Part shown: positions 1-64,000 of the stretch, piece after piece
Numbering within the stretch: position 1 is the stretch's first letter
Layout of the letters: each line of letters begins with the position of its first letter
Source of the DNA: Fibrisoma limi BUZ 3
Lineage (GTDB): Bacteria; Bacteroidota; Bacteroidia; Cytophagales; Spirosomataceae
Assembly (NCBI RefSeq): GCF_000296815.2
Contig: NZ_CAIT01000009.1
Location: 1,674,001-1,738,000, forward strand
Length of the DNA stretch: 64,000 bases
Direction of reading: 5' to 3'
Program-made: the position numbers and the translations under genes
Notes under the pieces: generated by a model
The model's database searches: none
Seen by the model: only the letters and a program-made list of their open reading frames with translations
Told to the model about the DNA's origin: nothing

Positions 1-1
1 C

Positions 2-1114
2 ATCCGGACGTTTGGATTAGAAAGTAAATACGCCCTGGAAAATGCCCTCTACATTGGCAATGATCAGCAGATTTCGCCCCGGCTGCAACTTCAGTATGGT
101 CTGCGTTATTCGCTCTTCAACTACATCGGCCCCGGCGAAGCGTATGCCTTCACGACGGACGTACCGCTCGGAACCAGACGGTTACCCATCACAACGGTTC
201 AGTACCGATCGGGTAATAACATACAGACTTACGGCAACTGGGAGCCTCGTTTCTCGGCTAAATACGAACTGACCGACAACAGCTCACTCAAACTGAGCTA
301 CAACCGACTAGCCCAGTACATTCATTTAGTATCCAACACGACGGCCTCAACGCCACTGGACATCTGGACACCGTCTACGAACAACATCAAGCCCCAGATC
401 GCCGACCAGATTGCCGGGGGCTACTTCCGCAATTTTGGCCGTTCGCGCAATGAGTTCGAAGCGTCGGTGGAGGTATATTATAAGTGGCTGCAAAACCAGA
501 TCGATTACATCGATGGCGCTAACCTGATTCTGAACAAATTTCTGGAAGGCGACCTGCTGAGTGGACGCGGCCGGGCCTACGGAGCGGAGTTTTACCTGAA
601 ACGAAACACGGGGGTTGTGAACGGCTGGATCAGCTACACGCTGGCCAAAACTGAACGACAGGTCGAGGGCATCAACAATGGCAACTGGTTCCCAACCCGC
701 TTCGACAAGCGGCATACACTGACGTCGGTGCTTCTGTTCGACCCGGCCAACGCCAAGCGCTGGAACTTCTCGGCTACGTTTACGCTCGCCAGCGGTACGC
801 CCGCTACGTTCCCAACTAACCGGTTTGAGTACCAGGGCTACGTCGTTCCGCAGAACTTTGGGAATACCCGCAACAACTACCGCATTCCGCCTTATCACCG
901 GCTCGACCTGGCCGCTACGTTGCAGGGGCGCCGTCGGCCGAGCAAGCGGAAAGAAGACAACTGGGTGTTTTCAGTGTATAACGTCTATGCCCGCAAAAAT
1001 CCGTTCTCAGTGTATTTCCGCCAGAACGAAGACAACCCGCGCGTAACGGAAGCGGTTCGCTATTCTGTGTTTGCCACGCTTATACCATCGGTAACGTACA
1101 ACTTTAAATTCTAG
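2..1114 (+). CDS. TonB-dependent outer membrane receptor, C-terminal part (5' end outside window)
   Basis: The frame is open from base 2 to a TAG stop at 1112-1114, so only the last 370 residues are present. They read as alternating aromatic and polar strands of an outer membrane beta-barrel, with repeated segments such as GGYFRNFG, SVEVYYKW and AEFYLKRNTG. The protein ends in YNFKF, and a terminal Phe is the usual signal for outer membrane barrel insertion. A DUF4249 lipoprotein starts 27 bases later, a pairing common in Bacteroidota nutrient uptake loci. The plug and N-terminal carboxypeptidase-like domains would lie before the window. The substrate cannot be told from this part. Confidence 0.85.
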   Translation: MRTFGLESKYALENALYIGNDQQISPRLQLQYGLRYSLFNYIGPGEAYAFTTDVPLGTRRLPITTVQYRSGNNIQTYGNWEPRFSAKYELTDNSSLKLSYNRLAQYIHLVSNTTASTPLDIWTPSTNNIKPQIADQIAGGYFRNFGRSRNEFEASVEVYYKWLQNQIDYIDGANLILNKFLEGDLLSGRGRAYGAEFYLKRNTGVVNGWISYTLAKTERQVEGINNGNWFPTRFDKRHTLTSVLLFDPANAKRWNFSATFTLASGTPATFPTNRFEYQGYVVPQNFGNTRNNYRIPPYHRLDLAATLQGRRRPSKRKEDNWVFSVYNVYARKNPFSVYFRQNEDNPRVTEAVRYSVFATLIPSVTYNFKF

Positions 1115-1141
1115 TGGCTGATGCCAGCCAACAGAAACACC

Positions 1142-2047
1142 ATGAAGAAACTAACTAGATTATCCATTCACCCAGCTCTCCTCCTTGCCTCCCTTCTTCT
1201 CTTAGGAGGTTGCGAAACGGTGATAGACGCAAACCTGGACGAAGGCCCGGCGCAGTTGTCGGTCGACGGTTTCATTACCGATCAGCCTGGTCCGCAAACG
1301 ATCCGCCTGACGCAAACGACCAGTTACTTTAACAATGGAACGCCCCCGGCCGCTACCAGCGCAACTGTTACGTTGACTGATAATGTCGGTAATACGTTCT
1401 CCTTCACCGATTCCGACAACGATGGCTATTACGTCTGGCAACCCCCGACGCCGTCTGCTACGCTGGGTCAGATCGGCCGGACGTATCAGTTATCAATCCG
1501 GTATCAGAACGACGAGTACCGCGCCACGTCGACCATCAACCGGGTACCCGTTGTGGATTCCATTATTTTTCGCGAGGAAAAGCTAAACCCTTTGTCCGAC
1601 GAGACCGGTTATCAGGCCGAATTCTTTGCCCGCGACCTACCCGGTCAAACGGACTACTACCGCGTTCGGTACTTCCGTAATGGCGAGCTTCAGAACCGCC
1701 CGGGAAACATCATTACGCTCGAAAACGCGTCGTTTCAGGGCAGTGCCGATACGGATGGCCTGGTCTTCATTCGCCCCTTCCGGCAATCAATCAACCCGGA
1801 AAATTTTTATGACATGGGCGATTCCGTTACGGTCGAAATTCAATCGATTACCCCCGATGCGTTCAGCTTTTTTCAGTCGGTGAGCGGGCAGATCACCAAC
1901 GGTGGTTTGTTTGCTACCCCAGCCACAAACGTACCTACGAACGTTGTCAACACCACCCCAAACGGCCGACCGGCTACGGGCTATTTCATTACGTCGGCGG
2001 TGCGGAGTAAAACCGTTCGTGTTGGCTCCGAAACGATTCGAGAGTAA
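1142..2047 (+). CDS. DUF4249 family lipoprotein, partner of the upstream TonB receptor
   Basis: The 301-residue product begins with MKKLTRL, a hydrophobic stretch and a lipobox ending LLGGC, so it should be a lipoprotein with its mature N-terminus at the Cys. An in-frame ATG at 1121 would place a polar extension before the signal peptide, so 1142 is preferred. The body is beta-rich with repeated VTLTDN, SIRYQND and DSVTVEIQS segments typical of DUF4249. Members usually sit directly after a TonB-dependent receptor, as here, and are thought to act as surface accessory proteins. Molecular function is unknown. Confidence 0.8.
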   Translation: MKKLTRLSIHPALLLASLLLLGGCETVIDANLDEGPAQLSVDGFITDQPGPQTIRLTQTTSYFNNGTPPAATSATVTLTDNVGNTFSFTDSDNDGYYVWQPPTPSATLGQIGRTYQLSIRYQNDEYRATSTINRVPVVDSIIFREEKLNPLSDETGYQAEFFARDLPGQTDYYRVRYFRNGELQNRPGNIITLENASFQGSADTDGLVFIRPFRQSINPENFYDMGDSVTVEIQSITPDAFSFFQSVSGQITNGGLFATPATNVPTNVVNTTPNGRPATGYFITSAVRSKTVRVGSETIRE

Positions 2048-2088
2048 GTTTGAACAATCGGCAGCGCTGGTAACTACTATTTGTATAA

Positions 2089-2134
2089 ATGAGACTTTAG
2101 AGTATATTTCTCGAGGTATAGTCTAAAGTCTCAT
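2089..2134 (+). promoter_or_regulatory. Perfect 13-bp inverted repeat directly before a start codon
   Basis: Arms 2089-2101 and 2122-2134 are exact reverse complements, separated by a 20-base loop. The right arm ends one base before the ATG at 2136, so in RNA the hairpin would abut or mask the start of the thioredoxin-like gene. There is no T-run, so it is not an ordinary terminator. It could be a translational control hairpin or a dyad operator. Confidence 0.5.
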
Positions 2135-2135
2135 T

Positions 2136-3485
2136 ATGAAAATCGTTACTTTATCCATCCTGTTCACATTCCTATTGTTAACTAGTCAGTTGGCACAGGC
2201 ACAAGGCATTGTGTTTGAGCAAACTAACTGGCCCGAAGTAATCAAAAAAGCACAAAAACAAAAGAAGCTAATCTTTCTGCACTTCGACAAACCTGGGTGC
2301 ACCGGCTGCAACGAAGTAGCCTCCAAGGCTTTCAATAGTCCATTAATCCGTGAGAAGTTTTCGTTAAATTTTATCAGTTTCCGCACTGATGGCTCCGTTG
2401 GAATTGGTAAGGAATTAGCCGATAAACTGGAAGTGGAGTGCCTGCCTTCTTCGGTTTTTCTGGATACGGACGAGACCCCGCTGGCTCGATTCTGCGGAAG
2501 TACAACCATGGACCGGGTATACCTGGAAAAGGCCGAGGAAGCCCTGACAACGCATCGGGATTCTCCTCTTAAACCAATAGCCGAAGCTTACAAAAAAGGG
2601 GACCGATCGGCAACGTTGATGCGTACATACATCGAGTACCGGCGCAATGCGGGCTTATCGCATTACGAGCTTTTAGATGAGTACATCCGTAGTCTTCCAA
2701 ACGATTCGTTACGTTCAGCGGATCTACTGCGCTTCCTTTTTGAGCAGGGTCCGATTGTAGGTAGCCGAGCCGATTCAGTATTCCGGCTGAATCGCTACCG
2801 GCGCGACAGTCTTTATCGGGCCGTTGGCTGGAACAAAGCCGTTGAATTGAATAACCGAATCATTAACGGGTCTATTAAAAAAGCGATTCGGGACAAAGAC
2901 GTTAAGCTTGCTTATCAAACAGCCTATTTTACGCGCGGAACACATACAAACAATCCGAAAGCTGGAGCGGCTGCATTTGAATGGACCATGATCAGATACT
3001 ACAAAGGTGTCAAAGACACGGCCAACTACCTGTCCACCGCTGTACGCTACTACGATACGAATTTCATGCCTGCCAGAGTAGACTCAATTCAGAAGTTAGA
3101 CGAATTAGAGAATCAACGCCGGATGAGGGGTATGATGCCACCAGTCTCTAAAGGTCAAAAACCAGGTACTATGGTGTCATTTATGGCAAATCCAAACACG
3201 CAACGTTTTGTATCCGCCTTAAACCAAGCCGCCTGGGATTTTTACGAAATGACCCGCGAGCCAAGATACCTCGAAAAGGCACTTGAATGGTCGAAACGAA
3301 CGCTTGAATATCGTGAAGACGCTAGTTTTATGGACACATATGCCCACATTTTATACCGTCTCGGACGAAAGCAGGAAGCGTTGGAATGGCAAGAGAAAGC
3401 GGTTAAACGTGAACAAGAAATGAGTTCTCCACTGCTCAGTTCAATTCAGGAGTCGTTACGCAAGATGAAAGACGGATCTTTATAG
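2136..3485 (+). CDS. Secreted thioredoxin-fold protein with C-terminal helical repeats
   Basis: The 449-residue product starts with a signal peptide cut near AQAQG. A thioredoxin-like domain follows (about residues 25-140): KLIFLHFDKPGCTGCNEV carries a CTGC redox motif, and ECLPSSVFLD supplies the region around the cis-Pro. The remainder is helical and ends in a TPR-like unit (YAHILYRLGRKQEALEWQEKAV). The layout matches Bacteroidota periplasmic thioredoxin/DUF255-like proteins that reduce or isomerise disulfides, but the client is unknown. It seems to be a single gene with a hairpin before the start and a terminator after the stop. Confidence 0.75.
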   Translation: MKIVTLSILFTFLLLTSQLAQAQGIVFEQTNWPEVIKKAQKQKKLIFLHFDKPGCTGCNEVASKAFNSPLIREKFSLNFISFRTDGSVGIGKELADKLEVECLPSSVFLDTDETPLARFCGSTTMDRVYLEKAEEALTTHRDSPLKPIAEAYKKGDRSATLMRTYIEYRRNAGLSHYELLDEYIRSLPNDSLRSADLLRFLFEQGPIVGSRADSVFRLNRYRRDSLYRAVGWNKAVELNNRIINGSIKKAIRDKDVKLAYQTAYFTRGTHTNNPKAGAAAFEWTMIRYYKGVKDTANYLSTAVRYYDTNFMPARVDSIQKLDELENQRRMRGMMPPVSKGQKPGTMVSFMANPNTQRFVSALNQAAWDFYEMTREPRYLEKALEWSKRTLEYREDASFMDTYAHILYRLGRKQEALEWQEKAVKREQEMSSPLLSSIQESLRKMKDGSL

Positions 3486-3504
3486 CCGACTACCGCTTAT
3501 TTCC

Positions 3505-3535
3505 AAAGGACAAGTCCAACCGGCTTGTCCTTTTT
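3505..3535 (+). terminator. Rho-independent terminator
   Basis: A 10-bp stem (3505-3514 with 3524-3533) and 9-base loop run into a T-tract. It lies 20 bases after the thioredoxin-like gene and just before prmA. Confidence 0.8.
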
Positions 3536-3550
3536 CTGTTTCTTTGGTTT

Positions 3551-4384
3551 ATGAATTATATTGAACTCCAGGTGCAGGTTTCTCCTGATTTTACCGACAT
3601 CCTGATGGCCGAACTGGCCGAACTGAATTTCGAGTCGTTTGTCGAAACGGACGAGGGCCTGAATGCATACATCATCGAGTCTGAGTTTAATGCCGTGGCC
3701 GTCGATGACCTGATCGCGAAATACGGTTCGCAGACCGCAATAGCCTACCAAGTCAGTACGTTAGAGAAACGTAACTGGAACGCCGAGTGGGAACAGAGCT
3801 ACCAGCCTATCGAAGTAGCTGATCAAGTGCGGGTTCGGGCGTCGTTTCATGAACCGGACGACCGGTTTCAATACGACATTGTCATCAATCCGAAAATGTC
3901 GTTTGGTACAGGGCACCACGAAACCACGGCCATGATGCTGGAACAGCAGCTTCGGCTCGATCACCAGGGCAAAACGGTGCTGGACGTGGGTACTGGAACC
4001 GGCATCCTGGCAATTCTGGCGGCTAAAATGGGCGCGCGGGCGGTGCTGGCATTTGATATTGAGGAGTGGGCCGTCGAAAATACCCGTGAGAATGCGGACC
4101 TGAACCACTGCCCGCAGGTTACGGTGTTTGAAGGGACAATCGCCGACGTAAGAAACGCAGAACGGTTTGATATCGTCCTTGCTAATATAAACCGGAACGT
4201 GTTGTTGGCCGAAATTCCAGCCTATGTGTCGTTGCTCAACGACGGTGGCCAGTTAGCGGTCAGCGGCTTTTACGAAATGGATGCCCCTGATATTGAACAA
4301 AAAGCAACCGAAGCCGGTCTAAAATCAGTGCAGCTACTGACTAAGAATCAATGGGCTTCGATATTATTTGAGAAAACACAATAG
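3551..4384 (+). CDS. prmA: Ribosomal protein L11 methyltransferase
   Basis: The 277-residue product is a SAM-dependent methyltransferase that trimethylates ribosomal protein L11. The N-terminal substrate-recognition domain (about 1-100) is followed by a linker with NPKMSFGTGHHETT and the SAM-binding motif LDVGTGTGILAILAA (around residues 139-153). Motif IV is seen as VLANINRNVL, where the NxN tripeptide is typical of PrmA. Length fits the family. It follows a terminator, so it probably has its own promoter in the short gap. Confidence 0.93.
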   Translation: MNYIELQVQVSPDFTDILMAELAELNFESFVETDEGLNAYIIESEFNAVAVDDLIAKYGSQTAIAYQVSTLEKRNWNAEWEQSYQPIEVADQVRVRASFHEPDDRFQYDIVINPKMSFGTGHHETTAMMLEQQLRLDHQGKTVLDVGTGTGILAILAAKMGARAVLAFDIEEWAVENTRENADLNHCPQVTVFEGTIADVRNAERFDIVLANINRNVLLAEIPAYVSLLNDGGQLAVSGFYEMDAPDIEQKATEAGLKSVQLLTKNQWASILFEKTQ

Positions 4385-4424
4385 AGTGCGGCCAGGTCGC
4401 CGGTCCGTTCCGTCAACTATGCTA

Positions 4425-7400
4425 ATGAAACGTATTTACTACATACTTCTGTTAACAGCCGCGGCAACGACAGGCGCTTATGCGCAGGCCGTCCGAATAT
4501 CGGATAAGCCTGAGCAGTTTATGACCGATGTGCAGAAATTGATGGCAACGGGCGGGCCGGTGGCTGTCAAGGCCGGGACTGACCTACAAGCGCTGTGGAG
4601 CGAAAACCGGCTTTCACCTCAACAGAAGGAACGCGTGATGGCACTGAGCCGTAAGCTGAATCAAAAGCGGCTGCTGGCGGCTTCACATTTTGCGCCGTTC
4701 TACGAGTCGTTGTACCACGCCCTGTATACGCAGCAACCCGCCGTTGCAGCATCTGAAATTGACAACCTCCTTACTATCGCCGAGAAACTAGTTGATGCAG
4801 GCGATCCAAAAGCGTTTGCCCGGAGCTTACAAACCATTCAGCGGTTCCTCGAACGGCGCGAATTCTACGCCAGCAACTACAATCGGCTCTATGCACAAGG
4901 TGGGACGTTCGGCTTCCGCTACGTTGATGGTACCCAGCCAACCAGCACAACCGGCACCCCAGCCACGGCCGACTCGTTGGCTCAAGCCAAGGCGGCTCAG
5001 GAACGGTCTCGCTTTGATGGCTGGGACGATCCGATTGCCGCCGACTCAAGCGCTCCCCGGGCTGTGGGGGCTATTTTCATTCCCCAACGCCGTCCGATAC
5101 CAACGGTATCGGGGCCGGTTATTACCGTCAAAGACGTATCACTGGCGATGGTGGCCAACGGCGATTCGGCCGTGCTGACCAGCACCAGTGGTAATTTGCT
5201 GCTGAAAGACGGGCTGTTTGTCGGCAAAGGCGGTAAGTTCACGTGGGAGTCGGTAGGTCGTCCGGACATCTTCGTTACGTTCAGCGACTACGCCATGACC
5301 ACGATGAGCCCCAAGCTCTCCGCCGACGACGTGACGCTGACGTATGGCACGGCTACCAAGCCGGTCAAAGGCGTTTTTGAATACGTCTGCAAGAAGAAAG
5401 CTGGCCCGGCAACGTACCCCCGTTTCATGTCGTGGCAGAACGACGCGAAAATTCCCGGCCTCGGTACCGACGTTGACTATCAGGGCGGTTTGGCGCTGTC
5501 CGGCACGCAGATGGTCGGATCGTCGGCCAGTGGGCAGCCGGCTGTCATCACGGTTAAGTTCAAAGGCAAACCAGCCCTCAAAGCCCTTAGCCGCCGGTTT
5601 GATTTCAAAGATTCGACCATTTCGGCCCCCGTGGCTGCTTTCACGGGCTATATCGAAGGCGATTCAGTGACGCACCCGGCCGTGGAGTTCCGGTATGATA
5701 AGGCCCAGCGAATTGCGTGGCTGAACCGGATCGACCGAACAAACTACGCCTACGTACCCTTTGCCGATACGTACCACAAATTTTACATCAATCCGGAAGT
5801 AGCCCGCTGGGACCTGGCGCGGCAGAAGGTTGATTTTTATCAGATCGGTGCCAAACGTGAGGTACCGGTACGTTTCGAGTCATTCGACTACTTCCATCCG
5901 CAACGGTACTCCGACCTGACGATGGACTACGGGTTCCACCCGCTCCAGATTGTCGGCAACTTCGTGTCCACGAAAAAACAGCAGACGTTTCTAGACGACG
6001 ATATTACCCAGTTTGCCAAAAACATAAATCCGGTGGCCCTGCGCGGGGCACTCAACCGCATGGTGATGGAAGGCTATATTGACCGTGATCTGAAAACCGG
6101 GCAGATGCGCCTGAGCCGCAAGGGTGTTCTCTACGTGCTGGCCAACGTACGGCAACGCGACTACGATAGCTTCCAGGTGCGGTCAACGTTTTCGTCGAAC
6201 GACAGTATCAAGAACGCGACTATCAACCTCAACGACAAGATCCTGACCATCCGGGGGGTGGATGCGTTCACCATCTCCGACTCACTGAAGATCTTTGGCG
6301 TTCCCTCCGATAAAACCCTGCGGATTGGCAAAAACCGGGCCTTTACGCTCAACGGTCAGTTTAAAGCCGGAACACTTCGCTACGCAGGATCGGGCCTGAA
6401 ATTCGATTACGATAAGTTCTCGATGAACCTGAGTAAGATTGACTCCATTACGTTCCAGTCGCAGAAAGCGGTCGCGCAGGGGAAATCAGGCGAAGTAGGT
6501 GGTGATATCAAGTACGAAACGCCGGGAACGGTCTTCCTGGGCAGCGCTGATAACAAATCGGGGCGTATTAAGGGTAAAAAAACAACCCAACGCCTGGTCG
6601 TACCTGAGGGTATTACGGTCTACTTCAATCAGCCGGTTCGGGGTAATCTGACGTACAACCCGAAGGTTTACTTCAAAACTCCTCCTATTGACAACGATAG
6701 CCTTGGCAACGGTGATATTGCGTTTGTCGGTACGTTCTATTCGGATGGTATGTTCCCGCCGTTTAAAGCGGAGCTAAAAACCATGCCCGACAACACCCTC
6801 GGTTTTGTGCATAAAGCACCGGCTACAGGTTATTCGCTTTATGGTGGAAAGGCAAACGTAAAATTCGCGGGCGATCTGGTGATGGACAAAAATGGGCTAC
6901 GAGCCGAGCAGGGCACCCTGACTCACCTGACCACCAACCTCGACGCCAAAGGGATGCTGTTCATGACCGATTCACTGCTGGCTTCGGGCGAGAAAGGGGA
7001 AATCAGGGAAGGACTCGTTGGCAAAACGTATTTCCCACAGGTACAATTCACCAACTACAGCCTGAAGTGGTTACCCAAGGCTGACAGCATGGTCATCGTT
7101 ACGCAGAAAAACAGCTTCAATTTTTACAACGCCACCACAAACCTGGAGGGTAATCTGGTCGTGCGGTCAACGGGCCTGTTTGGTCAGGGAACGCTGCGCC
7201 GGAAAGATTCGGAGGTTGTTTCAAACAGCATCAAGTTCAATAAAGAGGGTTTCCTGGCCGACAATGCCAAGTTCAAAGTACTGTCGGACAAAGATGCGAA
7301 CCGTCCTATGTTGCTGGGTAATAACGTAGACGTCGACTTCAATCAGGCAAAAGGAATTGTTGGGCTGGCTATTAATCAGCCAAAGCAGCAGAGCATCGAC

Positions 7401-9389
7401 GATACCTTGTCTCAATCCAGTCTGGAGCTTCCGTTTGCCGCTTACAAAACCAGCATCAGCAAAGCGCAGTGGAATCTGAACGCCAAAACCATCGCCATGA
7501 AAGGCGATGTGAAAACATCAACCTTTACCGCCACGGCCGAGGATCAGGAAGGGCTTACGTTCAACGGGGCAGCGGCTATCTATGATGTCGACAAAGCGAC
7601 CCTGAACATCAGTGGTGTTCCGTACATCACCTCCGCCGACGCCCGCATTTACCCCGATAAAGGCCTGGTGAGTATTAAGCGGAACGGCGAGATGATGGCG
7701 CTTAAAAACGCCCGGCTCGAACTGGATACCGTCAGCCTTCACCATAAGCTCAAAAACGGCAACATCCAGATTCTGTCACGAACCAAGTTTGCCGGCGATG
7801 CATCTTATATGTTCGCAACGGCCAAAGGTGATACGGCTACGATCAAGATGGGCAGCTTTGAGTTGAAAGAAGCGCCCGTACTCACCGCCGACAACAGTAA
7901 GCAACCCAGCCGCCGACGGAATTCACAGAAACCGTTGACCACGTACTTTACCGTTGCCCGCGCCGACGTAGAAGAAACTGATAACCTGCAACTGGCCCCG
8001 CAGATGCTGTTCAAGGGTAGCATTGTGATGCAGGCGCCGGACAAAGACGTTGCACTGGATGGTGCGATCAAGCCGGCACTCAAAAAACGGCCGGATCTTG
8101 TCGGCGACTGGATTCCGTTCAAAGAGAAAGTAGTCGAACGGCTGGAAATCAAAGTTGATAAGAACCTCAAAAATGAGGGCGGTCAGCAATTAACGGCCGG
8201 GATTCACTTCCGCGGAGGCAGTGGAGGGCTATATCCGACCTTCCTCTCGGCAAAGGAAGACCCACGCGACGATGATATTTTCACGGCAACGGGTGTAATG
8301 CGCTATGACGACAAAGCCAAGGTTTACCGCATTACGTCAACCACGGCAACGGTGGTTGAAGAAACGGACTCTACCACAACCGCTGCCGACAGTACGGCCA
8401 ATGATGACGAGGTAGCCGTCAATACCAACGTATTCACGTTTAATGATGCCAAGGGTATCATGACGTTCAGCGGCAAGCTCAACCTGCTGAATGTCGCTCC
8501 ACGCGAGTTTCTGCTGGCATCCGGCTCGGCCCGCGTGAATATCGACAGCATCCAATACCGGATGAATACATTGATGGCGTTCACATTCCCGGTGCCGGAG
8601 CCGATCAATGCCGCCATTGGGCAGAAAATTGTGGCTACCAATCAGGAAGAAAACAACGATGAGGCAGCCGACGATGATTTGAATCGGCTCTCAGATAAAC
8701 TGACTCCGCTGATCGGCCAGCCCGCAGTTGACGCGTACCGGCTCAAGGCCCAGAACCAGCACGTACCGCTCAGCCAGGCCTCACCCAAGCTGAATTCGGC
8801 TTTAGTACTGGCCAACGCAAACCTGCGGTGGTCGGATAAATTCGGAGCTTTCTACAGCACCGGTCAGTTGGGCGTATCGAACATTGGCGCAACCGATATC
8901 AACGCACAAATGGACGGTTTCGTGGAAATTCGTAAATCAGCGAACGGCGACGAAGCTAGTGTGTACCTTGAGTCTTCGCCTGATGTATGGGTCTTTTATG
9001 ACTACAAACCTGGTAATGGTCCCGGCTCAATCGGACAACTGGCCATCATTACGTCAGAGCAAAGTATTAACGATCAACTGCTAGCCGGATCAAAGAATAA
9101 TAACAAGGCTGCTGTCGAGATCGTAGCGGCTACGGTTGATGAAAAAACCACTTTCGTTGACCGATACCTCGATCAGTACAAAACAAGGGCAAAACCCGCT
9201 CCCAAAGCGAAAGCAAAGCCCGGCGAGAAAACTCTGACGAAGGAGGAAAAGAAAAAAGAGAAGGAAAAAAAGAAGAGGAGAAGGAAGGCTTCTGACTTCT
9301 CCTATTTAAACAGAAAGTCCGGCCAAATGTGCCGGGCTTTTTTGTTTATACAAGAGCAGTTCATAGCTTATAACATTACTTCAGACTAG
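4425..9389 (+). CDS. Very large secreted protein of unknown function
   Basis: The 1654-residue product starts with a clear signal peptide (MKRIYYILLL to AYAQA). An in-frame ATG at 4368 would begin inside prmA and delay the signal peptide, so 4425 is chosen. The body is long and beta-rich with many DxxxL and FxG repeats and no catalytic motif I recognise. Residues near the end are Lys/Glu/Arg-rich. The frame then runs through a terminator hairpin (9314-9343) before stopping at 9387-9389. Both other frames stop just before that hairpin (TGA 9293, TAA 9307), so the last 35 or so residues may result from an indel in the A/G-rich tract at 9241-9287. Confidence 0.75.
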   Translation: MKRIYYILLLTAAATTGAYAQAVRISDKPEQFMTDVQKLMATGGPVAVKAGTDLQALWSENRLSPQQKERVMALSRKLNQKRLLAASHFAPFYESLYHALYTQQPAVAASEIDNLLTIAEKLVDAGDPKAFARSLQTIQRFLERREFYASNYNRLYAQGGTFGFRYVDGTQPTSTTGTPATADSLAQAKAAQERSRFDGWDDPIAADSSAPRAVGAIFIPQRRPIPTVSGPVITVKDVSLAMVANGDSAVLTSTSGNLLLKDGLFVGKGGKFTWESVGRPDIFVTFSDYAMTTMSPKLSADDVTLTYGTATKPVKGVFEYVCKKKAGPATYPRFMSWQNDAKIPGLGTDVDYQGGLALSGTQMVGSSASGQPAVITVKFKGKPALKALSRRFDFKDSTISAPVAAFTGYIEGDSVTHPAVEFRYDKAQRIAWLNRIDRTNYAYVPFADTYHKFYINPEVARWDLARQKVDFYQIGAKREVPVRFESFDYFHPQRYSDLTMDYGFHPLQIVGNFVSTKKQQTFLDDDITQFAKNINPVALRGALNRMVMEGYIDRDLKTGQMRLSRKGVLYVLANVRQRDYDSFQVRSTFSSNDSIKNATINLNDKILTIRGVDAFTISDSLKIFGVPSDKTLRIGKNRAFTLNGQFKAGTLRYAGSGLKFDYDKFSMNLSKIDSITFQSQKAVAQGKSGEVGGDIKYETPGTVFLGSADNKSGRIKGKKTTQRLVVPEGITVYFNQPVRGNLTYNPKVYFKTPPIDNDSLGNGDIAFVGTFYSDGMFPPFKAELKTMPDNTLGFVHKAPATGYSLYGGKANVKFAGDLVMDKNGLRAEQGTLTHLTTNLDAKGMLFMTDSLLASGEKGEIREGLVGKTYFPQVQFTNYSLKWLPKADSMVIVTQKNSFNFYNATTNLEGNLVVRSTGLFGQGTLRRKDSEVVSNSIKFNKEGFLADNAKFKVLSDKDANRPMLLGNNVDVDFNQAKGIVGLAINQPKQQSIDDTLSQSSLELPFAAYKTSISKAQWNLNAKTIAMKGDVKTSTFTATAEDQEGLTFNGAAAIYDVDKATLNISGVPYITSADARIYPDKGLVSIKRNGEMMALKNARLELDTVSLHHKLKNGNIQILSRTKFAGDASYMFATAKGDTATIKMGSFELKEAPVLTADNSKQPSRRRNSQKPLTTYFTVARADVEETDNLQLAPQMLFKGSIVMQAPDKDVALDGAIKPALKKRPDLVGDWIPFKEKVVERLEIKVDKNLKNEGGQQLTAGIHFRGGSGGLYPTFLSAKEDPRDDDIFTATGVMRYDDKAKVYRITSTTATVVEETDSTTTAADSTANDDEVAVNTNVFTFNDAKGIMTFSGKLNLLNVAPREFLLASGSARVNIDSIQYRMNTLMAFTFPVPEPINAAIGQKIVATNQEENNDEAADDDLNRLSDKLTPLIGQPAVDAYRLKAQNQHVPLSQASPKLNSALVLANANLRWSDKFGAFYSTGQLGVSNIGATDINAQMDGFVEIRKSANGDEASVYLESSPDVWVFYDYKPGNGPGSIGQLAIITSEQSINDQLLAGSKNNNKAAVEIVAATVDEKTTFVDRYLDQYKTRAKPAPKAKAKPGEKTLTKEEKKKEKEKKKRRRKASDFSYLNRKSGQMCRAFLFIQEQFIAYNITSD
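9314..9343 (+). terminator. Rho-independent terminator inside the annotated 3' end of the large gene
   Basis: The stem 9314-9323 pairs with 9331-9340 (10 bp, one G-T pair) across a 7-base loop and runs into T residues. It lies inside the open frame of the large secreted protein, which argues that the true stop is upstream. Confidence 0.75.
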
Positions 9390-9428
9390 CTTTTACGCGT
9401 GTCCGTATCCTCACTCCAACCCTTAATG

Positions 9429-9506
9429 TGGTCGACGGTTGCCGGGCTTAGCTCCGCCATTTAAGGCGTCTGGATCAGCAGCGCTAAACCCGGCGACGGT
9501 CGACCG
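9429..9506. repeat. Long imperfect inverted repeat between the large gene and tetR
   Basis: Segment 9429-9452 pairs with 9483-9506 over 24 positions with two mismatches and two wobbles. The 30-base loop holds a smaller CGCC/GGCG hairpin. It lies in a 290-base region without a gene. It lacks a T-tail, so its role is unknown; it could be a repeat-family relic or a folded RNA element. Confidence 0.55.
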
Positions 9507-9601
9507 CTTTAGGGGGTTATGGTTAAGCGCATTACAAAAATGAAACTGATACTAACAACCTTGATCTTGATTGAGGTAAGAATTTATATGAATTTTTCAA
9601 T

Positions 9602-9623
9602 CATTTTAAATATTTGTTTAAAA
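9602..9623. promoter_or_regulatory. Candidate TetR operator, left copy
   Basis: This 22-bp AT-rich site has a TTTAAA-N6-TTTAAA dyad. The exact reverse complement occurs at 10334-10355 on the other side of tetR. Two identical sites around the regulator, one before tetR and one before the efflux operon, are what autoregulation plus operon control would need. Confidence 0.6.
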
Positions 9624-9679
9624 AAACTATTCAAAAGTGTTGCGTGTTAAAATGTGAACAAATACTTTTGAAGCGTCAA

Positions 9680-10315
9680 ATGAAAAGAGACATGAATTGT
9701 CCCCCTTTCCAGAAAACAGAGGAGAAAATCAAGGAAGCTGCCAAGAAGGTATTCTTGGAGAAGGGGTTTGATGGTGCCACGTCTCGCGATATTGCAGAAG
9801 CGGCCGGTATCAACATTGCACTGACTAATTATTATTTCCGGAGCAAAGAGAAGCTGTTTATGAACATCTTCGAAGACATGATTCAGTTATTCTTCGAAGG
9901 TTCGGTCCAGATCCTGAACAAGCCAATCAGCCTCCGCGACAAGATTGTAGAGCTGATTGAGCATGACTTCGAATTGATGAAGAAGAACCCTAATCTGGTC
10001 ATATTTATCATGAACGAAGTACATCGGAATCCAGAGCGATTGGTAAAAGCAATTGGCTATATAAAGCAATTGCACCATACGCTATTTAAGGTTCAGGTTC
10101 AGGAAGCGATTGATAAAGGTGAGATCCGCCCAGTCAACTCTCTGAACCTGATGACTATGATTGTAGCGAGCGTCCAGTTTCTGTTTGTCAGCAAACCGAT
10201 GCATATGCAGATCTGGCAGATGTCAGAGGCTGAATTTGACCAGTTTACTATCAACCAGAAGCGATTGATCATTGACATGGTCACCAGCTATTTATTTGAA
10301 ACCGAAAAAGCTTAA
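9680..10315 (+). CDS. TetR/AcrR family transcriptional regulator
   Basis: The 211-residue product has a TetR N-terminal DNA-binding domain: KIKEAAKKVFLEKGFDGATSRD followed by IAEAAGINIALTNYYFRSKEKL (helix-turn-helix, about residues 12-60). An all-helical ligand domain follows. An in-frame ATG at 9614 lies inside the candidate operator, so 9680 (MKRDMN) or 9692 is the likelier start. It is immediately followed by an RND efflux operon on the same strand, so it most likely represses that operon, with efflux substrates as inducers. Effector unknown. Confidence 0.85.
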   Translation: MKRDMNCPPFQKTEEKIKEAAKKVFLEKGFDGATSRDIAEAAGINIALTNYYFRSKEKLFMNIFEDMIQLFFEGSVQILNKPISLRDKIVELIEHDFELMKKNPNLVIFIMNEVHRNPERLVKAIGYIKQLHHTLFKVQVQEAIDKGEIRPVNSLNLMTMIVASVQFLFVSKPMHMQIWQMSEAEFDQFTINQKRLIIDMVTSYLFETEKA

Positions 10316-10333
10316 CAATTTTTTTTGCCCGCC

Positions 10334-10355
10334 TTTTAAACAAATATTTAAAATG
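10334..10355. promoter_or_regulatory. Candidate TetR operator, right copy, before the efflux operon
   Basis: Exact reverse complement of 9602-9623, 44 bases before the TolC start codon. A further half-site-like TTTAAA lies at 10372-10377. Confidence 0.6.
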
Positions 10356-10398
10356 AATACTTATTGATCATGTTTAAAATAACTCTTTAGCACCAGCC

Positions 10399-11715
10399 AT
10401 GAAATCCTCTCAACGGTTCCTCTTTGCCGTGTTATATCTGAGTGGTACACTAACGCAAGCTCAGGACTTAACACTAGACCAGCTAATTAACAAGGCATTA
10501 TCCAGCAATTTCGATGTGCAGGCAGCGCGACTTGACGAACAGAGAACAGAAGCGCAAATTGCCGAAGTTAGAGCAGGTGCCCGCCCCCGCGTGAATGTAT
10601 CGGGCGATTACCGACGTTACCTCAAGATTCCGGGCCAGGTTATTCCAGCTTCGTTGTTCGGAGGGCCAGAGGGGTCCTATGCCGTAGCAGCATTCGGGCT
10701 TCCGTATAATTTGTCGACAACGGCTCAGGTTACGCAGCCTTTGTACAATCAATCGCTAACCATCGGGCTAAAGGCGGCCAAAGTAAGCCGTGACCTAACG
10801 GCTTTACAAACGCAAAAGACGAAGGAAGACGTAGCCTACGATGTGGCTGCTACGTACTATAACCTCCAAACGACGGCTCAGCAGATCGCGTTCCTGCGTA
10901 GCAATCTGGCTTCGACAGAACGGCTTATTCGCATCACCGACCTATTACGTCAAAACCAACTGGCAAAGGGCGTTGACGTTGACCGGCTGCAAATCAGCAA
11001 AACATCAGCGCAGGCACAAATTGAATCCGCTCAGGCGACTTACAATCAATTACTTAATGCCCTCAAGTTGCTGACAGGAACTCCACAGGCAGACTCATTA
11101 CAGATCCGAACGACTATCGAAGAAACCACCCCTGTCGCCCCCGGAAACGAGTTCGTGATCAACCGAACTGACCTGCAGCTACTGGATCATCAGAAAGAAC
11201 TGAACAGTTTAGAGCAACGTAACATCAAGGCTGGTTTTTTTCCGACCGTTTCGGCCTATGGTACGGCCAACAGTTCAGTCTATGCCATTGGTGGTGATAA
11301 TTCGTACATTAAAAACATACCGGGGTACTGGTTTGGTCTGCAACTTAACTGGAGCGTATTCGATGGCCTTGAGCGGAAAGCCAAATTAGGTCAGAAGCGC
11401 ATCGACGATCAGAAATTAGATATACAGCTCCGGCAACTGCGCGAAGCTGTAGCGATGGACATTGCCAACGCCCGCAACCAGTTTCTGGTTGAGCAACAGA
11501 ACATAGCCACGAATCGCGGTCAGGTGACACTGGCCGAAAAAGTTTACGCACAAACTCAACTCCAATTCAAGGAAGGCACGGTCGATATTACGGACGTAGT
11601 GCAGGCCGAGAACTCACTCCGCGAAGCCCAGAATAACTACCTGACCACCCTGGTCAAACTCCGCACCGCTGAATTAGACTGGAAGAAAGCCACCGGAAGC
11701 CTAATCAGCCGCTAA
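10399..11715 (+). CDS. TolC family outer membrane efflux protein
   Basis: The 438-residue product has a signal peptide (cut near TQAQD) and the two repeated outer membrane efflux domains of TolC-type channels. These are long amphipathic helices rich in Ala, Gln and Asn (for example QLAKGVDVDRLQISKTSAQA) and the typical ending EGTVDITDVVQAENSLREA. It is the first gene of a TolC-adaptor-pump operon, with 38 bases to the next gene. Trimers would form the outer membrane exit duct of the RND pump. Confidence 0.9.
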   Translation: MKSSQRFLFAVLYLSGTLTQAQDLTLDQLINKALSSNFDVQAARLDEQRTEAQIAEVRAGARPRVNVSGDYRRYLKIPGQVIPASLFGGPEGSYAVAAFGLPYNLSTTAQVTQPLYNQSLTIGLKAAKVSRDLTALQTQKTKEDVAYDVAATYYNLQTTAQQIAFLRSNLASTERLIRITDLLRQNQLAKGVDVDRLQISKTSAQAQIESAQATYNQLLNALKLLTGTPQADSLQIRTTIEETTPVAPGNEFVINRTDLQLLDHQKELNSLEQRNIKAGFFPTVSAYGTANSSVYAIGGDNSYIKNIPGYWFGLQLNWSVFDGLERKAKLGQKRIDDQKLDIQLRQLREAVAMDIANARNQFLVEQQNIATNRGQVTLAEKVYAQTQLQFKEGTVDITDVVQAENSLREAQNNYLTTLVKLRTAELDWKKATGSLISR

Positions 11716-11753
11716 GTCTCCACAATTGAACAACCGATTTTTCCTAATAAGCC

Positions 11754-12803
11754 ATGAAACGCATCCTGGTATTACTCGCTATTGTCGCTACGTTAGGCCT
11801 GACGGCCTGGACGTTGCTAAGCAACAAAGAAAAAGTAGAAGCCAAAGTGTATCGACCCGATACCAATCTGAAAGTTGGCGTTCGGACGGCCAAAGCCGAG
11901 CTACGCAACCTGTCGCAGGAATCGGAGTTTCTGGGGTCATTTGCCCCAAACCGCGAGGTGGAAATCAGACCGCAGGCCGGCGGGCAGATCATTCAACTGC
12001 CTGTTGAAGAAGGCCAATACGTACGCGCCGGCCAGTTGATTGCCAAGATTGACGACGACCAGCTTCGGTATCAGGTTGAAGCTCAACAAGTGACGATGGA
12101 AGGCCATCAGAACGATCTGAAGCGCTACGAGAATCTGGTAAAAGGCGACGCGACTCCGGCGGTTAATCTGGAACGTACCCAACTGAACATCCGTGCAACT
12201 CAGGCACAAATCAAACAGCTCCAAAAGCAGATCGCCAACGCAACCATTACGGCTCCATTTGCTGGGATTGTGACAGAGAAGATGGTAGAAAAGGGCTCTG
12301 TTGTTTCGGTTGGGTCGCCGATCGCCAAAGTGACGGACATTTCTACCCTGAAACTGGTCGTCGACGTACCCGAAAAGTCCATCAATCAATTCCGGGTCGG
12401 CCAGACGATCACTATTTCAACGGAGGTTTACCCAGATGCACGCTTCACCGGCCACGTTTCGCTGATTGCGGCCGAGGGCGATGCTGCTCATAATTATCCG
12501 GTTGAAATCACTGTCCGCAATTCCGATAAGAACATGCTCCGGGCGGGTATGTATGGCTCCATTGAGAATACTAACAAGCTGAAAGGGCAAACGTTAGCTA
12601 TCCCGCGTCAGGCGATTGTTGGATCGGCCAAAGAGCCACAGGTATACGTAGTAGAAAACGGCAAAGCGGTATTGAAGCGGGTTGGGATTGGTGTAACTAC
12701 CAACGACTACTACGAAATTACGAAGGGTCTGCAAGCGGGCGATCAGGTTGTCACCAGCGGTCAGATCAACCTACAGAATGGCACACCGGTCGTTGCACAA
12801 TGA
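11754..12803 (+). CDS. RND efflux periplasmic adaptor (membrane fusion protein)
   Basis: The 349-residue product has an N-terminal membrane anchor (ILVLLAIVATLGLTAWTLL). A split lipoyl-like domain follows (EIRPQAGGQIIQLPVEEGQYV and ATITAPFAGIVTEKMVEKGS) around a helical hairpin, then beta-barrel and membrane-proximal domains. Order and length match HlyD/AcrA-type adaptors that couple inner membrane pump and TolC. It lies between both partners in the same operon. Confidence 0.9.
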   Translation: MKRILVLLAIVATLGLTAWTLLSNKEKVEAKVYRPDTNLKVGVRTAKAELRNLSQESEFLGSFAPNREVEIRPQAGGQIIQLPVEEGQYVRAGQLIAKIDDDQLRYQVEAQQVTMEGHQNDLKRYENLVKGDATPAVNLERTQLNIRATQAQIKQLQKQIANATITAPFAGIVTEKMVEKGSVVSVGSPIAKVTDISTLKLVVDVPEKSINQFRVGQTITISTEVYPDARFTGHVSLIAAEGDAAHNYPVEITVRNSDKNMLRAGMYGSIENTNKLKGQTLAIPRQAIVGSAKEPQVYVVENGKAVLKRVGIGVTTNDYYEITKGLQAGDQVVTSGQINLQNGTPVVAQ

Positions 12804-12808
12804 TTAAA

Positions 12809-12919
12809 GAGCGAAAGAACGAATGAGTGAAAGAGCGGCTTTCAGTGCAGTAAACTGATTTTCCTCCTCTTGCTACTTCAGTTCGTTCACTCTTTCGCTC
12901 AATTACTCTTTCACTCTTT
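12809..12919. repeat. Inverted and direct repeats of GAGYGAAAGA between adaptor and pump genes
   Basis: Arms 12809-12818 and 12891-12900 are exact reverse complements. Further copies of GAGTGAAAGAG, direct or inverted, occur at 12825-12835 and 12907-12917. They fill the 120-base gap inside the efflux operon and could fold into a hairpin that sets the adaptor to pump ratio. Confidence 0.5.
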
Positions 12920-12923
12920 GGCT

Positions 12924-15900
12924 ATGAAATTTGTCGAAACCATCATCAAACGTCCTTCGGTGATCATTGTCCTCTTTGGGATACTGACCATTGGCGGCCT
13001 GTTCAGCTATCGGCTGCTGAGCTATGAGTTGTTACCGGAGTTTTCTGTTCCTACCATCACGATCACGACGTCGTACCCCGGCGCGGCTCCGTCGGAAGTA
13101 GAAACGGAGGTAAGTAAGAAAATTGAAGACGCCGTATCGGGTCTGGATAACCTCGACGACGTTACGTCGAAATCGTTCGAAAACGCATCGGTCGTCATTG
13201 TCCAGTTCAAAGCGGGCACCGACATTGATGCGGCCCTGGAAGATGCGCAGCGGGAGATCAACAAAATGGTGAGTGATCTGCCCGACGATGCCGAAGCGCC
13301 GTCGATGTCGAAAATATCGCCCAGCGACCAGCCGATCATGCAATTACTAGCCACGTCGACACTGCCGAATGAGGTGTTTTATCAGCAGGTTGAAGACAAG
13401 TACCTGCCGGTATTGCAGCAGATCAAGGGCGTCGCCGACATCTCCATGGTAGGGGGCGACAAGCGGGAAATCCGCATCAATGTCGACGACGACAAGCTGA
13501 ATTACTACGGTCTGTCGCTGCTCCAGGTATCGCAGGCCATCAACCAGGCCAACCTCGACTTCCCGACGGGTAAGGTAAAGAGCACAACGGAGAACATGAC
13601 GCTACGCCTGGCCGGTAAGTTTACGTCGCTGAACGACATCCGGAATCTGGTCATCGCTACGCCCCAGAACGGCAGCCCGATTCGGGTGGGCGACGTAGCG
13701 AACGTAACCGACGGCCTGACCGATCCGGAAAGCATCAGCCGCTACAATGGTCAGAACGGTATCGGTCTGTTTATCAAGAAGCAATCCGATGCCAACGCCG
13801 TTGAAATCAGTCGATTGGTGCAGGAGAAGCTGGCTCAGATTGAAAAGCAGAACGCTAAAGATAAGGTGAAGTTCGCCATCGCTTACGACAGCAGCATTTT
13901 TACGCTGGCATCGGTAGAAGCCGTAACACACGACCTGATTCTGGCGGTAGTGCTCGTAGCGGTCGTTATGCTCCTGTTCCTCCACAGTTTCCGCAATGCC
14001 GTGATCGTAATGGTATCCGTACCGGCGTCTTTGATTTCGGCCTTCCTCTTTATGTACGTAATGGGCTATTCGCTCAACCTGATGACGCTGCTGGCCCTGT
14101 CGCTGGTGATCGGTATCCTGGTCGACGACTCCATTGTGGTGCTCGAAAACATTCAGCGTCACCTGGAAATGGACGGCCCGACGGGTCGGAAAAACCGCTG
14201 GCAGGCCACTATTGACGGTGTCAGCGAAATCGGGTTCGCGGCCGTGGCTATTACGCTGGTGATTGTGGTTGTATTCGTACCCATTACGTTTGTCAGCTCC
14301 GTAATTGCTGATCTGCTCCGTCAGTTTTCGCTGACGGTTGCGTTTGCTACGTTGGTCAGCCTACTGGTCAGTTTCACGCTCACGCCCTGGATGACGTCCA
14401 AACTGGCGAAGTTGGAGCACCTAAATCCGAATAATCCCTTTCAGGCTTTTCTGCTCTGGTTTGAAAAGCGGTTGACTGGCCTGACGAAATGGTATCATAA
14501 CAGTCTGGCTTGGGTACTGGGTCATAAGCTGGCCTTTACGGGTATCCTGGTAGCCATCTTCGTGTTCACTGGCTGGGTTATGAGCTTAGGAATTATTGGT
14601 CAGGAGTTCGTAGCGCAGGGCGACCAGGGCAAGTTCCTGCTTACAATGAAGCTGGATAAGAGCGCATCGTTGCAGGAAAATAACCTGACGGCCCGCCGGA
14701 TCGAAACGTATCTCCGCAAAAAGTCCGACGTAAAAACCATTTTTGCCAACGTAGGTGGGGCCAGCACGGGCCTGAACAGCACCGGCCAGGGCGAAACCAA
14801 CCGGACCGAGCTGACCGTAGAGCTGACACCGGTTGAAGAGCGAGCGAACCATCAGCCCACGGAAGATTACATGATTGCCGTTCGGAGAGAACTCGCTCAG
14901 CAGTTCCCGGGCATCGAGTTCAACTCATCTATTATCGGGATGGTCAACGCTGGCTCAGCACCCATCGAAATTATTCTGAGTGGCGATAATGTCAACGAGA
15001 ACCTGGCGGCTGCCGAAGACCTGAGCAACCGGCTCAGAAATATGCCGGGAGCCAACGACGTCAACGTATCGGTTGAAGCCGGGAATCCCGAAGTTCGGGT
15101 CGAAATCGACCGGGAGAAGATGGCCAAACTTGGTCTTTCTATCCAGACGGTAGGCGCTACGTTGCAGAATGCGTTTGCCGGTAACGACGATTCCAAATTC
15201 CGGGATAACGGCGAAGATTATGCCATCCGTGTTATGCTTGATGCCTTCGACCGGAAAAATCCGGACGATGTGAAGAACATCAACTTCTTTAGTCCATCGG
15301 CCAACCGGTCGGTGCGGCTGGCCGAGTTTGCCGACGTATCGCTTAGCAGCGGCCCATCTGTTTTAGAGCGCAAGAACCGGCGTTCGTCGGTTACGGTTAC
15401 GGCCAACACGCTCGGTATCGGCTCCGGAACACTCACCAACACCATCCAGGCCGATCTGGCAGCGAATCCACTGCCGGCCGGCGTTACGGTAGCCTGGGGT
15501 GGCGATGCGAAGAACCAGAACGAAAGTTTCGGTTCGTTGGGCATTGCCATGCTGGCAGCCTTGCTGTTGGTCTACTTCATTATGGTGTTGCTGTACGACA
15601 GCTTTATCTACCCGCTCGTAGTACTTTTCTCGGTACCGGTAGCTGTTGTGGGGGCGCTGCTGGCCTTGGCCCTGAGCTCCTCGAATATCGGCATCTTTGC
15701 TATGCTGGGTATGCTGATGCTGATCGGTTTGGTGGTGAAGAACGCCATCCTGATTGTTGACTTTGCCAACCAGCAGAAAGCGCAGGGCATCCCCTTCAGA
15801 CAGGCTATACTTCATGCCGGAGAGGAACGCCTGCGGCCAATTCTGATGACGACCATCGCCATGGTGATCGGTATGATACCCATCGCGATTGCGAAAGGTG

Positions 15901-16085
15901 CCGGGGCCGAGTGGAAAAACTCACTGGCCTGGGTACTCATCGGCGGCCTGAGCAGTTCGATGGTGCTGACTGTCTACCTGGTGCCGATGATGTACTACCT
16001 CGTCGACCGGACGAAAGAGTGGTACAGCAATCGGTTCGGGAAAGCCAAATCGAACGAAGCGGTACCTGAAGTGGCCGTATCCTGA
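12924..16085 (+). CDS. RND multidrug efflux permease (AcrB/HAE1 type)
   Basis: The 1053-residue product has the classic RND plan: TM1, a large periplasmic loop, TM2-6, a second loop, TM8-12. It starts MKFVETIIKRPSVIIV. TM4 carries the proton-relay acids in LSLVIGILVDDSIVVLENIQ, and the second half repeats GMLMLIGLVVKNAILIVDFA. An upstream ATG at 12870 adds residues that do not fit the family, so 12924 is used. It is driven by the proton gradient and probably exports hydrophobic compounds through the adaptor and TolC genes before it. Regulated by the upstream TetR (inference). Confidence 0.93.
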   Translation: MKFVETIIKRPSVIIVLFGILTIGGLFSYRLLSYELLPEFSVPTITITTSYPGAAPSEVETEVSKKIEDAVSGLDNLDDVTSKSFENASVVIVQFKAGTDIDAALEDAQREINKMVSDLPDDAEAPSMSKISPSDQPIMQLLATSTLPNEVFYQQVEDKYLPVLQQIKGVADISMVGGDKREIRINVDDDKLNYYGLSLLQVSQAINQANLDFPTGKVKSTTENMTLRLAGKFTSLNDIRNLVIATPQNGSPIRVGDVANVTDGLTDPESISRYNGQNGIGLFIKKQSDANAVEISRLVQEKLAQIEKQNAKDKVKFAIAYDSSIFTLASVEAVTHDLILAVVLVAVVMLLFLHSFRNAVIVMVSVPASLISAFLFMYVMGYSLNLMTLLALSLVIGILVDDSIVVLENIQRHLEMDGPTGRKNRWQATIDGVSEIGFAAVAITLVIVVVFVPITFVSSVIADLLRQFSLTVAFATLVSLLVSFTLTPWMTSKLAKLEHLNPNNPFQAFLLWFEKRLTGLTKWYHNSLAWVLGHKLAFTGILVAIFVFTGWVMSLGIIGQEFVAQGDQGKFLLTMKLDKSASLQENNLTARRIETYLRKKSDVKTIFANVGGASTGLNSTGQGETNRTELTVELTPVEERANHQPTEDYMIAVRRELAQQFPGIEFNSSIIGMVNAGSAPIEIILSGDNVNENLAAAEDLSNRLRNMPGANDVNVSVEAGNPEVRVEIDREKMAKLGLSIQTVGATLQNAFAGNDDSKFRDNGEDYAIRVMLDAFDRKNPDDVKNINFFSPSANRSVRLAEFADVSLSSGPSVLERKNRRSSVTVTANTLGIGSGTLTNTIQADLAANPLPAGVTVAWGGDAKNQNESFGSLGIAMLAALLLVYFIMVLLYDSFIYPLVVLFSVPVAVVGALLALALSSSNIGIFAMLGMLMLIGLVVKNAILIVDFANQQKAQGIPFRQAILHAGEERLRPILMTTIAMVIGMIPIAIAKGAGAEWKNSLAWVLIGGLSSSMVLTVYLVPMMYYLVDRTKEWYSNRFGKAKSNEAVPEVAVS

Positions 16086-16183
16086 CAAACTAATGTGACG
16101 ACGAAAGAGCGGGACGGCTCTCTACCGGGGCGTCTCCTTCTTTCGTTGAACAAGACTGCCAACCAACATAACCTCTCCTCGCG

Positions 16184-16432
16184 ATGACACTTCAACAAAT
16201 AAACAATCGTCTACAGGACATCCTCGCCAACATGGGTATCAGTCTGGCGTCGCTGACTGACCAGGCCCATTTAACCCGCGATCTGGGACTCGACTCACTG
16301 GACGTAACCGATTTATTGGTCAGGATTGAGCATAAGTTCAGTATCCGGATTCCGGACGACGATTGGTGGAAGCTGCAAACCATCGGTCAGTTGAAAAACT
16401 ATCTGCTCAACGAGACGGCTTTTGACGGGTAA
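16184..16432 (+). CDS. Acyl carrier protein
   Basis: The 82-residue product is a helical carrier protein with the phosphopantetheine motif DLGLDSLDVTDLL, where Ser 38 would receive the 4'-phosphopantetheine arm. The following helices (RIEHKFSIRIPDDDW) are typical of ACP. It is the first of three ACP-like genes at 16.2-17.6 kb. No synthase, ligase or acyltransferase lies alongside, so the acyl chain or peptide it carries is unknown. Confidence 0.85.
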   Translation: MTLQQINNRLQDILANMGISLASLTDQAHLTRDLGLDSLDVTDLLVRIEHKFSIRIPDDDWWKLQTIGQLKNYLLNETAFDG

Positions 16433-16558
16433 TTGATACGGTCTATGTACCGCCCTTTCGCCTTTAGTACGTTTTTGGACCGCTTATCATACTTCAATTG
16501 ATCGTAGGTATAAGCAGGTATTAAATTTCGGCTCCTACCCCCACTCCACTTATCAACT

Positions 16559-16990
16559 ATGGCATCAACAATCAATTCCATTCCACTTTTATCAATCACG
16601 ACTTTGCTGGCCGACTACGATCAGTGGCTGGCTTTTCTAAAAACCTCTCAGCGAACTTCCCGCCGGTATGAGCGTCAACTCACGAAGATTGGGAAGCGTT
16701 ACCCGTATCTGGCTTCACTGAGCGACTATTTGCGTAGTTGCATGCGGCAGCGCAGTCAGTTTTTTGGGCGGCTGGCAGTCTTATTGTCCGAGAAGGCCGA
16801 CAAACTGCGTAACGAACCGACCAACGATGTATTGATCCAGCGACTGACGCAGGCGCATCCTACCATGCAACAAGTGATCAGTCAGATGAAACAGGCTTTT
16901 GCGGACCTTACCGAGTCATATCGTACGCTGCCAGTTCCGGTAGTAGCCGCCGATACCCTGTCGCTAATGCCGCCCATAAGCCTGCAGTAG
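16559..16990 (+). CDS. Helical protein of unknown function within the ACP cluster
   Basis: The 143-residue product is mainly alpha-helical with many Arg, Gln and Leu (RTSRRYERQLTKIGKRYPYL). It has no signal peptide, membrane segment or motif I recognise. It stands 5 bases before the second ACP-like gene, which implies co-transcription and perhaps a role as binding partner of the carriers. Confidence 0.6.
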   Translation: MASTINSIPLLSITTLLADYDQWLAFLKTSQRTSRRYERQLTKIGKRYPYLASLSDYLRSCMRQRSQFFGRLAVLLSEKADKLRNEPTNDVLIQRLTQAHPTMQQVISQMKQAFADLTESYRTLPVPVVAADTLSLMPPISLQ

Positions 16991-17016
16991 TTTTCATGAC
17001 CCATAATCAACTACCG

Positions 17017-17298
17017 ATGAATACATACCAACGTTTAAAAGAGCTTATTCTCACTCAGGGCATCGTAACGGCATCGGCCATTCATCCAAATGCTAACCTA
17101 TCGCATGACTTGTCGTACAATCTCAGAGACGTAGCGGAACTGACCCGAATGGCCGAACAGCATTTCGGTGTACAAATTACTCTCGAAGAGTATAGTACGT
17201 TTGAGACCGTTCGGGACATCGTTCATTTCCTTAATAATAAGCAGATTGAGCGCGACCTTACGATACCTTTTTCAGACTACTCATCATTGGCCTTGTAG
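17017..17298 (+). CDS. ACP-like protein lacking the phosphopantetheine serine
   Basis: The 93-residue product aligns with the neighbouring ACPs along its length: LSHDLSYNLRDVAELTRMAEQHFGVQITLEE against TRDLGLDSLDV. Where the ACPs have Ser the aligned residue is Leu (YNLRDV), so the arm cannot be attached at the usual place. An in-frame ATG at 16996 would add seven residues. It may be a structural or regulatory carrier paralogue. Thirteen bases separate its stop from the third ACP. Confidence 0.7.
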   Translation: MNTYQRLKELILTQGIVTASAIHPNANLSHDLSYNLRDVAELTRMAEQHFGVQITLEEYSTFETVRDIVHFLNNKQIERDLTIPFSDYSSLAL

Positions 17299-17310
17299 GG
17301 TGGTACTAAC

Positions 17311-17562
17311 ATGGAGGAGCAGATAAAACAACTACTAACTCAGCTAACTGGCCTACCGATGTCGGCCATTACACCCGATACCCATCTGGTAAGAGACCTT
17401 GGATTAGACAGCCTCGATGTGGTTGACCTGATCATGCAATTGGAACAAACCTTCGGGATACGTATTCCTGATCAGGATTATTCGCTATTGGGTACGTTCC
17501 AGGACGTAGTGTCCTACGTACACGTTGCAACCACGAGCCCTCGAGAACTGCCGGTTGCGTAA
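17311..17562 (+). CDS. Acyl carrier protein
   Basis: The 83-residue product has a complete carrier motif (RDLGLDSLDVVDLIMQLEQ) with the modifiable Ser. It shares the IRIPDQDYSLLGTFQDVVSYV ending typical of ACPs, and is close in sequence to the first ACP of the cluster. It is the last gene of the apparent four-gene unit 16184-17562. Confidence 0.85.
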   Translation: MEEQIKQLLTQLTGLPMSAITPDTHLVRDLGLDSLDVVDLIMQLEQTFGIRIPDQDYSLLGTFQDVVSYVHVATTSPRELPVA

Positions 17563-17662
17563 ATCGGTGTTGTCAGCAACACGTTTTAAGTCCAGGTCGA
17601 TTTGTGTCAAGGCTAAGGCCGTAGTCCAGTCAATAGTTATCCCGTTTGCGATCACAAAAGCA

Positions 17663-17713
17663 AAGCTCCGTAAGATCGGCCTATTATCATTACAGGCTGC
17701 TCTTACGGAGCTT
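17663..17713. terminator. Perfect 13-bp hairpin between convergent genes
   Basis: Arms 17663-17675 and 17701-17713 are exact reverse complements, and the 25-base loop has an inner GCCT/AGGC pairing. It lies between the ACP operon and the convergent PfkB gene and may terminate both, although no strong T-tract follows. Confidence 0.55.
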
Positions 17714-17788
17714 CGTTGTTTGATTGATCTGGTAGTAATTATTGACAGGCCGTCCCTATGGGATTATGAAATTGCCTCAATTCAATGA

Positions 17789-18715
17789 TCAAATCACTTC
17801 TTCAAATCCGAACGCCGACAGCTTCACAAATTCACTTACGCGGGCCTGAATTTCGTCCTGCGTCAGATTCATAATACGTTCGGCACCAAATTTCTCCACG
17901 CAGAACGACGCCATTGCCGAGCCATAAATGATACCCCGCTTCATGTTGTCAAACGAAATGTTGTCGGTTTTAGCGAGGTAACCGATAAATCCACCCGCAA
18001 ACGTATCGCCCGCACCAGTGGGATCGAACACCTCCTCCAGCGGTAGGGCCGGCGCGAAGAAGATCCGGTCTTCGTGGAAAAGGAGGGCTCCATGCTCACC
18101 TTTTTTGATAATAACGGTTTTCGGGCCCATCGTCCGGATTTTGGCCGCAGCCCGTACCAGCGAGTATTCGCGGGTCAGTTGCCGGGATTCTTCGTCATTC
18201 ACGACCAATACATCTACCTGCTTAATCAGTTCCGTCAGGTCGGGATACGCGATTTCAATCCACAGGTTCATCGTATCCAGTACGATTAGCTTGGGGCGGG
18301 TACGCAACCGCTCAATCACCGTCCGCTGGATGGCCGGCGCCGTATTCCCCAGCATCAGGTACTGGCAGTCCTGATACGATTCGGGGATAATCGGATCGAA
18401 GTCTTCCATCACGTTGAGCTGAACCTCTACTGTATCGCGGGTATTCATGTCATTGTGATACTTCCCCGACCAGAAGAAGGTCTTTTCGCCCTGACGAATC
18501 TGTAGGCCTTCGGTATTCACACCATGCTGTTGCAGGTCGTTGATCATGCTCTGCGGGAAATCGTCGCCGACTACCGCAACCAGGTTATTTTTCTCGGCGA
18601 AGTATGATGCTGACAGCGTGATGTATGTAGCGGCTCCGCCGATGATTTTATCAGTCTTGCCGAATGGGGTTTCCAGCGCATCAAACGCCACCGACCCGAC
18701 GGTGAGTAAGCTCAT
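17789..18715 (-). CDS. PfkB family sugar or nucleoside kinase
   Basis: The 308-residue product is a ribokinase-fold kinase. PfkB signature 2 is seen as DPTGAGDTFAGGFIGYL near residue 237, with the catalytic Asp in GAGD. Signature 1 lies near GGAATYITLSASYF at the N-terminus. The length is typical. Substrate cannot be assigned (adenosine, ribose or another sugar). It converges with the ACP operon and has a TAnnTTTG promoter-like element just upstream. Confidence 0.85.
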   Translation of the reverse strand: MSLLTVGSVAFDALETPFGKTDKIIGGAATYITLSASYFAEKNNLVAVVGDDFPQSMINDLQQHGVNTEGLQIRQGEKTFFWSGKYHNDMNTRDTVEVQLNVMEDFDPIIPESYQDCQYLMLGNTAPAIQRTVIERLRTRPKLIVLDTMNLWIEIAYPDLTELIKQVDVLVVNDEESRQLTREYSLVRAAAKIRTMGPKTVIIKKGEHGALLFHEDRIFFAPALPLEEVFDPTGAGDTFAGGFIGYLAKTDNISFDNMKRGIIYGSAMASFCVEKFGAERIMNLTQDEIQARVSEFVKLSAFGFEEVI

Positions 18716-18741
18716 TTACTTGTGTTGAAGTTTAGAAGTCC

Positions 18742-18749
18742 CAAAGATA
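18742..18749 (-). promoter_or_regulatory. Bacteroidota-type -7 element before the PfkB gene
   Basis: The minus strand reads TATCTTTG, matching TAnnTTTG, 26 bases before the start codon. A clear -33 box is not seen. Confidence 0.4.
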
Positions 18750-18760
18750 GCAACTTACCC

Positions 18761-20014
18761 TCAGCGGTTAAACGGATACTCATTTATCCAGTGAAAACCT
18801 CGATTCACGAGGAGAAATCTGCCAACCGGCTGCCGTCGCAGGCGGGCGTAAACAGAATCCTGCCTGAAGCGCCCCTGAAACACCAGCGTGTTGGTGTCGG
18901 GTCGGGTGTACCGGAAAACTGATTGCTCTGTAGCGCCAAAACGCGGGCGTACAACAGCGCGAAGCTTAGCCGTATCAACCTCCAGGGTATATCCGTACAG
19001 CGAGTCGGACATCATTCGAAAATGTATAGTACTGAAGTTATGATAACCCGATATAATTACCTGCCGCCAACGTGTAGTATCGGTCATCATTGGAGCCAAC
19101 GTATCACCGTTTAAGGCAAATGTCTCAACCTGGTAGAGGCCATAAAGCGGGCCTTTAGGGGCGTTATCACCGTATTGTTTGTTGGTCAGGAAACCATCAG
19201 CTATGTTTTTGTAAAACACAAAACCAATCAGAAGTGCCTTGATGACAACACGGCCAATGCGCCAACGACGCGATGTTCGAAAAGGTGTTAGATCAAGAGC
19301 AGGCGCGGGCCGATTCAGTAATAAAACATTGATCAGTCGTTTTCCTTCGGTGGCCAAAACAAACAAGGTCATCAGGAGTAAATTCGACGAATACAGCTTC
19401 ACTGGTACATCGAAACAGAAGTTTATCGCGACAATATTGCCAATGACTGCAATCAAAATAACAGCTCCCAGCGCCGTACTACGCCGAAAGAGCAACAGTC
19501 CTCCGCCGACAACTTCGGCCAGGCCAGTAAACCAATTATAAGCCGTTGAATAACCCATAAAGGTCCAAGCCAGTCCCATGGGCGACGACTGGCCGTAGGG
19601 TTCTAGTAGCCGTGTCAAGTTCGGGAAGGGGAATTGCGTTTTGAACACCTTGGCAAAGCCATAGCCGAACATTATAGTGGCCAAATAATACCGCAACACT
19701 ACAACCAGCCAGTAAAGCAAGGTATTGTAATTAGCCCGACGGCGATCAAGCAACGACCATACAATCAGTGCGGCTACTGCCACAGCAACGTAGCAAAACA
19801 CCTCAACGTAATTGAACGTAGTATCACCACTGCCGTTGGGAAAGACGGTTATTTCGTACGGCAAGTGAATGATATTTCTACCTACCCATGGCACTATTGA
19901 GTTTTTAAATGGGATGGGAAGGATGTACAGCAGGAAATAGACGAAGAAGAACCGGAAGGCAAGCTTTTGGGCACTATTCCACTGCAAAGGATAAACAAGG
20001 GCCTGGCTCATCAA
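18761..20014 (-). CDS. DoxX-like multi-pass membrane protein
   Basis: The 417-residue product has several hydrophobic helices in its first 270 residues, including YYLATIMFGYGFAKVFKTQFP and GLAEVVGGGLLLFRRSTALGA. This pattern fits the DoxX/MauE membrane family of redox-linked proteins. The C-terminal 130 residues are soluble and beta-rich (IISGYHNFSTIHFRMMSD). No cofactor motif is visible and the function is unknown. Confidence 0.65.
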   Translation of the reverse strand: MMSQALVYPLQWNSAQKLAFRFFFVYFLLYILPIPFKNSIVPWVGRNIIHLPYEITVFPNGSGDTTFNYVEVFCYVAVAVAALIVWSLLDRRRANYNTLLYWLVVVLRYYLATIMFGYGFAKVFKTQFPFPNLTRLLEPYGQSSPMGLAWTFMGYSTAYNWFTGLAEVVGGGLLLFRRSTALGAVILIAVIGNIVAINFCFDVPVKLYSSNLLLMTLFVLATEGKRLINVLLLNRPAPALDLTPFRTSRRWRIGRVVIKALLIGFVFYKNIADGFLTNKQYGDNAPKGPLYGLYQVETFALNGDTLAPMMTDTTRWRQVIISGYHNFSTIHFRMMSDSLYGYTLEVDTAKLRAVVRPRFGATEQSVFRYTRPDTNTLVFQGRFRQDSVYARLRRQPVGRFLLVNRGFHWINEYPFNR

Positions 20015-20085
20015 AAAATATGATTGGACTGGAATAAGTCAAAAAATAATAACAACCATATACAAAGCCAAGCCCAGTCTTTGTC

Positions 20086-21276
20086 TTAAATAATCGGATG
20101 GCGCTTAAACTCCTTCGTCCGGTCAAACAGGTACCGGTACGTTATGTGACGCTTGATGATGACGCCCCCCAGCAGCTTAGCGAACCGAATCATCTTGACG
20201 TTGAAATCGCCAATCCAGTTCAGTTCCAGGTGTTCGTACTGAAAGTTTTGTGCCCACGCAATTTTAGAAAACGCAATGGCAATCGCTGACTCAATCCCCT
20301 TTCCCTGAAAATCAGGAACCACACCGAATATGACGCCAAAGGCTTTACTGTTCGTTTTCCGGAGCTTGTAGTAGAGAAACTTCAGCTTACCTAACAAATC
20401 CATTTTTCCGTCGACATGCTTGAAGTACTGATTCAGTTCAGGCAGCATGACAAAAAACGCGATGGGTTGCTCCGTAGGAACATGATAGCCAAACCAGACC
20501 AGTTGCTCATCCATGACCGGCTTCATCTGCTCCATTATTTTTAACGCCCGCTCAGCCGACATGTCGTTCACACTTAAATGCTTTGCCCAGGCTTTGTTGT
20601 AGATCTCCGCAAAATCGGCAGCAAACTTGGGCAAGTTACTCTTTTGGATCGTGCGAAACTCGTATGTGGGGTCTTCCAGAATTCGCTGCGACCGCTCAAG
20701 TACCGTCGGATGCAGAACTTTTCTAACTTTTTCTTCTGGAATCGGCAGGTAAAACGTGTGCTGCTGGTAGTACTCCCGAAATCCGTAGGCTTCAAAAAGC
20801 GGAATGTAGTAGGGCTTGGTATACGGCATCCCATAATTGGGTTCCTCATTGAACCCATCTACTAACAGGCCCCACCACCGGTCGCGGTCGCCGAAGTTAA
20901 TTGGGCCGTCCATGGCTTCCATTCCCTGGCTCGCCAACCAGTCGCGGCAGGCATCGAACAGTTGGAATGCAGCCGCCTGGTCATCAACGCACTCGAAGAA
21001 ACCCATACCACCCGTAGCCTGCTCGTTGTCGGCAACAGCCGTTTTGCGGTTTATGAAGGCCGCTACGCGTCCTAACGTATTCCCCGTATCGTCGAGCAAC
21101 AGCCAGCGCACGCATTTACCCTCTTTAAACAGCTTATTGACACCAGGATCGAATACAGTATTGATGTCTTTGTCCAACGGGCGAATCCAGCACGAATCAT
21201 GCTGATACAACCGGACCGGGAACTGCAAAAACTCCTTCTGATAAGCTGGGTTTGAACCAACCTCAACTAATTTCAT
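20086..21276 (-). CDS. Conserved GNAT-like protein
   Basis: The 396-residue product starts MKLVEVGSNP at 21276. A Met at 21303 would add nine residues with no support. The C-terminal part resembles a GNAT acetyltransferase fold, for example GVIFGVVPDFQGKGIESAIA with a Q/GxGxA-like acyl-CoA loop, then LELNWIGDFNVKMIRFAKLLGG. The N-terminal third (WIRPLDKDINTVFDP, GRVAAFINRKTA) is typical of a conserved Bacteroidota family. The substrate is unknown. Confidence 0.65.
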   Translation of the reverse strand: MKLVEVGSNPAYQKEFLQFPVRLYQHDSCWIRPLDKDINTVFDPGVNKLFKEGKCVRWLLLDDTGNTLGRVAAFINRKTAVADNEQATGGMGFFECVDDQAAAFQLFDACRDWLASQGMEAMDGPINFGDRDRWWGLLVDGFNEEPNYGMPYTKPYYIPLFEAYGFREYYQQHTFYLPIPEEKVRKVLHPTVLERSQRILEDPTYEFRTIQKSNLPKFAADFAEIYNKAWAKHLSVNDMSAERALKIMEQMKPVMDEQLVWFGYHVPTEQPIAFFVMLPELNQYFKHVDGKMDLLGKLKFLYYKLRKTNSKAFGVIFGVVPDFQGKGIESAIAIAFSKIAWAQNFQYEHLELNWIGDFNVKMIRFAKLLGGVIIKRHITYRYLFDRTKEFKRHPII

Positions 21277-21369
21277 AATTTTAAATCTGTTCAATCTGCA
21301 CAATTCGGCAAATCTGTGGCTAAAGATAGCGAAAACCGTAACGCACCTCTTTTTCCGGGCAACATTGCG

Positions 21370-21377
21370 TAGTTTTG
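21370..21377 (+). promoter_or_regulatory. Bacteroidota-type -7 element before cysS
   Basis: TAGTTTTG matches TAnnTTTG and lies 26 bases before the ATG at 21404. An upstream in-frame ATG at 21365 would be placed before transcription starts, supporting 21404. Confidence 0.45.
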
Positions 21378-21403
21378 TGCGTCAATTGATTCGTATTCAG
21401 TTA

Positions 21404-22894
21404 ATGGCACAGCCACTCAAAATATACAATACGCTCACCCGCCAGAAAGAACTGTTTGTACCGCTCAATCCGCCATACGTCGGCATGTATGTCTGCGGCC
21501 CAACGGTTTACAACTACGTCCATTTAGGTAATGTCCGTACGTTTCTGACCTTCGACACCCTGTTTCGCTATCTGACGCACATCGGCTACAAAGTCCGCTA
21601 CGTGCGTAACATTACCGACGTGGGCCACCTTGTCGGCGACGGCGACGAAGGTGAAGATAAGATCGGGCGCATGGCCAAGCTCGAAAAGCTGGAGCCGATG
21701 GAGATTGTGCAGCGTTACACAAACAACTTCCATCAGGTGATGGAACAGTTTAACATTCTGCCGCCCAGCATCGAACCAACGGCCACCGGCCACATGGTCG
21801 AACAGATAGAGGCCGTTGAGAAACTACTTGAAAAAGGGCTCGCCTACGAGTCCAACGGCTCCGTGTATTTCGACATCGAAGAATATAACCGGCGGGGTGG
21901 CCGCTACGGCAAACTCTCCGGCCGAGTTCTGGATGATCTGCTCAACGAAACCCGCGAACTGGAAGGGCAGTCGGAAAAGCGGAATCCGCTCGATTTTGCC
22001 ATCTGGAAACGAGCCGCCCCGGAACACATCATGCGCTGGAACTCTCCCTGGGGGGTTGGGTTTCCCGGCTGGCACCTGGAGTGCACCTGCATGAGTACTA
22101 AGTATCTGGGCACACAGTTTGATATTCATGGGGGTGGTATGGACCTGAAGTTCCCACACCATGAATGCGAAATTGCGCAGGGCGACGGCCTGACTGGCCA
22201 TGATCCCGTTCGGTACTGGATGCATTCGAACATGCTGACCGTAAACGGCCAGAAGATGTCCAAGTCGCTGGGTAATTCGTTTCTACCGAGCGAGCTGTTT
22301 GCCGGCGACCATTACCTGCTCGAACAGCCCTACAGTCCAATGACGGTTCGGTTCTTCATGCTCCAGTCGCACTACCGCAGTACGCTCGATTTTTCAAACG
22401 AAGCCCTCAAAGCGGCCCAGAAGGGATATCGTCGGCTGGCTAATGGACTCCGTGTTATCAAGACGATGACGTACCAGCCAAACGATGCCATCGCCCCCGA
22501 TCAGACTAAGCAGGAAGACATTCGCCAGGCCGTGCAGTCCTTCTATGAGGCCATGAACGATGACCTGAACACGGCCGTTGGCATAGCGCAGTTGTTTACC
22601 CTGTTAAAGTATGTTAATATGCTCTATCTGAACCAGCTTCAGGGAGCTACGCTGGGCGAAGAAACGTTTACGCTATTGAAGGAGTCGTTTGCTACGTTCT
22701 TCGAGGACGTACTGGGGCTGCAGGAAGAAGGCGTAACGAGCCAGCCTGTTCTGGAAGGCCTGCTGACGTTGTACCGCGAGTACAAAGAGCAGAAACAATA
22801 CGACAAAGTGGATCAGATCCGGTCTTATTTCAAGGCACAGGGCCTGTCTATTAAAGATATGAAGCACCAGATCGACTGGGCATATGAGGAGTAA
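21404..22894 (+). CDS. cysS: Cysteinyl-tRNA synthetase
   Basis: The 496-residue product is a class I tRNA synthetase that charges tRNA-Cys. The HIGH-type motif is HLGN in VYNYVHLGNVRTF, and KMSKSLGNS gives the KMSKS loop. Zinc-binding residues of the family are visible in YVCGPT, LECTCMS and HHECE. The length matches bacterial enzymes. It stands alone between two divergent or unrelated genes. Confidence 0.96.
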   Translation: MAQPLKIYNTLTRQKELFVPLNPPYVGMYVCGPTVYNYVHLGNVRTFLTFDTLFRYLTHIGYKVRYVRNITDVGHLVGDGDEGEDKIGRMAKLEKLEPMEIVQRYTNNFHQVMEQFNILPPSIEPTATGHMVEQIEAVEKLLEKGLAYESNGSVYFDIEEYNRRGGRYGKLSGRVLDDLLNETRELEGQSEKRNPLDFAIWKRAAPEHIMRWNSPWGVGFPGWHLECTCMSTKYLGTQFDIHGGGMDLKFPHHECEIAQGDGLTGHDPVRYWMHSNMLTVNGQKMSKSLGNSFLPSELFAGDHYLLEQPYSPMTVRFFMLQSHYRSTLDFSNEALKAAQKGYRRLANGLRVIKTMTYQPNDAIAPDQTKQEDIRQAVQSFYEAMNDDLNTAVGIAQLFTLLKYVNMLYLNQLQGATLGEETFTLLKESFATFFEDVLGLQEEGVTSQPVLEGLLTLYREYKEQKQYDKVDQIRSYFKAQGLSIKDMKHQIDWAYEE

Positions 22895-22899
22895 CGACT

Positions 22900-22957
22900 G
22901 GGCCAATCTCCAGATTGGCCCTTGTAAATAGTCAACTAAGCCAACCTGGAGATTGGC
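22900..22957. repeat. Two overlapping alternative hairpins between cysS and the M28 gene
   Basis: A 10-bp hairpin with a 2-base loop occupies 22900-22921. The stretch 22903-22913 is also the exact reverse complement of 22946-22956, and a second small hairpin can form at 22940-22957. The two folds exclude each other, an attenuator-like arrangement. No T-tail is present. Confidence 0.5.
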
Positions 22958-22969
22958 CCGGACAAACCA

Positions 22970-23992
22970 ATGACCAAACGATTCATCAGCTTTATGCTGG
23001 CTCTTACGCTGGCCGTTTCCGGTTGTAAAACCAAACAAAACGAAAACACCAATCAAACTGAGCAGCAAACTCCACAGGTGTCAGCACCATCTTTCAACGC
23101 GGACTCAGCCTATACGTTCATCGAACAGCAACTGGCCTTTGGGCCACGTGTGCCGAACACACCCGCTCACCAGCGCGGTGGCGACTTCCTGGCAGCCAAA
23201 CTCAAGGAGTTCGGGTGCGACGTAACGGTGCAGAACTTTACGGCTACGACCTGGGACGGTAAAAAACTGAATGCCCGTAACATCATCGGTAGCATCAATC
23301 CGCAGGCGCAGAAGCGTATCTTGCTGGCCTCACACTGGGATTCGCGCCCGGTAGCAGATCAGGACAGTGCAGCCGCTGATAAAACAAAGCCCGTTCCTGC
23401 GGCTAACGATGGAGCCAGTGGTGTCGGCGTTTTGCTCGAACTGGCCCGTACCATTCAGCAGGCGCAACAGAAGCCCAGTGTTGGTGTGGATATCGTATTC
23501 TTTGATGCCGAAGACTGGGGCAATAGCGAAAAAGCTGGTAACGATTTTGAACAACCAACCGGCAATAGCATTGACTACATTGGTTTTTGCCTTGGTTCAC
23601 GGTATTGGGCAAAGAACCCACACAAACCAAATTATACAGCCTACTACGGTATTTTACTCGACATGGTTGGGGCCAAAGGCGCGACGTTTGCGAAAGAAGC
23701 TTACTCGATGCAATATGCTCCGAGCGTTATGAACAACGTTTGGCAAACCGCAAGCCGATCGGGCTACAGCCAGTACTTTGTCGATACGCAGGGTACAGCC
23801 GTGCTCGACGACCACATCGCCCCCAATACGATCGCTAAAATCCCGATGATTGATATAATCCATACGAACCTGAATTCGGGCGGTTTCTTTCAGGACTGGC
23901 ACACTACCGAGGATACGATGGAGAACATTGACCGGGGTACGTTAAAGGCCGTTGGCCAGACGTTGCTGCAAACGCTGTACAATGAACAATAG
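22970..23992 (+). CDS. M28 family metallopeptidase or glutaminyl cyclase, lipoprotein
   Basis: The 340-residue product has a lipoprotein signal (LTLAVSGC). The M28 fold carries zinc ligands seen in LLASHWDSRPVAD (His), AANDGASGVGVLLELAR (bridging Asp) and DIVFFDAEDWG (Glu/Asp). The HWDSRP and DAEDWG forms are close to bacterial glutaminyl-peptide cyclotransferases as well as aminopeptidases, so the reaction is left open. It would act in the periplasm or at the cell surface. A small lipoprotein gene follows after 9 bases. Confidence 0.82.
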   Translation: MTKRFISFMLALTLAVSGCKTKQNENTNQTEQQTPQVSAPSFNADSAYTFIEQQLAFGPRVPNTPAHQRGGDFLAAKLKEFGCDVTVQNFTATTWDGKKLNARNIIGSINPQAQKRILLASHWDSRPVADQDSAAADKTKPVPAANDGASGVGVLLELARTIQQAQQKPSVGVDIVFFDAEDWGNSEKAGNDFEQPTGNSIDYIGFCLGSRYWAKNPHKPNYTAYYGILLDMVGAKGATFAKEAYSMQYAPSVMNNVWQTASRSGYSQYFVDTQGTAVLDDHIAPNTIAKIPMIDIIHTNLNSGGFFQDWHTTEDTMENIDRGTLKAVGQTLLQTLYNEQ

Positions 23993-24001
23993 ATTGATGC
24001 C

Positions 24002-24382
24002 ATGAAAAGCAAGCTCTATTGTTTCATTGCGCTTCTTGCTATTAGCTGCGGTCCCCCACCCGATCGTTTTGGCGAGCTTGATCTCAAAACCTGGCGAGAC
24101 GATCGGGGCGGTTGCAATGGCAAACGGGCGGATCTGGTACCGGCTTTTAAAGCCGTGCAGCAAGATTTGAAGGGAAAATCCGCGAATGAGATTGGTGAAC
24201 TGCTCGGGCGGCCGGACGTGAATCAGATTGCTGACCGCAATCAAAAGTTTTACATCTACTTTTTGGCGCAGGGTGATCATTGTGGCAAACCAGGCACTAA
24301 ATCAAATGCCCCCTCGGTTGCCATTCGAATGAGTGCTATTGGGCTGGCTACCGAAATTACCTACCAGAACGGTATACCCTGA
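24002..24382 (+). CDS. Small putative lipoprotein, BamE/SmpA-like
   Basis: The 126-residue product begins MKSKLYCFIALLAISCG, a likely lipoprotein signal ending at Cys 16. The segment LKGKSANEIGELLGRPD resembles the conserved region of the BamE/SmpA fold, where a helix leads into a LLGxPD turn. Similarity is short, so assignment to outer membrane assembly is tentative. Probably transcribed with the M28 gene. Confidence 0.6.
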   Translation: MKSKLYCFIALLAISCGPPPDRFGELDLKTWRDDRGGCNGKRADLVPAFKAVQQDLKGKSANEIGELLGRPDVNQIADRNQKFYIYFLAQGDHCGKPGTKSNAPSVAIRMSAIGLATEITYQNGIP

Positions 24383-24414
24383 TGTAACAGTGACCGGGCC
24401 GCATTCAGCCTCTG

Positions 24415-24987
24415 TTACAGATAAAACTTCTTGCGCACGATCATCTCCTCTACTATCTCCGGCACCATGTAGCGAATTGAGCGATTTTGCCGGATGCAGT
24501 CGCGAATGTACGTAGCTGAAATATCCAGCAGAGGAGCTTCCACCATCCGGACGCTGGTATGTTCGCGAAAAGGGCTGGCTACGGCCTTCGGTCGTGGATA
24601 TACGTACAGTCCAAAGTATTCCAGAATGCGTTCGTAGTTTTTCCAGTTAGCAAACTGCTCCAGATTATCTTCCCCCATGATCAGCTTGAACTGGTGCTGC
24701 GGATATTTTTCCTGTAAGCGGATCAACGTATCAATGGTGTAGCTGGGCTTAGGCATTGAAAATTCAATGTCGGTTGCTTTCAGGCGACTGTTGTCGGCTA
24801 TGGCCCGCTCGACCATATCGTACCGGTCGAACTCGTGCAGCAGACTTTTGTTTTTCTTAAACGGATTTTGGGGAGAAACCACAAACCAAACCTGTTCCAG
24901 ATCGGTCGTAGTAGCCATCACGTTGGCAATGATCAGGTGACCGATATGGATCGGATTAAATGAGCCAAAGAATAAGCCGATTCGCAC
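24415..24987 (-). CDS. nadD: Nicotinate-nucleotide adenylyltransferase
   Basis: The 190-residue product makes deamido-NAD from nicotinate mononucleotide and ATP. The nucleotidyltransferase signature GSFNPIHIGHLIIA (HxGH) stands at residues 8-21, and ISATYIRDCIRQN gives the ISxTxIR motif near the C-terminus. It follows gmk on the same strand by 63 bases, probably one operon. Confidence 0.94.
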   Translation of the reverse strand: MRIGLFFGSFNPIHIGHLIIANVMATTTDLEQVWFVVSPQNPFKKNKSLLHEFDRYDMVERAIADNSRLKATDIEFSMPKPSYTIDTLIRLQEKYPQHQFKLIMGEDNLEQFANWKNYERILEYFGLYVYPRPKAVASPFREHTSVRMVEAPLLDISATYIRDCIRQNRSIRYMVPEIVEEMIVRKKFYL

Positions 24988-25050
24988 AGGAGTATTAATA
25001 AACGAAATGCCACCCTTTAGCAGAATGGCATTTCATACGTTCAGCAAAGA

Positions 25051-25650
25051 TTAAAGCACTGTCGACCGAGCCGGAACCCTGGATTCATTCACAAAGTCAT
25101 CGACTAGTTTCTGTGCCTTTTTCAGAGAAGTTTCCAGGTCATCGTTGACTAAAATGACGTCAAAGCGGTCCTGGAAGCTCATTTCGAAATGCACTTTAAA
25201 CAACCGCTTCGACAAACTTTCTTCTGTTTCCGTGCCGCGAGCCAGGAGCCGCTGGCGCAGCGTTTCCTCATCCGGAACCTTTACGAAGACAGCGAGTGCC
25301 CGGTCGCCATAATAGTCTTTAAGTTTCAGACCGCCCTGGACATCTACATCAAACAGCACATGCTTGCCCTCATCCCAAAGCCGCTGAATTTCTGACTTGA
25401 GCGTACCGTAGAAAGCACCGGTGTACACCTCCTCCCACTCGACAAATTCGTTATTATCGATTTTGGTTTTGAACTCCTCGGGCGTTAAGAAGTAGTAATC
25501 TTTCCCATTTTGTTCGCTTCGACCGCGACGGTCGCGTGTACAGGCCGAAATGGAAAAGCCGAGATGTTCGTTCTCGGCTAATAAGTGCTTGACAATCGTT
25601 GTCTTGCCCGAACCAGAGGGGGCAGAAAAAATGATAAGCTTACCTTCCAA
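25051..25650 (-). CDS. gmk: Guanylate kinase
   Basis: The 199-residue product phosphorylates GMP to GDP. The P-loop is [16 protein letters not shown] at residues 9-24. The GMP-binding segment reads [18 protein letters not shown], and [11 protein letters not shown] follows. Length is standard. It precedes nadD. Confidence 0.95.
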
Positions 25651-25724
25651 TGTTGGTGATTGATTGAATGACTAATAGCTGACTTGTAGAAAACATACAA
25701 AGCTATTCAGCAACTCTACCAAAA

Positions 25725-26015
25725 TTAGCTAAAACTTGCAATTCGTGCTTTTATCGTTGCTACCAGTTTTTCAGGGCAGCACTTTTTCTCCATTCGTCCC
25801 TGCAACAACTCTTTAATCTCTTTCTCTAAATGGTACATCTGGATGCAGGGCTGACAGGTTTCGAGATTAACCTTCAGCTTCTCAAGCTGCTGTTCAGTGG
25901 CTTCTCCGTCCAGAATTAACTGAATCATCTTCAAGCAGTCTGCCTGATGGTCACAATGCTGTTTCATCTTGGGCTGTGTCTCGGACGAAGATGATATGGG
26001 CAACGACGTTTGCAT
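25725..26015 (-). CDS. Putative zinc-binding anti-sigma factor
   Basis: The product is 96 residues, or 80 if it starts at the Met at 25967. It has a Cys/His cluster (HCDHQADC) and a CxxC motif in NLETCQPCIQMY. This resembles ZAS anti-sigma domains, except that the usual His before the CxxC is Asn. It is encoded directly after an ECF sigma factor on the same strand, 80 bases apart, so it probably binds that sigma factor, perhaps under redox control. Confidence 0.65.
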   Translation of the reverse strand: MQTSLPISSSSETQPKMKQHCDHQADCLKMIQLILDGEATEQQLEKLKVNLETCQPCIQMYHLEKEIKELLQGRMEKKCCPEKLVATIKARIASFS

Positions 26016-26095
26016 TGGAAAAATTTTATTTATTCCAAGAATAAGAATACGTTATGTTGTCTGTAGAACCAAAATTCCTCAAGAAAAAGTTCGGT

Positions 26096-26689
26096 TTATT
26101 CTTCGTTTTCTTCGTTATAACCCATTGAAGAAGCGTAATCACGCAATTTTTCTTTTAACAGGTTACGGGCGCGGTGCAATCGCGAACGAACGGTACCAAT
26201 TGGAATATCCAGGATTTTGGCCATCTCCTCGTACGTGAATCCTTCAATATCACAGAGGATAATAACCGTCCGGAAATCCACCGGTAATGAGTTAAGGGCG
26301 GTTGCAACTTCATCGCCGATCAGATCAGACACGGCTTCGGCCCGAAGGTCGACCGTGTGCTCCACTTCAGCCTCCTCAGAGTTATAGGTCGTTTCAACGT
26401 CCTGATAATCTACTTTAGCCGGCTCTTTGCTTTTCTTCCTGTAATCGTTGATGAAGCTGTTCTTCAGAATGCGAAACAACCACGCTTTTGCGTTAGTTCC
26501 TTGCTCAAACGACGATATAAACCGAAACGCCTTCAGATACGTATCCTGTACCAGATCGTTGGCGTCGTCTTCGTCCATCGTCAGACGGAAGGCAAAGTTG
26601 TACATTGAGTCTATGTGGGGCATAAACTCTTTATTGAAGATCTGATACTTCTGATCTTCTGTATAGCCGCGAGTTGGCGTATCTGACAT
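26096..26689 (-). CDS. ECF-type RNA polymerase sigma factor
   Basis: From the Met at 26689 the product is 197 residues. Earlier in-frame Mets at 26701, 26710 and 26827 are possible but give an unlike N-terminus. Region 2 is seen as MYNFAFRLTMDEDDANDLVQDTYLKAFRF, and region 4 as LPVDFRTVIILCDIEGFTYEEMAKILDI followed by PIGTVRSRLHRAR. This is the widespread Bacteroidota stress-type ECF sigma factor. Signals and targets cannot be read here. Confidence 0.9.
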   Translation of the reverse strand: MSDTPTRGYTEDQKYQIFNKEFMPHIDSMYNFAFRLTMDEDDANDLVQDTYLKAFRFISSFEQGTNAKAWLFRILKNSFINDYRKKSKEPAKVDYQDVETTYNSEEAEVEHTVDLRAEAVSDLIGDEVATALNSLPVDFRTVIILCDIEGFTYEEMAKILDIPIGTVRSRLHRARNLLKEKLRDYASSMGYNEENEE

Positions 26690-26894
26690 AATTTCGGGCA
26701 TAGTCGCCATAAAATTACAAGTTAATTGCCGTTCACCATCAGCGGTACCAACGACTTCATTACCTTTTCCTAATAAATTCGTTACGGCTTGTCCGATATT
26801 GACTGCAAAAATCAATCCTTTGTTCAAAAAAAAGGTTTGAAAAAGACAATGTCTGACGAATTGACAGTGAACGTTTTAAAAAGAGACAATGTTA

Positions 26895-26942
26895 AAAGCC
26901 GGTCCGTTGCCTAACATACGAAGTTAGCACCGGACCGGCTTT
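26895..26942. terminator. Terminator hairpin between two minus-strand units
   Basis: The arms 26895-26906 and 26931-26942 form a perfect 12-bp stem, and the 24-base loop can pair further. It is flanked by A and T residues. On the minus strand it follows the Fe-S operon and precedes the sigma factor gene. Confidence 0.75.
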
Positions 26943-26970
26943 CTCTGTCAGCCAAAAAATAGCGGAAAAT

Positions 26971-27483
26971 TTAAGCGGCTACGTTTTTAAAGTAGCGCTT
27001 CAACCAGGAATCCGCTGCCCGAATCGTCCAGTTGGCTTCAAATTCGGCCTTGGTTTTAACAAGTGTATTATAGACAAGTGTGTTGGGGGTCAGAGAACCG
27101 GCCGTCACAGCCCCTTTAATATCGGGCAAGGAAACCGCCTGAACGGTTCCATCGGCTGTCTGTAAAGCTGCCGATCGGTCAAAAAAGTCTACCGGTCCGT
27201 TGTTATGGCTAACTTGTTGACCAATCGCCTGGAGTGTTCGCACTGAGGAATCAATTGAGCAGCCGCTTGGCAGATTATATCCTTCATCTACAGCTACGAC
27301 CACAAACCGATTAGCCACTACCTTTGCCGAAGCCAGCAATGGCTGTCCATGAGCGGCCCATTGGGCCAACGCCGACTGAAGTGCCTGCTGAGTCTCTGAC
27401 ACTTCGTCATCTGACAGGGGCCGATTTGCCTGGTACACCCATACGCGGGCTTGATCAGGCAGCTTATTAAAGTCAATCCACAT
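26971..27483 (-). CDS. Conserved Bacteroidota protein of unknown function
   Basis: The 170-residue product (MWIDFNKLPDQARVWVYQ) is soluble, with no signal peptide and no Walker motifs, although homologues are sometimes labelled as ABC transporter proteins. A Cys within YNLPSGCSIDSSVRTLQ is notable. It is the last gene of the Fe-S operon, 70 bases after the CCG-domain protein. Confidence 0.6.
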   Translation of the reverse strand: MWIDFNKLPDQARVWVYQANRPLSDDEVSETQQALQSALAQWAAHGQPLLASAKVVANRFVVVAVDEGYNLPSGCSIDSSVRTLQAIGQQVSHNNGPVDFFDRSAALQTADGTVQAVSLPDIKGAVTAGSLTPNTLVYNTLVKTKAEFEANWTIRAADSWLKRYFKNVAA

Positions 27484-27553
27484 GGTTTTTATTGCTTAGG
27501 GCAGGGGTTTGGGGCAAGGGGTACACCTAATATTCCCTCTGCCCTCCACAAAT

Positions 27554-28360
27554 TCACAACCCTTCACCGCGCGCAATGAGTTCCGAAATATCGTAGACTT
27601 TCACGGAATCCTCGCGGTTCTGGTTTTTAACACCGTCGGACATCATGGTCATGCAAAACGGACAGGCCACGGCGATGGTATCAGCACCAGTACCTAATGC
27701 TTCCTGCACCCGCTCGACATTTACATCTTTATTACCCGGCTCTGGCTCCTTGAAATACTGAGCACCACCTGCTCCGCAGCAAAGGCCGTTGGTCCGTGAG
27801 CGTTTCATTTCAACCAGATCAGCGTCCAGCGCAGCCAGCACCTCGCGGGGAGCTTCGTAAATTTTGTTGGCACGGCCCAGGTAGCACGAATCATGGAACG
27901 TAATCCGGCGGCCTTTGAACGACTCACCATCTTTCACCCGAACGCGACCTTCATTGATCAGTCCCTGCAAAAACTGGGAGTGGTGAACCACTTCATACTC
28001 ACCTCCTAACTCTGGGTACTCGTTCTTGAGCGTATTGAAGCAGTGCGGGCAGGCCGTAACGATCTTCTTGACGTTGTACCCGTTCAACACCTGGATATTG
28101 GCCATCGCCTGCATCTGAAACAGGAACTCGTTTCCGGCACGACGGGCTGGATCACCCGTACAGGCTTCTTCCGGACCCAGCACGGCAAATTTGATACCTA
28201 CATGGTTCAGGATACGGACAAAAGCGATTGTTACGCGTTTATACCGATCATCAAATGAGCCGGCGCAACCGACCCAGAACAGAATTTCGGGTTCTTCACC
28301 GGCCGCAGCCATATCGGCCATGGTCGGTACTTTATAGACTTTTTCAGTTGTTGCTTCCAT
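27554..28360 (-). CDS. Cysteine-rich (CCG domain) Fe-S oxidoreductase subunit, HdrB/GlcF-like
   Basis: The 268-residue product contains two CCG-type domains: WVGCAGSFDDRY with CPHCFNTLKNEYP, and FHDSCYLGRAN with GLCCGAGGAQYF. Each resembles the CX(n)CCGX(n)CXXC binding sites of heterodisulfide reductase subunit B. The membrane protein with two [4Fe-4S] motifs encoded upstream in the same operon is the likely partner. The pair probably moves electrons between the quinone pool and an unknown thiol or carbon substrate. Confidence 0.8.
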   Translation of the reverse strand: MEATTEKVYKVPTMADMAAAGEEPEILFWVGCAGSFDDRYKRVTIAFVRILNHVGIKFAVLGPEEACTGDPARRAGNEFLFQMQAMANIQVLNGYNVKKIVTACPHCFNTLKNEYPELGGEYEVVHHSQFLQGLINEGRVRVKDGESFKGRRITFHDSCYLGRANKIYEAPREVLAALDADLVEMKRSRTNGLCCGAGGAQYFKEPEPGNKDVNVERVQEALGTGADTIAVACPFCMTMMSDGVKNQNREDSVKVYDISELIARGEGL

Positions 28361-28412
28361 TGCAAAAAGGTGCCAGATTATACTTGATAGACTCTGGACG
28401 GATCTTTTTCAC

Positions 28413-29678
28413 TTATGCAGCAATGTGTTGTTTTACACGGTATCGATCTACTGTCGCCTGCCGGAAAGCTAGCCATACGAAGTAAGCCACACCCGCAACA
28501 GTGCCGACTTCCATGACGTATTCAAGCAGGTATTGGCCGTTTGTCAACATCTGAGGGTTCGTATAGAGCGGTGTCCCGAGCTTCCACCAGTACGACGGCT
28601 GAATGGTTACCAGCGCATTTAGTACCAACAAAACCACTACCTGTTGTCTGTTCCGCCAGTCGATTACCCCAAACGAAAGCGGCAGGAGATAGATAAACGC
28701 GTAATTGCCAAATGAGCTTTTATGCACGAACATCATGAATCCGAAACACAACACCCAAAGTATAGGTAAGGCGCGTTCATAACCGACGTTTCGAAGACGT
28801 AGCTGCCAACCACCGTAGGCGGATACAGCCAAAACGGCCACTAAACCAATAGCACTTAACGTACTGGCGTAAGGCATGAAGTCACCGATTATAGGAGCCA
28901 TTACCGTGGGCAAATTTGGCGCAAACGGCATGTTTGCAAACATCAGTGGGGTTAGCATCCCTTCGCCGGTCAACCAGTAAAGAATGGCCAGACCAGGCAA
29001 TCCAATTACCAACAATCCGGCAACGTACTGCACTGGCCGACGTACCCAGAAGAACAGGGCGGCTACGATTAGTATTGCCAACGCTTTCGTAACCAGCAGG
29101 GCTACCGCCATAAGCAGACCCAACCGAAATTCGCCTGGCCTGCGTGACCACATCCATAAACTCACCGCTCCGAATACCCACATCCAGATGTCTTCCTGGC
29201 CTCCAAGCACGCAAAAGACGAGCGGAGCAGGCAACAGCAGGTACAGTAGTCCAACTAGTTGGGCAAGCCCACCGAGCCTGGGCCGATAGAACCGATACGT
29301 CAGCCCGAACGCCAGCCCCTCCATGAGAATCATCAGCAGTACGATTGCTTTCGCACTGTGCCAGATAACCAGCGGAAGCGCTGTCACGTAGGCAAACAAC
29401 GGACTGTAGGGCGACCAGAAATCCCGGTAAACGACCTCGCCCCGAAAGGCGTGACTGGCCGAATCATAAAATACCGGAACATCCGAACGAGGTTCCAGCC
29501 CGAGTACGGTGTATATGACAACAAACGGCACAAGACGACAAAGAACAAATGCACTCAACAGTATCCGGTTGGCAGTTGCTTCGGGCAGATTCACTAACTG
29601 ACTTCTTCGCCAGTAAGCAAGACCAAACGCGACGCTTCCGCCAATGGCCACCAAAACTTTAATCAGAATAATATTCAT
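28413..29678 (-). CDS. Polytopic membrane protein, possible glycosyltransferase
   Basis: The 421-residue product is almost wholly hydrophobic, with about ten to twelve transmembrane segments. A soluble loop near the start reads DSASHAFRGEVVYRDFWSPYSP, with acidic and aromatic residues as in GT-C or DUF2029 mannosyltransferases. This is tentative. It lies between the two Fe-S genes, which is an odd neighbour. Confidence 0.55.
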   Translation of the reverse strand: MNIILIKVLVAIGGSVAFGLAYWRRSQLVNLPEATANRILLSAFVLCRLVPFVVIYTVLGLEPRSDVPVFYDSASHAFRGEVVYRDFWSPYSPLFAYVTALPLVIWHSAKAIVLLMILMEGLAFGLTYRFYRPRLGGLAQLVGLLYLLLPAPLVFCVLGGQEDIWMWVFGAVSLWMWSRRPGEFRLGLLMAVALLVTKALAILIVAALFFWVRRPVQYVAGLLVIGLPGLAILYWLTGEGMLTPLMFANMPFAPNLPTVMAPIIGDFMPYASTLSAIGLVAVLAVSAYGGWQLRLRNVGYERALPILWVLCFGFMMFVHKSSFGNYAFIYLLPLSFGVIDWRNRQQVVVLLVLNALVTIQPSYWWKLGTPLYTNPQMLTNGQYLLEYVMEVGTVAGVAYFVWLAFRQATVDRYRVKQHIAA

Positions 29679-29755
29679 GAACTCAACAGATCAGGCCGAA
29701 AATTACAGCCCCGTCTGCGTATTAACGTTTAACAGCGGCAAAACTTTCGCAGCGG

Positions 29756-31150
29756 TTACTTTGTCGAAACCGGCTCATTTACCTGCTCGGCCCAGTTAAA
29801 GCGATCGCTCGGCGAAAACTTCCAGGGCGCCATGTTATTTTCGATGTTACTGAACATGGCGTTCCAGGAAGCGGGTGCCTGCGCTTCTTCCATCACCCGA
29901 TAGCGACGTAGTTGCAGGATAATGTCCAGCGGGTTGATGTTCACCGGGCAAGCCATTACGCAAGCCTGACAGGTCGTACAGGCATTGATCTCCTCAACGG
30001 TGATGTAATCGCCCAGCAGTGACTTATCATCTTTATAATCGCTGCCATGCTCCTTCCAGCCGCGCTGAATATCTTCCATCCGGTCGCGGGTGTCCATCAT
30101 GATTTTTCGGGGGGATAGCTTTTTGCCGGTAATATTAGCCGGACAGGCCGCCGTGCAGCGCCCGCACTCGGTGCAGCTATAGGCGTTCATGAGGTTGATC
30201 CACTTCAGATCATACACGTCTTTGGCCCCAAAGCGACCAATATCACCAGATGTTGCCTCGGCCGGTTGCTCGCCGTTGTCATTAGCCTGCGAGCCATCGG
30301 CCCCGGTCGTGAGGGGTAGACCAAGTGCGAGTTGAACCTCTTTAGTGATTTCCGGCATGTTCTGCATCTCACCTTTCGGCTGAAGATCGGAGAAATACAC
30401 GTTCGGGAAGCCAAGGGCAATGTGTAGGTGTTTCGAATACGTTACGTATACCGCAAAGGCCATAATTCCCAGGATGTGAATCCACCAGGCACCGCGTTCG
30501 TAAGCAACAAGACCCGAATCACTAAAACCGGCGAACAGCGGTTTTAGATGCTGGCTAATGATAAAATCTCCAACCGGAGCGTCAGCATAGTGCCCTACCC
30601 CCCTGTCGCGCAATGCGCTGTCGGCTGCGTTCCAGGTCAGGAAGGCAATCATCAGGACGATTTCAGCCATCAGGATGATGGTTGCATCAGACACCGGCCA
30701 GCCCCGTAGCTCGCGGTGACGGCTTGCCTGTAAGCGACTCACACGGGCAATAAACCGCCGAGCCAGGAAACCGACACAGACAAGTAAAACGCCGGCAGCT
30801 AATACCTCAAATACACCGATCAGAAACGGATAAACAGCCGTGGTATATGGTGCAAATAGCCGGTGGGTCCCCAAAACGCCGTCCAGAATGATTTCCAGAA
30901 TCTCAATATTAATGATGATGAACCCGAGGTATATCACAAAGTGCATAACACCTACTAATGGGTTCGTAAACATCTTTTTTTGACCGAATGCAACGAGCAA
31001 CATAGTACGTAGGCGCTCATCTGGATGATCAGTACGGTTTTCGGCCCTCCCCAGTTTGATCGCCCGACTTATTAACTGAACGCGCCTGGTAATGTACCAC
31101 GCAGTGACAGCAACAGCGACGATAAACAATATTTGCTGCAAGTAATCCAT
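29756..31150 (-). CDS. Membrane-bound 2x[4Fe-4S] electron transfer protein, HdrC/NarI-like
   Basis: The 464-residue product has four to six membrane helices in the first 250 residues, resembling a cytochrome b-type subunit. Two ferredoxin motifs follow: CTECGRCTAACPANITGKKL and CTTCQACVMACPVNINPLD. A Met at 31186 would add 12 residues and is less likely. Together with the CCG-domain protein downstream it resembles a split HdrD or lactate/glycolate oxidase electron module. Confidence 0.8.
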   Translation of the reverse strand: MDYLQQILFIVAVAVTAWYITRRVQLISRAIKLGRAENRTDHPDERLRTMLLVAFGQKKMFTNPLVGVMHFVIYLGFIIINIEILEIILDGVLGTHRLFAPYTTAVYPFLIGVFEVLAAGVLLVCVGFLARRFIARVSRLQASRHRELRGWPVSDATIILMAEIVLMIAFLTWNAADSALRDRGVGHYADAPVGDFIISQHLKPLFAGFSDSGLVAYERGAWWIHILGIMAFAVYVTYSKHLHIALGFPNVYFSDLQPKGEMQNMPEITKEVQLALGLPLTTGADGSQANDNGEQPAEATSGDIGRFGAKDVYDLKWINLMNAYSCTECGRCTAACPANITGKKLSPRKIMMDTRDRMEDIQRGWKEHGSDYKDDKSLLGDYITVEEINACTTCQACVMACPVNINPLDIILQLRRYRVMEEAQAPASWNAMFSNIENNMAPWKFSPSDRFNWAEQVNEPVSTK

Positions 31151-31234
31151 ATGTCTGTAAGAATTATAGAGGCTGAAAATCAACAAAATGATACCTCAGC
31201 CAGCTATTTACTAAAAAATATTTCAGGAACCAGA

Positions 31235-31264
31235 TTGCAATTCGTTTACAAACCGTTAATTTTG
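31235..31264 (+). promoter_or_regulatory. Promoter of tRNA-Phe
   Basis: A TTG at 31235-31237 and TAATTTTG at 31257-31264 (TAnnTTTG) are 19 bases apart, the standard Bacteroidota arrangement. The tRNA begins 45 bases after the -7 element. Confidence 0.6.
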
Positions 31265-31309
31265 CACCCACGTTTGACACGCCAACGTATCAGGCGTCGA
31301 CTAGCTAAC

Positions 31310-31382
31310 GGTGATGTAGCTCAGTTGGTAGAGCAAAGGACTGAAAATCCTTGTGTCGGCGGTTCGATTCCGTCCATCACCA
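31310..31382 (+). tRNA. tRNA-Phe (anticodon GAA)
   Basis: The 73-base cloverleaf has an acceptor stem GGTGATG/CATCACC, D-arm GCTC/GAGC, anticodon loop CTGAAAA with GAA, and T-arm with TTCGATT. The terminal A is the discriminator and CCA is not fully encoded. A terminator follows. It marks the edge between conserved genes on its left and the mobile region on its right. Confidence 0.96.
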
Positions 31383-31393
31383 CCTCAGAGTCA

Positions 31394-31428
31394 GGCAGTT
31401 ACGACAAAAAGTTGTGACTGCCTTTTTT
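31394..31428 (+). terminator. Terminator of tRNA-Phe
   Basis: A 12-bp stem (31394-31405 with 31411-31422, two wobble pairs) with an AAAAA loop is followed by six T residues. Confidence 0.85.
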
Positions 31429-31430
31429 GT

Positions 31431-31450
31431 TGGTACAACAATGGTACAAC
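31431..31450. repeat. Tandem TGGTACAAC repeat at the tRNA side of the island
   Basis: TGGTACAAC occurs at 31431 and again at 31442, 11 bases apart, just after the tRNA terminator. It may be a recombinase arm-type site or the relic of an att region. It differs from the repeats beside the integrase gene. Confidence 0.4.
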
Positions 31451-31608
31451 ATCCGCGTTGAGGGGCTTCTTTATAAGCAACTCATTAACAACCGGTAATG
31501 TTGATACCGCTCTTTCAAGGATTACAGCCTTCTCACCAATTTCATGTTGATATAGCGACATATACTTTCATTTTTTGTGGATGCTTCTGCGAAGTTACGT
31601 ATTTTTTG

Positions 31609-31628
31609 ATAGTATGCATGCATACTAT
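31609..31628. repeat. Perfect 20-bp palindrome downstream of the relaxase gene
   Basis: The 20 bases 31609-31628 are their own reverse complement (ATAGTATGCA half). They stand 12 bases after the relaxase stop codon. No T-tail follows on either strand; role unknown. Confidence 0.5.
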
Positions 31629-31640
31629 TAGCTAAAATTT

Positions 31641-33041
31641 TCAACGGGATCGTCGCTTACCGCGTTGCTGATTTCGCTTCCGACTTTCTTTTTGCTCCTG
31701 CATCAGTTTCTGCACCCGCTCATCATCTGGCCATGTACCGGTAGGCTCAGCATGATCAGTTGATGAGGTTGCCGGGTGGGTAATTTGGTCAGGCTGTGTC
31801 TGGTCGGCATTTAACGCGTCTTGATTGTCAAAAAATTGCCGTGCATTGTCCTGTCGCCGTTGCCGGTCACGAGCTAACCTCGTATCGACCAGAATTTCAT
31901 CCTCCGCCTGCATAAAGGCTTGCAAGGTGGCCCAGGGTTTCTCTCGTGTCGCTTGGTGGGTCTTCGCCTGCTCTATGTCCTGCTCCGCTAGATCTGTCCC
32001 ATTTTTAGGTTGTTGCTTTTCGCCCCTGTCTTGGCGGCTTGCGGTCAATTCATCACCATTAGAATTATAAGCCCCAGCAAGATTCTTTTTCTTTTCAGGG
32101 CTATCGTCTTCTACGTCTTTTGTCATCTCATCTGCCGATTGCAAAAAGCTTGCGGCAACACGCCTCATTCTTTGTCGGCTCTGAGCCTCTGTATTCTCCG
32201 TGCTGTCCTGTTTGTTATCCCAAAACGCGGCTGCGGTTCGCTTGGCCATGTCATGATCAGATTGCCGTTCGGCTTTGCTCGCATCGCTGCCTCCCTCCTG
32301 CCGTTGGCGCATGAGTTCGATGGCTTCTTTTTCCGGGATGAGGTCCACGTGACGCATCCGCTCGCGAACCTCCTTAATGCGAACGCCTTTGAGCTGGCGG
32401 ACCAGATCGAACGAACGCCCGTTTTCATCCACCACCATGAAAGGGTGACGCGGGACGCCCTCGGCCAGCAGATAGCCGCTCTCCTGCACTTTCTGCATAA
32501 ACTCCACGCCGGTCTCGGTCTCTTGCCACAGGGTCGTCAATTTCTCTTTCAGTTCGGGGCGGTGTTGGTTGCGGTGAGGTGTCGGCTGGTGGTTGAACAC
32601 CCGCTCCATTTCTTTACGGGCGCGATCCTGGGCCAGGCGGCTGAATTTGTTGTCGATCACCCTCCCCGTCTTCTGGTCGTAGCGTTCGAAGACCACATGG
32701 GCATGCGTCCGGTTCTTTTTGGTGTGCAGGACGATGACCCGCCGTTGGCCCTCATAGCCTAGCTCTTTCCCGAGAATGTCGGCGGCCTTGAACCAATCCG
32801 CGTCCGTCATGCGCCGGTCCTCGGCATAGGCCGGGTTAATCTGCGCATGAAACAAGCCTTTCTGACTTTTGGTCAGCTCGGCCGTCAAGGACATGGCGTA
32901 CAAGGTCTGATGCAAATAGGCGTCGGTCGCATTCGCCCGGCCCGCTACGTCCAATATCCTGATTTGGTCGTTGCCACCCTCTCGTAAGAGATAAGCGCCA
33001 AGTTGTTGGCCGTTGCCGCGAATGTTGCCCCTAATGACCAT
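31641..33041 (-). CDS. Relaxase / mobilization nuclease, MobA/VirD2-like
   Basis: The 466-residue product has an N-terminal relaxase domain. The HUH-type motif appears as HTKKNRTHAHVVFERYD near residue 95, with histidines for metal binding. The N-terminus lacks an obvious early Tyr before LGAYLLREGG, so Tyr 18 is a candidate nucleophile. The C-terminal half is charged and low-complexity. Such enzymes nick oriT and pilot the strand into a recipient. It overlaps mobC by 11 bases and is transcribed with it, away from the candidate oriT. Confidence 0.82.
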   Translation of the reverse strand: MVIRGNIRGNGQQLGAYLLREGGNDQIRILDVAGRANATDAYLHQTLYAMSLTAELTKSQKGLFHAQINPAYAEDRRMTDADWFKAADILGKELGYEGQRRVIVLHTKKNRTHAHVVFERYDQKTGRVIDNKFSRLAQDRARKEMERVFNHQPTPHRNQHRPELKEKLTTLWQETETGVEFMQKVQESGYLLAEGVPRHPFMVVDENGRSFDLVRQLKGVRIKEVRERMRHVDLIPEKEAIELMRQRQEGGSDASKAERQSDHDMAKRTAAAFWDNKQDSTENTEAQSRQRMRRVAASFLQSADEMTKDVEDDSPEKKKNLAGAYNSNGDELTASRQDRGEKQQPKNGTDLAEQDIEQAKTHQATREKPWATLQAFMQAEDEILVDTRLARDRQRRQDNARQFFDNQDALNADQTQPDQITHPATSSTDHAEPTGTWPDDERVQKLMQEQKESRKRNQQRGKRRSR

Positions 33042-33405
33042 CGTTGAGGAGTTTGAGGCAATGGGCGGTCAGCGCATCGAGCCCCTGCATGGCGGCATTG
33101 ATGTCCTCCGGGCTGACGCTGGCAAGCTGCCCGCTCTCCCGGCTGGCGTTGAAGCTCCGTGCGATCTGATTGATGTTGCTGCCGACCTTGCCAAGCTCGG
33201 CCAGCACGTCCAACAGGATCTTGCGCTCGGGCGTCGGTACCCGGCGCAGCGGTTGAGTGGTAGCCATTGCCTGTAAGCGCACATAGTCGCTGGGCGTCTG
33301 GCCGGCGCGTTGCGCCTGCTCCCAGATCCGGCGCTTTTCAGTAGCCGTGACCCGCACACGGATGGTGAGGTCGCGCTTATCGTCACTCTTGAGTGGTCGG
33401 GCCAT
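33031..33405 (-). CDS. mobC: Mobilization accessory protein MobC
   Basis: The 124-residue product starts with a ribbon-helix-helix-like region (LTIRVRVTATEKRRIWEQA) and contains the family signature LGKVGSNINQIAR. MobC-type proteins bind oriT and help open the nick site. Its stop overlaps the relaxase start, so the two are translated together. Confidence 0.85.
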   Translation of the reverse strand: MARPLKSDDKRDLTIRVRVTATEKRRIWEQAQRAGQTPSDYVRLQAMATTQPLRRVPTPERKILLDVLAELGKVGSNINQIARSFNASRESGQLASVSPEDINAAMQGLDALTAHCLKLLNDGH

Positions 33406-33429
33406 AGCGGACGCGGTTTACAGGAGGGT

Positions 33430-33502
33430 TAAGGGAGGGGCTGGCCTCTCCCTTACAAGCAGGGTTTGTCCGGAAAAAACGCGGAGTTTTTGTAGCTACA
33501 AA
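33430..33502. promoter_or_regulatory. Candidate origin of transfer (oriT)
   Basis: The 255-base gap between divergent mobC and traG holds a 12-bp inverted repeat (33430-33441 with 33444-33455, one mismatch) and a perfect 14-bp palindrome at 33489-33502. Inverted repeats next to mobC are typical of oriT. The nick site cannot be placed by eye. Confidence 0.45.
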
Positions 33503-33660
33503 CCACTTCTTGCAAAACCTCACCCAAAGATAAGCAGGCAGCCGGATTTTTGGTTTCTCAATGCGTTGGTTTTTACCTGACACAAGGTTTGGATGCGCCC
33601 TCTCGTTGGAATTATCTTTTCTGTTTTTTATTTTTAGGCATCCACATCATTTAGATTTTT

Positions 33661-35469
33661 ATGACTTCTTCGCACAATGATGCCCCGCCTGAAACGGGCT
33701 GGCTTCAGCAATGGTTTGGCGTCACCTCTCAGGAGATCGATCAACTGTTTCGCTTGAAGAGCGACCCGGCTACCTTCAACAGATTTATGCTTTTCGTGGT
33801 CGGCCTGTTGCTGACACCGATTACGCTGGCAGGCGCTTTGCTGGGCTATGTCCGTGCTTATAACCGCTTCATGCGGCCGCTGGCGGAATACCCACGTTTG
33901 CACCCGTTACGGCCCATCGTCCGCTTCGCCATGGTACTAGGAGCCATCCTAATCTGGGTTGGCTTATTCGTTGCGTTCTTAAGCCTTGGCGTGTTGGCCA
34001 TGATCATGGGCATAACGGGCCGGGTCTTTCTGATCTATGTTGGCGTCAATCTGTTGGTGACAAGCATCGTGTTTGCATCGTTTCGGCGTTGGCAAATCGG
34101 CGTTAACAATGCGCTGGTCGAAGGCAACCGTTTCGGCTCAGCCCGCTTTGCCAGGCCTGACGAACTTAACCCTTACCGGCAAGGACCGGGCCTGTATGTA
34201 GGGGGTGGCTTCGTCTTTAAGGACAAAGGTCATGTGCTGACGGTGGCTGGCACACGGGGCGGCAAAGGCACCAACCTCATCATCCCAAATCTCTTGGGAC
34301 TTGGCGGCTATCAAGGCTCCTGGGTCGTAATCGACCCCAAGGGCGAGAATGCCGCCATTACGGCCCGGTATCAGCGCGAGAGCGGCAAGCAGGTCGTCGT
34401 GCTTAATCCGTGGGGGTTACTGGAAGAGCATATCGGCGAAGCGGAAAGCTACAATCCCTTAGACATTCTGGCGGATACGAGCAGCATACATTTGGTGGAT
34501 GATGCGCAGATGGTCGCTGAAATGCTCGTGCCCGTTGAGCGCAACGACAAGAACAAGTTTTTCACTGATACAGCCAGATCCATCGTGACGGGTCTGATCA
34601 TGCAGATTGTGACCACACAGGAAGGTGATGATCGGACACTGACGACGCTTTGGCGCTGGGCCCGCTTAGCGGGTGATGACTGGGACGAGTTAGTGGCGCG
34701 AATGCGGCTGAACGATGATCCCGTCAACGGTGAAATCGTACGCAATGCCGGGAATGAAATCGTCAAATTGATGGAAGCTGGCGAAGAAACGTTTGGGAGT
34801 ATTTTATCATCGGTACTCCAGGCAACCGACTTCCTCAAAAGCCCGGCGCTTCAAAAGTCTTTACGCTCGGGCTATGACCCAAAAACCCTGTCGGATGGCG
34901 ATACGACTCTCTACATCATCATCCCCGCCGACAAGCTGCAAAGCCATGCCAGGTGGCTGCGGCTGATTACGACAACTACGCTCCGGGCTGTCGTCAGAAA
35001 TCCGAATAAGCGTGTCACTTTTTTACTCGATGAATTTGCAGCTTTGGGATATTTGCCTGAAATTGAGACCGCTTTGAGTACCTATGCAGGCTTCGAGATC
35101 ACCGTCTGGCCGATCTTACAATCGCTGATCCAACTACAAGGACTGTACGGTGAAAACTGGGAAACCTTCACGGCGAACACAGCGATCCGGCAGTTCTTTA
35201 CGATCAACGACAATTTTACTGCCAATTATGTGAGCGCGGCCATTGGCCAAACCTCCCATGTGATCACCACACGCGGATTATTTGGCGGAGTCCAAGATGC
35301 CAATGCCAACCAACGGCCGTTGGTGACGCCGGATGAAGTAAGGCGAGGGTCAGCGGAGAATATATTTGCTTTCTTTGGTGGCAACCCACCAACCGTGTTT
35401 ACGAAGCAGCCTTACTTTCATAATTCAAATTTACGAGATAGAGCTGAAGCAAATCCTTACATTGCTTAA
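33661..35469 (+). CDS. Type IV coupling protein, VirD4/TraG family
   Basis: The 602-residue product has two N-terminal membrane helices (about 43-65 and 92-135). Walker A reads GTRGGKGTNLIIPN near residue 198 and Walker B is TFLLDEFAALG near residue 457. The ending resembles TraG/VirD4 (GLFGGVQDANANQRPLVTPDEV). It would link the relaxase-DNA complex to a type IV secretion channel, for which no genes are visible in this window. Confidence 0.9.
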   Translation: MTSSHNDAPPETGWLQQWFGVTSQEIDQLFRLKSDPATFNRFMLFVVGLLLTPITLAGALLGYVRAYNRFMRPLAEYPRLHPLRPIVRFAMVLGAILIWVGLFVAFLSLGVLAMIMGITGRVFLIYVGVNLLVTSIVFASFRRWQIGVNNALVEGNRFGSARFARPDELNPYRQGPGLYVGGGFVFKDKGHVLTVAGTRGGKGTNLIIPNLLGLGGYQGSWVVIDPKGENAAITARYQRESGKQVVVLNPWGLLEEHIGEAESYNPLDILADTSSIHLVDDAQMVAEMLVPVERNDKNKFFTDTARSIVTGLIMQIVTTQEGDDRTLTTLWRWARLAGDDWDELVARMRLNDDPVNGEIVRNAGNEIVKLMEAGEETFGSILSSVLQATDFLKSPALQKSLRSGYDPKTLSDGDTTLYIIIPADKLQSHARWLRLITTTTLRAVVRNPNKRVTFLLDEFAALGYLPEIETALSTYAGFEITVWPILQSLIQLQGLYGENWETFTANTAIRQFFTINDNFTANYVSAAIGQTSHVITTRGLFGGVQDANANQRPLVTPDEVRRGSAENIFAFFGGNPPTVFTKQPYFHNSNLRDRAEANPYIA

Positions 35470-35521
35470 CTATTATAATTCATCAAAGACTTCATAGCAA
35501 AAGCTAAAGTAAGGAAGATGT

Positions 35522-36619
35522 TTATTGGCTTACTGTGACACCTTTATCAATAGAAACAATATATGCACGTCCACCCGCTTTTTCAATAGCTTCCACTACG
35601 TTTTCTGTTTTGTTTGGTGCGTAGGCGAACATACATCCACCCCCTCCTGAACCGTTTATTTTACCTCCTAATGCTCCTGCTTCTAATGAGGCATCAAGCA
35701 TACGATTTATTTTAGGTGTTAGTATCTGTTGTGCATCTCTCAAATTGTCATTATGTTCTAATAAAAGCTGACCAAATAAATAATGATCCACAATTTGTTT
35801 TTCATTACTCAACTTTCTTAGCAAAGTGATAGCCTTATGTGATATATCACGATTAGCAATCGTTCCATTTATAAGGTTAAAATCACTCTTGCTCAATAAA
35901 CTTCGATATGCGAGTAGTTCGTCAGCTGTTGTTGTTAGCAGTGAAAAATTTGGGTCTAACAACTTTAATTGGTGAGCAATTTTTAGCGTCTCACTTTTTA
36001 TTCGATTCATGGTACCTATAGTATCTTTAGGCTCTCCTGAATCTCCAAGTACAAACTTACCAAGATTAACAGATAGAGTCTCTAATCGAAAGGATGGCGA
36101 CATTTGCAAATAAATAATGCCACCAACTGCTACAGCGTAATGGTCCATCATACCTCCTGGCTCGTTGAACTCTTCTACTTCTGCTTTATAAGCTAACCCT
36201 GCTAGCTCTTCGGGAGACAAATTCCTTGGTTTATCAGCTAAATGACTGAGAACGTTTAACCAGCTAACTATTAAGGCCGAAGAACTTGCGGTTCCTGAGT
36301 TAATTGGTATACTGCTATTGAGTTCTCCACTTATACCCAAAGAAAATTGAAATCCTTCTTTCAGTAAAACATTGACAGCGCTCCTAAAATAATCCCGTTC
36401 ACAGGTATATGGCAGTGGCAGATTTTTCAAATCGAAGTATTCGTAACTATTGATATCAGGTAGGTTCATAAATACTTTTGGGGCAAATGTTAAATTTGCC
36501 CTTATATGCATTCTCTTAGATATAGCAGCAGCGATAACAGGTAAGCCTAAATAGTCTTGATGTTCACCAAACAAACATATACGACCAGGTGCAGAAGTGT
36601 ATATAAATCGATTATTCAT
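35522..36619 (-). CDS. GHMP family sugar kinase
   Basis: The 365-residue product begins with the galactokinase-like motif SAPGRICLFGEHQDYLGLPVI. The ATP-binding motif is INSGTASSSALIV, and the third GHMP motif is KINGSGGGGCMFAY near the C-terminus. The sugar substrate (galactose, fucose, heptose or arabinose type) cannot be told. Base composition is more AT-rich than the transfer gene beside it. First gene of the sugar-nucleotide cargo block. Confidence 0.82.
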   Translation of the reverse strand: MNNRFIYTSAPGRICLFGEHQDYLGLPVIAAAISKRMHIRANLTFAPKVFMNLPDINSYEYFDLKNLPLPYTCERDYFRSAVNVLLKEGFQFSLGISGELNSSIPINSGTASSSALIVSWLNVLSHLADKPRNLSPEELAGLAYKAEVEEFNEPGGMMDHYAVAVGGIIYLQMSPSFRLETLSVNLGKFVLGDSGEPKDTIGTMNRIKSETLKIAHQLKLLDPNFSLLTTTADELLAYRSLLSKSDFNLINGTIANRDISHKAITLLRKLSNEKQIVDHYLFGQLLLEHNDNLRDAQQILTPKINRMLDASLEAGALGGKINGSGGGGCMFAYAPNKTENVVEAIEKAGGRAYIVSIDKGVTVSQ

Positions 36620-37084
36620 AAATAATGATACAAAATTAAATTTGATCAGAGTGTAGGCTACTTAAAGAATTTCAGAGAATTGACTTAAATTATGCTCTAG
36701 CTGACTAACTAAATAATTCAATGTTAAAATTTTAGCCAAATCCACGCACAATCACCAGTATCGCACTCTTCAGGTGACCCCATTGCTATAATATATTTTT
36801 TGAATCCAACTATTCTTGAGCAATCTTCATACTAACTCTATTGAATTTAAATATAAACTTTAAGCTGGCAAGAATAACGCGTACAACCGCTGTTCTGCCC
36901 AACTCGCTTCCTACACATAAACGGTTCCGCAAGAATAATTCCGTTCATTATTTAACACCATTACTACAGGTATATATCGTTCTTAGAGATAAAACGGTTG
37001 AACATCCACCACAGACTCGCCTGTCAAGAAGCTTTTGGTATAAGAGACGGCTAACTGATTGCCTAGTTTTGATAGTGCCAGTAG
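36620..37084. other. AT-rich spacer without a clear gene
   Basis: No convincing coding region, RNA or repeat is seen. An 82-codon open frame at 36841-37089 has no recognisable features and probably is chance. Confidence 0.5.
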
Positions 37085-37411
37085 ATTGATGCGTTTGGTG
37101 ATAATGCGAACGGGTATCCTTTGTTGATCATCTGGGACGGGGCCAGTATTGACCGCTGTTAGGCGGTTAAGGACTGGTTGTCGGCAAATCCGGGTCGAGT
37201 CCATCTGGAACAACTGCCAGCCTATAGTCCTGAACTGAATACGGCCGAATTGCTATGGAGTCATCTGAAACGAAGCTTAAAAAACACCATATTTACAACA
37301 TTAGCCGACTTGGTGGAGGCCATTAAAATCCAACTTACTGAGTTAAATAAGAAACCAATCCTACTCAAAGCCTTCTTCAACAAGAAAGATATTGCTTTCT
37401 TTACAGATTAA
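37085..37411 (+). pseudogene. IS630-type transposase remnant
   Basis: In one frame the sequence reads PLLIIWDGASIDRC, a TAG stop at 37160, then AVKDWLSANP and QLPAYSPELNTAELLWSHLKR. The WDGAS and PELNTAELLW parts match the second and third acidic motifs of IS630 DDE transposases. The N-terminal half is missing. The remnant shows past insertion in the cargo block. Confidence 0.75.
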
Positions 37412-37506
37412 TTCACCTGTCTATATCTAGATTTACGTCCATTGTTTCTTACAAGTTACAATTATTAACTTAAGCTAAAATAATTGAAATTTAAACATAT
37501 TTATCT

Positions 37507-38232
37507 ATGATACAGAAAAGAGTCGCGGTAGTGACAGGTGTCACAGGAGACATAGGTATAGCAGTCGCTAATGCTTTGATAAAGGATGGCTTCTACGTAA
37601 TTGGCGTGGCTAGAAATGAAAGTAAACCCTATTATTTAGATAGCATTCAAGACAGATCTAGCTTTCATTTTTACAAATTAGACGTAGCTAATATTGAAGA
37701 AGTGCAATATTTCTTTGCCTCCACTCTGATCTTAAACTGCAATATAGAATGCCTAGTGACATGCGCTGGTATTCTGGAAATGAAAAATATATATGATACC
37801 GATGAGGTTTCTTGGAATAAAATAATTGACATCAATTTAAATGGAACGTTTTATTTTTTTAGATTATCAATCCAAAAAATTCGTAAAGACGGAAATAAAG
37901 CTAATTTATTTGCTATAGGCTCAAGATGGGGCCAAGATGGTCACAGAAATTCTATTGCTTACAATACATCAAAATCGGCTTTAAAAGCATTTGTCAAATC
38001 CGCCCAGTTAGATCTTTTAGGTTCATCAATCAGAGCTTTTTTGATATCCCCAGGAAGCGTTGCCGGTAGTATGTCTAATTCAGTAGATAATAGCTTGACG
38101 ACAAAATTAATTGAACCAACTCAAATAGCAGACTTAATTCGATTTGTAAATAAATCGGATACTAATATAATTTTTGATGAAATAACGATAAAAGCTAATC
38201 CTTATGATTTAGAGCCAAGAAGTAGTATTTAG
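37507..38232 (+). CDS. Short-chain dehydrogenase/reductase
   Basis: The 241-residue product has the nucleotide-binding motif VTGVTGDIGIAVANAL (TGxxxGIx) at residues 9-24. The catalytic Tyr and Lys are in SIAYNTSKSALKAF near residue 155, and LVTCAGILEM gives the NAG-like motif. It uses NAD(P)H to reduce or oxidise an unknown carbonyl. AT-rich like its neighbours; probably part of a sugar modification cassette. Confidence 0.85.
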   Translation: MIQKRVAVVTGVTGDIGIAVANALIKDGFYVIGVARNESKPYYLDSIQDRSSFHFYKLDVANIEEVQYFFASTLILNCNIECLVTCAGILEMKNIYDTDEVSWNKIIDINLNGTFYFFRLSIQKIRKDGNKANLFAIGSRWGQDGHRNSIAYNTSKSALKAFVKSAQLDLLGSSIRAFLISPGSVAGSMSNSVDNSLTTKLIEPTQIADLIRFVNKSDTNIIFDEITIKANPYDLEPRSSI

Positions 38233-38287
38233 TGCCTTAGACAAAAAAATGCCTTCTACACTCCGATTACTTATAAAGTACATAAAA

Positions 38288-39148
38288 CTATGTAGTATTT
38301 AATAAATATACTGAAGCAATTATATCAAGATCTTTGCCACTCTTTTCTAGTAACGAAATGTTCTTCTTTTCTATTAGGTTTAACATTTCAAACCCTAGTT
38401 CGTCTCCTATAGTTTCATAAAATTTTGTGAAGGCAGAAAAATCTTTTAAAAAGCATGGTCCACCTGCTCCACGGCCGTTTTTATGAAATGGCTCTAAATA
38501 AGCTAATAAACTATCAGTATCAGCAGCAATAGCCGTTTTTATCTGTCCCCATTCACCCCCCATATTTTTACACACATCATATAATAAGTTATGAAAAACT
38601 ATTTTTAAGTAACCACCACAATTATGAGCATATTTAATTATTTCTGCTTCTACAGCATTACATATTTGATTAAATGGAGCAAAAGGTAAGATTCTCAATA
38701 ATAGATTTGCAGCGTTGACATATTCAATACTTTCGCTAGGAAGACCTAAAATATTTCTTTTAGGAAAAGCGGCATCATACTCAGCAGAAATCGTTGACAG
38801 AAACTCAGGTGAATGAATTAATATGACGTCAGGATTTTCTTTTTGAAGCTTGTTAGTTGTACCTGGTATAACTGTAGATTTAATTACAGCAACTTTATTC
38901 TTACCAACTAATTTAATAGCTTCCTTCAAAGCCGAATCGTCAAAACCTAATGATGTGGTAGGTGTGGGTACAGCAATTAAAACTATATCACATTCTTCTA
39001 TATTTTGTCTGTTTTCTATATATTCTACATCAAGTGAATAACAAACAGGTGACAATCCGCGTGATTTAAAATTGTTAGCATATGCTTTACCAACCCACCC
39101 CATACCTATTATTCCAATCTTTGGAAAATTATCGATTACATGCTCCAT
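38288..39148 (-). CDS. Short UDP-glucose/GDP-mannose dehydrogenase-like protein
   Basis: The 286-residue product has the N-terminal Rossmann motif IGIIGMGWVGKAYA. The central helix domain and the catalytic Cys follow in GAGGPCFLKDFSAF near residue 243. Full-length members have a C-terminal UDP-binding domain (400 or more residues in total), which is absent here. It may be a truncated or specialised form; activity is uncertain. Confidence 0.72.
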   Translation of the reverse strand: MEHVIDNFPKIGIIGMGWVGKAYANNFKSRGLSPVCYSLDVEYIENRQNIEECDIVLIAVPTPTTSLGFDDSALKEAIKLVGKNKVAVIKSTVIPGTTNKLQKENPDVILIHSPEFLSTISAEYDAAFPKRNILGLPSESIEYVNAANLLLRILPFAPFNQICNAVEAEIIKYAHNCGGYLKIVFHNLLYDVCKNMGGEWGQIKTAIAADTDSLLAYLEPFHKNGRGAGGPCFLKDFSAFTKFYETIGDELGFEMLNLIEKKNISLLEKSGKDLDIIASVYLLNTT

Positions 39149-39392
39149 ATGATATCTTCAATCAATTGTAAAGTTAAATTTATAAAAAAAGATATGGCTA
39201 ATCAGGTTCTGAAGTTGCCACAATATAAATCACCGTATTCTGCAGTTTTTGTACAAATAGTGAAATGCGCTAGACTCAAACAAGTTACTATATAATTTTT
39301 TCAAGTTATATATATTTTTAAAAAAATAGTGCATTGGATAGCAAATATGCTTCCAACCGTTAAATTACACCTTCATGTCAATTTATATTTAA

Positions 39393-40211
39393 GAGCCTGT
39401 TAAAAATAAGCCTTCAGGCTTAGAAAGCAGCATCAGTGTATCTTGTGGGTTGATCTGATTAAAGATGTATCCCCACAGACCTGATGTTTTGCTTGCAAGT
39501 TACCCAAGAAATCTAGGCTGACAAGCGTAAACGCAAGTATTCACTCCATGTTATTATCAATAATACGTTGTTCTTCCTGACCAAGACAGGATGCCAATGG
39601 CGACAAATGCCCAATGATTTGCCATTCTGCTCTTAACGCTACTACTTCTGGAAGTGGCGTAACGGTGGGACTTGGAAAGGACTTAAGAAGGCTTTAGCCG
39701 AACGTAAGCAACGAAAAGCCTCGCCCAGCGTTGGCATATTAATTCACTAAGTGTAAAATGCAATGAATTAGGCGTAGTGCCCAAAGGTTGTGATGACTAT
39801 AAAAGGATTAATGGGCGTAAACGCCATATTGTGGTCAATACGTTAAGACTGGTCTTGGTGGTCGTCGTCCACGTAACGAATATATGGCAGTCCAGCCGCT
39901 CGACTAGTAGTAAGTCAATCAGCCCATCAGAGATTTAAGCGCTTGAGTAAGATCTTAGTTGACAGTGCCTTTGATATGAAGCTGTCCCGTTGGATGGAAA
40001 AGAGCTATGGACTGGTTTTGGAAATAGTAAATGTGAGCGAATTAGTAAGCTTTCTGACTGTGCCCATGCGCTAGAAAATGTAGCGGACATTTGTCTGGAT
40101 AAATTCGTCGCGACAACTCAGTAAAGACTACAAATGCGGAGTTAAATTCTACGAACAATTCGTTAGATTTATCCAATATTAATTGGCTACTAAAGCATTT
40201 TTAAGGAGATC
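39393..40211 (+). pseudogene. Decayed IS5-family insertion sequence
   Basis: Frames with stops and shifts preserve pieces of an IS5-type transposase: LTKTGCQWRQMP, WKWRNGGTWKGLKKAL, INGRKRHIVVNTLRLVL, then WMEKSYGLVLEIV and SRQLSKDYK near the end. The left end GAGCCTGTTAAAAA (39393-39406) is a typical terminus and an imperfect counterpart lies at 40198-40211. It can no longer encode an active enzyme. Confidence 0.75.
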
Positions 40212-40435
40212 GTAAATTATTAAAATAATAATGAGGTCAAGTACAATTCGTTTCAAATTGGCATACGTATTAAATAACCTTATTATAAAGTTGATTTATA
40301 CTTGACTATTTACGCTAGTATTTTTAAGCATATCTCTATGCTTAAAAATAAAAAAACTAAAATATACAAATTTCTTTTCATCCTAATAAAAATACGCTAT
40401 CCTTTGATTGTTCTAGTTAAAAAAGGAATTATCTT

Positions 40436-41074
40436 ATGGCCACTCAAACAAAAACTATTTTAGCTCAACTCTCATTAATAGACCAAGTTAGGGCAATTGC
40501 ATTAGAGGGATTGAAATATGCAAAGGATTCATATGACATTGATCGGTACACCAAGCTTTTAAACCTTGCTGCACTTGAATATGCAGGTATCTTAAATATA
40601 GATAGAGATGATTTATTAAAAAAATTTGAAAATGAGGTTGGAGTTGTAACGCCAAAATTAGGTTCTGAGGCAGTAGTAATAAATTCTAAAGGAGAAATTC
40701 TCGTTCTTAAGAGAACCGATGATCAATCGTGGTGCTTACCCTGTGGATGGGTCGATGTTGGAGAAAGTCCTGCTCAGGCAGCGGTAAGGGAAACTAAGGA
40801 AGAAACAGGACTAGATGTTGAAGCAAATTTTTACATTTCTATATCTCATAAAGGCCCTCACACAGCATCTCATCTACAACACCAAATTAACATTATAACC
40901 TTTATGAAACCAGTAGAATCTAGTGTAAACATCATTCTGAGCCGTGAGCATACAAATTATCAATGGATAAAATGCGGTGAATTTTTGAATTGGCATATAG
41001 GACATGATCAACAATTCGAAAAAATATGTAACTTCCTCAAATCAAACCAAAATAATTGTATTTTTATCACGTAG
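40436..41074 (+). CDS. NUDIX hydrolase with N-terminal helical domain
   Basis: The 212-residue product carries a complete Nudix box, GWVDVGESPAQAAVRETKEETGL, at about residues 101-123. An N-terminal domain of about 60 residues (LSLIDQVRAIALEGLKYAKD) is of the kind found in Nudix_N-type nucleoside-diphosphate-sugar hydrolases. It cleaves an unknown nucleoside diphosphate derivative. Placement next to galU suggests a sugar nucleotide. Confidence 0.85.
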   Translation: MATQTKTILAQLSLIDQVRAIALEGLKYAKDSYDIDRYTKLLNLAALEYAGILNIDRDDLLKKFENEVGVVTPKLGSEAVVINSKGEILVLKRTDDQSWCLPCGWVDVGESPAQAAVRETKEETGLDVEANFYISISHKGPHTASHLQHQINIITFMKPVESSVNIILSREHTNYQWIKCGEFLNWHIGHDQQFEKICNFLKSNQNNCIFIT

Positions 41075-41094
41075 ATCATTTATGTATATTAAAC

Positions 41095-41988
41095 TTATGC
41101 AGTGTACTTCCTAATATTATTTAATACTAAATTTCTTAATTGCTTATCAAGTAGCGCGGCGACAAAATTAGCCTCTATTGAACCTATCCTATTACCACAG
41201 TCAAACCGTTGGCCTTTTATTAAAACTCCGATTAATTCTTTATTATTTATATAATTTTCAAGCGCATCTGATAGACCAACTTCTGTGTAATTGTATTGTC
41301 CTTTGCTTAGTAACAATGTGTTTCTTTCCAACACATCTAAAACATTATTAGGAAAGATAAACCTTCCAGTTATAACTAAGTTTGACGGTGCTTGTTCTTT
41401 TGTTTTTGGCTTTTCAATAACATAGTTGATTTGCCCGCTTTTTTCATCCATACTTACAACACCAAATTTTTTTAATTCTTCATCTGTAGTCTCTTCAATA
41501 CCAACTATTGCTGAATAACCATTGCTCTTATTAACCATTTCCCTTAATCCACCTTGTAATGGCAAAATCAAATCATCTGGGCAAAGAACCGAAAACTTAC
41601 TTTCTTCCTTTAAAAGTTCTTTAGCAGCTAAAACCGCTCCTCCTAAACCATTTTGAACTCTTTGCTCTACGAAATACACATCTTTATGGGTTAAGTCCAT
41701 AATCTCAAGGGCCGGTATTAGTTCTTCTCTACCATTTTCTATTAGAAGTTTGTAAGTATCGCTAAAATCTAAAAATTGCCTTTTAAGAAGGATTGTAGAA
41801 ATTGGATCTGAATTAACTACAAATATAAATTTTTCTATACCAGCCAATAATGCTTCTTGAACACAATAATGAATTATGGGATTTCCTGCCACAAAGTGGA
41901 AGTGTTTAGGAATAGCTTTTGATCCAGGCAGAGCTCTTAAGCCATTACCAGCAACAGGAAAAACAGCCGTTTTAATATTATCAGCCAT
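41095..41988 (-). CDS. galU: UTP-glucose-1-phosphate uridylyltransferase-like
   Basis: The 297-residue product from the Met at 41988 has the nucleotidyltransferase signature AVFPVAGNGLRALPGSKAIPKH near the start, where the usual GxGTRxLP reads GNGLRALP. Typical later motifs are YFVEQRVQNGLGGAVL and KGQRFDCGNRIG. It joins UTP and glucose-1-phosphate to UDP-glucose. The GTR to GLR change in the loop is notable. An upstream Met at 42045 adds an unlikely hydrophobic tail. Confidence 0.8.
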   Translation of the reverse strand: MADNIKTAVFPVAGNGLRALPGSKAIPKHFHFVAGNPIIHYCVQEALLAGIEKFIFVVNSDPISTILLKRQFLDFSDTYKLLIENGREELIPALEIMDLTHKDVYFVEQRVQNGLGGAVLAAKELLKEESKFSVLCPDDLILPLQGGLREMVNKSNGYSAIVGIEETTDEELKKFGVVSMDEKSGQINYVIEKPKTKEQAPSNLVITGRFIFPNNVLDVLERNTLLLSKGQYNYTEVGLSDALENYINNKELIGVLIKGQRFDCGNRIGSIEANFVAALLDKQLRNLVLNNIRKYTA

Positions 41989-42118
41989 AGTATAGAGCGT
42001 ATTAATGTGTAAAATTAGTATGCATATAACTAAAGTGATATCCAATCAACTTTTCATACAGGATGCTTCGGGAAGATGTCTGTCGGTTTTTCATTAACGG
42101 TAGCCATTGCCATATCCA

Positions 42119-43186
42119 TTACGGTAACAGGAACTCTACAATTACAGCCGCATGGTCAGAGGCCTGTGTTCTAGTGTTCTTGACGGTTGGATAAGGTACC
42201 CATTTTGTCTTAGAGTAGACACCGCGTCGCTCCAGCTTGACATCTTGAATATGCTGTTTCAACGCATCGGAAACTAAGATATAATCTAACTGCTTGCTGT
42301 CAGTTCCATAGGTGCCCCGTTGACTAGCAGGAAGGTTTAGAAGTGTGTTGTATAAATTGGGTTTTGTTATTAAGGGCTGCATTGAAGGGCTACTTGGGTC
42401 AGAGTTCAAATCTCCGGCCACGATCACATAGTCATTTTTAAGATTGTGCCGGTCTAGCAACTCTGCCACCCGTTGGGCTTGTCCAAGCCGTCGTCTGTTG
42501 CTTTGCAGATCGTTACCTGAACTGTAACCCATCGATTTAAAGTGGTTGATCATCAGATGGAGCGGTTTCCCGTTCGGAGCGACCAATTCAACCTCCAGGC
42601 AATCACGGGAAAACGTCTTCAACGTCTTGCCTTCATAGAGAGTCGTTTCGTGTATATGGCTACAAAACGATGTTACCGGTATGCGTGATAGGAAGGCGAC
42701 ATCAATGCCTCTTGGGTCATTACCGTCAATGAGATAAACGTATTTGTATTCCGACTTGCCCGCCGGCTCCAAAAAGTCCTTATACAACAATCCATCATGA
42801 AATTTTTGCAGTAGGCTCCGCTCCTCTACTTCGATCAGACAGATGACATCGGCATCCACATCGCTGATCACCCGCGCTGTGTTTTCGACTGCTGCATCCG
42901 AAAAACCCGTTCGCGTCAGTTCGACACCGCCCAGCCAATCCTTTGCGCCAATAACCGCATTTGAGTCGTGCTTACCGCGTAGATCGTTGACTGTGGCAAA
43001 CCCTTTCAATTTTTCTTCAAGCTCTTTGATCCGGGCTTTATCGAAGATGTCGTTTTTTAGGGCTTCTTGTAGTTCTGCTACGTAACCGAGCAGTTCTTTC
43101 GATGTGGCTGGGGTTTGCGCAAATATCCTGGGCCTACTGAAGAGGTTTTCGCAGTTAAAGGTCGCAACGCGTAGATTGTGTGGCAT
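42119..43186 (-). CDS. Endonuclease/exonuclease/phosphatase family protein
   Basis: The 355-residue product has the metal-dependent hydrolase motifs VATFNCENLF, ICLIEVEERSLL, VAGDLNSDPSSPS and QASDHAAVIVEF in order. This is the fold of DNase I and exonuclease III. There is no signal peptide. It lies between the sugar cargo block and the MobF relaxase; base composition is nearer to the transfer genes than to the AT-rich cargo. Substrate unknown. Confidence 0.85.
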   Translation of the reverse strand: MPHNLRVATFNCENLFSRPRIFAQTPATSKELLGYVAELQEALKNDIFDKARIKELEEKLKGFATVNDLRGKHDSNAVIGAKDWLGGVELTRTGFSDAAVENTARVISDVDADVICLIEVEERSLLQKFHDGLLYKDFLEPAGKSEYKYVYLIDGNDPRGIDVAFLSRIPVTSFCSHIHETTLYEGKTLKTFSRDCLEVELVAPNGKPLHLMINHFKSMGYSSGNDLQSNRRRLGQAQRVAELLDRHNLKNDYVIVAGDLNSDPSSPSMQPLITKPNLYNTLLNLPASQRGTYGTDSKQLDYILVSDALKQHIQDVKLERRGVYSKTKWVPYPTVKNTRTQASDHAAVIVEFLLP

Positions 43187-43408
43187 GAATTAAATGTTTT
43201 CGGTATGGACGAGGTAATTCCTTCAATTACAAGGGCTAAGCTAAGCGATTAGGCTTTTCTTGGACTGACCGAATAATATATTTTGATAAGCTTACTTAAG
43301 ATTTGAAGGCATAGAATAAAGACCTTACTCTGATTGCTCGTCATGCACTCTCTTTAATAAACGCGTTCAAGAAATCGAGTCTGGTGATTCTGCGGCATGA
43401 TATTGGAC

Positions 43409-46153
43409 ATGATACGCATGATCCAAAGCCGCTCTGCCAGCCAAGCGAAAGAGTATTTCAACGACTCTTTGCAGCGGTCGGATTATTATTTGGACGGTCA
43501 AGAACACTCCGGCCAGTTCTACGGCAAGGTTGCCAATCGTTTAGGGGTAGCGGGTGAAATCACCAAAGACGTGTTTCACGCCTTGTGCGAAAACATCAAC
43601 CCCGTTACCGGCCAGAGCCTAACTCAGCGCAATGTCGCCAATCGCACGGTCGGCTATGACATCAACTTCCATTGCCCCAAAAGCATCTCAGTCCTACATG
43701 CGCTGAGTGACGATAATCACATCCTGGAAGCGTTTGAGGCAAGCGTCGCGCAAACCATGCTGGACATTGAAGCTGATGCTAAGACACGGGTGCGTAAACA
43801 GGGTAAGGACGAAGATCGGCCAACTGGCGAACTCATATGGGTCAGCTTCCTGCACCAAACCGCAAGGCCGGTGGGTGGCATTGTCCCTGATCCGCACGTT
43901 CATTCGCATTGCTTCGTTTTCAACGTGACCTGGGACGATGTTGAGAAAGAATTCAAGGCCGGGCAGTTTCGCGACATCAAACGCGATATGCCTTACTACC
44001 AGGCCCGGTTCCATAAGGTGTTTTCTGACCGGCTGATTGATTTAGGTTACCGTATCCGGCGCACTAAAACCGCCTTCGAGGTGGTTGGTGTGCCGGAGCG
44101 GGTGATTGACCTGTTTTCCAAGCGAACGGACGAGATCGGACGAATCGCCAAAGAGCTTGGCATTACGGATTCGTCGGAACTAGATACATTGGGCGCTCGG
44201 ACTCGCGCTAAGAAACAAAAGGGTCTGACCATGGCCGAACTCAGACAAGAGTGGCGCAAACAGATCTTTGCGATGGGAATGACCGACCAGGATGAAGGTA
44301 AGCAGCCTATCCGCTTTTCGCCCGTCAAAGAGCCCTCTCCCCTCACCCCGCAGAACTGTGTCGACCATGCCCTGTCCATGCGCTTTGAGCGGGCATCGGT
44401 CATGCACGACCGGCGTATCCTGGAAACCGCTTACCGGCAAGGCCTCGGCCATGTGTCGGTGACGGTCGATCACATCACCGATTGCTTTAAAGCTGACAAG
44501 CGGATCATCAGGATTACCGAGAACGGCAAAACGCTTTGCACGACCCGGCAAGTTCTGCTTGAAGAACAACGAATGGTCCGCCTGGCCCAAGAGGGAAAAG
44601 GCGTGCTGCGGCCACTCTACACGATTACGCCCAAGATTGCCTTACAGGGTGAACAACAGACGGCCGTCGCTCATGTGCTGACAACGACTAACCGGCTATC
44701 GATCATCCGAGGTCGGGCGGGAACCGGCAAAACCACCCTGATGCGTGAGGCTGTCGCCTTGATTGAGCGAGCGGGATGCCCGGTGACAGTGGTAGCGCCC
44801 ACCGCCCAGGCGGCACGGGGCGTGTTGCGGGACGACGGCTTCACGGAGGCTGAAACCGTGGCCCAGCTCTTGGCCTCTTCGCAGTTGCAGGAGAAGTTGT
44901 CAAACGGCCTGTTATGGGTCGATGAAGCCGGGCTACTCAATAATGCGGACATGACCGCCCTGCTCAAGCTGGTCATTGCTCAAAACGCCCGGCTGGTGTT
45001 GAGCGGAGACACAAGGCAACATGCCAGCGTCATCCGGGGCGACGCTTTACGCATCCTCAACGCCGTGGCTGGCATTCAAGCGGCAGAGGTCAGCCAGATC
45101 TACCGCCAGCGTCACCTTGCGTATCGGCAGGTCGTGCAAGCCCTCTCCAATGGCGACATCAAAACCGGCTTTGACCTACTGGACGCCATGGGAGCGATCA
45201 AGACGGTCGATCCGGCCAGTCCGTTTGCAAACCTGGCTAAAGACTATGTGAGCGCCCTCAAGCAGGGCAAAACGGCGCTGGTTATCTCACCCACCCACCA
45301 GGCTGGGGCACAGGCAACCCATGCCATTCGTGAGGAGTTGCGTAAAGTTGGCAAGATCGGCCCAGACGAAACACCCGTCACCCAACTGGTCAACACCAAT
45401 CTGACAATGGCTGAAAAAACCGACAGCCGCAATTACCAAGCCGGTCAGATCATCCAGTTCAACCAGCACGCCCCTGACATTCCGCGCGGCTCGCGTTGGG
45501 AGGTGACGGCAATCCAAGACGGTCAGCTAGCCATTAGAGATGAACGCGGTTCCACCCAACTGTTACCACTTGGTAACAACCCGGTTTTCGATGTGTTCCA
45601 GGCAACAACGCTTGGCCTGTCGCTAGGGGACAGCATTCGTATTACGCGCAACGGTATGGATGCGGATCGTAAGCGGCTCAATAACGGGCAGTTGCTGGAA
45701 GTCATGCGTGTCAATCCGGGCGGTAAGATCTTAGCCCGAAACAGGATCAGCAAAGCGCGGTACCGGTTGCCCCATCAGTTTGGCCATATCGCCCACGCCC
45801 ATTGCATCACCTCCCATGCCGCGCAAGGCAAGACGGTAGACGCTGTGTTCATTGCGCAACCGGCCAGCACCTTTGCCGCTACCAACCGCAATCAGTTCTA
45901 CGTATCGGTGTCACGGGCAAAAGAGCGCGTCCACATCTACACGGAGGATAAAGACGCTTTATTGATGCAAGCCTCAGAACCAGGAGATCGGCTATCGGCG
46001 CTGGAGTTGGTCAAACCCAAAACCTTCCCTGTATCCGTTGCTAAGCAGATGATCCGTTCGCGCATAAAACGCCCCGTCGCACCGATGATCAAACCGCAGG
46101 AACCTGATCCTCCTGTCAACAAACGGAAGCCCGCTCATGTGCCATGTCCATGA
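43409..46153 (+). CDS. MobF-family conjugative relaxase/helicase (TrwC/TraI-like)
   Basis: The 914-residue product has an N-terminal TrwC relaxase domain with the HUH motif in PDPHVHSHCFVFNVTW and tyrosines at SDYYLDGQ near residue 27. A RecD-like helicase domain carries Walker A GRAGTGKTTLMREAV near residue 430 and LLWVDEAGLL as Walker B. Such enzymes nick oriT and unwind the plasmid. It is a second relaxase of a different class from the one at 31.6-33.0 kb. An ATG at 43397 adds four residues. Confidence 0.9.
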   Translation: MIRMIQSRSASQAKEYFNDSLQRSDYYLDGQEHSGQFYGKVANRLGVAGEITKDVFHALCENINPVTGQSLTQRNVANRTVGYDINFHCPKSISVLHALSDDNHILEAFEASVAQTMLDIEADAKTRVRKQGKDEDRPTGELIWVSFLHQTARPVGGIVPDPHVHSHCFVFNVTWDDVEKEFKAGQFRDIKRDMPYYQARFHKVFSDRLIDLGYRIRRTKTAFEVVGVPERVIDLFSKRTDEIGRIAKELGITDSSELDTLGARTRAKKQKGLTMAELRQEWRKQIFAMGMTDQDEGKQPIRFSPVKEPSPLTPQNCVDHALSMRFERASVMHDRRILETAYRQGLGHVSVTVDHITDCFKADKRIIRITENGKTLCTTRQVLLEEQRMVRLAQEGKGVLRPLYTITPKIALQGEQQTAVAHVLTTTNRLSIIRGRAGTGKTTLMREAVALIERAGCPVTVVAPTAQAARGVLRDDGFTEAETVAQLLASSQLQEKLSNGLLWVDEAGLLNNADMTALLKLVIAQNARLVLSGDTRQHASVIRGDALRILNAVAGIQAAEVSQIYRQRHLAYRQVVQALSNGDIKTGFDLLDAMGAIKTVDPASPFANLAKDYVSALKQGKTALVISPTHQAGAQATHAIREELRKVGKIGPDETPVTQLVNTNLTMAEKTDSRNYQAGQIIQFNQHAPDIPRGSRWEVTAIQDGQLAIRDERGSTQLLPLGNNPVFDVFQATTLGLSLGDSIRITRNGMDADRKRLNNGQLLEVMRVNPGGKILARNRISKARYRLPHQFGHIAHAHCITSHAAQGKTVDAVFIAQPASTFAATNRNQFYVSVSRAKERVHIYTEDKDALLMQASEPGDRLSALELVKPKTFPVSVAKQMIRSRIKRPVAPMIKPQEPDPPVNKRKPAHVPCP

Positions 46154-46541
46154 GTTCAAGTCGAATTTCCCAAAGTCTGATCCAGCGGAACCAGTAACAA
46201 CTGTAACCGCTCAGGAACCGACAAACGCTGAGAATCACCTACACGAAGTAGACAATGATGTAAGAAACCTGTGTTTTGCCTGGCCCGATGGCAAGCGCGC
46301 TTTTTTCAACTACGTTTATCTCATGAAAGGCGAGTTTGAGCCGGGCAGTGACAAGAACATCATTCAGCTTGATTTTTCGTCCTATAAGGTAACGTTGCAG
46401 GGTTATGGATTAAAACCCTTATTTCTAGCCTTACTTAACCATCAACCTCGTTTCATTAAGGCAATTGATGCACGCTATGCTCACGCCATCGGTAAAAGCG
46501 CAACTGTTACAGCCATTCGCATTGAGGTTAATAACGAATGA
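46137..46541 (+). CDS. Hypothetical protein overlapping the relaxase 3' end
   Basis: The 134-residue product has the segment CFAWPDGKRAFFNYVYLMKGEFEPG and no recognised domain. Its start overlaps the end of the MobF gene by 17 bases, and it keeps the base composition of the transfer genes. It is probably co-transcribed with the relaxase. Confidence 0.55.
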   Translation: MCHVHEFKSNFPKSDPAEPVTTVTAQEPTNAENHLHEVDNDVRNLCFAWPDGKRAFFNYVYLMKGEFEPGSDKNIIQLDFSSYKVTLQGYGLKPLFLALLNHQPRFIKAIDARYAHAIGKSATVTAIRIEVNNE

Positions 46542-46782
46542 AATTTATTCCTTTCATATCTGTGATCTTAGTAAAAGTAAGTAAATAATTTATCGTATGA
46601 TCTATTAAGAATGGAAGCATGACTTTGAGTCTAAACGAAATAGTAGCTCAGCATAAGTAATAACCCCTACGTGGCAATTATTACAAAGAAAGAACGTCGT
46701 GGCGATGACGGAATAACTAAAATTATGCACCTAGAGCATTCTGGTTGACAATATGAGTAAATCTATTATGAAGGTGATCAAT
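46542..46782. other. Intergenic stretch with nothing recognised
   Basis: No coding region or repeat is seen. It ends at a strong terminator hairpin. Confidence 0.5.
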
Positions 46783-46819
46783 ATAGCACAAGCTTTTGAG
46801 TAAGAGCTTGTGCTATTTT
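46783..46819. terminator. Bidirectional terminator
   Basis: A perfect 12-bp stem (46783-46794 with 46805-46816) with a 10-base loop and flanking T/A residues. It lies between the hypothetical gene at 46137 and the convergent lipoprotein gene. Confidence 0.75.
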
Positions 46820-46869
46820 ATACAACCTATTTCTTGTGCTAATAAGCACCTACTTTTGAAAAACTACAT

Positions 46870-47448
46870 TCATTGTAATACAAGTCTAACGTCATCGTTA
46901 TCGCTACAACTAGACGTGTTGTATTGTAGACACGGCAGACCTAATCTCAATTTGATGCTACTTTCTCCCGATGGAAAAACACCACGGTCATAAACATCAA
47001 AAACGAGTCTATATGTTGTTAAAGATGGCATTGAAGCGATTGTCCATTGATAACCACCATCGATTGCGCTGGTGACTTCTGTTAAATCGGCTGGATTTCC
47101 CTGTACTGATACTAATTCGTAATTGAAGACATTAGTGTTATTTCCCGGCATTGATACTCTCAAATTAAAATTTTGATCGTACAACTCATTATTCGTAATT
47201 ATAACTTGAAAACGGGTACGCGCTCCACCCTTTGCAACTATATAAGAAAAACAACCATCCAAACTCACGTTAAAATCAGCGTTCGTTGCAATTGAAGCTG
47301 AGACGGTACCTTGAGGGCATGTATATGTCCTCGCTGAACTGTATTTGTTTTTCTTGGGTTGTACTTCAAATTTTTGTTCCACCGGCTGACAGCCAACAAC
47401 AAGACCTACCCAAAAGACAGTTGACAATGAAATGAAAGTAGTTTTCAT
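46870..47448 (-). CDS. Putative lipoprotein of unknown function
   Basis: The 192-residue product starts MKTTFISLSTVFWVGLVVGC, a lipoprotein signal. The mature part is beta-rich (FQVIITNNELYDQNFNLRVSM) like an Ig-fold or DUF11-type domain, with several Cys residues. No catalytic motif is seen. AT-rich, in the second cargo block. Confidence 0.6.
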   Translation of the reverse strand: MKTTFISLSTVFWVGLVVGCQPVEQKFEVQPKKNKYSSARTYTCPQGTVSASIATNADFNVSLDGCFSYIVAKGGARTRFQVIITNNELYDQNFNLRVSMPGNNTNVFNYELVSVQGNPADLTEVTSAIDGGYQWTIASMPSLTTYRLVFDVYDRGVFPSGESSIKLRLGLPCLQYNTSSCSDNDDVRLVLQ

Positions 47449-47583
47449 GATGTTTTGTTTTTATTTAAATGTAAGAAAAGTATCATTACCAGATACAATT
47501 ATTTATTAATAAATTGTTATAAATTTTAACAAAGCTGAATACTAGATAAATAATTTTGTAAACCGTCGCTCGTTATAATAACA

Positions 47584-48108
47584 ATGAAAAACTTCTTCGA
47601 CGTCATGAATAGTTGTTTTAAAAACCTTAGCATTATTGGTTTCATTTTGTTGAACGCAGCTTGCCAAGAGGAGTTATTGCAGCAATTAACTCCTCCTGGC
47701 AACCGTCCTGCATCTCTAGAGGATACAAATAAGTGCCAAGCCCCTCCTATTGTACAAAATATTATTGGCGAATGGAAATTTTTTACGCTAGATGCTATAG
47801 GGCGATCAAAAACCGGAACTTTGGCTTTTGATCAAAATCAAACTTTCACTGATTCAGATACGCTATTTTCTGTGTCACTTCCAGACGGTTATGAGAAGAG
47901 AATATATTTGAAATGGAGCGTAGAGACGGATGAATTTGGTGAGTATAAACCTTACGGCGAGATGGTCTGGTTAAGACTCTATGCAAAAAATCAAAGCGGT
48001 GTAACCGAATACGTACAGGGCAATTTCTTCCAAGTCGCCATCAATGAATGCAAACGGATCGAACTAATACGTCCCAACGATAAATTCAAGCTTGTTCTAT
48101 TTAGGTAG
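47584..48108 (+). CDS. Putative lipoprotein of unknown function
   Basis: The 174-residue product has a signal ending LLNAAC and a lipocalin-like beta pattern (IIGEWKFFTLDAIGRSKTGTL, then DQNQTFTDSDTLF). The IGEWK start resembles lipocalin-like domains of Bacteroidota. No firm assignment. It is divergent from the lipoprotein at 46870. Confidence 0.6.
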   Translation: MKNFFDVMNSCFKNLSIIGFILLNAACQEELLQQLTPPGNRPASLEDTNKCQAPPIVQNIIGEWKFFTLDAIGRSKTGTLAFDQNQTFTDSDTLFSVSLPDGYEKRIYLKWSVETDEFGEYKPYGEMVWLRLYAKNQSGVTEYVQGNFFQVAINECKRIELIRPNDKFKLVLFR

Positions 48109-48299
48109 TCTGAAGGTTTAGCAAGTCACTTGTATAGATCTGGACTCACATTTTATAATTCCAATCAAACTGGCCTCCAAGTTCACCGCAGGTTATGTTT
48201 CAACATGAATCACTGAACAATGGTCCGTCCAAGGGACACCCCTTAACTGACGATGTCATTGAAGTATGCGTAGATATGTATTATACAAACTAAAATGCG

Positions 48300-48968
48300 T
48301 TAATTTGTATAAGGACCTTTGAAGTTTCCTTGCATAAAGATCTGAGTAGGGTAAATGAGGCTATAACTGACATCTTTATCAATGATCATGAAGTTTAAAT
48401 TAAAACTTCCTTCTACATGATGAGCTTGCGTATCCAAACGAGTAATATTGACCCAATTGTCAGCCTTTAGATCAAGAGTAATTCGATCTTTTGGTGCATC
48501 ACAATCATACGTGCGAAAAGTAGGCATGATTGAAAGATCATACACTGACGGCTCAAAACGAAAACGACCAACTTGGGCCGGAACAATAAAGTGAACACTT
48601 TCCATTTGGCACTCGAAACCGTCCATCGCTGTAAAACCTATTCCCAAAATACGAGAACCTATTCGATCAAACGGAGAGGATGGGTTTTCAATAATTCGTT
48701 GGCTGATATTTGTGTAGGGCCAGTGATTCCAATTGTGTCCTTTAAATGTAAATGCATACTCTCCCATAGCCAATACAGGCGTAGGTGTATTAGTAACCGG
48801 AGGACCTTGCCAAGCCGAGGTAAAAACAGGCTGATAGGTTGAAATAGGTTTACCCGTACTCTTTATGTAAGGATATTCCCCGTTGTAATCTTCGTGAGAA
48901 ACCGTCTTATCGCTCGTGCATGTGCAGAGCGATAAGACGACCAGAAAACATAAGCCTACAAATTTCAT
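48300..48968 (-). CDS. Putative lipoprotein downstream of the metalloprotease
   Basis: The 222-residue product starts MKFVGLCFLVVLSLCTC with a lipoprotein-like signal. The mature part is rich in Tyr, Trp and Pro and likely beta-stranded, without a known motif. It starts 7 bases after the stop of the metalloprotease on the same strand, so both are probably one operon. Confidence 0.6.
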   Translation of the reverse strand: MKFVGLCFLVVLSLCTCTSDKTVSHEDYNGEYPYIKSTGKPISTYQPVFTSAWQGPPVTNTPTPVLAMGEYAFTFKGHNWNHWPYTNISQRIIENPSSPFDRIGSRILGIGFTAMDGFECQMESVHFIVPAQVGRFRFEPSVYDLSIMPTFRTYDCDAPKDRITLDLKADNWVNITRLDTQAHHVEGSFNLNFMIIDKDVSYSLIYPTQIFMQGNFKGPYTN

Positions 48969-48975
48969 TCGTTTG

Positions 48976-50784
48976 CTATTTGCTGAGTAACACTTTTAGG
49001 CTTCGTCGTTGCGATCCAGCCTGAAGATTAATAACATATAAACCTGGACTTAATCCTGTCACATCCAACTGCTTTTGATGATTTCCGGGCGCAAGTTTTC
49101 CCAAAAGCAACTTTTTAACAGTTGACGCACGGGAATCTGTTAGCGTTAAGGATACAACCGCTTCCTGAGGCAACATAAACTTCAAATTTACAGTATTATT
49201 AATAACTGGATTAGGCCAAGACACTAACGTGACGGAATTCACCGTCTCAGTTTCTGGCGCTTCAGTGCGACAACCGCTACAAATGTTGACCGATACATAT
49301 TTGTATATTGTGCTCACTTGCCCTCCCGGCAAAGTGATACGACAACGTAGATAATAAAGCCCATTATCCGATGATGAAATATAAGGATATATGATTTCAG
49401 ACCAACCCATCGGAGAACCAAATGTAAATCCATCACGGCTAACACTCCATTCAAATGAAATCGGCGTAATGCATTGATAGGCAACCTCGAATTGATTGGT
49501 TCCGCTGTTACCCACATAAGACGTTCCCTCAATATATCCATAAAACGGATTTGTTATAGATTGTCGAAAATTGCCGATTGTTGCGCTTACCTCGCCTATG
49601 CGACGAGCCACGTCATTAAGCGTAGCAGTACCTGTTTGTGTACCATTGAATGTAACATTGGGATTAGAAAAATGAAGAATTCTACTCAAGTCCCCATTAT
49701 TTCTAACCGACATTAACGTACGTATAGTCTGGTTCGGTAGTTGATAGCCGTGTGCGTAGCTAGGAGGATTAGAATCAAAATTGTGGTCATGTCGACCTCC
49801 AAATATGTGCCCGGCCTCGTGGAGAAATGTGTAAGCCCCGGCAAGACTGGCTTGATTTATTTCCACTACTGCATAGGCGGAACTATTGTTAGCGGGAATG
49901 TCACCAACTACCGAGCCGAAAGTAGTTGTATAAACATCGCCTGTAAGCGTCATCACAATGTCTGCGTTAGTTTGATTTCTCAAGTTTTGTGCATCGGCTC
50001 GCTGACTAATTCTAAAAGCATCAGCCTGTGAGTCATTATCTACGCCTTCCGTGAAGGGTATGAAGGCTACCCCGGCATTGACTAAAGTATTAGTGACTTG
50101 GTTACCAATAGAACTATTATTTAGCGCTGTATTATACTGCTGGATGCACAGGTCTGCCAATTGATTAATATCAGGAGCGAAATTAGCGGCTGCCTGAGTA
50201 TATAAGATAAGAACTCGCGTGGCCTCCTGACATGCATCTTGGCGAGCTCCGCTTTTTGGCTTATGCTCCTGATCATTGGCCCGTCCAACAGCCTTACACT
50301 CTTTCGATTTGCTTAAATCAACCTCCATCAAAAGGCTGACGCTTTCATCAGTGCCATACAGTTGATAATTACCATACTTGCTTTCAATAGAGCCGGACAA
50401 CTTGCCTTGTTTACTGACGAAGATTGCTTGATAAAGCCCGTCTTCTGATTTACCAACCCATGTAAAATCTCGTTCTGATTCAGCTTCAACTCGACGGGCC
50501 AAAAAGGTGATAGGCCCTCCAGTGTTTGGAATAGTAAACGTGAGTTTCCCGTTCTGCTGAATTTTTGCCAAGTTTCCTACTTGTACATACATCGTCCGCT
50601 TGTGCACAGGATTTTTTTCAATTTTTTCCATTTTCCCTTGCAGGTTAGCCGAAAATCTGCTTTTGTCGGATTGCTGCAAAGTGAAAAGTTCTTGTGCCAA
50701 TACCCACTGGACCTGAAGTCCAAATGCCACAAGTAGGGTGCAAGCTCTGTGTTTTGCCTTAGTTGTAAATTTTGAGATTTTCAT
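48976..50784 (-). CDS. Secreted reprolysin-like metalloprotease with type IX sorting domain
   Basis: The 602-residue product has a signal peptide and a propeptide-like region. The zinc site FLHEAGHIFGGRHDHNFD (HExxHxxGxxHD, metzincin type) is near residue 322. The C-terminal 80 residues form a type A sorting domain (LVSWPNPVINNTVNLKF, GLSPGLYVINLQAG) that directs export by the type IX system. It would degrade proteins outside the cell. Its type IX signal means this cargo gene is native to Bacteroidota, unlike parts of the island backbone. Confidence 0.85.
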   Translation of the reverse strand: MKISKFTTKAKHRACTLLVAFGLQVQWVLAQELFTLQQSDKSRFSANLQGKMEKIEKNPVHKRTMYVQVGNLAKIQQNGKLTFTIPNTGGPITFLARRVEAESERDFTWVGKSEDGLYQAIFVSKQGKLSGSIESKYGNYQLYGTDESVSLLMEVDLSKSKECKAVGRANDQEHKPKSGARQDACQEATRVLILYTQAAANFAPDINQLADLCIQQYNTALNNSSIGNQVTNTLVNAGVAFIPFTEGVDNDSQADAFRISQRADAQNLRNQTNADIVMTLTGDVYTTTFGSVVGDIPANNSSAYAVVEINQASLAGAYTFLHEAGHIFGGRHDHNFDSNPPSYAHGYQLPNQTIRTLMSVRNNGDLSRILHFSNPNVTFNGTQTGTATLNDVARRIGEVSATIGNFRQSITNPFYGYIEGTSYVGNSGTNQFEVAYQCITPISFEWSVSRDGFTFGSPMGWSEIIYPYISSSDNGLYYLRCRITLPGGQVSTIYKYVSVNICSGCRTEAPETETVNSVTLVSWPNPVINNTVNLKFMLPQEAVVSLTLTDSRASTVKKLLLGKLAPGNHQKQLDVTGLSPGLYVINLQAGSQRRSLKVLLSK

Positions 50785-51364
50785 AGACGTTTGATTAAGT
50801 TTGAAACAATCAGTAACGAGAGACCGAAAAGGCGCAGAAGCACTAAAGGGTTTTCCTATTTTTATTGAACCATAGTTATTCTGATATTTTTAGTGAGAGC
50901 CTGTTGTCAACTTCCAGCAAACTGTCTGGATTATAAAGTGAAAACCTTAAAGTGCCTTATATGAGTGCTACTTTTAAATTATGGCAGTATTTAGTTACTC
51001 GTAACTTGAACAGCACAAAGTTCTTTAATAAAATATATTATACTAAAAGTACAATACAGACACCTCAATAGCAAATTAATTTTATCAATTATTGGATTAA
51101 TTATATTAAACAGATAAGAATACAATTTTTTAATAAAGTATTTATACTTAAAGCTGTAGTCTAAAAAATAAATTTTATAGAAACCTTTATAAGTATAAAT
51201 TCTAGTTTTTTCTAAATTTATTAATTAGTTTTTATTTTAAGTATTGAAAAAATATAATTCAACACCTTGTCTGTCTGTGCCAATCTTACATAACTACTTT
51301 GTATAGTGTGCTTTGATTATTGACCGTCATTTAAGAAATGTATATACAACGCACATTGAACAAA
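50785..51364. other. Very AT-rich non-coding stretch
   Basis: About 580 bases contain no plausible gene. A GAGCCTGTTGTCAAC at 50897 resembles an IS5-type end like that at 39393, so it may be a scar of an insertion sequence. Many short poly-A and poly-T runs. Confidence 0.45.
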
Positions 51365-51391
51365 AAAGCCGGGAAAAGTTTTCCCGGCTTT
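51365..51391 (-). terminator. Terminator of the 51-56 kb operon
   Basis: A 13-bp perfect stem, 51365-51377 with 51379-51391. On the minus strand it follows the stop at 51402 and runs into six T residues. Confidence 0.85.
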
Positions 51392-51401
51392 GCGTTTAAC
51401 G

Positions 51402-51605
51402 CTATTTCGACTTATTCCTGCGGATGATCACCGAGACGTTTTGACCAAGAATGGTAAGCGATAGGTTCATGCCTGCCTGGTCGCTATGTTCCCAGGCCGC
51501 GCCGACCTTGATCCAGTCCGATTTGTCTGTACCGTCTTTGGCTTTGACGATATAAGCCGTATGGGTTGGCCGTTTCGAGAGGGTTTCGATTTGCGTGGTC
51601 ATCAT
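51402..51605 (-). CDS. Small plasmid-type hypothetical protein
   Basis: The 67-residue product MMTTQIETLSKRPTHTAYIV is soluble and has the pattern AYIVKAKDGTDKSDWIKVGAAW, similar in style to small DUF736-like proteins of mobile elements (tentative). The start at 51605 is preceded by AGGAGA at good spacing. A Met at 51683 would lie before this site and is not used. Last gene before the terminator. Confidence 0.6.
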   Translation of the reverse strand: MMTTQIETLSKRPTHTAYIVKAKDGTDKSDWIKVGAAWEHSDQAGMNLSLTILGQNVSVIIRRNKSK

Positions 51606-51709
51606 CAAGTCTCCTTTCCTGTGTGGTTGATGATGGAAGCGACTACAAGCGCATAAAGGCTGGGACCGCTCCCCGAAGGACAAAAATCGATGCGAAATGA
51701 AACGAGTGT

Positions 51710-51910
51710 CTATTTTTGGCCGGAGTCGTCAGAGCCTTTTTGGGCGTAGCTTAAAAAGGAGGGATTAGCGTCGTCGCAGCCGCCTGCGATTACGCTGACA
51801 TCATCTATCAGCAAACACAGGACAATGAGAATTGCGACCGCGCCCAAGCGAATCCGCTTTTGGCAGAAACACCTGGCTTGATAAGAAGACTCAAGACGGT
51901 TGCAGTGCAT
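51710..51910 (-). CDS. Possible small membrane protein overlapping ardC
   Basis: The 66-codon frame begins within the last codons of ardC (20-base overlap) and encodes one hydrophobic helix (LGAVAILIVLCLLIDDVSVIA). Translation coupling is possible. Without homologues it may be chance. Confidence 0.3.
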   Translation of the reverse strand: MHCNRLESSYQARCFCQKRIRLGAVAILIVLCLLIDDVSVIAGGCDDANPSFLSYAQKGSDDSGQK

Positions 51911-52829
51911 GCAGATATTCAACGGCCTTTTGCGCATGGGATGCGGCCTGGAAGATGAAACGTTTATCATCCTGCAAGGCTTGAAGCCAGGACTGAATGT
52001 AAGCGGCATGTTTGCTTTCCGGCATTGGTTCGAAGCCAAGATCAGCGGCCAGAAAACAGGCTCCCAGTTCAGCAACCAATTCTTCCTTGGCGTAGCCAGC
52101 GTCGCCGTAAGTTTTGCGGCCCAGATCCCGGTCTAGCCGGGACGGATGGCGGGTCCAGTGCGTGATTTCGTGAGCAAGCACGGCATAGTAGCTTTCGGCA
52201 CTCTCAAAGCTCTCAAAGGGCGGCATCTGGACGCGGTCGGTCGTGATCGAGTAAGCGGCCTGGCTGCCCGTATAAATGTCGGCTTTAGTCTGGGCAAAAA
52301 AGGTTTCAAGCTGTTCGTTGCGCGAAATCGGATTGACCGTTTCTGGTTCAGGACGTTTGTAGAATGCATCAGATAGCCCCTCGATCTGATCGGCATTGAA
52401 AACCACGTAACATTTGAGGAAGGGGATCTGACGGGCTTCCAACTCGCCCTGGTCGTTGGTGTCTTCCTTGATGATCTTATCGGCATAGACCACGTGCGTC
52501 CCTTTCTCGCCCTTGCGCACATTGGCTTTCAGTTCAACGGCCTGATTATAGGTCATCCAGTAAGGCGACGTATAACCCTGCTCGGCGGCCGTACCCCACA
52601 GCAGGAGCGTATTGACGCCCTGATAGGGAATGTCGTTCCAGCGAAGGGGGCGCTGGACATGACCACTTAGATGATCGGCGTTCCAGGGCTTGCGCCAGGT
52701 GAGATTGCCGCTCTCCAGATCGGTGATGATCTTGGCCGTCACGCGGGCGTAGATGTCGTTTTGCGGGCTAGCGCTGTCGGATGCGTTTCTATGGTTCGAT
52801 TGTCTTGAGCGTTGGCGGGTGGTGGTCAT
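51891..52829 (-). CDS. ArdC-like antirestriction / zincin protein (DUF1738)
   Basis: The 312-residue product begins at MTTTRQRS. The N-terminal ssDNA-binding domain is seen as DIYARVTAKIITDLESG and LTWRKPWN. The zincin-like domain has LAHEITHWTRHPSRLDRD (HExxH) and ELVAELGACFLAADLG. ArdC proteins shield incoming DNA from restriction. The ATG at 52829 has GGAG upstream; the earlier frame to 53057 is GC-rich and not supported. Typical plasmid/ICE gene. Confidence 0.85.
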   Translation of the reverse strand: MTTTRQRSRQSNHRNASDSASPQNDIYARVTAKIITDLESGNLTWRKPWNADHLSGHVQRPLRWNDIPYQGVNTLLLWGTAAEQGYTSPYWMTYNQAVELKANVRKGEKGTHVVYADKIIKEDTNDQGELEARQIPFLKCYVVFNADQIEGLSDAFYKRPEPETVNPISRNEQLETFFAQTKADIYTGSQAAYSITTDRVQMPPFESFESAESYYAVLAHEITHWTRHPSRLDRDLGRKTYGDAGYAKEELVAELGACFLAADLGFEPMPESKHAAYIQSWLQALQDDKRFIFQAASHAQKAVEYLHALQPS

Positions 52830-53064
52830 GTGGCGTTCTCCATTGGCTGAAGGGTTATGGGGAGGGCAACGCCCGGCTCTCAAGCGAATGAACCGGCGAA
52901 CGTCGCGCGGCCGGAATTTTGTCTCGCGAGGAAAAGGCCGCAGGCCTTGGGGAAAATTCTGGTTGGTGGAATGAGCGGGCCGGGTACAGTCCCGCGCCCA
53001 TCCTTCAGGCGAGGGGAACACATGCCCCCCTGCCCGTGGCTCAAGCGTGGCGAACAACAGCCGC

Positions 53065-53538
53065 CTATCCGGGCATCAGCCCGTCATCGGCAAAGGACAG
53101 GTAGTTGTGCGGGGTAACAATCAGATGATCGAGCACGGCAATATCAAGCAGTTTACCGCCGTCCTTGAGCTTGCGGGTCAGCACCTTGTCCGGTTCGCTG
53201 GGTGTCAGATTGCCGCTGGGATGATTGTGGGCCAGAATGAGGCTCGTAGCGCGGGCTTTGAGAGCGGTGGCAAAGATGACTTTGGGATCGGCCAGGCAGG
53301 ATGATATACCGCCAGTCGCAATGTCAGAGACGGCCAGACAGTGATTGTTCTGGTCAAGAAGCAGGATTTTGAACTGTTCGACCAGCTCCATGCGGTTCAG
53401 GTCCCACATGGTGCGGAGAACTTCGTAAGCGGTTGAAGATTGCCGGATTTGGATGCGGTCCTGATAGGGAGCCGGATTGCGATAGATAATCTCGACCTCA
53501 TTCACCATGAACAGGGATTGCAGACTGAGCTGGTTCAA
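53065..53538 (-). CDS. RadC/JAB-domain protein
   Basis: The 157-residue product has the metal-binding motif HNHPSGNLTPSEPD near residue 103 and the later DHLIVTPHNYLSFADDG, as in RadC-type JAB proteins of mobile elements. The start is a TTG with GGAGA six bases before it. An ATG at 53508 is an alternative. The N-terminal RadC helix-hairpin-helix is missing, as usual for plasmid forms. Function is unknown. Confidence 0.82.
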   Translation of the reverse strand: MNQLSLQSLFMVNEVEIIYRNPAPYQDRIQIRQSSTAYEVLRTMWDLNRMELVEQFKILLLDQNNHCLAVSDIATGGISSCLADPKVIFATALKARATSLILAHNHPSGNLTPSEPDKVLTRKLKDGGKLLDIAVLDHLIVTPHNYLSFADDGLMPG

Positions 53539-53547
53539 GGGCGTCTC

Positions 53548-54456
53548 CTACAGGTTCAGGCCAAGCGTGTGCATGTGCCAGGCGTTCACGTCCTTGTGGG
53601 GCGCATAGATGCGGTTCATGCGTTTGTGCGTGAGATCGTTCTGTGTTTTGAAGAAATCCGCGAGTATTCCGGTAGCATCCTGACCGGCTTTATCGTTATC
53701 GAGCCAGGTGTAAGCGACGCGGTAGCCGTAACCCTGCATGTAGGGCCCAACCTGCTTTAAACAGGCCAGAGAATTTAGAATGATGGTGTCGCCCTTAAAC
53801 CGGTTACCCTTGAACTGCGCGATAGCGGACAGGTAATCCATCATGCCCTCAAAGATGTGAATGGTTTCTGGTTTAGGATTCCTGCCGCGAATGAAGGAGA
53901 TGGCCTTGGGACCGAGCGTTCCTTTAAAATACGGGTTTCGCAGCTCGTAACCGCCCTCTTCGTTGTCAAGACCTAAAGCAAAAAGGTTTTTACCTGTGCG
54001 CTGGTTGTAGACGTAGACTTCTTTCAAATATTGATCGGCCAGTTCAAGCGGGATACCGCGTTTTTCCAGATAGTGGATCAAACCCAGTCGCTGGATGGAC
54101 CTGGTCTTTTTTATGATCAGGCTGGCTTCGTTCTCGGCGGGTGTTTCGGGGTAAACAGGCTCAAAAACATATGGTCCGAGGCCAATGTTTTTCAGCCAGC
54201 GCAGAGCGTCGGAAACGGTATCGGCTTCGCGGGTGAATTTGAGGTAGGCTTGCGCGAAATCGACCGGATCGCCCCCTCGCCCGTCGCCAAAGTCATGCCA
54301 GCGATTGTCTTTGAGATAGACGTAAAAGCTGGGTGTTTTTTCCTGCCGGACAGGTGAGAGGTAGAGTTGCTTCGTGGCAGTTGTCTTCCGGGGGTGGATG
54401 CCAAGTCGGTTCAGAATTTCGGCAATAGAAATCTCTTTCGCCTGATCGATGTTCAT
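53548..54456 (-). CDS. Toprim-domain primase-like protein
   Basis: The 302-residue product has a DnaG-type N-terminal fold (LYLSPVRQEKTPSFYVYLKD, WHDFGDGRGGDPVDFAQAYL), but the usual zinc cysteines are absent. A Toprim domain follows with the metal residues HIFEGMMDYLSA and AYTWLDNDKAGQDATG. It probably primes or helps replicate the excised element. The ATG at 54456 follows AGGAGG by a good distance. A Met at 54471 lies before that site. Confidence 0.82.
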   Translation of the reverse strand: MNIDQAKEISIAEILNRLGIHPRKTTATKQLYLSPVRQEKTPSFYVYLKDNRWHDFGDGRGGDPVDFAQAYLKFTREADTVSDALRWLKNIGLGPYVFEPVYPETPAENEASLIIKKTRSIQRLGLIHYLEKRGIPLELADQYLKEVYVYNQRTGKNLFALGLDNEEGGYELRNPYFKGTLGPKAISFIRGRNPKPETIHIFEGMMDYLSAIAQFKGNRFKGDTIILNSLACLKQVGPYMQGYGYRVAYTWLDNDKAGQDATGILADFFKTQNDLTHKRMNRIYAPHKDVNAWHMHTLGLNL

Positions 54457-54498
54457 GGCGACCTCCTGCAAAATGATGAAAAATGATTTGAGAGTTAC

Positions 54499-54687
54499 TT
54501 AGCGCTCAAGCTGGCGTTCAATAAATTTGTCAAGTTCTGAACGACGATAACGAACCGCTCGGCCCACCTTGAGCGGCTTTAAATCATAGCGCTTTGTACA
54601 ATCCCACACGGCCAGAGTATTCGGGGAAATGCGGAGGTATTTGGCCGCTTCCTTTCGATCTAATAGGGTTTCATTCGTGGTCGGCAT
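54499..54687 (-). CDS. AlpA/excisionase-like HTH DNA-binding protein
   Basis: The 62-residue product is a MerR-like helix-turn-helix: LLDRKEAAKYLRISPNTLAVW, then PLKVGRAVRYRRSELDKFIE. Small proteins of this kind control integrase genes or direct excision. The ATG at 54687 is preceded by AGGGGG. It is upstream of the primase on the same strand. Confidence 0.8.
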   Translation of the reverse strand: MPTTNETLLDRKEAAKYLRISPNTLAVWDCTKRYDLKPLKVGRAVRYRRSELDKFIERQLER

Positions 54688-55005
54688 GTTATCCCCCTGT
54701 CTATATATGATTACGCCACGTGAAGTAGGAATATAATCATGATACAAGGAATTAATACCTACAGTCAATCAAAAACGGGATTCGTTAAAACTAAACAAGA
54801 ACTAAGAAGTTGGGTAAAAAACGGTAAAACCAACAGGCTGAGAACCGCCAATAATGCGGTACCGGCTCATTTAGCGATAAGCTGTGGTAGATATAAGTGC
54901 TTGAAAAGATTTGCTGGAGGGGAGCAACTTTGAACGGACGACTTCTAGCCTATTGAAAAAACAGTGTAGCTAGGACAGTAATTGTTATTTTGTTTTTATT
55001 GACAG
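54688..55005. other. Divergent control region without a clear gene
   Basis: It separates the minus-strand replication genes from the plus-strand gene at 55064. A 64-codon frame at 54739-54933 has no recognised features. Confidence 0.45.
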
Positions 55006-55022
55006 GTACACTATTTGTGTAC
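55006..55022. promoter_or_regulatory. Perfect GTACAC-N5-GTGTAC dyad
   Basis: A 6-5-6 inverted repeat lies 41 bases before the ATG at 55064 and overlaps the region just after a TTGACA at 54999-55004. It looks like an operator on the promoter of that gene. Confidence 0.5.
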
Positions 55023-55063
55023 AGGATACAGAAACCGCTCTCTTTGCCGTCAGATTAGCTTTC

Positions 55064-55453
55064 ATGACATCCCTATTTAAGTTGTTTTCTCAAAGTTGCG
55101 GTTTACCATTAAAAGAAGCCCAACTGTTCTTAGGCACGAGCGTTGACACGACCAAATCATGGTGGTCAGGTCGCCGGAATCCGCCGGAAGCGATCTTAGA
55201 AAAACTGGTTGACCTGTCGATCAATCAGGATATCGCAGCTCAAGAGCTGTTGCTGCAATTGGAAGCATTAGGCAAGAAGAATAAAAAGCAGCATATTACC
55301 TTGAAGGCATATACGTTGGATTCTCAGGCACAGGCTATTGGATGGCCATCGGCCAATGCTTATATGGCCGTTATTCGAAAAGCTGTTGAGAAAATGCCGA
55401 TAGAACTTGCTATGCGCTTGGTATTAATGACTGATAAGAACAAGGTATCCTAA
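55064..55453 (+). CDS. Putative HTH-like protein of unknown function
   Basis: The 129-residue product has a helix-turn-helix-like stretch, LKEAQLFLGTSVDTTKSWWSGRRNPP, followed by helices. Such short proteins in mobile elements are often regulators. No certain family. It faces the integrase gene tail to tail, 48 bases away. Confidence 0.55.
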   Translation: MTSLFKLFSQSCGLPLKEAQLFLGTSVDTTKSWWSGRRNPPEAILEKLVDLSINQDIAAQELLLQLEALGKKNKKQHITLKAYTLDSQAQAIGWPSANAYMAVIRKAVEKMPIELAMRLVLMTDKNKVS

Positions 55454-55501
55454 ATAATGCATAATAACAGCAACACTGCGTTTGCGTTGGTTGTGATAGC
55501 A

Positions 55502-56686
55502 TCACCTTGCTAGCACATTATCAATATAATCAGCATACTCCTGCATCATTTTTGTACGTTGGGGCAAAAACTGGGCGCGGTCATATGCACGGTCGACACC
55601 ACTTTTAGGAACGTGTGCCAGTTGCCGATCCGCAATGTCATGCGGGTAGCCCAACTTTTCCTTTAAAATCCCCAAGGCCAACGATCGGAATCCATGACCG
55701 GTCATTTTACCGTTATAGCCCATCCGCTTGATGGCAACCAGCATCGTGTTTTTGTTCATGGGCTTTTTGGGGTTGTAATATCCGGGAAAGATAAATTCCC
55801 GGTGCGCATTCAATGCGGACAGCTCTCGAAAAATCGCCAGCGATTGTTGCGATAATGGGACGATATGAGGAAGATTCATCTTCATTCGCTCGGCCGGAAT
55901 AACCCACATCGCCTTGTCAAAATTGATTTCGTTCCATCTAGCTTCTACGAGCTCACCTGTACGCACGAACGTCAGAAGTAATAATCTTAGTGCCAGAAAA
56001 GTCTGTCGATGAACGTGAGCCTGATAATCCGTCAGGCGAGCGAGAAATTCAGGAAACTCATCGACAGAAATAGATGCGTAATGCCCTCGCTTAAATTTCT
56101 TCATCGCAGCCTCTAACCCATACGTGGGATCACGTTCTGCCCGACCGGTCGCGATGGCGTATTTAAAAACATGGCTACACACAGCCTTCATACGACGCGA
56201 AAGATCGGGAGCTGTCTTTTCAATCTTTTGCAGGCAATTCAACATCATCATGGGCTGGATATCCGCTAGCGAAAAACTGCCCAAGCACGGAAATATGTAT
56301 TTCTCAAAGCGGTGTTTAATGATATCGGCGTGTTTGGGCTTCCATAAAGGCTTCTGCTTTTCATGCCATTCTATCGCCATCGCTCTAAAATCGAGCTTTT
56401 GGTTTAGAGCCTGGATCTGAGCCGCCTGTAAACGTTTCAAGACGGGATCAATGCCAGCCTTTATGTCTCGCTTAATCTCGTCTTTGGCCTTACGGGCATC
56501 CGCTACTGAAACCGCTGGATAAGCGCCAATTGAAATCCGCTTTTCCTTGCCCTGAAGTCGATACTTCAACCGCCAGAATTTGGTCCCGTACGGAGTGACT
56601 TCTAGATATAGCCCTTCACCGTCTGCAAGCTTATAAGGTTTCGGTTTGGGTTTCGCAGTCTGACACGTCATGTTTGACAAAGCCAT
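55502..56686 (-). CDS. P4-type tyrosine recombinase (integrase)
   Basis: The 394-residue product has the DUF4102-type arm-binding domain (KLADGEGLYLEVTPYGTKFW), a core-binding domain, and a catalytic domain. Catalytic residues are visible as Arg in LTFVRTGELVEARW, His-x-x-Arg in MTGHGFRSLALGIL, and His in DRQLAHVPKSG with the nucleophilic Tyr in RAYDRAQF. It starts at the ATG 56686, with AGGAGG upstream. Such integrases use tRNA or gene 3' ends. The matching att repeat was not found in the window. Confidence 0.9.
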   Translation of the reverse strand: MALSNMTCQTAKPKPKPYKLADGEGLYLEVTPYGTKFWRLKYRLQGKEKRISIGAYPAVSVADARKAKDEIKRDIKAGIDPVLKRLQAAQIQALNQKLDFRAMAIEWHEKQKPLWKPKHADIIKHRFEKYIFPCLGSFSLADIQPMMMLNCLQKIEKTAPDLSRRMKAVCSHVFKYAIATGRAERDPTYGLEAAMKKFKRGHYASISVDEFPEFLARLTDYQAHVHRQTFLALRLLLLTFVRTGELVEARWNEINFDKAMWVIPAERMKMNLPHIVPLSQQSLAIFRELSALNAHREFIFPGYYNPKKPMNKNTMLVAIKRMGYNGKMTGHGFRSLALGILKEKLGYPHDIADRQLAHVPKSGVDRAYDRAQFLPQRTKMMQEYADYIDNVLAR

Positions 56687-56737
56687 GATCACACCTCCTC
56701 TCCATTGACCAGACGGTTCACGTCGAGCGGCAACTTC

Positions 56738-56977
56738 ATGCCCCCATGCATGCCCCCACTTTTGATTAGTGTGAGTGTATGATAGGAATATATTGATAAA
56801 GGGAGGATAGCCTTAAGGTGCTGCGAAAATTGAATTTTTCGCATTTGGATAAGGACAGATAATGTCAGTAAAAAAGAGATTGGTGCCCGTAGCCGCATTG
56901 CCATTTTCGCTCCAAGTACTTGAATTCATTTACATTACAACGGATCATTCTACTAGATGCCCCCAACTATGCCCCCA
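56738..56977. repeat. Two pairs of ATGCCCCCA repeats, candidate integrase arm sites
   Basis: ATGCCCCCA occurs at 56738, 56750, 56957 and 56969. Each pair has a 12-base period, and the pairs are 219 bases apart. They lie right after the integrase start codon. Paired short repeats next to an integrase are typical of arm-type binding sites on attP or its hybrid. Confidence 0.6.
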
Positions 56978-57317
56978 GTTACGATGAATGTCCATATAGC
57001 CTATGGTATCATCTGGCGATTCTGTAGGCAACGAAAATTTTTAAAAGGCTCTAAAGAAGTGCCACCAATCATATAGGCAGATGGATGGAAATCAGCCATC
57101 ATTTACATATTCATGTCAAGCCTCATCGCTCATGACGATTTGTCGCCAGTTCAAGCCTAGGCGGGCTCACCATTTAAATCAGATATTTAATTGCAGGCTT
57201 ATGGTCACAAAATATACCTCGGAGTTACACTGGGGCTATTGGCGTCAACAGGCCACTACGTTGCTAAATCAAATCACGCGGTCAATACATCAAGTTATGT
57301 TGTTCTTAAAGGAAGTT
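56978..57317. other. Region with decayed sequence beyond the vapC remnant
   Basis: No intact gene. Minus-strand pieces weakly resemble the last part of a PIN-domain toxin, so the vapC relic may extend to about 57.15 kb. Confidence 0.35.
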
Positions 57318-57556
57318 TTAGATAACAGCAGATGTGTTTACCTGAACCTGAAACAGGTCCTGGAAAATGGCCAGGTTGTTTCGATTTCTCGGCTGCCGGT
57401 CAGGGGCACTGTTTTCGACGCCAAACATCAACTCGGCGATGGTGATATCGGATAAAAAACAGGCTAGTGGACCAATTTGGGCAATCGTTCTTTAAGTGCA
57501 AAATCATTCTTGTTGAGGTGTACACAAATATTGATATCCAGCAAATAATGGCTCAT
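57318..57556 (-). pseudogene. Decayed VapC (PIN-domain) toxin
   Basis: The frame starts MSHYLLDINICVHLNKND, which is the PIN start with its first acidic residue. It stops after about 30 codons. In the next frame the sequence continues SDITIAELMFGVENS and RNRNNLAIFQDLF, the second PIN part with Glu. A one-base change near 57487-57495 splits the gene, and a TAA at 57318-57320 truncates it further. The start overlaps the antitoxin stop as ATGA. Confidence 0.75.
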
Positions 57557-57795
57557 AATTCCATGTCACGGGTCCCAAAGTGGCGGGCGTTTTGAAGTGT
57601 AGCGTTTAGCTCGTCACCGGTTTCATCCCCTGCCCAGCTTCCGGCAAGGCGATTTAACAGCGTTAAGGCTTCGGCTTCAGTCAACTCAGTATCAACATGG
57701 GCTTCTTGGGTAGATAGCCCTAACCGATCCGCCAAGCCTTTGAACAAAGCAAAATCCGTTTCGTTTCGGGTTTCGATGGTGATAATATGGGTCAT
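57553..57795 (-). CDS. VapB-type antitoxin (orphan)
   Basis: The 80-residue product MTHIITIETRNETDFALFKG ends with AGSWAGDETGDELNATLQNA and ARHFGTRDMEL, a C-terminus often seen in small Bacteroidota antitoxins beside PIN toxins. Its toxin is broken, so the antitoxin is now an orphan. A Met two codons earlier at 57801 is also possible. Confidence 0.7.
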   Translation of the reverse strand: MTHIITIETRNETDFALFKGLADRLGLSTQEAHVDTELTEAEALTLLNRLAGSWAGDETGDELNATLQNARHFGTRDMEL

Positions 57796-57822
57796 ATGCA
57801 AAAAGCCGTTTTATGAAAGGTA

Positions 57823-57839
57823 GTGTCCCAAAGGGGCAC
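57823..57839. promoter_or_regulatory. Candidate operator before vapB
   Basis: GTGTCCC and GGGGCAC form a 7-bp dyad with one wobble and a 3-base centre, 28 bases upstream of the antitoxin start. Toxin-antitoxin operons are usually autorepressed at such dyads. Confidence 0.4.
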
Positions 57840-57896
57840 ATTTATTTTAACACATAACACTGCAAACTACCAGAAAATCGTGCTCTTACTAGTTTT

Positions 57897-58412
57897 TCAT
57901 GATTCCTTTGTCCGTAGGTATCTAGAAAACCATTGGAGATCCCGCTCCAACGTAATTTTATTATCGTAAATATCTCGTCCTTCTACTTTCAGGGTAATCA
58001 ATGCCAGTTGCCGCCGAGCGTGGTTGATTTCGCTTTCGCCCTCATGCTCATCAAAGCGGGTTTCAAAAACGACCAAATGCGCATTAGGCAGCACAACGCG
58101 CTTTACGGCATTAGTGATCGCTACCCGCATGTACGATTTGGGATCAAGATCAAGGCAATCATCAATAGCCGTGTAGGGCTGGCCATCTTTTATAAAGAGC
58201 AAACGATCAATAATGAGGGGACCTAAGCCATTATTGCGGATATGAACGGCAAGTTGCTTGTTATAATCAGGTAAATCAATCTGGCCTAACGGTTTGAGTG
58301 ATTTTTCATTATGCGTTCGTTGCAGGTATAATTGATAGAACGTCGCCAGCAACGCTAATATCGAAATAATGATGGCCAAGATGCCCTCCCTAGCCGAATC
58401 AGGATACCGCAA
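57897..58412 (-). CDS. Small membrane-anchored protein, copy 1 of a duplicated gene
   Basis: The 171-residue product has one N-terminal membrane helix (ILAIIISILALLATFYQLYL) and a soluble domain of about 140 residues. That domain holds SLKPLGQIDLPDYNKQLAVH and EHEGESEINHARRQLALITL. It is strikingly similar to the product at 60337-60813. A TTG at 58379 with GGAGG-like bases upstream matches the start of the other copy and may be the real start. Family unknown. Confidence 0.6.
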   Translation of the reverse strand: MRYPDSAREGILAIIISILALLATFYQLYLQRTHNEKSLKPLGQIDLPDYNKQLAVHIRNNGLGPLIIDRLLFIKDGQPYTAIDDCLDLDPKSYMRVAITNAVKRVVLPNAHLVVFETRFDEHEGESEINHARRQLALITLKVEGRDIYDNKITLERDLQWFSRYLRTKES

Positions 58413-58490
58413 TTAGCTTACAATCCTTTTGGCGGATTAAAATTCGTTTTTTGTGTTGCATGTGAATTCGTGTTTCGTGTCAAGAACCGC

Positions 58491-59468
58491 TCATGGTTCC
58501 AGCGTCCAGACCACCAAAGCCAGCCTGGCTTTAATGCGCTGCAAGGTTTGAAGGACTGCTTCTTCAGCCGGTAACTCCCCGAACACCAGATTTTTGAACG
58601 AGCCGTAGTACGTACTGCGCAGTTCCGGCCAAACACGGTCTAAATCACCGAACAACAAGGCTTGTGCAGGATGCGGATACAACCAGTCCTTGTTGTTTCG
58701 AAAACTGACTTCATCGTCTTTAGCCACGTTGTCTAGCATGTCAACAAACGCACCGGAATCAAAAAACGTCGACAGATCGGCTTGTTGTAGCAATTGGTGG
58801 AGGTCATACACGTGGCGAATTTTATTCCGTAAATCCATGAGTGGTTTTTCTGTGTAGGAAAACCGAACCAGGCTCATGATTTTCTCGCAAAGCGTCCGTG
58901 TAGGGGCTAATAAGGGCACGTCAAACGGCAACAGATCATATTGAATGGCGAAGTCGCCTTGTCCTCTGCTCTGCATCATCTGATAGATAAACGAACTGAC
59001 CTGTCCTGTCGTCATCGGTTCCGACGAGCCCAGCCAACTCGATTCCAGGATGATCAGGTCACGCACCTGCCCAAACTCACCGGTAAACAGCCGTGAATAC
59101 GAATGAGCTGTTTTGCGGATCATCCCCTTTTTATTAGTAATTCCTGGAATGTCTTGTTCGGGTAGCCATTCCGATACGGCAGTGCTAATTCGTTTGAGCC
59201 GCTCTTTGAGTTGGTTAGCTGATAAAGACGGGTCCTTTAAAAGCACTAAGTCTATGTCTTCTGAAAAGCGATGGATAAACGAGAAACACTTCGATAAAGC
59301 GGTTCCCCCTTTAAACACGGTGAATTCAGCCAATGGCCCCGTAAAAATGCGTTGCAAAGCCAGCGTCACCCAATAGTCTTTCTCGACGTAAATTTCGGGC
59401 AAGTTCATTTGTTGCGCGGTGATACTGACCGCATCGGCAAAGAGGTCGCGGTTTTCGTGCAGCTTCAT
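58491..59468 (-). CDS. AbiEii-type nucleotidyltransferase toxin
   Basis: The 325-residue product has the nucleotidyltransferase core FTVFKGGTALSKCFSFIHRF followed by FSEDIDLVLL (DxD metal site), as in AbiEii/MenT toxins. These enzymes add nucleotides to tRNA or block growth as part of phage defence. The start overlaps the antitoxin stop by four bases (ATGA), so translation is coupled. Confidence 0.85.
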   Translation of the reverse strand: MKLHENRDLFADAVSITAQQMNLPEIYVEKDYWVTLALQRIFTGPLAEFTVFKGGTALSKCFSFIHRFSEDIDLVLLKDPSLSANQLKERLKRISTAVSEWLPEQDIPGITNKKGMIRKTAHSYSRLFTGEFGQVRDLIILESSWLGSSEPMTTGQVSSFIYQMMQSRGQGDFAIQYDLLPFDVPLLAPTRTLCEKIMSLVRFSYTEKPLMDLRNKIRHVYDLHQLLQQADLSTFFDSGAFVDMLDNVAKDDEVSFRNNKDWLYPHPAQALLFGDLDRVWPELRSTYYGSFKNLVFGELPAEEAVLQTLQRIKARLALVVWTLEP

Positions 59469-60193
59469 CGAATATGCCAGTCGGATGCGGTTGGTAACAG
59501 GCTATCGTTAATACCCAGCTCAAACGTCGTGAGCGGATTGAGGCTACTGCTTAGTTTGTCAATGCCTTTCTTTACGTTCAAGTCCATCAGGATCGCCCCC
59601 AACAAGGCCCTCACCCGTGGCGGGTAAGCCAGCGCATAGTCAATCACCATCTGCCGCTGTGCGGGTGTAAGCACGCTCAGGCGGCTTTTAAAAATAGCCA
59701 GGGCATTCTCTATATCGACATCAGGAATTTGTTTGAGGTCTTTTATCGCATCCAGAAAGCCTAGCATCTGATAATTGGCATCCGTGACATCGACATAGCT
59801 CTTGACCGGCGTTGCTTTGACCGCTCCGTTGTTAACAAAAATACGCCGGTTGCGGCTGGCTATTTGCATCACGGCGGGCACTTGAGTGGTCAGCCCTAAT
59901 TGATTATAGAGATAGTCGCCGGTGATATAAGCCGTTCGTTTGCCGTTTTGATAAAGATAGGGTTTGAGAAGCTGCTGCTCGTCCGGTTTTTTCTCGCCAA
60001 AAACGGTTTTCTTAGGCTTATAAAAAATGCCCTTGGCAAGTTTTTTAATGACACCTTTCTTTTGCAGCCGTTCGAGCGCTTTAGCCGCTGTTAAATACTC
60101 CTGTTTGGGTATGGCCAGTTGGCCATATCCAAAGCTGGTGTCTTCGGGTAGCTCCTTAACCTGTTGGCTTACTTTATCGGAAACGCGGGTCAT
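59465..60193 (-). CDS. AbiEi-type antitoxin (DUF6088-like)
   Basis: The 242-residue product begins with a winged-helix part (SFGYGQLAIPKQEYLTAAKA, VIKKLAKGIFYKPKKT) and continues with RTAYITGDYLYNQLGLTTQV as in AbiEi/DUF6088 antitoxins. Start at MTRVSD (60193) agrees with a consensus promoter just upstream. A Met at 60271 would lie upstream of that promoter. Confidence 0.82.
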   Translation of the reverse strand: MTRVSDKVSQQVKELPEDTSFGYGQLAIPKQEYLTAAKALERLQKKGVIKKLAKGIFYKPKKTVFGEKKPDEQQLLKPYLYQNGKRTAYITGDYLYNQLGLTTQVPAVMQIASRNRRIFVNNGAVKATPVKSYVDVTDANYQMLGFLDAIKDLKQIPDVDIENALAIFKSRLSVLTPAQRQMVIDYALAYPPRVRALLGAILMDLNVKKGIDKLSSSLNPLTTFELGINDSLLPTASDWHIR

Positions 60194-60199
60194 GGAACA

Positions 60200-60253
60200 A
60201 GTATACCCTAAAGCTTTACAATTGTCAAGTTTTTTGATCAAAAGACTTGACAA
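60200..60253 (-). promoter_or_regulatory. Consensus sigma-70 promoter with embedded dyad operator
   Basis: On the minus strand TTGACA (60223-60228) and TATACT (60200-60205) are 17 bases apart, near-perfect for a sigma-70 promoter. Only six bases separate the -10 from the ATG, so transcription would start at or next to the A of ATG. A 9-bp inverted repeat (60222-60230 with 60245-60253) covers the -35, as expected for autorepression by the antitoxin. Confidence 0.65.
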
Positions 60254-60336
60254 CAAGAAACTACCCCCCAATAGATGGGAGATAAATGAAACATATCGAT
60301 GGCTATCGGTACAGTTTAATGGGCTAAGTTGCTCGC

Positions 60337-60813
60337 TTAGCAGGCTCCCATGTACCGGGCGAACCAGTTGAAATTACGCTGGAGCGTAATTTTATTATCG
60401 TAAATATCCCGCCCTTCTACCTTCAGGGTGATCGATGCCAGTTGCCGCCGAGCGTGGTTGATTTCGCTCTCGCCTTCATGCTCACCAAATTGGGTTTCAA
60501 AAACGACCAGATGCGCATGGGGAAGCACCACGCGTTTTACAGCATCATTGATGGCCATCCGCATGTACGACCTCGGATGAAGATCAAGGCAATCGTCAAT
60601 GTTCGTATAGGACTGGCCGTCTTTGACGAATGTCAGTCGGTCTATGATCAAGGGGCCGAGACCATTATTGCGGACATGAACGGCAAGCTGCTTGTTGAAG
60701 TCGGGCAGATCAATCTGACCCAGTGGCTTGAGTGACTTTTCGTTATGCGTTCGTTGCAGGTATAACTGATAGAACGTGGCCAGCAACGCTACTACTGAAA
60801 TCAAAATCGCCAA
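60337..60813 (-). CDS. Small membrane-anchored protein, copy 2 of a duplicated gene
   Basis: The 158-residue product starts at a TTG with GGAGG five bases before it. It has one membrane helix (ILISVVALLATFYQLYL) and the same soluble domain as the product at 57897-58412, with long identical stretches such as RQLASITLKVEGRDIYDNKI differing at single positions. It lies immediately downstream of the radical SAM gene and upstream of the AbiE operon, all on the minus strand. Confidence 0.6.
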   Translation of the reverse strand: MAILISVVALLATFYQLYLQRTHNEKSLKPLGQIDLPDFNKQLAVHVRNNGLGPLIIDRLTFVKDGQSYTNIDDCLDLHPRSYMRMAINDAVKRVVLPHAHLVVFETQFGEHEGESEINHARRQLASITLKVEGRDIYDNKITLQRNFNWFARYMGAC

Positions 60814-60847
60814 GTTGGCCTCCTATAACACAAACGCTTAGAATGCA

Positions 60848-60879
60848 GGAAAGCACCCTCTTAGCAAAAGGTGCTTTCC
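60848..60879. terminator. Hairpin just after the radical SAM gene
   Basis: A perfect 10-bp stem, 60848-60857 with 60870-60879, with a 12-base loop lies two bases past the stop codon of the radical SAM gene. No long T-tract follows, so partial read-through into copy 2 of the duplicated gene is likely. Confidence 0.55.
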
Positions 60880-60881
60880 AG

Positions 60882-62222
60882 CTAGACTATCATTCTATAC
60901 TCCTGCAACAATTTCAATCGCTCCCGCGCCTGCAATTCATAGATTAGGGGAATAAAGCGGTGATAGAGGCTGCATTGCGGGTCTTTACCGTTGACCCGGT
61001 ACACGGGACAGCCGCTGGTGCAAACCGATCGGTAACGGCAGGATTGGCAATCCTGCGACTTCATGTCTTCGTAATGGCTGCCCTGCTCGATCATATCGAC
61101 CAAATCCATATCCGTATCGAAGAGGCTATAGGATAGCTGCGTATGATCGCCAAAATGGACATGGCAATAATTGACCGTGCCATCGACATAGATCGCTCCG
61201 CCGGAAAATCCGGATGCGCAGGTCTGAAAGCCTAACTCGCTGGGTTTAAGATCGCAGAACTGATGACGCTGGGAAAAGCGCCAGCCCTGCCCGATAGCCT
61301 CTTTCATCAACGCGTAGGATACCGATAAGTAGTTGTCCAGCAATTCCGCATTAATGGCTTCGCCTTTGACAATCGAATAGCGAAACGGAACGTCCAGATC
61401 AATCAGGTAACGCGTTAGACGCGGCAACCCTGCCAGGTTGCTGTTGGTCACGACCGTATTGGTTGATACCGGAATGTTATGCGCTAGCAAGGTCCGCAAA
61501 TTCCGGTCAATGAGGGCAAAGCTTCCGGCACCGGATTTAAAGGTGCGCGTGTTGTCGTGATCCACATCCAACCCATCTAGCGAAATCCCGTAGCTGATAC
61601 CGTGCTCCTTCGAGAATTCCACTATCTCATCGGTTAAAATGGTCAGATTGGTGATAAACGAGCATTCTAACTGACAACCCATATCCTGCAAGGTTCTTTT
61701 GGCCTGGGGAATAAAAGCCTTCCAAGCTTTGAACTGGCTGAGGGGTTCTCCTCCGGCCAAGCGCAGTTTGATGGATTTGAGACCTCGTTTCTGAACCGTC
61801 TCGACCATCTTGTTTAGCAATTGCTGACGGGTTGTCTCTGCCATGCCCGACGTGGTGTTGAGCGTCGAGATGTAGCAATAGCTACAGGTCAGATTGCAGC
61901 GATTGGTGGTGTGAATCCAGAAGTTGAGCGATTTCGGGTTAGCTGGTTTGCGCGGTGCACTAAACTGCTGGTCAAACCGGATGATTTCAGTTCGAGCCAG
62001 CAGGTTTAGAAACTCCTCAAGCACCTCAGCCTCAATACCGAGATTTTCGCTAAGGGCTGATATGGAAGTTTGATTGTCAATGGCCGCTAAAATCTCATAT
62101 TGCGCCCGATTGAGAATCCGTAACGAGTTTGGATAAGCACAATTGACGACAAAGACATGCTGGTCGTCAATGGGCCTGACTAGGAGCTGTGGCGATTTGA
62201 TCGGTACAAATGTCTTCATCAT
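60882..62222 (-). CDS. Radical SAM/SPASM peptide maturase with PqqD-like domain
   Basis: The 446-residue product has three parts. Residues 1-88 resemble a PqqD-like RiPP recognition element (RILNRAQYEILAAIDNQTSI). Residues 105-330 form the radical SAM core with CNLTCSYC (Cys 109, 113, 116), then RLAGGEPL. Residues 335-417 form a SPASM region with Cys 335, 353, 392, 395, 401, 405 and 417, able to hold auxiliary Fe-S clusters. Such enzymes modify ribosomal peptides, for instance by forming thioether or carbon cross-links. Its start overlaps the precursor-like gene by 56 bases. No protease or exporter gene is visible alongside. Confidence 0.85.
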   Translation of the reverse strand: MMKTFVPIKSPQLLVRPIDDQHVFVVNCAYPNSLRILNRAQYEILAAIDNQTSISALSENLGIEAEVLEEFLNLLARTEIIRFDQQFSAPRKPANPKSLNFWIHTTNRCNLTCSYCYISTLNTTSGMAETTRQQLLNKMVETVQKRGLKSIKLRLAGGEPLSQFKAWKAFIPQAKRTLQDMGCQLECSFITNLTILTDEIVEFSKEHGISYGISLDGLDVDHDNTRTFKSGAGSFALIDRNLRTLLAHNIPVSTNTVVTNSNLAGLPRLTRYLIDLDVPFRYSIVKGEAINAELLDNYLSVSYALMKEAIGQGWRFSQRHQFCDLKPSELGFQTCASGFSGGAIYVDGTVNYCHVHFGDHTQLSYSLFDTDMDLVDMIEQGSHYEDMKSQDCQSCRYRSVCTSGCPVYRVNGKDPQCSLYHRFIPLIYELQARERLKLLQEYRMIV

Positions 62223-62355
62223 CGTCTGAAGTGGAGTAACCTATGCAATCGCAATTGGCATTGGCCGAGCTTGCCATCAGCCTTTGGCGTCCGAGTTGCT
62301 GTTCGAGCAAGGTAAAATCATCGAAGAGAATGTTCTGGGGCGAAGTCGAGGTCAT
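62167..62355 (-). CDS. Candidate RiPP precursor peptide
   Basis: The 62-residue product begins MTSTSPQNILFDDFTLLEQQ (leader-like and hydrophilic with an amphipathic helix) and continues with a short Cys-containing part: residues 32-38 read NANCDCI, and 49-53 ICTDQ. An acidic patch DDDED (44-48) lies between. Cys 35, 37 and 50 are natural targets for radical SAM cross-linking. The gene sits directly before and overlaps the maturase. A leader cleavage site such as a GG motif is not seen. No SD is present. Confidence 0.5.
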   Translation of the reverse strand: MTSTSPQNILFDDFTLLEQQLGRQRLMASSANANCDCIGYSTSDDDEDICTDQIATAPSQAH

Positions 62356-62422
62356 GGCGCATGAATGTTAGCGTTGGTTTGCTAAGATACACGCTCTTCC
62401 AGGCTCGCTTATAGCTGGCTGG

Positions 62423-62458
62423 CTTGTATCGCACAAGGCTAAGCTTGTTTCGTACCAG
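62423..62458. promoter_or_regulatory. Tandem CTTGT-N5-ACMAG operators in the divergent gap
   Basis: CTTGTATCGCACAAG (62423-62437) is a perfect 5-5-5 dyad. A related copy CTTGTTTCGTACCAG starts at 62444, 21 bases later, two helical turns away. They lie between the HTH gene and the precursor gene, overlapping the start of the HTH promoter. Confidence 0.55.
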
Positions 62459-62470
62459 GGTGATTTTGTT

Positions 62471-62478
62471 TAGCTTTG
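62471..62478 (+). promoter_or_regulatory. TAnnTTTG promoter element of the HTH gene
   Basis: TAGCTTTG matches the Bacteroidota -7 element and precedes the ATG at 62482 by 3 bases or the ATG at 62500 by 21 bases. The second start would give a normal leader. Confidence 0.45.
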
Positions 62479-62481
62479 TGG

Positions 62482-62883
62482 ATGGACACAACGCCATCAA
62501 TGATACATCACGGTCGCAACGTGAAACGGATACGGGAGATCCTGGGCGTCAAGCAGGATTTTCTGGCAACTTCGTTAGGGCTGAGTCAGCAGGCCATTTC
62601 TCAACTTGAGCAGAAGGAGGTGTTGGATGCCCCATCTTTACAGAGGGTATCCAAAGCCTTGGGCGTGTCAGAAGACGCTATTAAAAACTTCAGCGAAGAG
62701 TCGGCTATCCAGATTTTTTCTAACACTTATCACGATCATGCCGCCTCGGTCCAGTATAATTTCAATCCGGTTGATAAGTGGCTCGAAGCGATTGAGGAAA
62801 ACAAAAAACTCTACGAACGGCTGTTGCAAGCGGAGCGTGAAAAGAACGAGCTGTTACAGAAACTATTAGCGTCAAAACAATAA
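62482..62883 (+). CDS. Helix-turn-helix regulator with C-terminal coiled coil
   Basis: The 133-residue product has an XRE-type HTH (about residues 18-70: ILGVKQDFLATSLGLSQQAI, SLQRVSKALGVSED). A coiled-coil tail follows (EENKKLYERLLQAEREKNEL). Starts at 62476 (TTG), 62482 and 62500 are possible; homologues usually begin with MIHHGRNVKR-like residues, which fits 62500. It is divergent from the precursor-maturase genes and probably controls them through the nearby tandem dyads. Confidence 0.75.
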   Translation: MDTTPSMIHHGRNVKRIREILGVKQDFLATSLGLSQQAISQLEQKEVLDAPSLQRVSKALGVSEDAIKNFSEESAIQIFSNTYHDHAASVQYNFNPVDKWLEAIEENKKLYERLLQAEREKNELLQKLLASKQ

Positions 62884-62926
62884 GCTGACGTGCAGCCAGC
62901 AATGAACTTAGATACGCAGGCACAAA

Positions 62927-62956
62927 AAAGCCTACTCTTAATCAAGAGCAGGCTTT
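62927..62956 (+). terminator. Terminator after the HTH gene
   Basis: Stem of 13 positions (62927-62939 with 62944-62956, one internal mismatch) with a 4-base loop and A/T tails. It also faces the minus-strand response regulator gene, so it can act on both. Confidence 0.8.
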
Positions 62957-63093
62957 CCGCTTCTATCCACACCATAAATTCTTGTTTGACACAAGAACAT
63001 GATACAGCAAATTTAGGGAATTCTATCAGGTAAATCGCAACCCAAGGGTTATGTGTCTGATAGACAGCGCGTCATCGCCGTTTTGACCTACCG

Positions 63094-63504
63094 CTATTCA
63101 TGTTTGACAAGGTCATGCAACCGCAGCCAAAACAGCTGCATACCCCTGACCATCTCTTGCAAATCAGCAAACCCGTTGGGCTTAATCAGATAAGCCTTCG
63201 CACCGGCCACGTATGCTTTACTGATGTACGGGCCGTAACTGGCCGTGCTCAGCATCAGGGTTGGAATCCGTCGGTAGCGCTCGGATTGCTGTAATTCGGC
63301 CAATGTCTCAAACCCATCCAGTCGGGGCATGTTCACATCCAGGATAATCAAGGCGGGTAGGACGGGCATAGCTCTTAGCTGCTGCAATAAGCTTTCTCCG
63401 TTGTCGGCTACGCGAAGTTGTACGCCGGGTACGACCTGCTCAAAGGCATCACGGATTAACGCTTGATCGTCTTCGTCATCTTCGGCAATCAGTACAAAAA
63501 TCAT
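63094..63504 (-). CDS. Stand-alone response regulator (receiver domain only)
   Basis: The 136-residue product is a CheY-like receiver: acidic pocket EDDEDD near residue 10, phospho-accepting Asp in LIILDVNMPRLDG (around residue 58), Thr/Ser in MLSTASYGPY and Lys in KAYLIKPNGF. There is no output domain, so it acts by protein contact, like Rcp1 or Spo0F. No kinase gene is visible in the window. Confidence 0.88.
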   Translation of the reverse strand: MIFVLIAEDDEDDQALIRDAFEQVVPGVQLRVADNGESLLQQLRAMPVLPALIILDVNMPRLDGFETLAELQQSERYRRIPTLMLSTASYGPYISKAYVAGAKAYLIKPNGFADLQEMVRGMQLFWLRLHDLVKHE

Positions 63505-63597
63505 TTTGCTTTGGGCTTCAGGTAGCTAAGATAACAAATGCGACCTAATTTGTTTGTAAAGCTGACTTAATCAAGGTAAACCCCACGCCTAACTAAT

Positions 63598-64000
63598 TTA
63601 CAAATTGTTGTTTTGCCGGTGCGGTTGGACCGCTACATCAAGCCAGAAAGAACGCACCTGGCTTAAGAGATACTTATACTCCTGAAACGAAACCGGCTTG
63701 ACCATGTAAGCATTGGCACCAACAGCGTAATAATCGTCCACCTGATCAAGCATGGATGAGCCTGTTAGGACCAGAATCTGAATGGAGCGAAAGCGTTTTT
63801 CCGCCCGTAGCTCCTGAATGAACTCATAGCCAGAATAAGGGGGGATATTGGCATCCATTAAGATTAGTACCGGCCGGGGGCCTGGACCGTTCAGATACGT
63901 GTACATCTCTTCACGGCTGCGGGCACAGATTAATTGACAGTTGGCCCAGCTTTCTTGAACGACCCGCTCAATGATCAAACATTCATCTTCGTCATCATCG
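63598..64000 (-). CDS. Response regulator receiver domain, N-terminus beyond window
   Basis: The frame is open to the window edge and reads DDDEDECLIIERVVQESW inward, so the first residues lie past base 64000. The phospho-accepting Asp is in VLILMDANIPPYSGY, Thr/Ser in VLTGSSMLDQVDD and Lys in NAYMVKPVSFQEY. It is similar to the receiver at 63094 (93 bases apart, same strand) and likely arose by duplication. Confidence 0.85.
   Translation of the reverse strand, partial: DDDEDECLIIERVVQESWANCQLICARSREEMYTYLNGPGPRPVLILMDANIPPYSGYEFIQELRAEKRFRSIQILVLTGSSMLDQVDDYYAVGANAYMVKPVSFQEYKYLLSQVRSFWLDVAVQPHRQNNNL

What the first reader, a model, noticed from the sequence alone, without database searches (positions are those of the whole stretch)
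60882..62355. Candidate undescribed RiPP: cysteine-containing peptide with a PqqD-radical SAM-SPASM maturase
Seen: a 62-codon gene with Cys 35, 37 and 50, and an acidic run between them, is followed on the same strand by a 446-residue protein. That protein shows a PqqD-like start, CxxxCxxC radical SAM motif and seven conserved-looking C-terminal cysteines. Known: this domain order occurs in enzymes that modify ribosomal peptides. Inferred: the short protein is the substrate. Its core (NANCDCI, ICTDQ) does not match a precursor family I recognise, and it lacks a GG leader end. No exporter or protease is nearby, so maturation would use genes elsewhere or act inside the cell.
Basis: partly seen in the sequence, partly recalled or inferred. 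Interest (0 to 1): 0.85.

Follow-up and report, generated by a model that had tools for sequence, protein, structure and literature searches.

The report
Modified-peptide operon with membrane partner
This bacterium carries a small peptide gene, the enzyme that probably cross-links that peptide, and a membrane protein that goes with them wherever they were found; an outline of the peptide-enzyme pair is very probably in print already, but the membrane partner and the swappable control genes look new.

Summary
In detail: a 62-codon peptide gene (62355-62167) overlaps a 446-aa radical SAM/SPASM gene (62222-60882) on the minus strand. They are a conserved precursor-maturase pair: 49 of 49 loci examined have a peptide with an ILFDD-like leader and an Asp-Cys core at this place; a strict motif hits 48 of 49 true sites and 0 of 3346 control windows. 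Cys35/37 lie in the conserved motif, Cys50 does not. "Undescribed" is too strong: Kostenko et al. 2022 report, in silico only, a recombinase + rSAM + Asp-Cys-peptide cluster that is very probably this family. Not found there: (1) a third gene, a predicted membrane-anchored Ig-like protein (60813-60337), in 49 of 49 loci and in exactly the 28 of 222 family genomes that have the maturase; (2) two alternative upstream genes, never together: a serine recombinase (31) or a divergent XRE protein (16 of the other 18), swapped together with the peptide's leader half; (3) a two-dyad res-like site before the recombinase; (4) recombinase and peptide in one open frame in 7 loci; (5) defence-type genes within 6 kb downstream in 32 of 49. 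Likeliest: a mobile, regulated RiPP acting in or at the producing cell through its membrane partner. Chemistry and role are unproven.

The parts
62167..62355 (-). RiPP precursor peptide, 62 aa; leader motif NILFDD (residues 8-13), core motif N-C-D-C (residues 34-37)
   Evidence: homologues in 49 of 49 loci, control, profile search
62245..62256 (-). codons of the conserved core N34-C35-D36-C37, the probable site of modification; module-swap border lies just upstream
   Evidence: D36 and C37 invariant in 23 aligned peptides; codons vary synonymously; border at -49 to -33 nt
60882..62222 (-). radical SAM/SPASM maturase, 446 aa, with N-terminal RRE-like domain (about residues 13-84)
   Evidence: Pfam Radical_SAM E=2e-15; invariant Cys; model and structural matches to CteB, TigE, anSME
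60337..60813 (-). c1: 158-aa protein, predicted N-terminal membrane helix (2-27) and Ig-like beta sandwich; obligate third gene
   Evidence: 49 of 49 loci; same 28 of 222 genomes as the maturase; model pLDDT 92
57897..58412 (-). second copy of c1 (82% identical), beyond the AbiE pair
62476..62883 (+). divergent XRE-type HTH protein; the only copy in this genome; takes the place that a serine recombinase has in other loci
   Evidence: HTH_3 E=2e-8; single match in own genome; 16 of 18 recombinase-less loci have such a gene
59465..60271 (-). AbiEi-type antitoxin (neighbouring cargo, not part of the core operon)
   Evidence: PADLOC AbiEi E=4e-49
58491..59468 (-). AbiEii-type toxin (neighbouring cargo, not part of the core operon)
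   Evidence: PADLOC AbiEii E=2e-100, Pfam AbiEii E=2e-29

Best explanation
The operon makes a RiPP. The ILFDD leader is bound by the maturase's RRE-like domain (inferred). The radical SAM/SPASM centre modifies the Asp-Cys unit(s) of the core, most likely by thioether bonds from Cys to a nearby residue such as Asp (inferred from the nearest named relatives). The product works in or at the envelope of the producing cell together with the co-inherited membrane protein c1, as its receptor, effector or immunity partner (inferred). Expression is held by one of two interchangeable control modules: a divergent XRE protein (this window) or a serine recombinase with two dyads in its own promoter region (31 of 49 loci) (arrangement shown, control inferred). 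The set travels between genomes and sits beside toxin-antitoxin and anti-phage genes, so a defence or addiction role on mobile elements is the likeliest purpose (inferred). Shown here: the conserved triad, selection on the peptide, the module swap, the dyads and the neighbourhood. Not shown: the chemistry, export, any activity.
For: Peptide at 49 of 49 loci with control and in 27 of 28 maturase genomes, 0 of the other 194. c1 in 49 of 49 loci and in exactly the same 28 of 222 genomes; it stays adjacent even where it has moved to the other side of the recombinase promoter (8 loci). Invariant radical SAM and SPASM Cys in 47; structural matches to CteB Z 22.6 (374 residues, rmsd 5.7) and TigE Z 21.9 (378, 3.6) over nearly the whole chain. 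Best NCBIfam models PapB and QhpD, E=2e-33 each, under cutoff; PapB makes Cys-Asp/Glu thioethers (abstract seen in the listing). Recombinase or XRE, never both, swapped with the leader half. Two dyads: both in 26, one in 4, none in 1 of 31 recombinase loci, none in 18 others. Defence-type genes within 6 kb downstream in 32 of 49 loci; 10 of 20 scanned ORFs against 1 of 20 random control ORFs. No shared exporter or protease cluster seen in the flanks.
Against: No experiment of any kind. Defence neighbours may only mark a shared insertion hotspot; my 20 downstream ORFs were picked by eye (7 of 10 hits in the first set, 3 of 10 in the second). An exporter elsewhere in the genome was not looked for. 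c1 has no relative of known function, and its side of the membrane is inferred only. Distant c1-like proteins occur in genomes without the maturase (16 of 148, weak scores), so the fold itself is not specific. Two of 49 maturases are broken (L032, L040) and c1 is cut short in L021, L025 and L074.
Confidence: 0.55

Rival explanations
1. A secreted antibacterial RiPP (bacteriocin-like), exported and trimmed by genes elsewhere in the genome, with c1 as the self-immunity membrane protein.
For: Small membrane protein right after the maturase in 41 of 49 loci; variable core repeats (1 to 5 Asp-Cys units); patchy distribution (28 of 222 genomes).
Against: No exporter or protease cluster shared by the loci. 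No strong c1 match without the maturase in 194 genomes, though immunity genes are often found alone in non-producers (recalled).
Confidence: 0.22
2. The peptide and maturase serve the recombinase: the modified peptide (in 7 loci one open frame with the recombinase) regulates or tags a site-specific recombinase that moves or resolves the element.
For: Recombinase directly upstream in 31 of 49 loci, in frame with the peptide in 7; its dyads lie only at its own gene in 11 of 12 places of 13 genomes; catalytic residues invariant in 31 (roles recalled).
Against: 18 of 49 loci, this window among them, have no recombinase beside the peptide and still keep peptide, maturase and c1. In the fused loci an in-frame Met before the leader could start the peptide alone. 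No second dyad pair in the held flanks.
Confidence: 0.1
3. A peptide-derived cofactor or metal-binding peptide, as pyrroloquinoline quinone or mycofactocin are, that serves a household enzyme.
For: Some precursors are only 39-40 aa and end within six residues after D-C-D-C (L025, L033, L034); two Cys flanking Asp could bind metal (inference).
Against: Patchy distribution (28 of 222 family genomes; 4 of 395 in the phylum sample at E<=1e-100), several copies in some genomes and a defence/integrase neighbourhood do not suit a household cofactor; no oxidoreductase cluster shared by the loci.
Confidence: 0.06

Closest known systems
'Cluster 59' of Kostenko et al. 2022 (PMC9062424): recombinase + radical SAM enzyme + peptide with repeated Asp-Cys motif
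   Same: Three-gene set as described in section 4; Asp-Cys in 49 of 49 peptides here; recombinase in 31 of 49 loci.
   Different: The section read does not mention a membrane protein, an XRE alternative, a res-like site, fusions, the module swap or defence neighbours. Sequence identity with Cluster 59 could not be checked (no supplement access).
PapB-type ranthipeptide maturases (NF047865)
   Same: Joint best NCBIfam match, E=2e-33; radical SAM plus SPASM; PapB joins Cys to Asp/Glu (abstract seen in the listing).
   Different: 115.9 bits against a cutoff of 340; the Cys-X3-Asp repeats of the PapB substrate (recalled) are not the repeat seen here; different partner genes.
QhpD, quinohemoprotein amine dehydrogenase maturase (TIGR03906)
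   Same: Joint best NCBIfam match, E=2e-33; SPASM enzyme whose product has Cys-Asp/Glu thioethers (recalled).
   Different: 115.7 bits against a cutoff of 453; substrate there is an enzyme subunit (recalled), here a free short peptide.
CteB, thioether-forming maturase (5why, 5wgg)
   Same: Z 22.6 over 374 residues including the N-terminal domain.
   Different: 15% identity; precursor of another type (the SCIFF type, recalled).
Resolvases with two-subsite res (Sin, beta recombinase; recalled)
   Same: PF00239 resolvase E=5e-25; two dyads upstream of its own gene.
   Different: 34-bp dyads about 124 bp apart; no second site found in the held flanks; followed by, or in one frame with, a RiPP precursor.

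Membership tests
Radical SAM/SPASM peptide maturase | CxxxCxxC plus the seven-Cys SPASM spacing | tested here: met
   All ten Cys invariant in 47 aligned sequences; Pfam Radical_SAM E=2e-15
Radical SAM/SPASM peptide maturase | RRE (PqqD-like) domain at the N-terminus | tested here: inconclusive
   Model shows three strands then three helices over residues 13-76 and aligns with CteB and TigE from residues 11 and 3; no Pfam PqqD hit up to E=1
RiPP | conserved short precursor adjacent to the modifying enzyme, with conserved leader and core | tested here: met
   49 of 49 loci; control 0 of 3346; 27 of 28 genomes
RiPP | peptide is actually modified | not testable with these tools
   needs expression and mass spectrometry
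PapB ranthipeptide maturase (NF047865) | score above the curated cutoff of 340 bits | tested here: not met
   115.9 bits
QhpD (TIGR03906) | score above the curated cutoff of 453 bits | tested here: not met
   115.7 bits
Kostenko Cluster 59 | recombinase + rSAM + peptide with conserved Asp-Cys | tested here: met
   Asp-Cys in 49 of 49 peptides, recombinase in 31 of 49 loci; this window has the XRE variant, no recombinase
Kostenko Cluster 59 | sequence membership in the published network cluster | not testable with these tools
Two-subsite resolvase system | two dyads near the recombinase gene | tested here: met
   both in 26, one in 4, none in 1 of 31 recombinase loci; none in 18 other loci
Two-subsite resolvase system | strand exchange at site I | not testable with these tools
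   needs an in vitro or plasmid assay
Viperin defence proteins (pVip) | match over the whole protein, no SPASM domain | tested here: not met
   PADLOC pVip matches residues 103-263 only (E=4e-17); SPASM Cys present

The most novel reading that the evidence does not exclude
A RiPP that works inside the producing cell as an anti-phage or addiction device: a radical-SAM-modified Asp-Cys peptide acting through a membrane-anchored Ig-like protein, carried among defence systems, whose control gene plus leader half is a plug-in module (an XRE protein, or a serine resolvase on its own res-like site that in some loci shares one open frame with the precursor).
Probability: 0.27. Interest if true: 0.88.

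Novelty: new variant of a known kind. Interest (0 to 1): 0.62.

Why it matters
It turns a short genome-mining entry into a testable three-gene system with a defined partner, a defined modification site and a natural series of swapped control modules. I found no paper in the held library that joins a serine recombinase to a radical SAM RiPP precursor other than Kostenko et al. 2022, and the one paper that holds RiPP, defense island, phage and radical SAM together is on lanthipeptides (listing only). An intracellular RiPP in defence islands would widen what such peptides are for.

Tried and rejected
N-C-D-C codons as a DNA site of the recombinase: rejected, the Asn, Cys and Asp codons vary synonymously between loci. 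Cassette ends made by the recombinase: not supported; besides sites I and II the matrix gives one weak hit (L035, +1956, score 14) in the held flanks, and homology among recombinase loci ends about 20 bp outside site I in 9 of 17 same-type pairs, further out in 5 at -1112 to -2584, and is broken across the peptide in the 3 pairs with L026. Solo sites elsewhere: 11 of 12 places in 13 genomes are at cassette recombinases; the twelfth has one mismatch, and the reversed control pattern gives 3 hits; the pattern also missed some known sites (G252, G242, G071), so it is not exhaustive. Maturase as a viperin: only the radical SAM core matches. Close relatives on plasmids, phages or viral contigs: plasmids and phages gave only rSAM proteins under 60% identity, viral contigs none. 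Fold of c1: best Z 7.1 (ApaG-like sandwiches), inside the range that unrelated models give; a listed or missing family proves nothing here; Pfam gave at most one member of 51 for any family. Recombinases outside the cassette (L108, L112, L114) have no precursor beside them. The two extra loci of the phylum search (L149, L150) match L028 and L031 by contig position and were not counted again. Rows left out: L078 and L079 (copies of L032 and L037); 2 of 49 maturases from the alignment because they are broken (L032, L040); 13 of 64 c1 members from the c1 alignment, fragments and near-copies; 26 of 49 peptides from the peptide profile.

Full report
What is there. On the minus strand a 62-codon ORF (62355-62167) overlaps by 56 nt a 446-codon ORF (62222-60882), followed after 68 nt by a 158-codon ORF, here c1 (60813-60337). 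A divergent XRE-type gene lies at 62476-62883. Beyond c1 are AbiEi and AbiEii (PADLOC E=4e-49 and 2e-100), a second c1 (57897-58412), then a tyrosine integrase (55502-56692), an HTH_17 protein, a primase-like protein, RadC and ArdC (Pfam): cargo beside an integrated element.

Relatives. The scan of named genomes gave 33 loci, mostly Spirosoma, Runella, Larkinella, Siphonobacter, Dyadobacter and Mucilaginibacter, with single loci in Flavobacterium, Emticicia, Arcicella and Fibrella and one Planctomycetota MAG contig. In the window's family 32 of 222 genomes match at E<=1e-20; four of these are weak (28-29% identity), 28 are strong. In an even sample of the phylum 4 of 395 genomes match at E<=1e-100. 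After removing duplicates I used 49 loci: L010-L042, L064-L077, L080 and the window as L081.

The peptide is real and belongs to the maturase. A frame with an ILFDD-like motif and a later Cys lies upstream of the maturase in 49 of 49 loci. Under a stricter rule it is found at 48 of 49 true sites and 0 of 3346 control windows; under the loose rule at 4 of 3346. A profile from 23 of the 49 peptides hits 27 of the 28 strong-maturase genomes and 0 of the other 194; the miss is G084, whose peptide is divergent. Over 14 close pairs chosen by me, which share loci, dN/dS is 0.25 in the leader and 0.18 in the core. M1, F11, D36 and C37 are invariant in the 23-row alignment. All 49 peptides contain Asp-Cys, one to five times; 40 contain C-D-C; 37 overlap the maturase gene. 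Cys50 is not conserved.

The maturase. Three radical SAM and seven SPASM Cys are invariant in 47 aligned sequences. NCBIfam's best models are PapB and QhpD, far under their cutoffs. The AlphaFold2 model (mean pLDDT 83, with some cluster-binding loops under 50) starts with a strand-and-helix domain of RRE layout. VIA-align 2, among Foldseek's own matches, gives Z 24.2 to anaerobic sulfatase-maturating enzyme (308 residues, rmsd 3.0) and Z 22.6 and 21.9 to CteB and TigE over nearly the whole chain. The abstract of PMC9413430, seen in the listing, says that PapB joins Cys to Asp or Glu. A Cys-Asp-type thioether is therefore my guess for the product.

A third, obligate gene. A c1 homologue is present in 49 of 49 loci: downstream on the same strand in 41 and, in 8 (L026-L031, L036, L040), divergent on the far side of the recombinase. 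Three of the 49 (L021, L025, L074) are short ORFs. Strong c1 matches (E<=1e-25) occur in exactly the 28 maturase genomes of 222; weak, distant c1-like matches occur more widely, in 16 of 148 genomes of the order without the maturase's c1. The model (51 of 64 members aligned, pLDDT 92) is a long N-terminal helix plus an Ig-like sandwich without an outstanding solved relative. Conserved basic residues just after the helix suggest that the domain is cytosolic (inference). A second c1 lies within 6 kb downstream in 11 of 49 loci, and in all 11 AbiE, Fic or DUF4143-ATPase genes lie between the copies.

Exchangeable control modules. Upstream is a co-directional serine recombinase in 31 of 49 loci; of the other 18, 16 have a divergent XRE protein, L022 and L080 show none; no locus has both. 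On the maturase tree the well-supported branches force at least 5 changes of the XRE label. In 13 of 13 pairs of loci with at least 76% identical DNA but different upstream modules (two XRE types count as different), homology begins 49 to 33 nt before the maturase start, just before the N-C-D-C codons. These pairs are not independent, and the border may only reflect ordinary recombination within the best-conserved stretch of the peptide gene. Best example: L064 (XRE) and L065 (recombinase) in one genome share 92% DNA from -49 to about +3560 and differ in the adjoining upstream genes, leader included. The upstream gene and leader half thus move as one unit, and core, maturase and c1 as another.

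The recombinase. PF00239 resolvase, E=5e-25; R8, S10, R50, D76, R77 and R80 are invariant in 31 (catalytic roles recalled). Two 34-bp dyads (consensus TGTTCAGGAGTAAACGATCGTTTACTCCTGAACA) lie about 180 and 56 nt before its start. A matrix from 25 sites finds both in 26, one in 4 and none in 1 of 31 recombinase loci and none in the 18 others; 2 hits in 859 kb of shuffled sequence. The 25 training sites match by construction; the other 31 of the 56 hits are untrained. In 13 genomes the central motif occurs at 12 places, 11 of them cassette recombinases. In the seven genomes searched with the recombinase itself, every match above 300 bits lies in a cassette (7 of 7). With no second site found nearby, promoter control or recombination in trans fits better than excision of the cassette. 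In 7 of 31 loci (L011, L018, L023, L065, L067, L069, L073) recombinase and peptide form one open frame.

Neighbourhood. Within 6 kb downstream, AbiE-family genes occur in 18 of 49 loci, Fic in 3 more, a PDC-S01-type ATPase in 4 more, and Olokun, Lamassu, Qat, Ssp, type IIG, type I or type II methyltransferase genes in 7 more: 32 of 49. Most AbiE, Fic and ATPase assignments outside the scanned examples rest on my sequence clusters. Of 20 non-AbiE downstream ORFs, picked by eye, 10 hit PADLOC at 1e-8 (7 of 10 and 3 of 10); L014, counted under AbiE, also has a Thoeris ThsA gene. Of 20 largest ORFs in random stretches of seven cassette-bearing genomes 1 hit, an SspA/DndA-like protein. Integrases of two clusters lie in the held flanks of 22 of 49 loci, one member of each confirmed by Pfam.

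What is known. Kostenko et al. [quoted passage not shown] It is very likely the same family. In the held library the searches 'radical SAM' + 'Asp-Cys' + 'recombinase' + 'peptide' and 'radical SAM' + 'Asp-Cys' + 'RiPP' return only that paper, and 'serine recombinase' + 'radical SAM' + 'precursor peptide' returns none. Subscription papers and preprints are mostly not held.

Judgement. RiPP precursor and maturase: about 0.9. c1 as a functional component: about 0.85. Cys-Asp-type thioether: about 0.5. Action in or at the producing cell: about 0.55. Defence or addiction role: about 0.3.

Noticed in passing
window 60222-60253: A dyad TTGTCAAG...CTTGACAA lies just upstream of AbiEi; similar dyads precede AbiEi in several other loci (for example L010, L011, L014, L020, L075, L076), perhaps the AbiEi operator.
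   Followed up: partly
window 51891-56692: Tyrosine integrase, HTH_17, primase-like, RadC and ArdC genes in a row: an integrated mobile element whose cargo side touches the second c1.
   Followed up: partly
window 63094-63978: Two small response-regulator genes in tandem upstream of the XRE gene.
   Followed up: no
L022, L071 (and L013): Precursors with several repeats of the Asp-Cys motif (five D-C units in L022 and L071).
   Followed up: no
L032 (Dyadobacter sp. CY261): Precursor frame with two leader-like motifs (LLFDE and LLFDD) beside a maturase broken by a stop.
   Followed up: no
L065 and L081, about 2-12 kb upstream of the maturase: Long tandem-repeat region, about 65-nt period judging from the many shifted blastn hits, in both loci.
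   Followed up: no
L108, L112, L114: Related serine recombinases (48-51% identical) standing alone in the same genomes without peptide or maturase.
   Followed up: partly
L035 (Phycisphaerales MAG): The only hit outside Bacteroidota; a horizontal transfer or a mis-binned contig.
   Followed up: no
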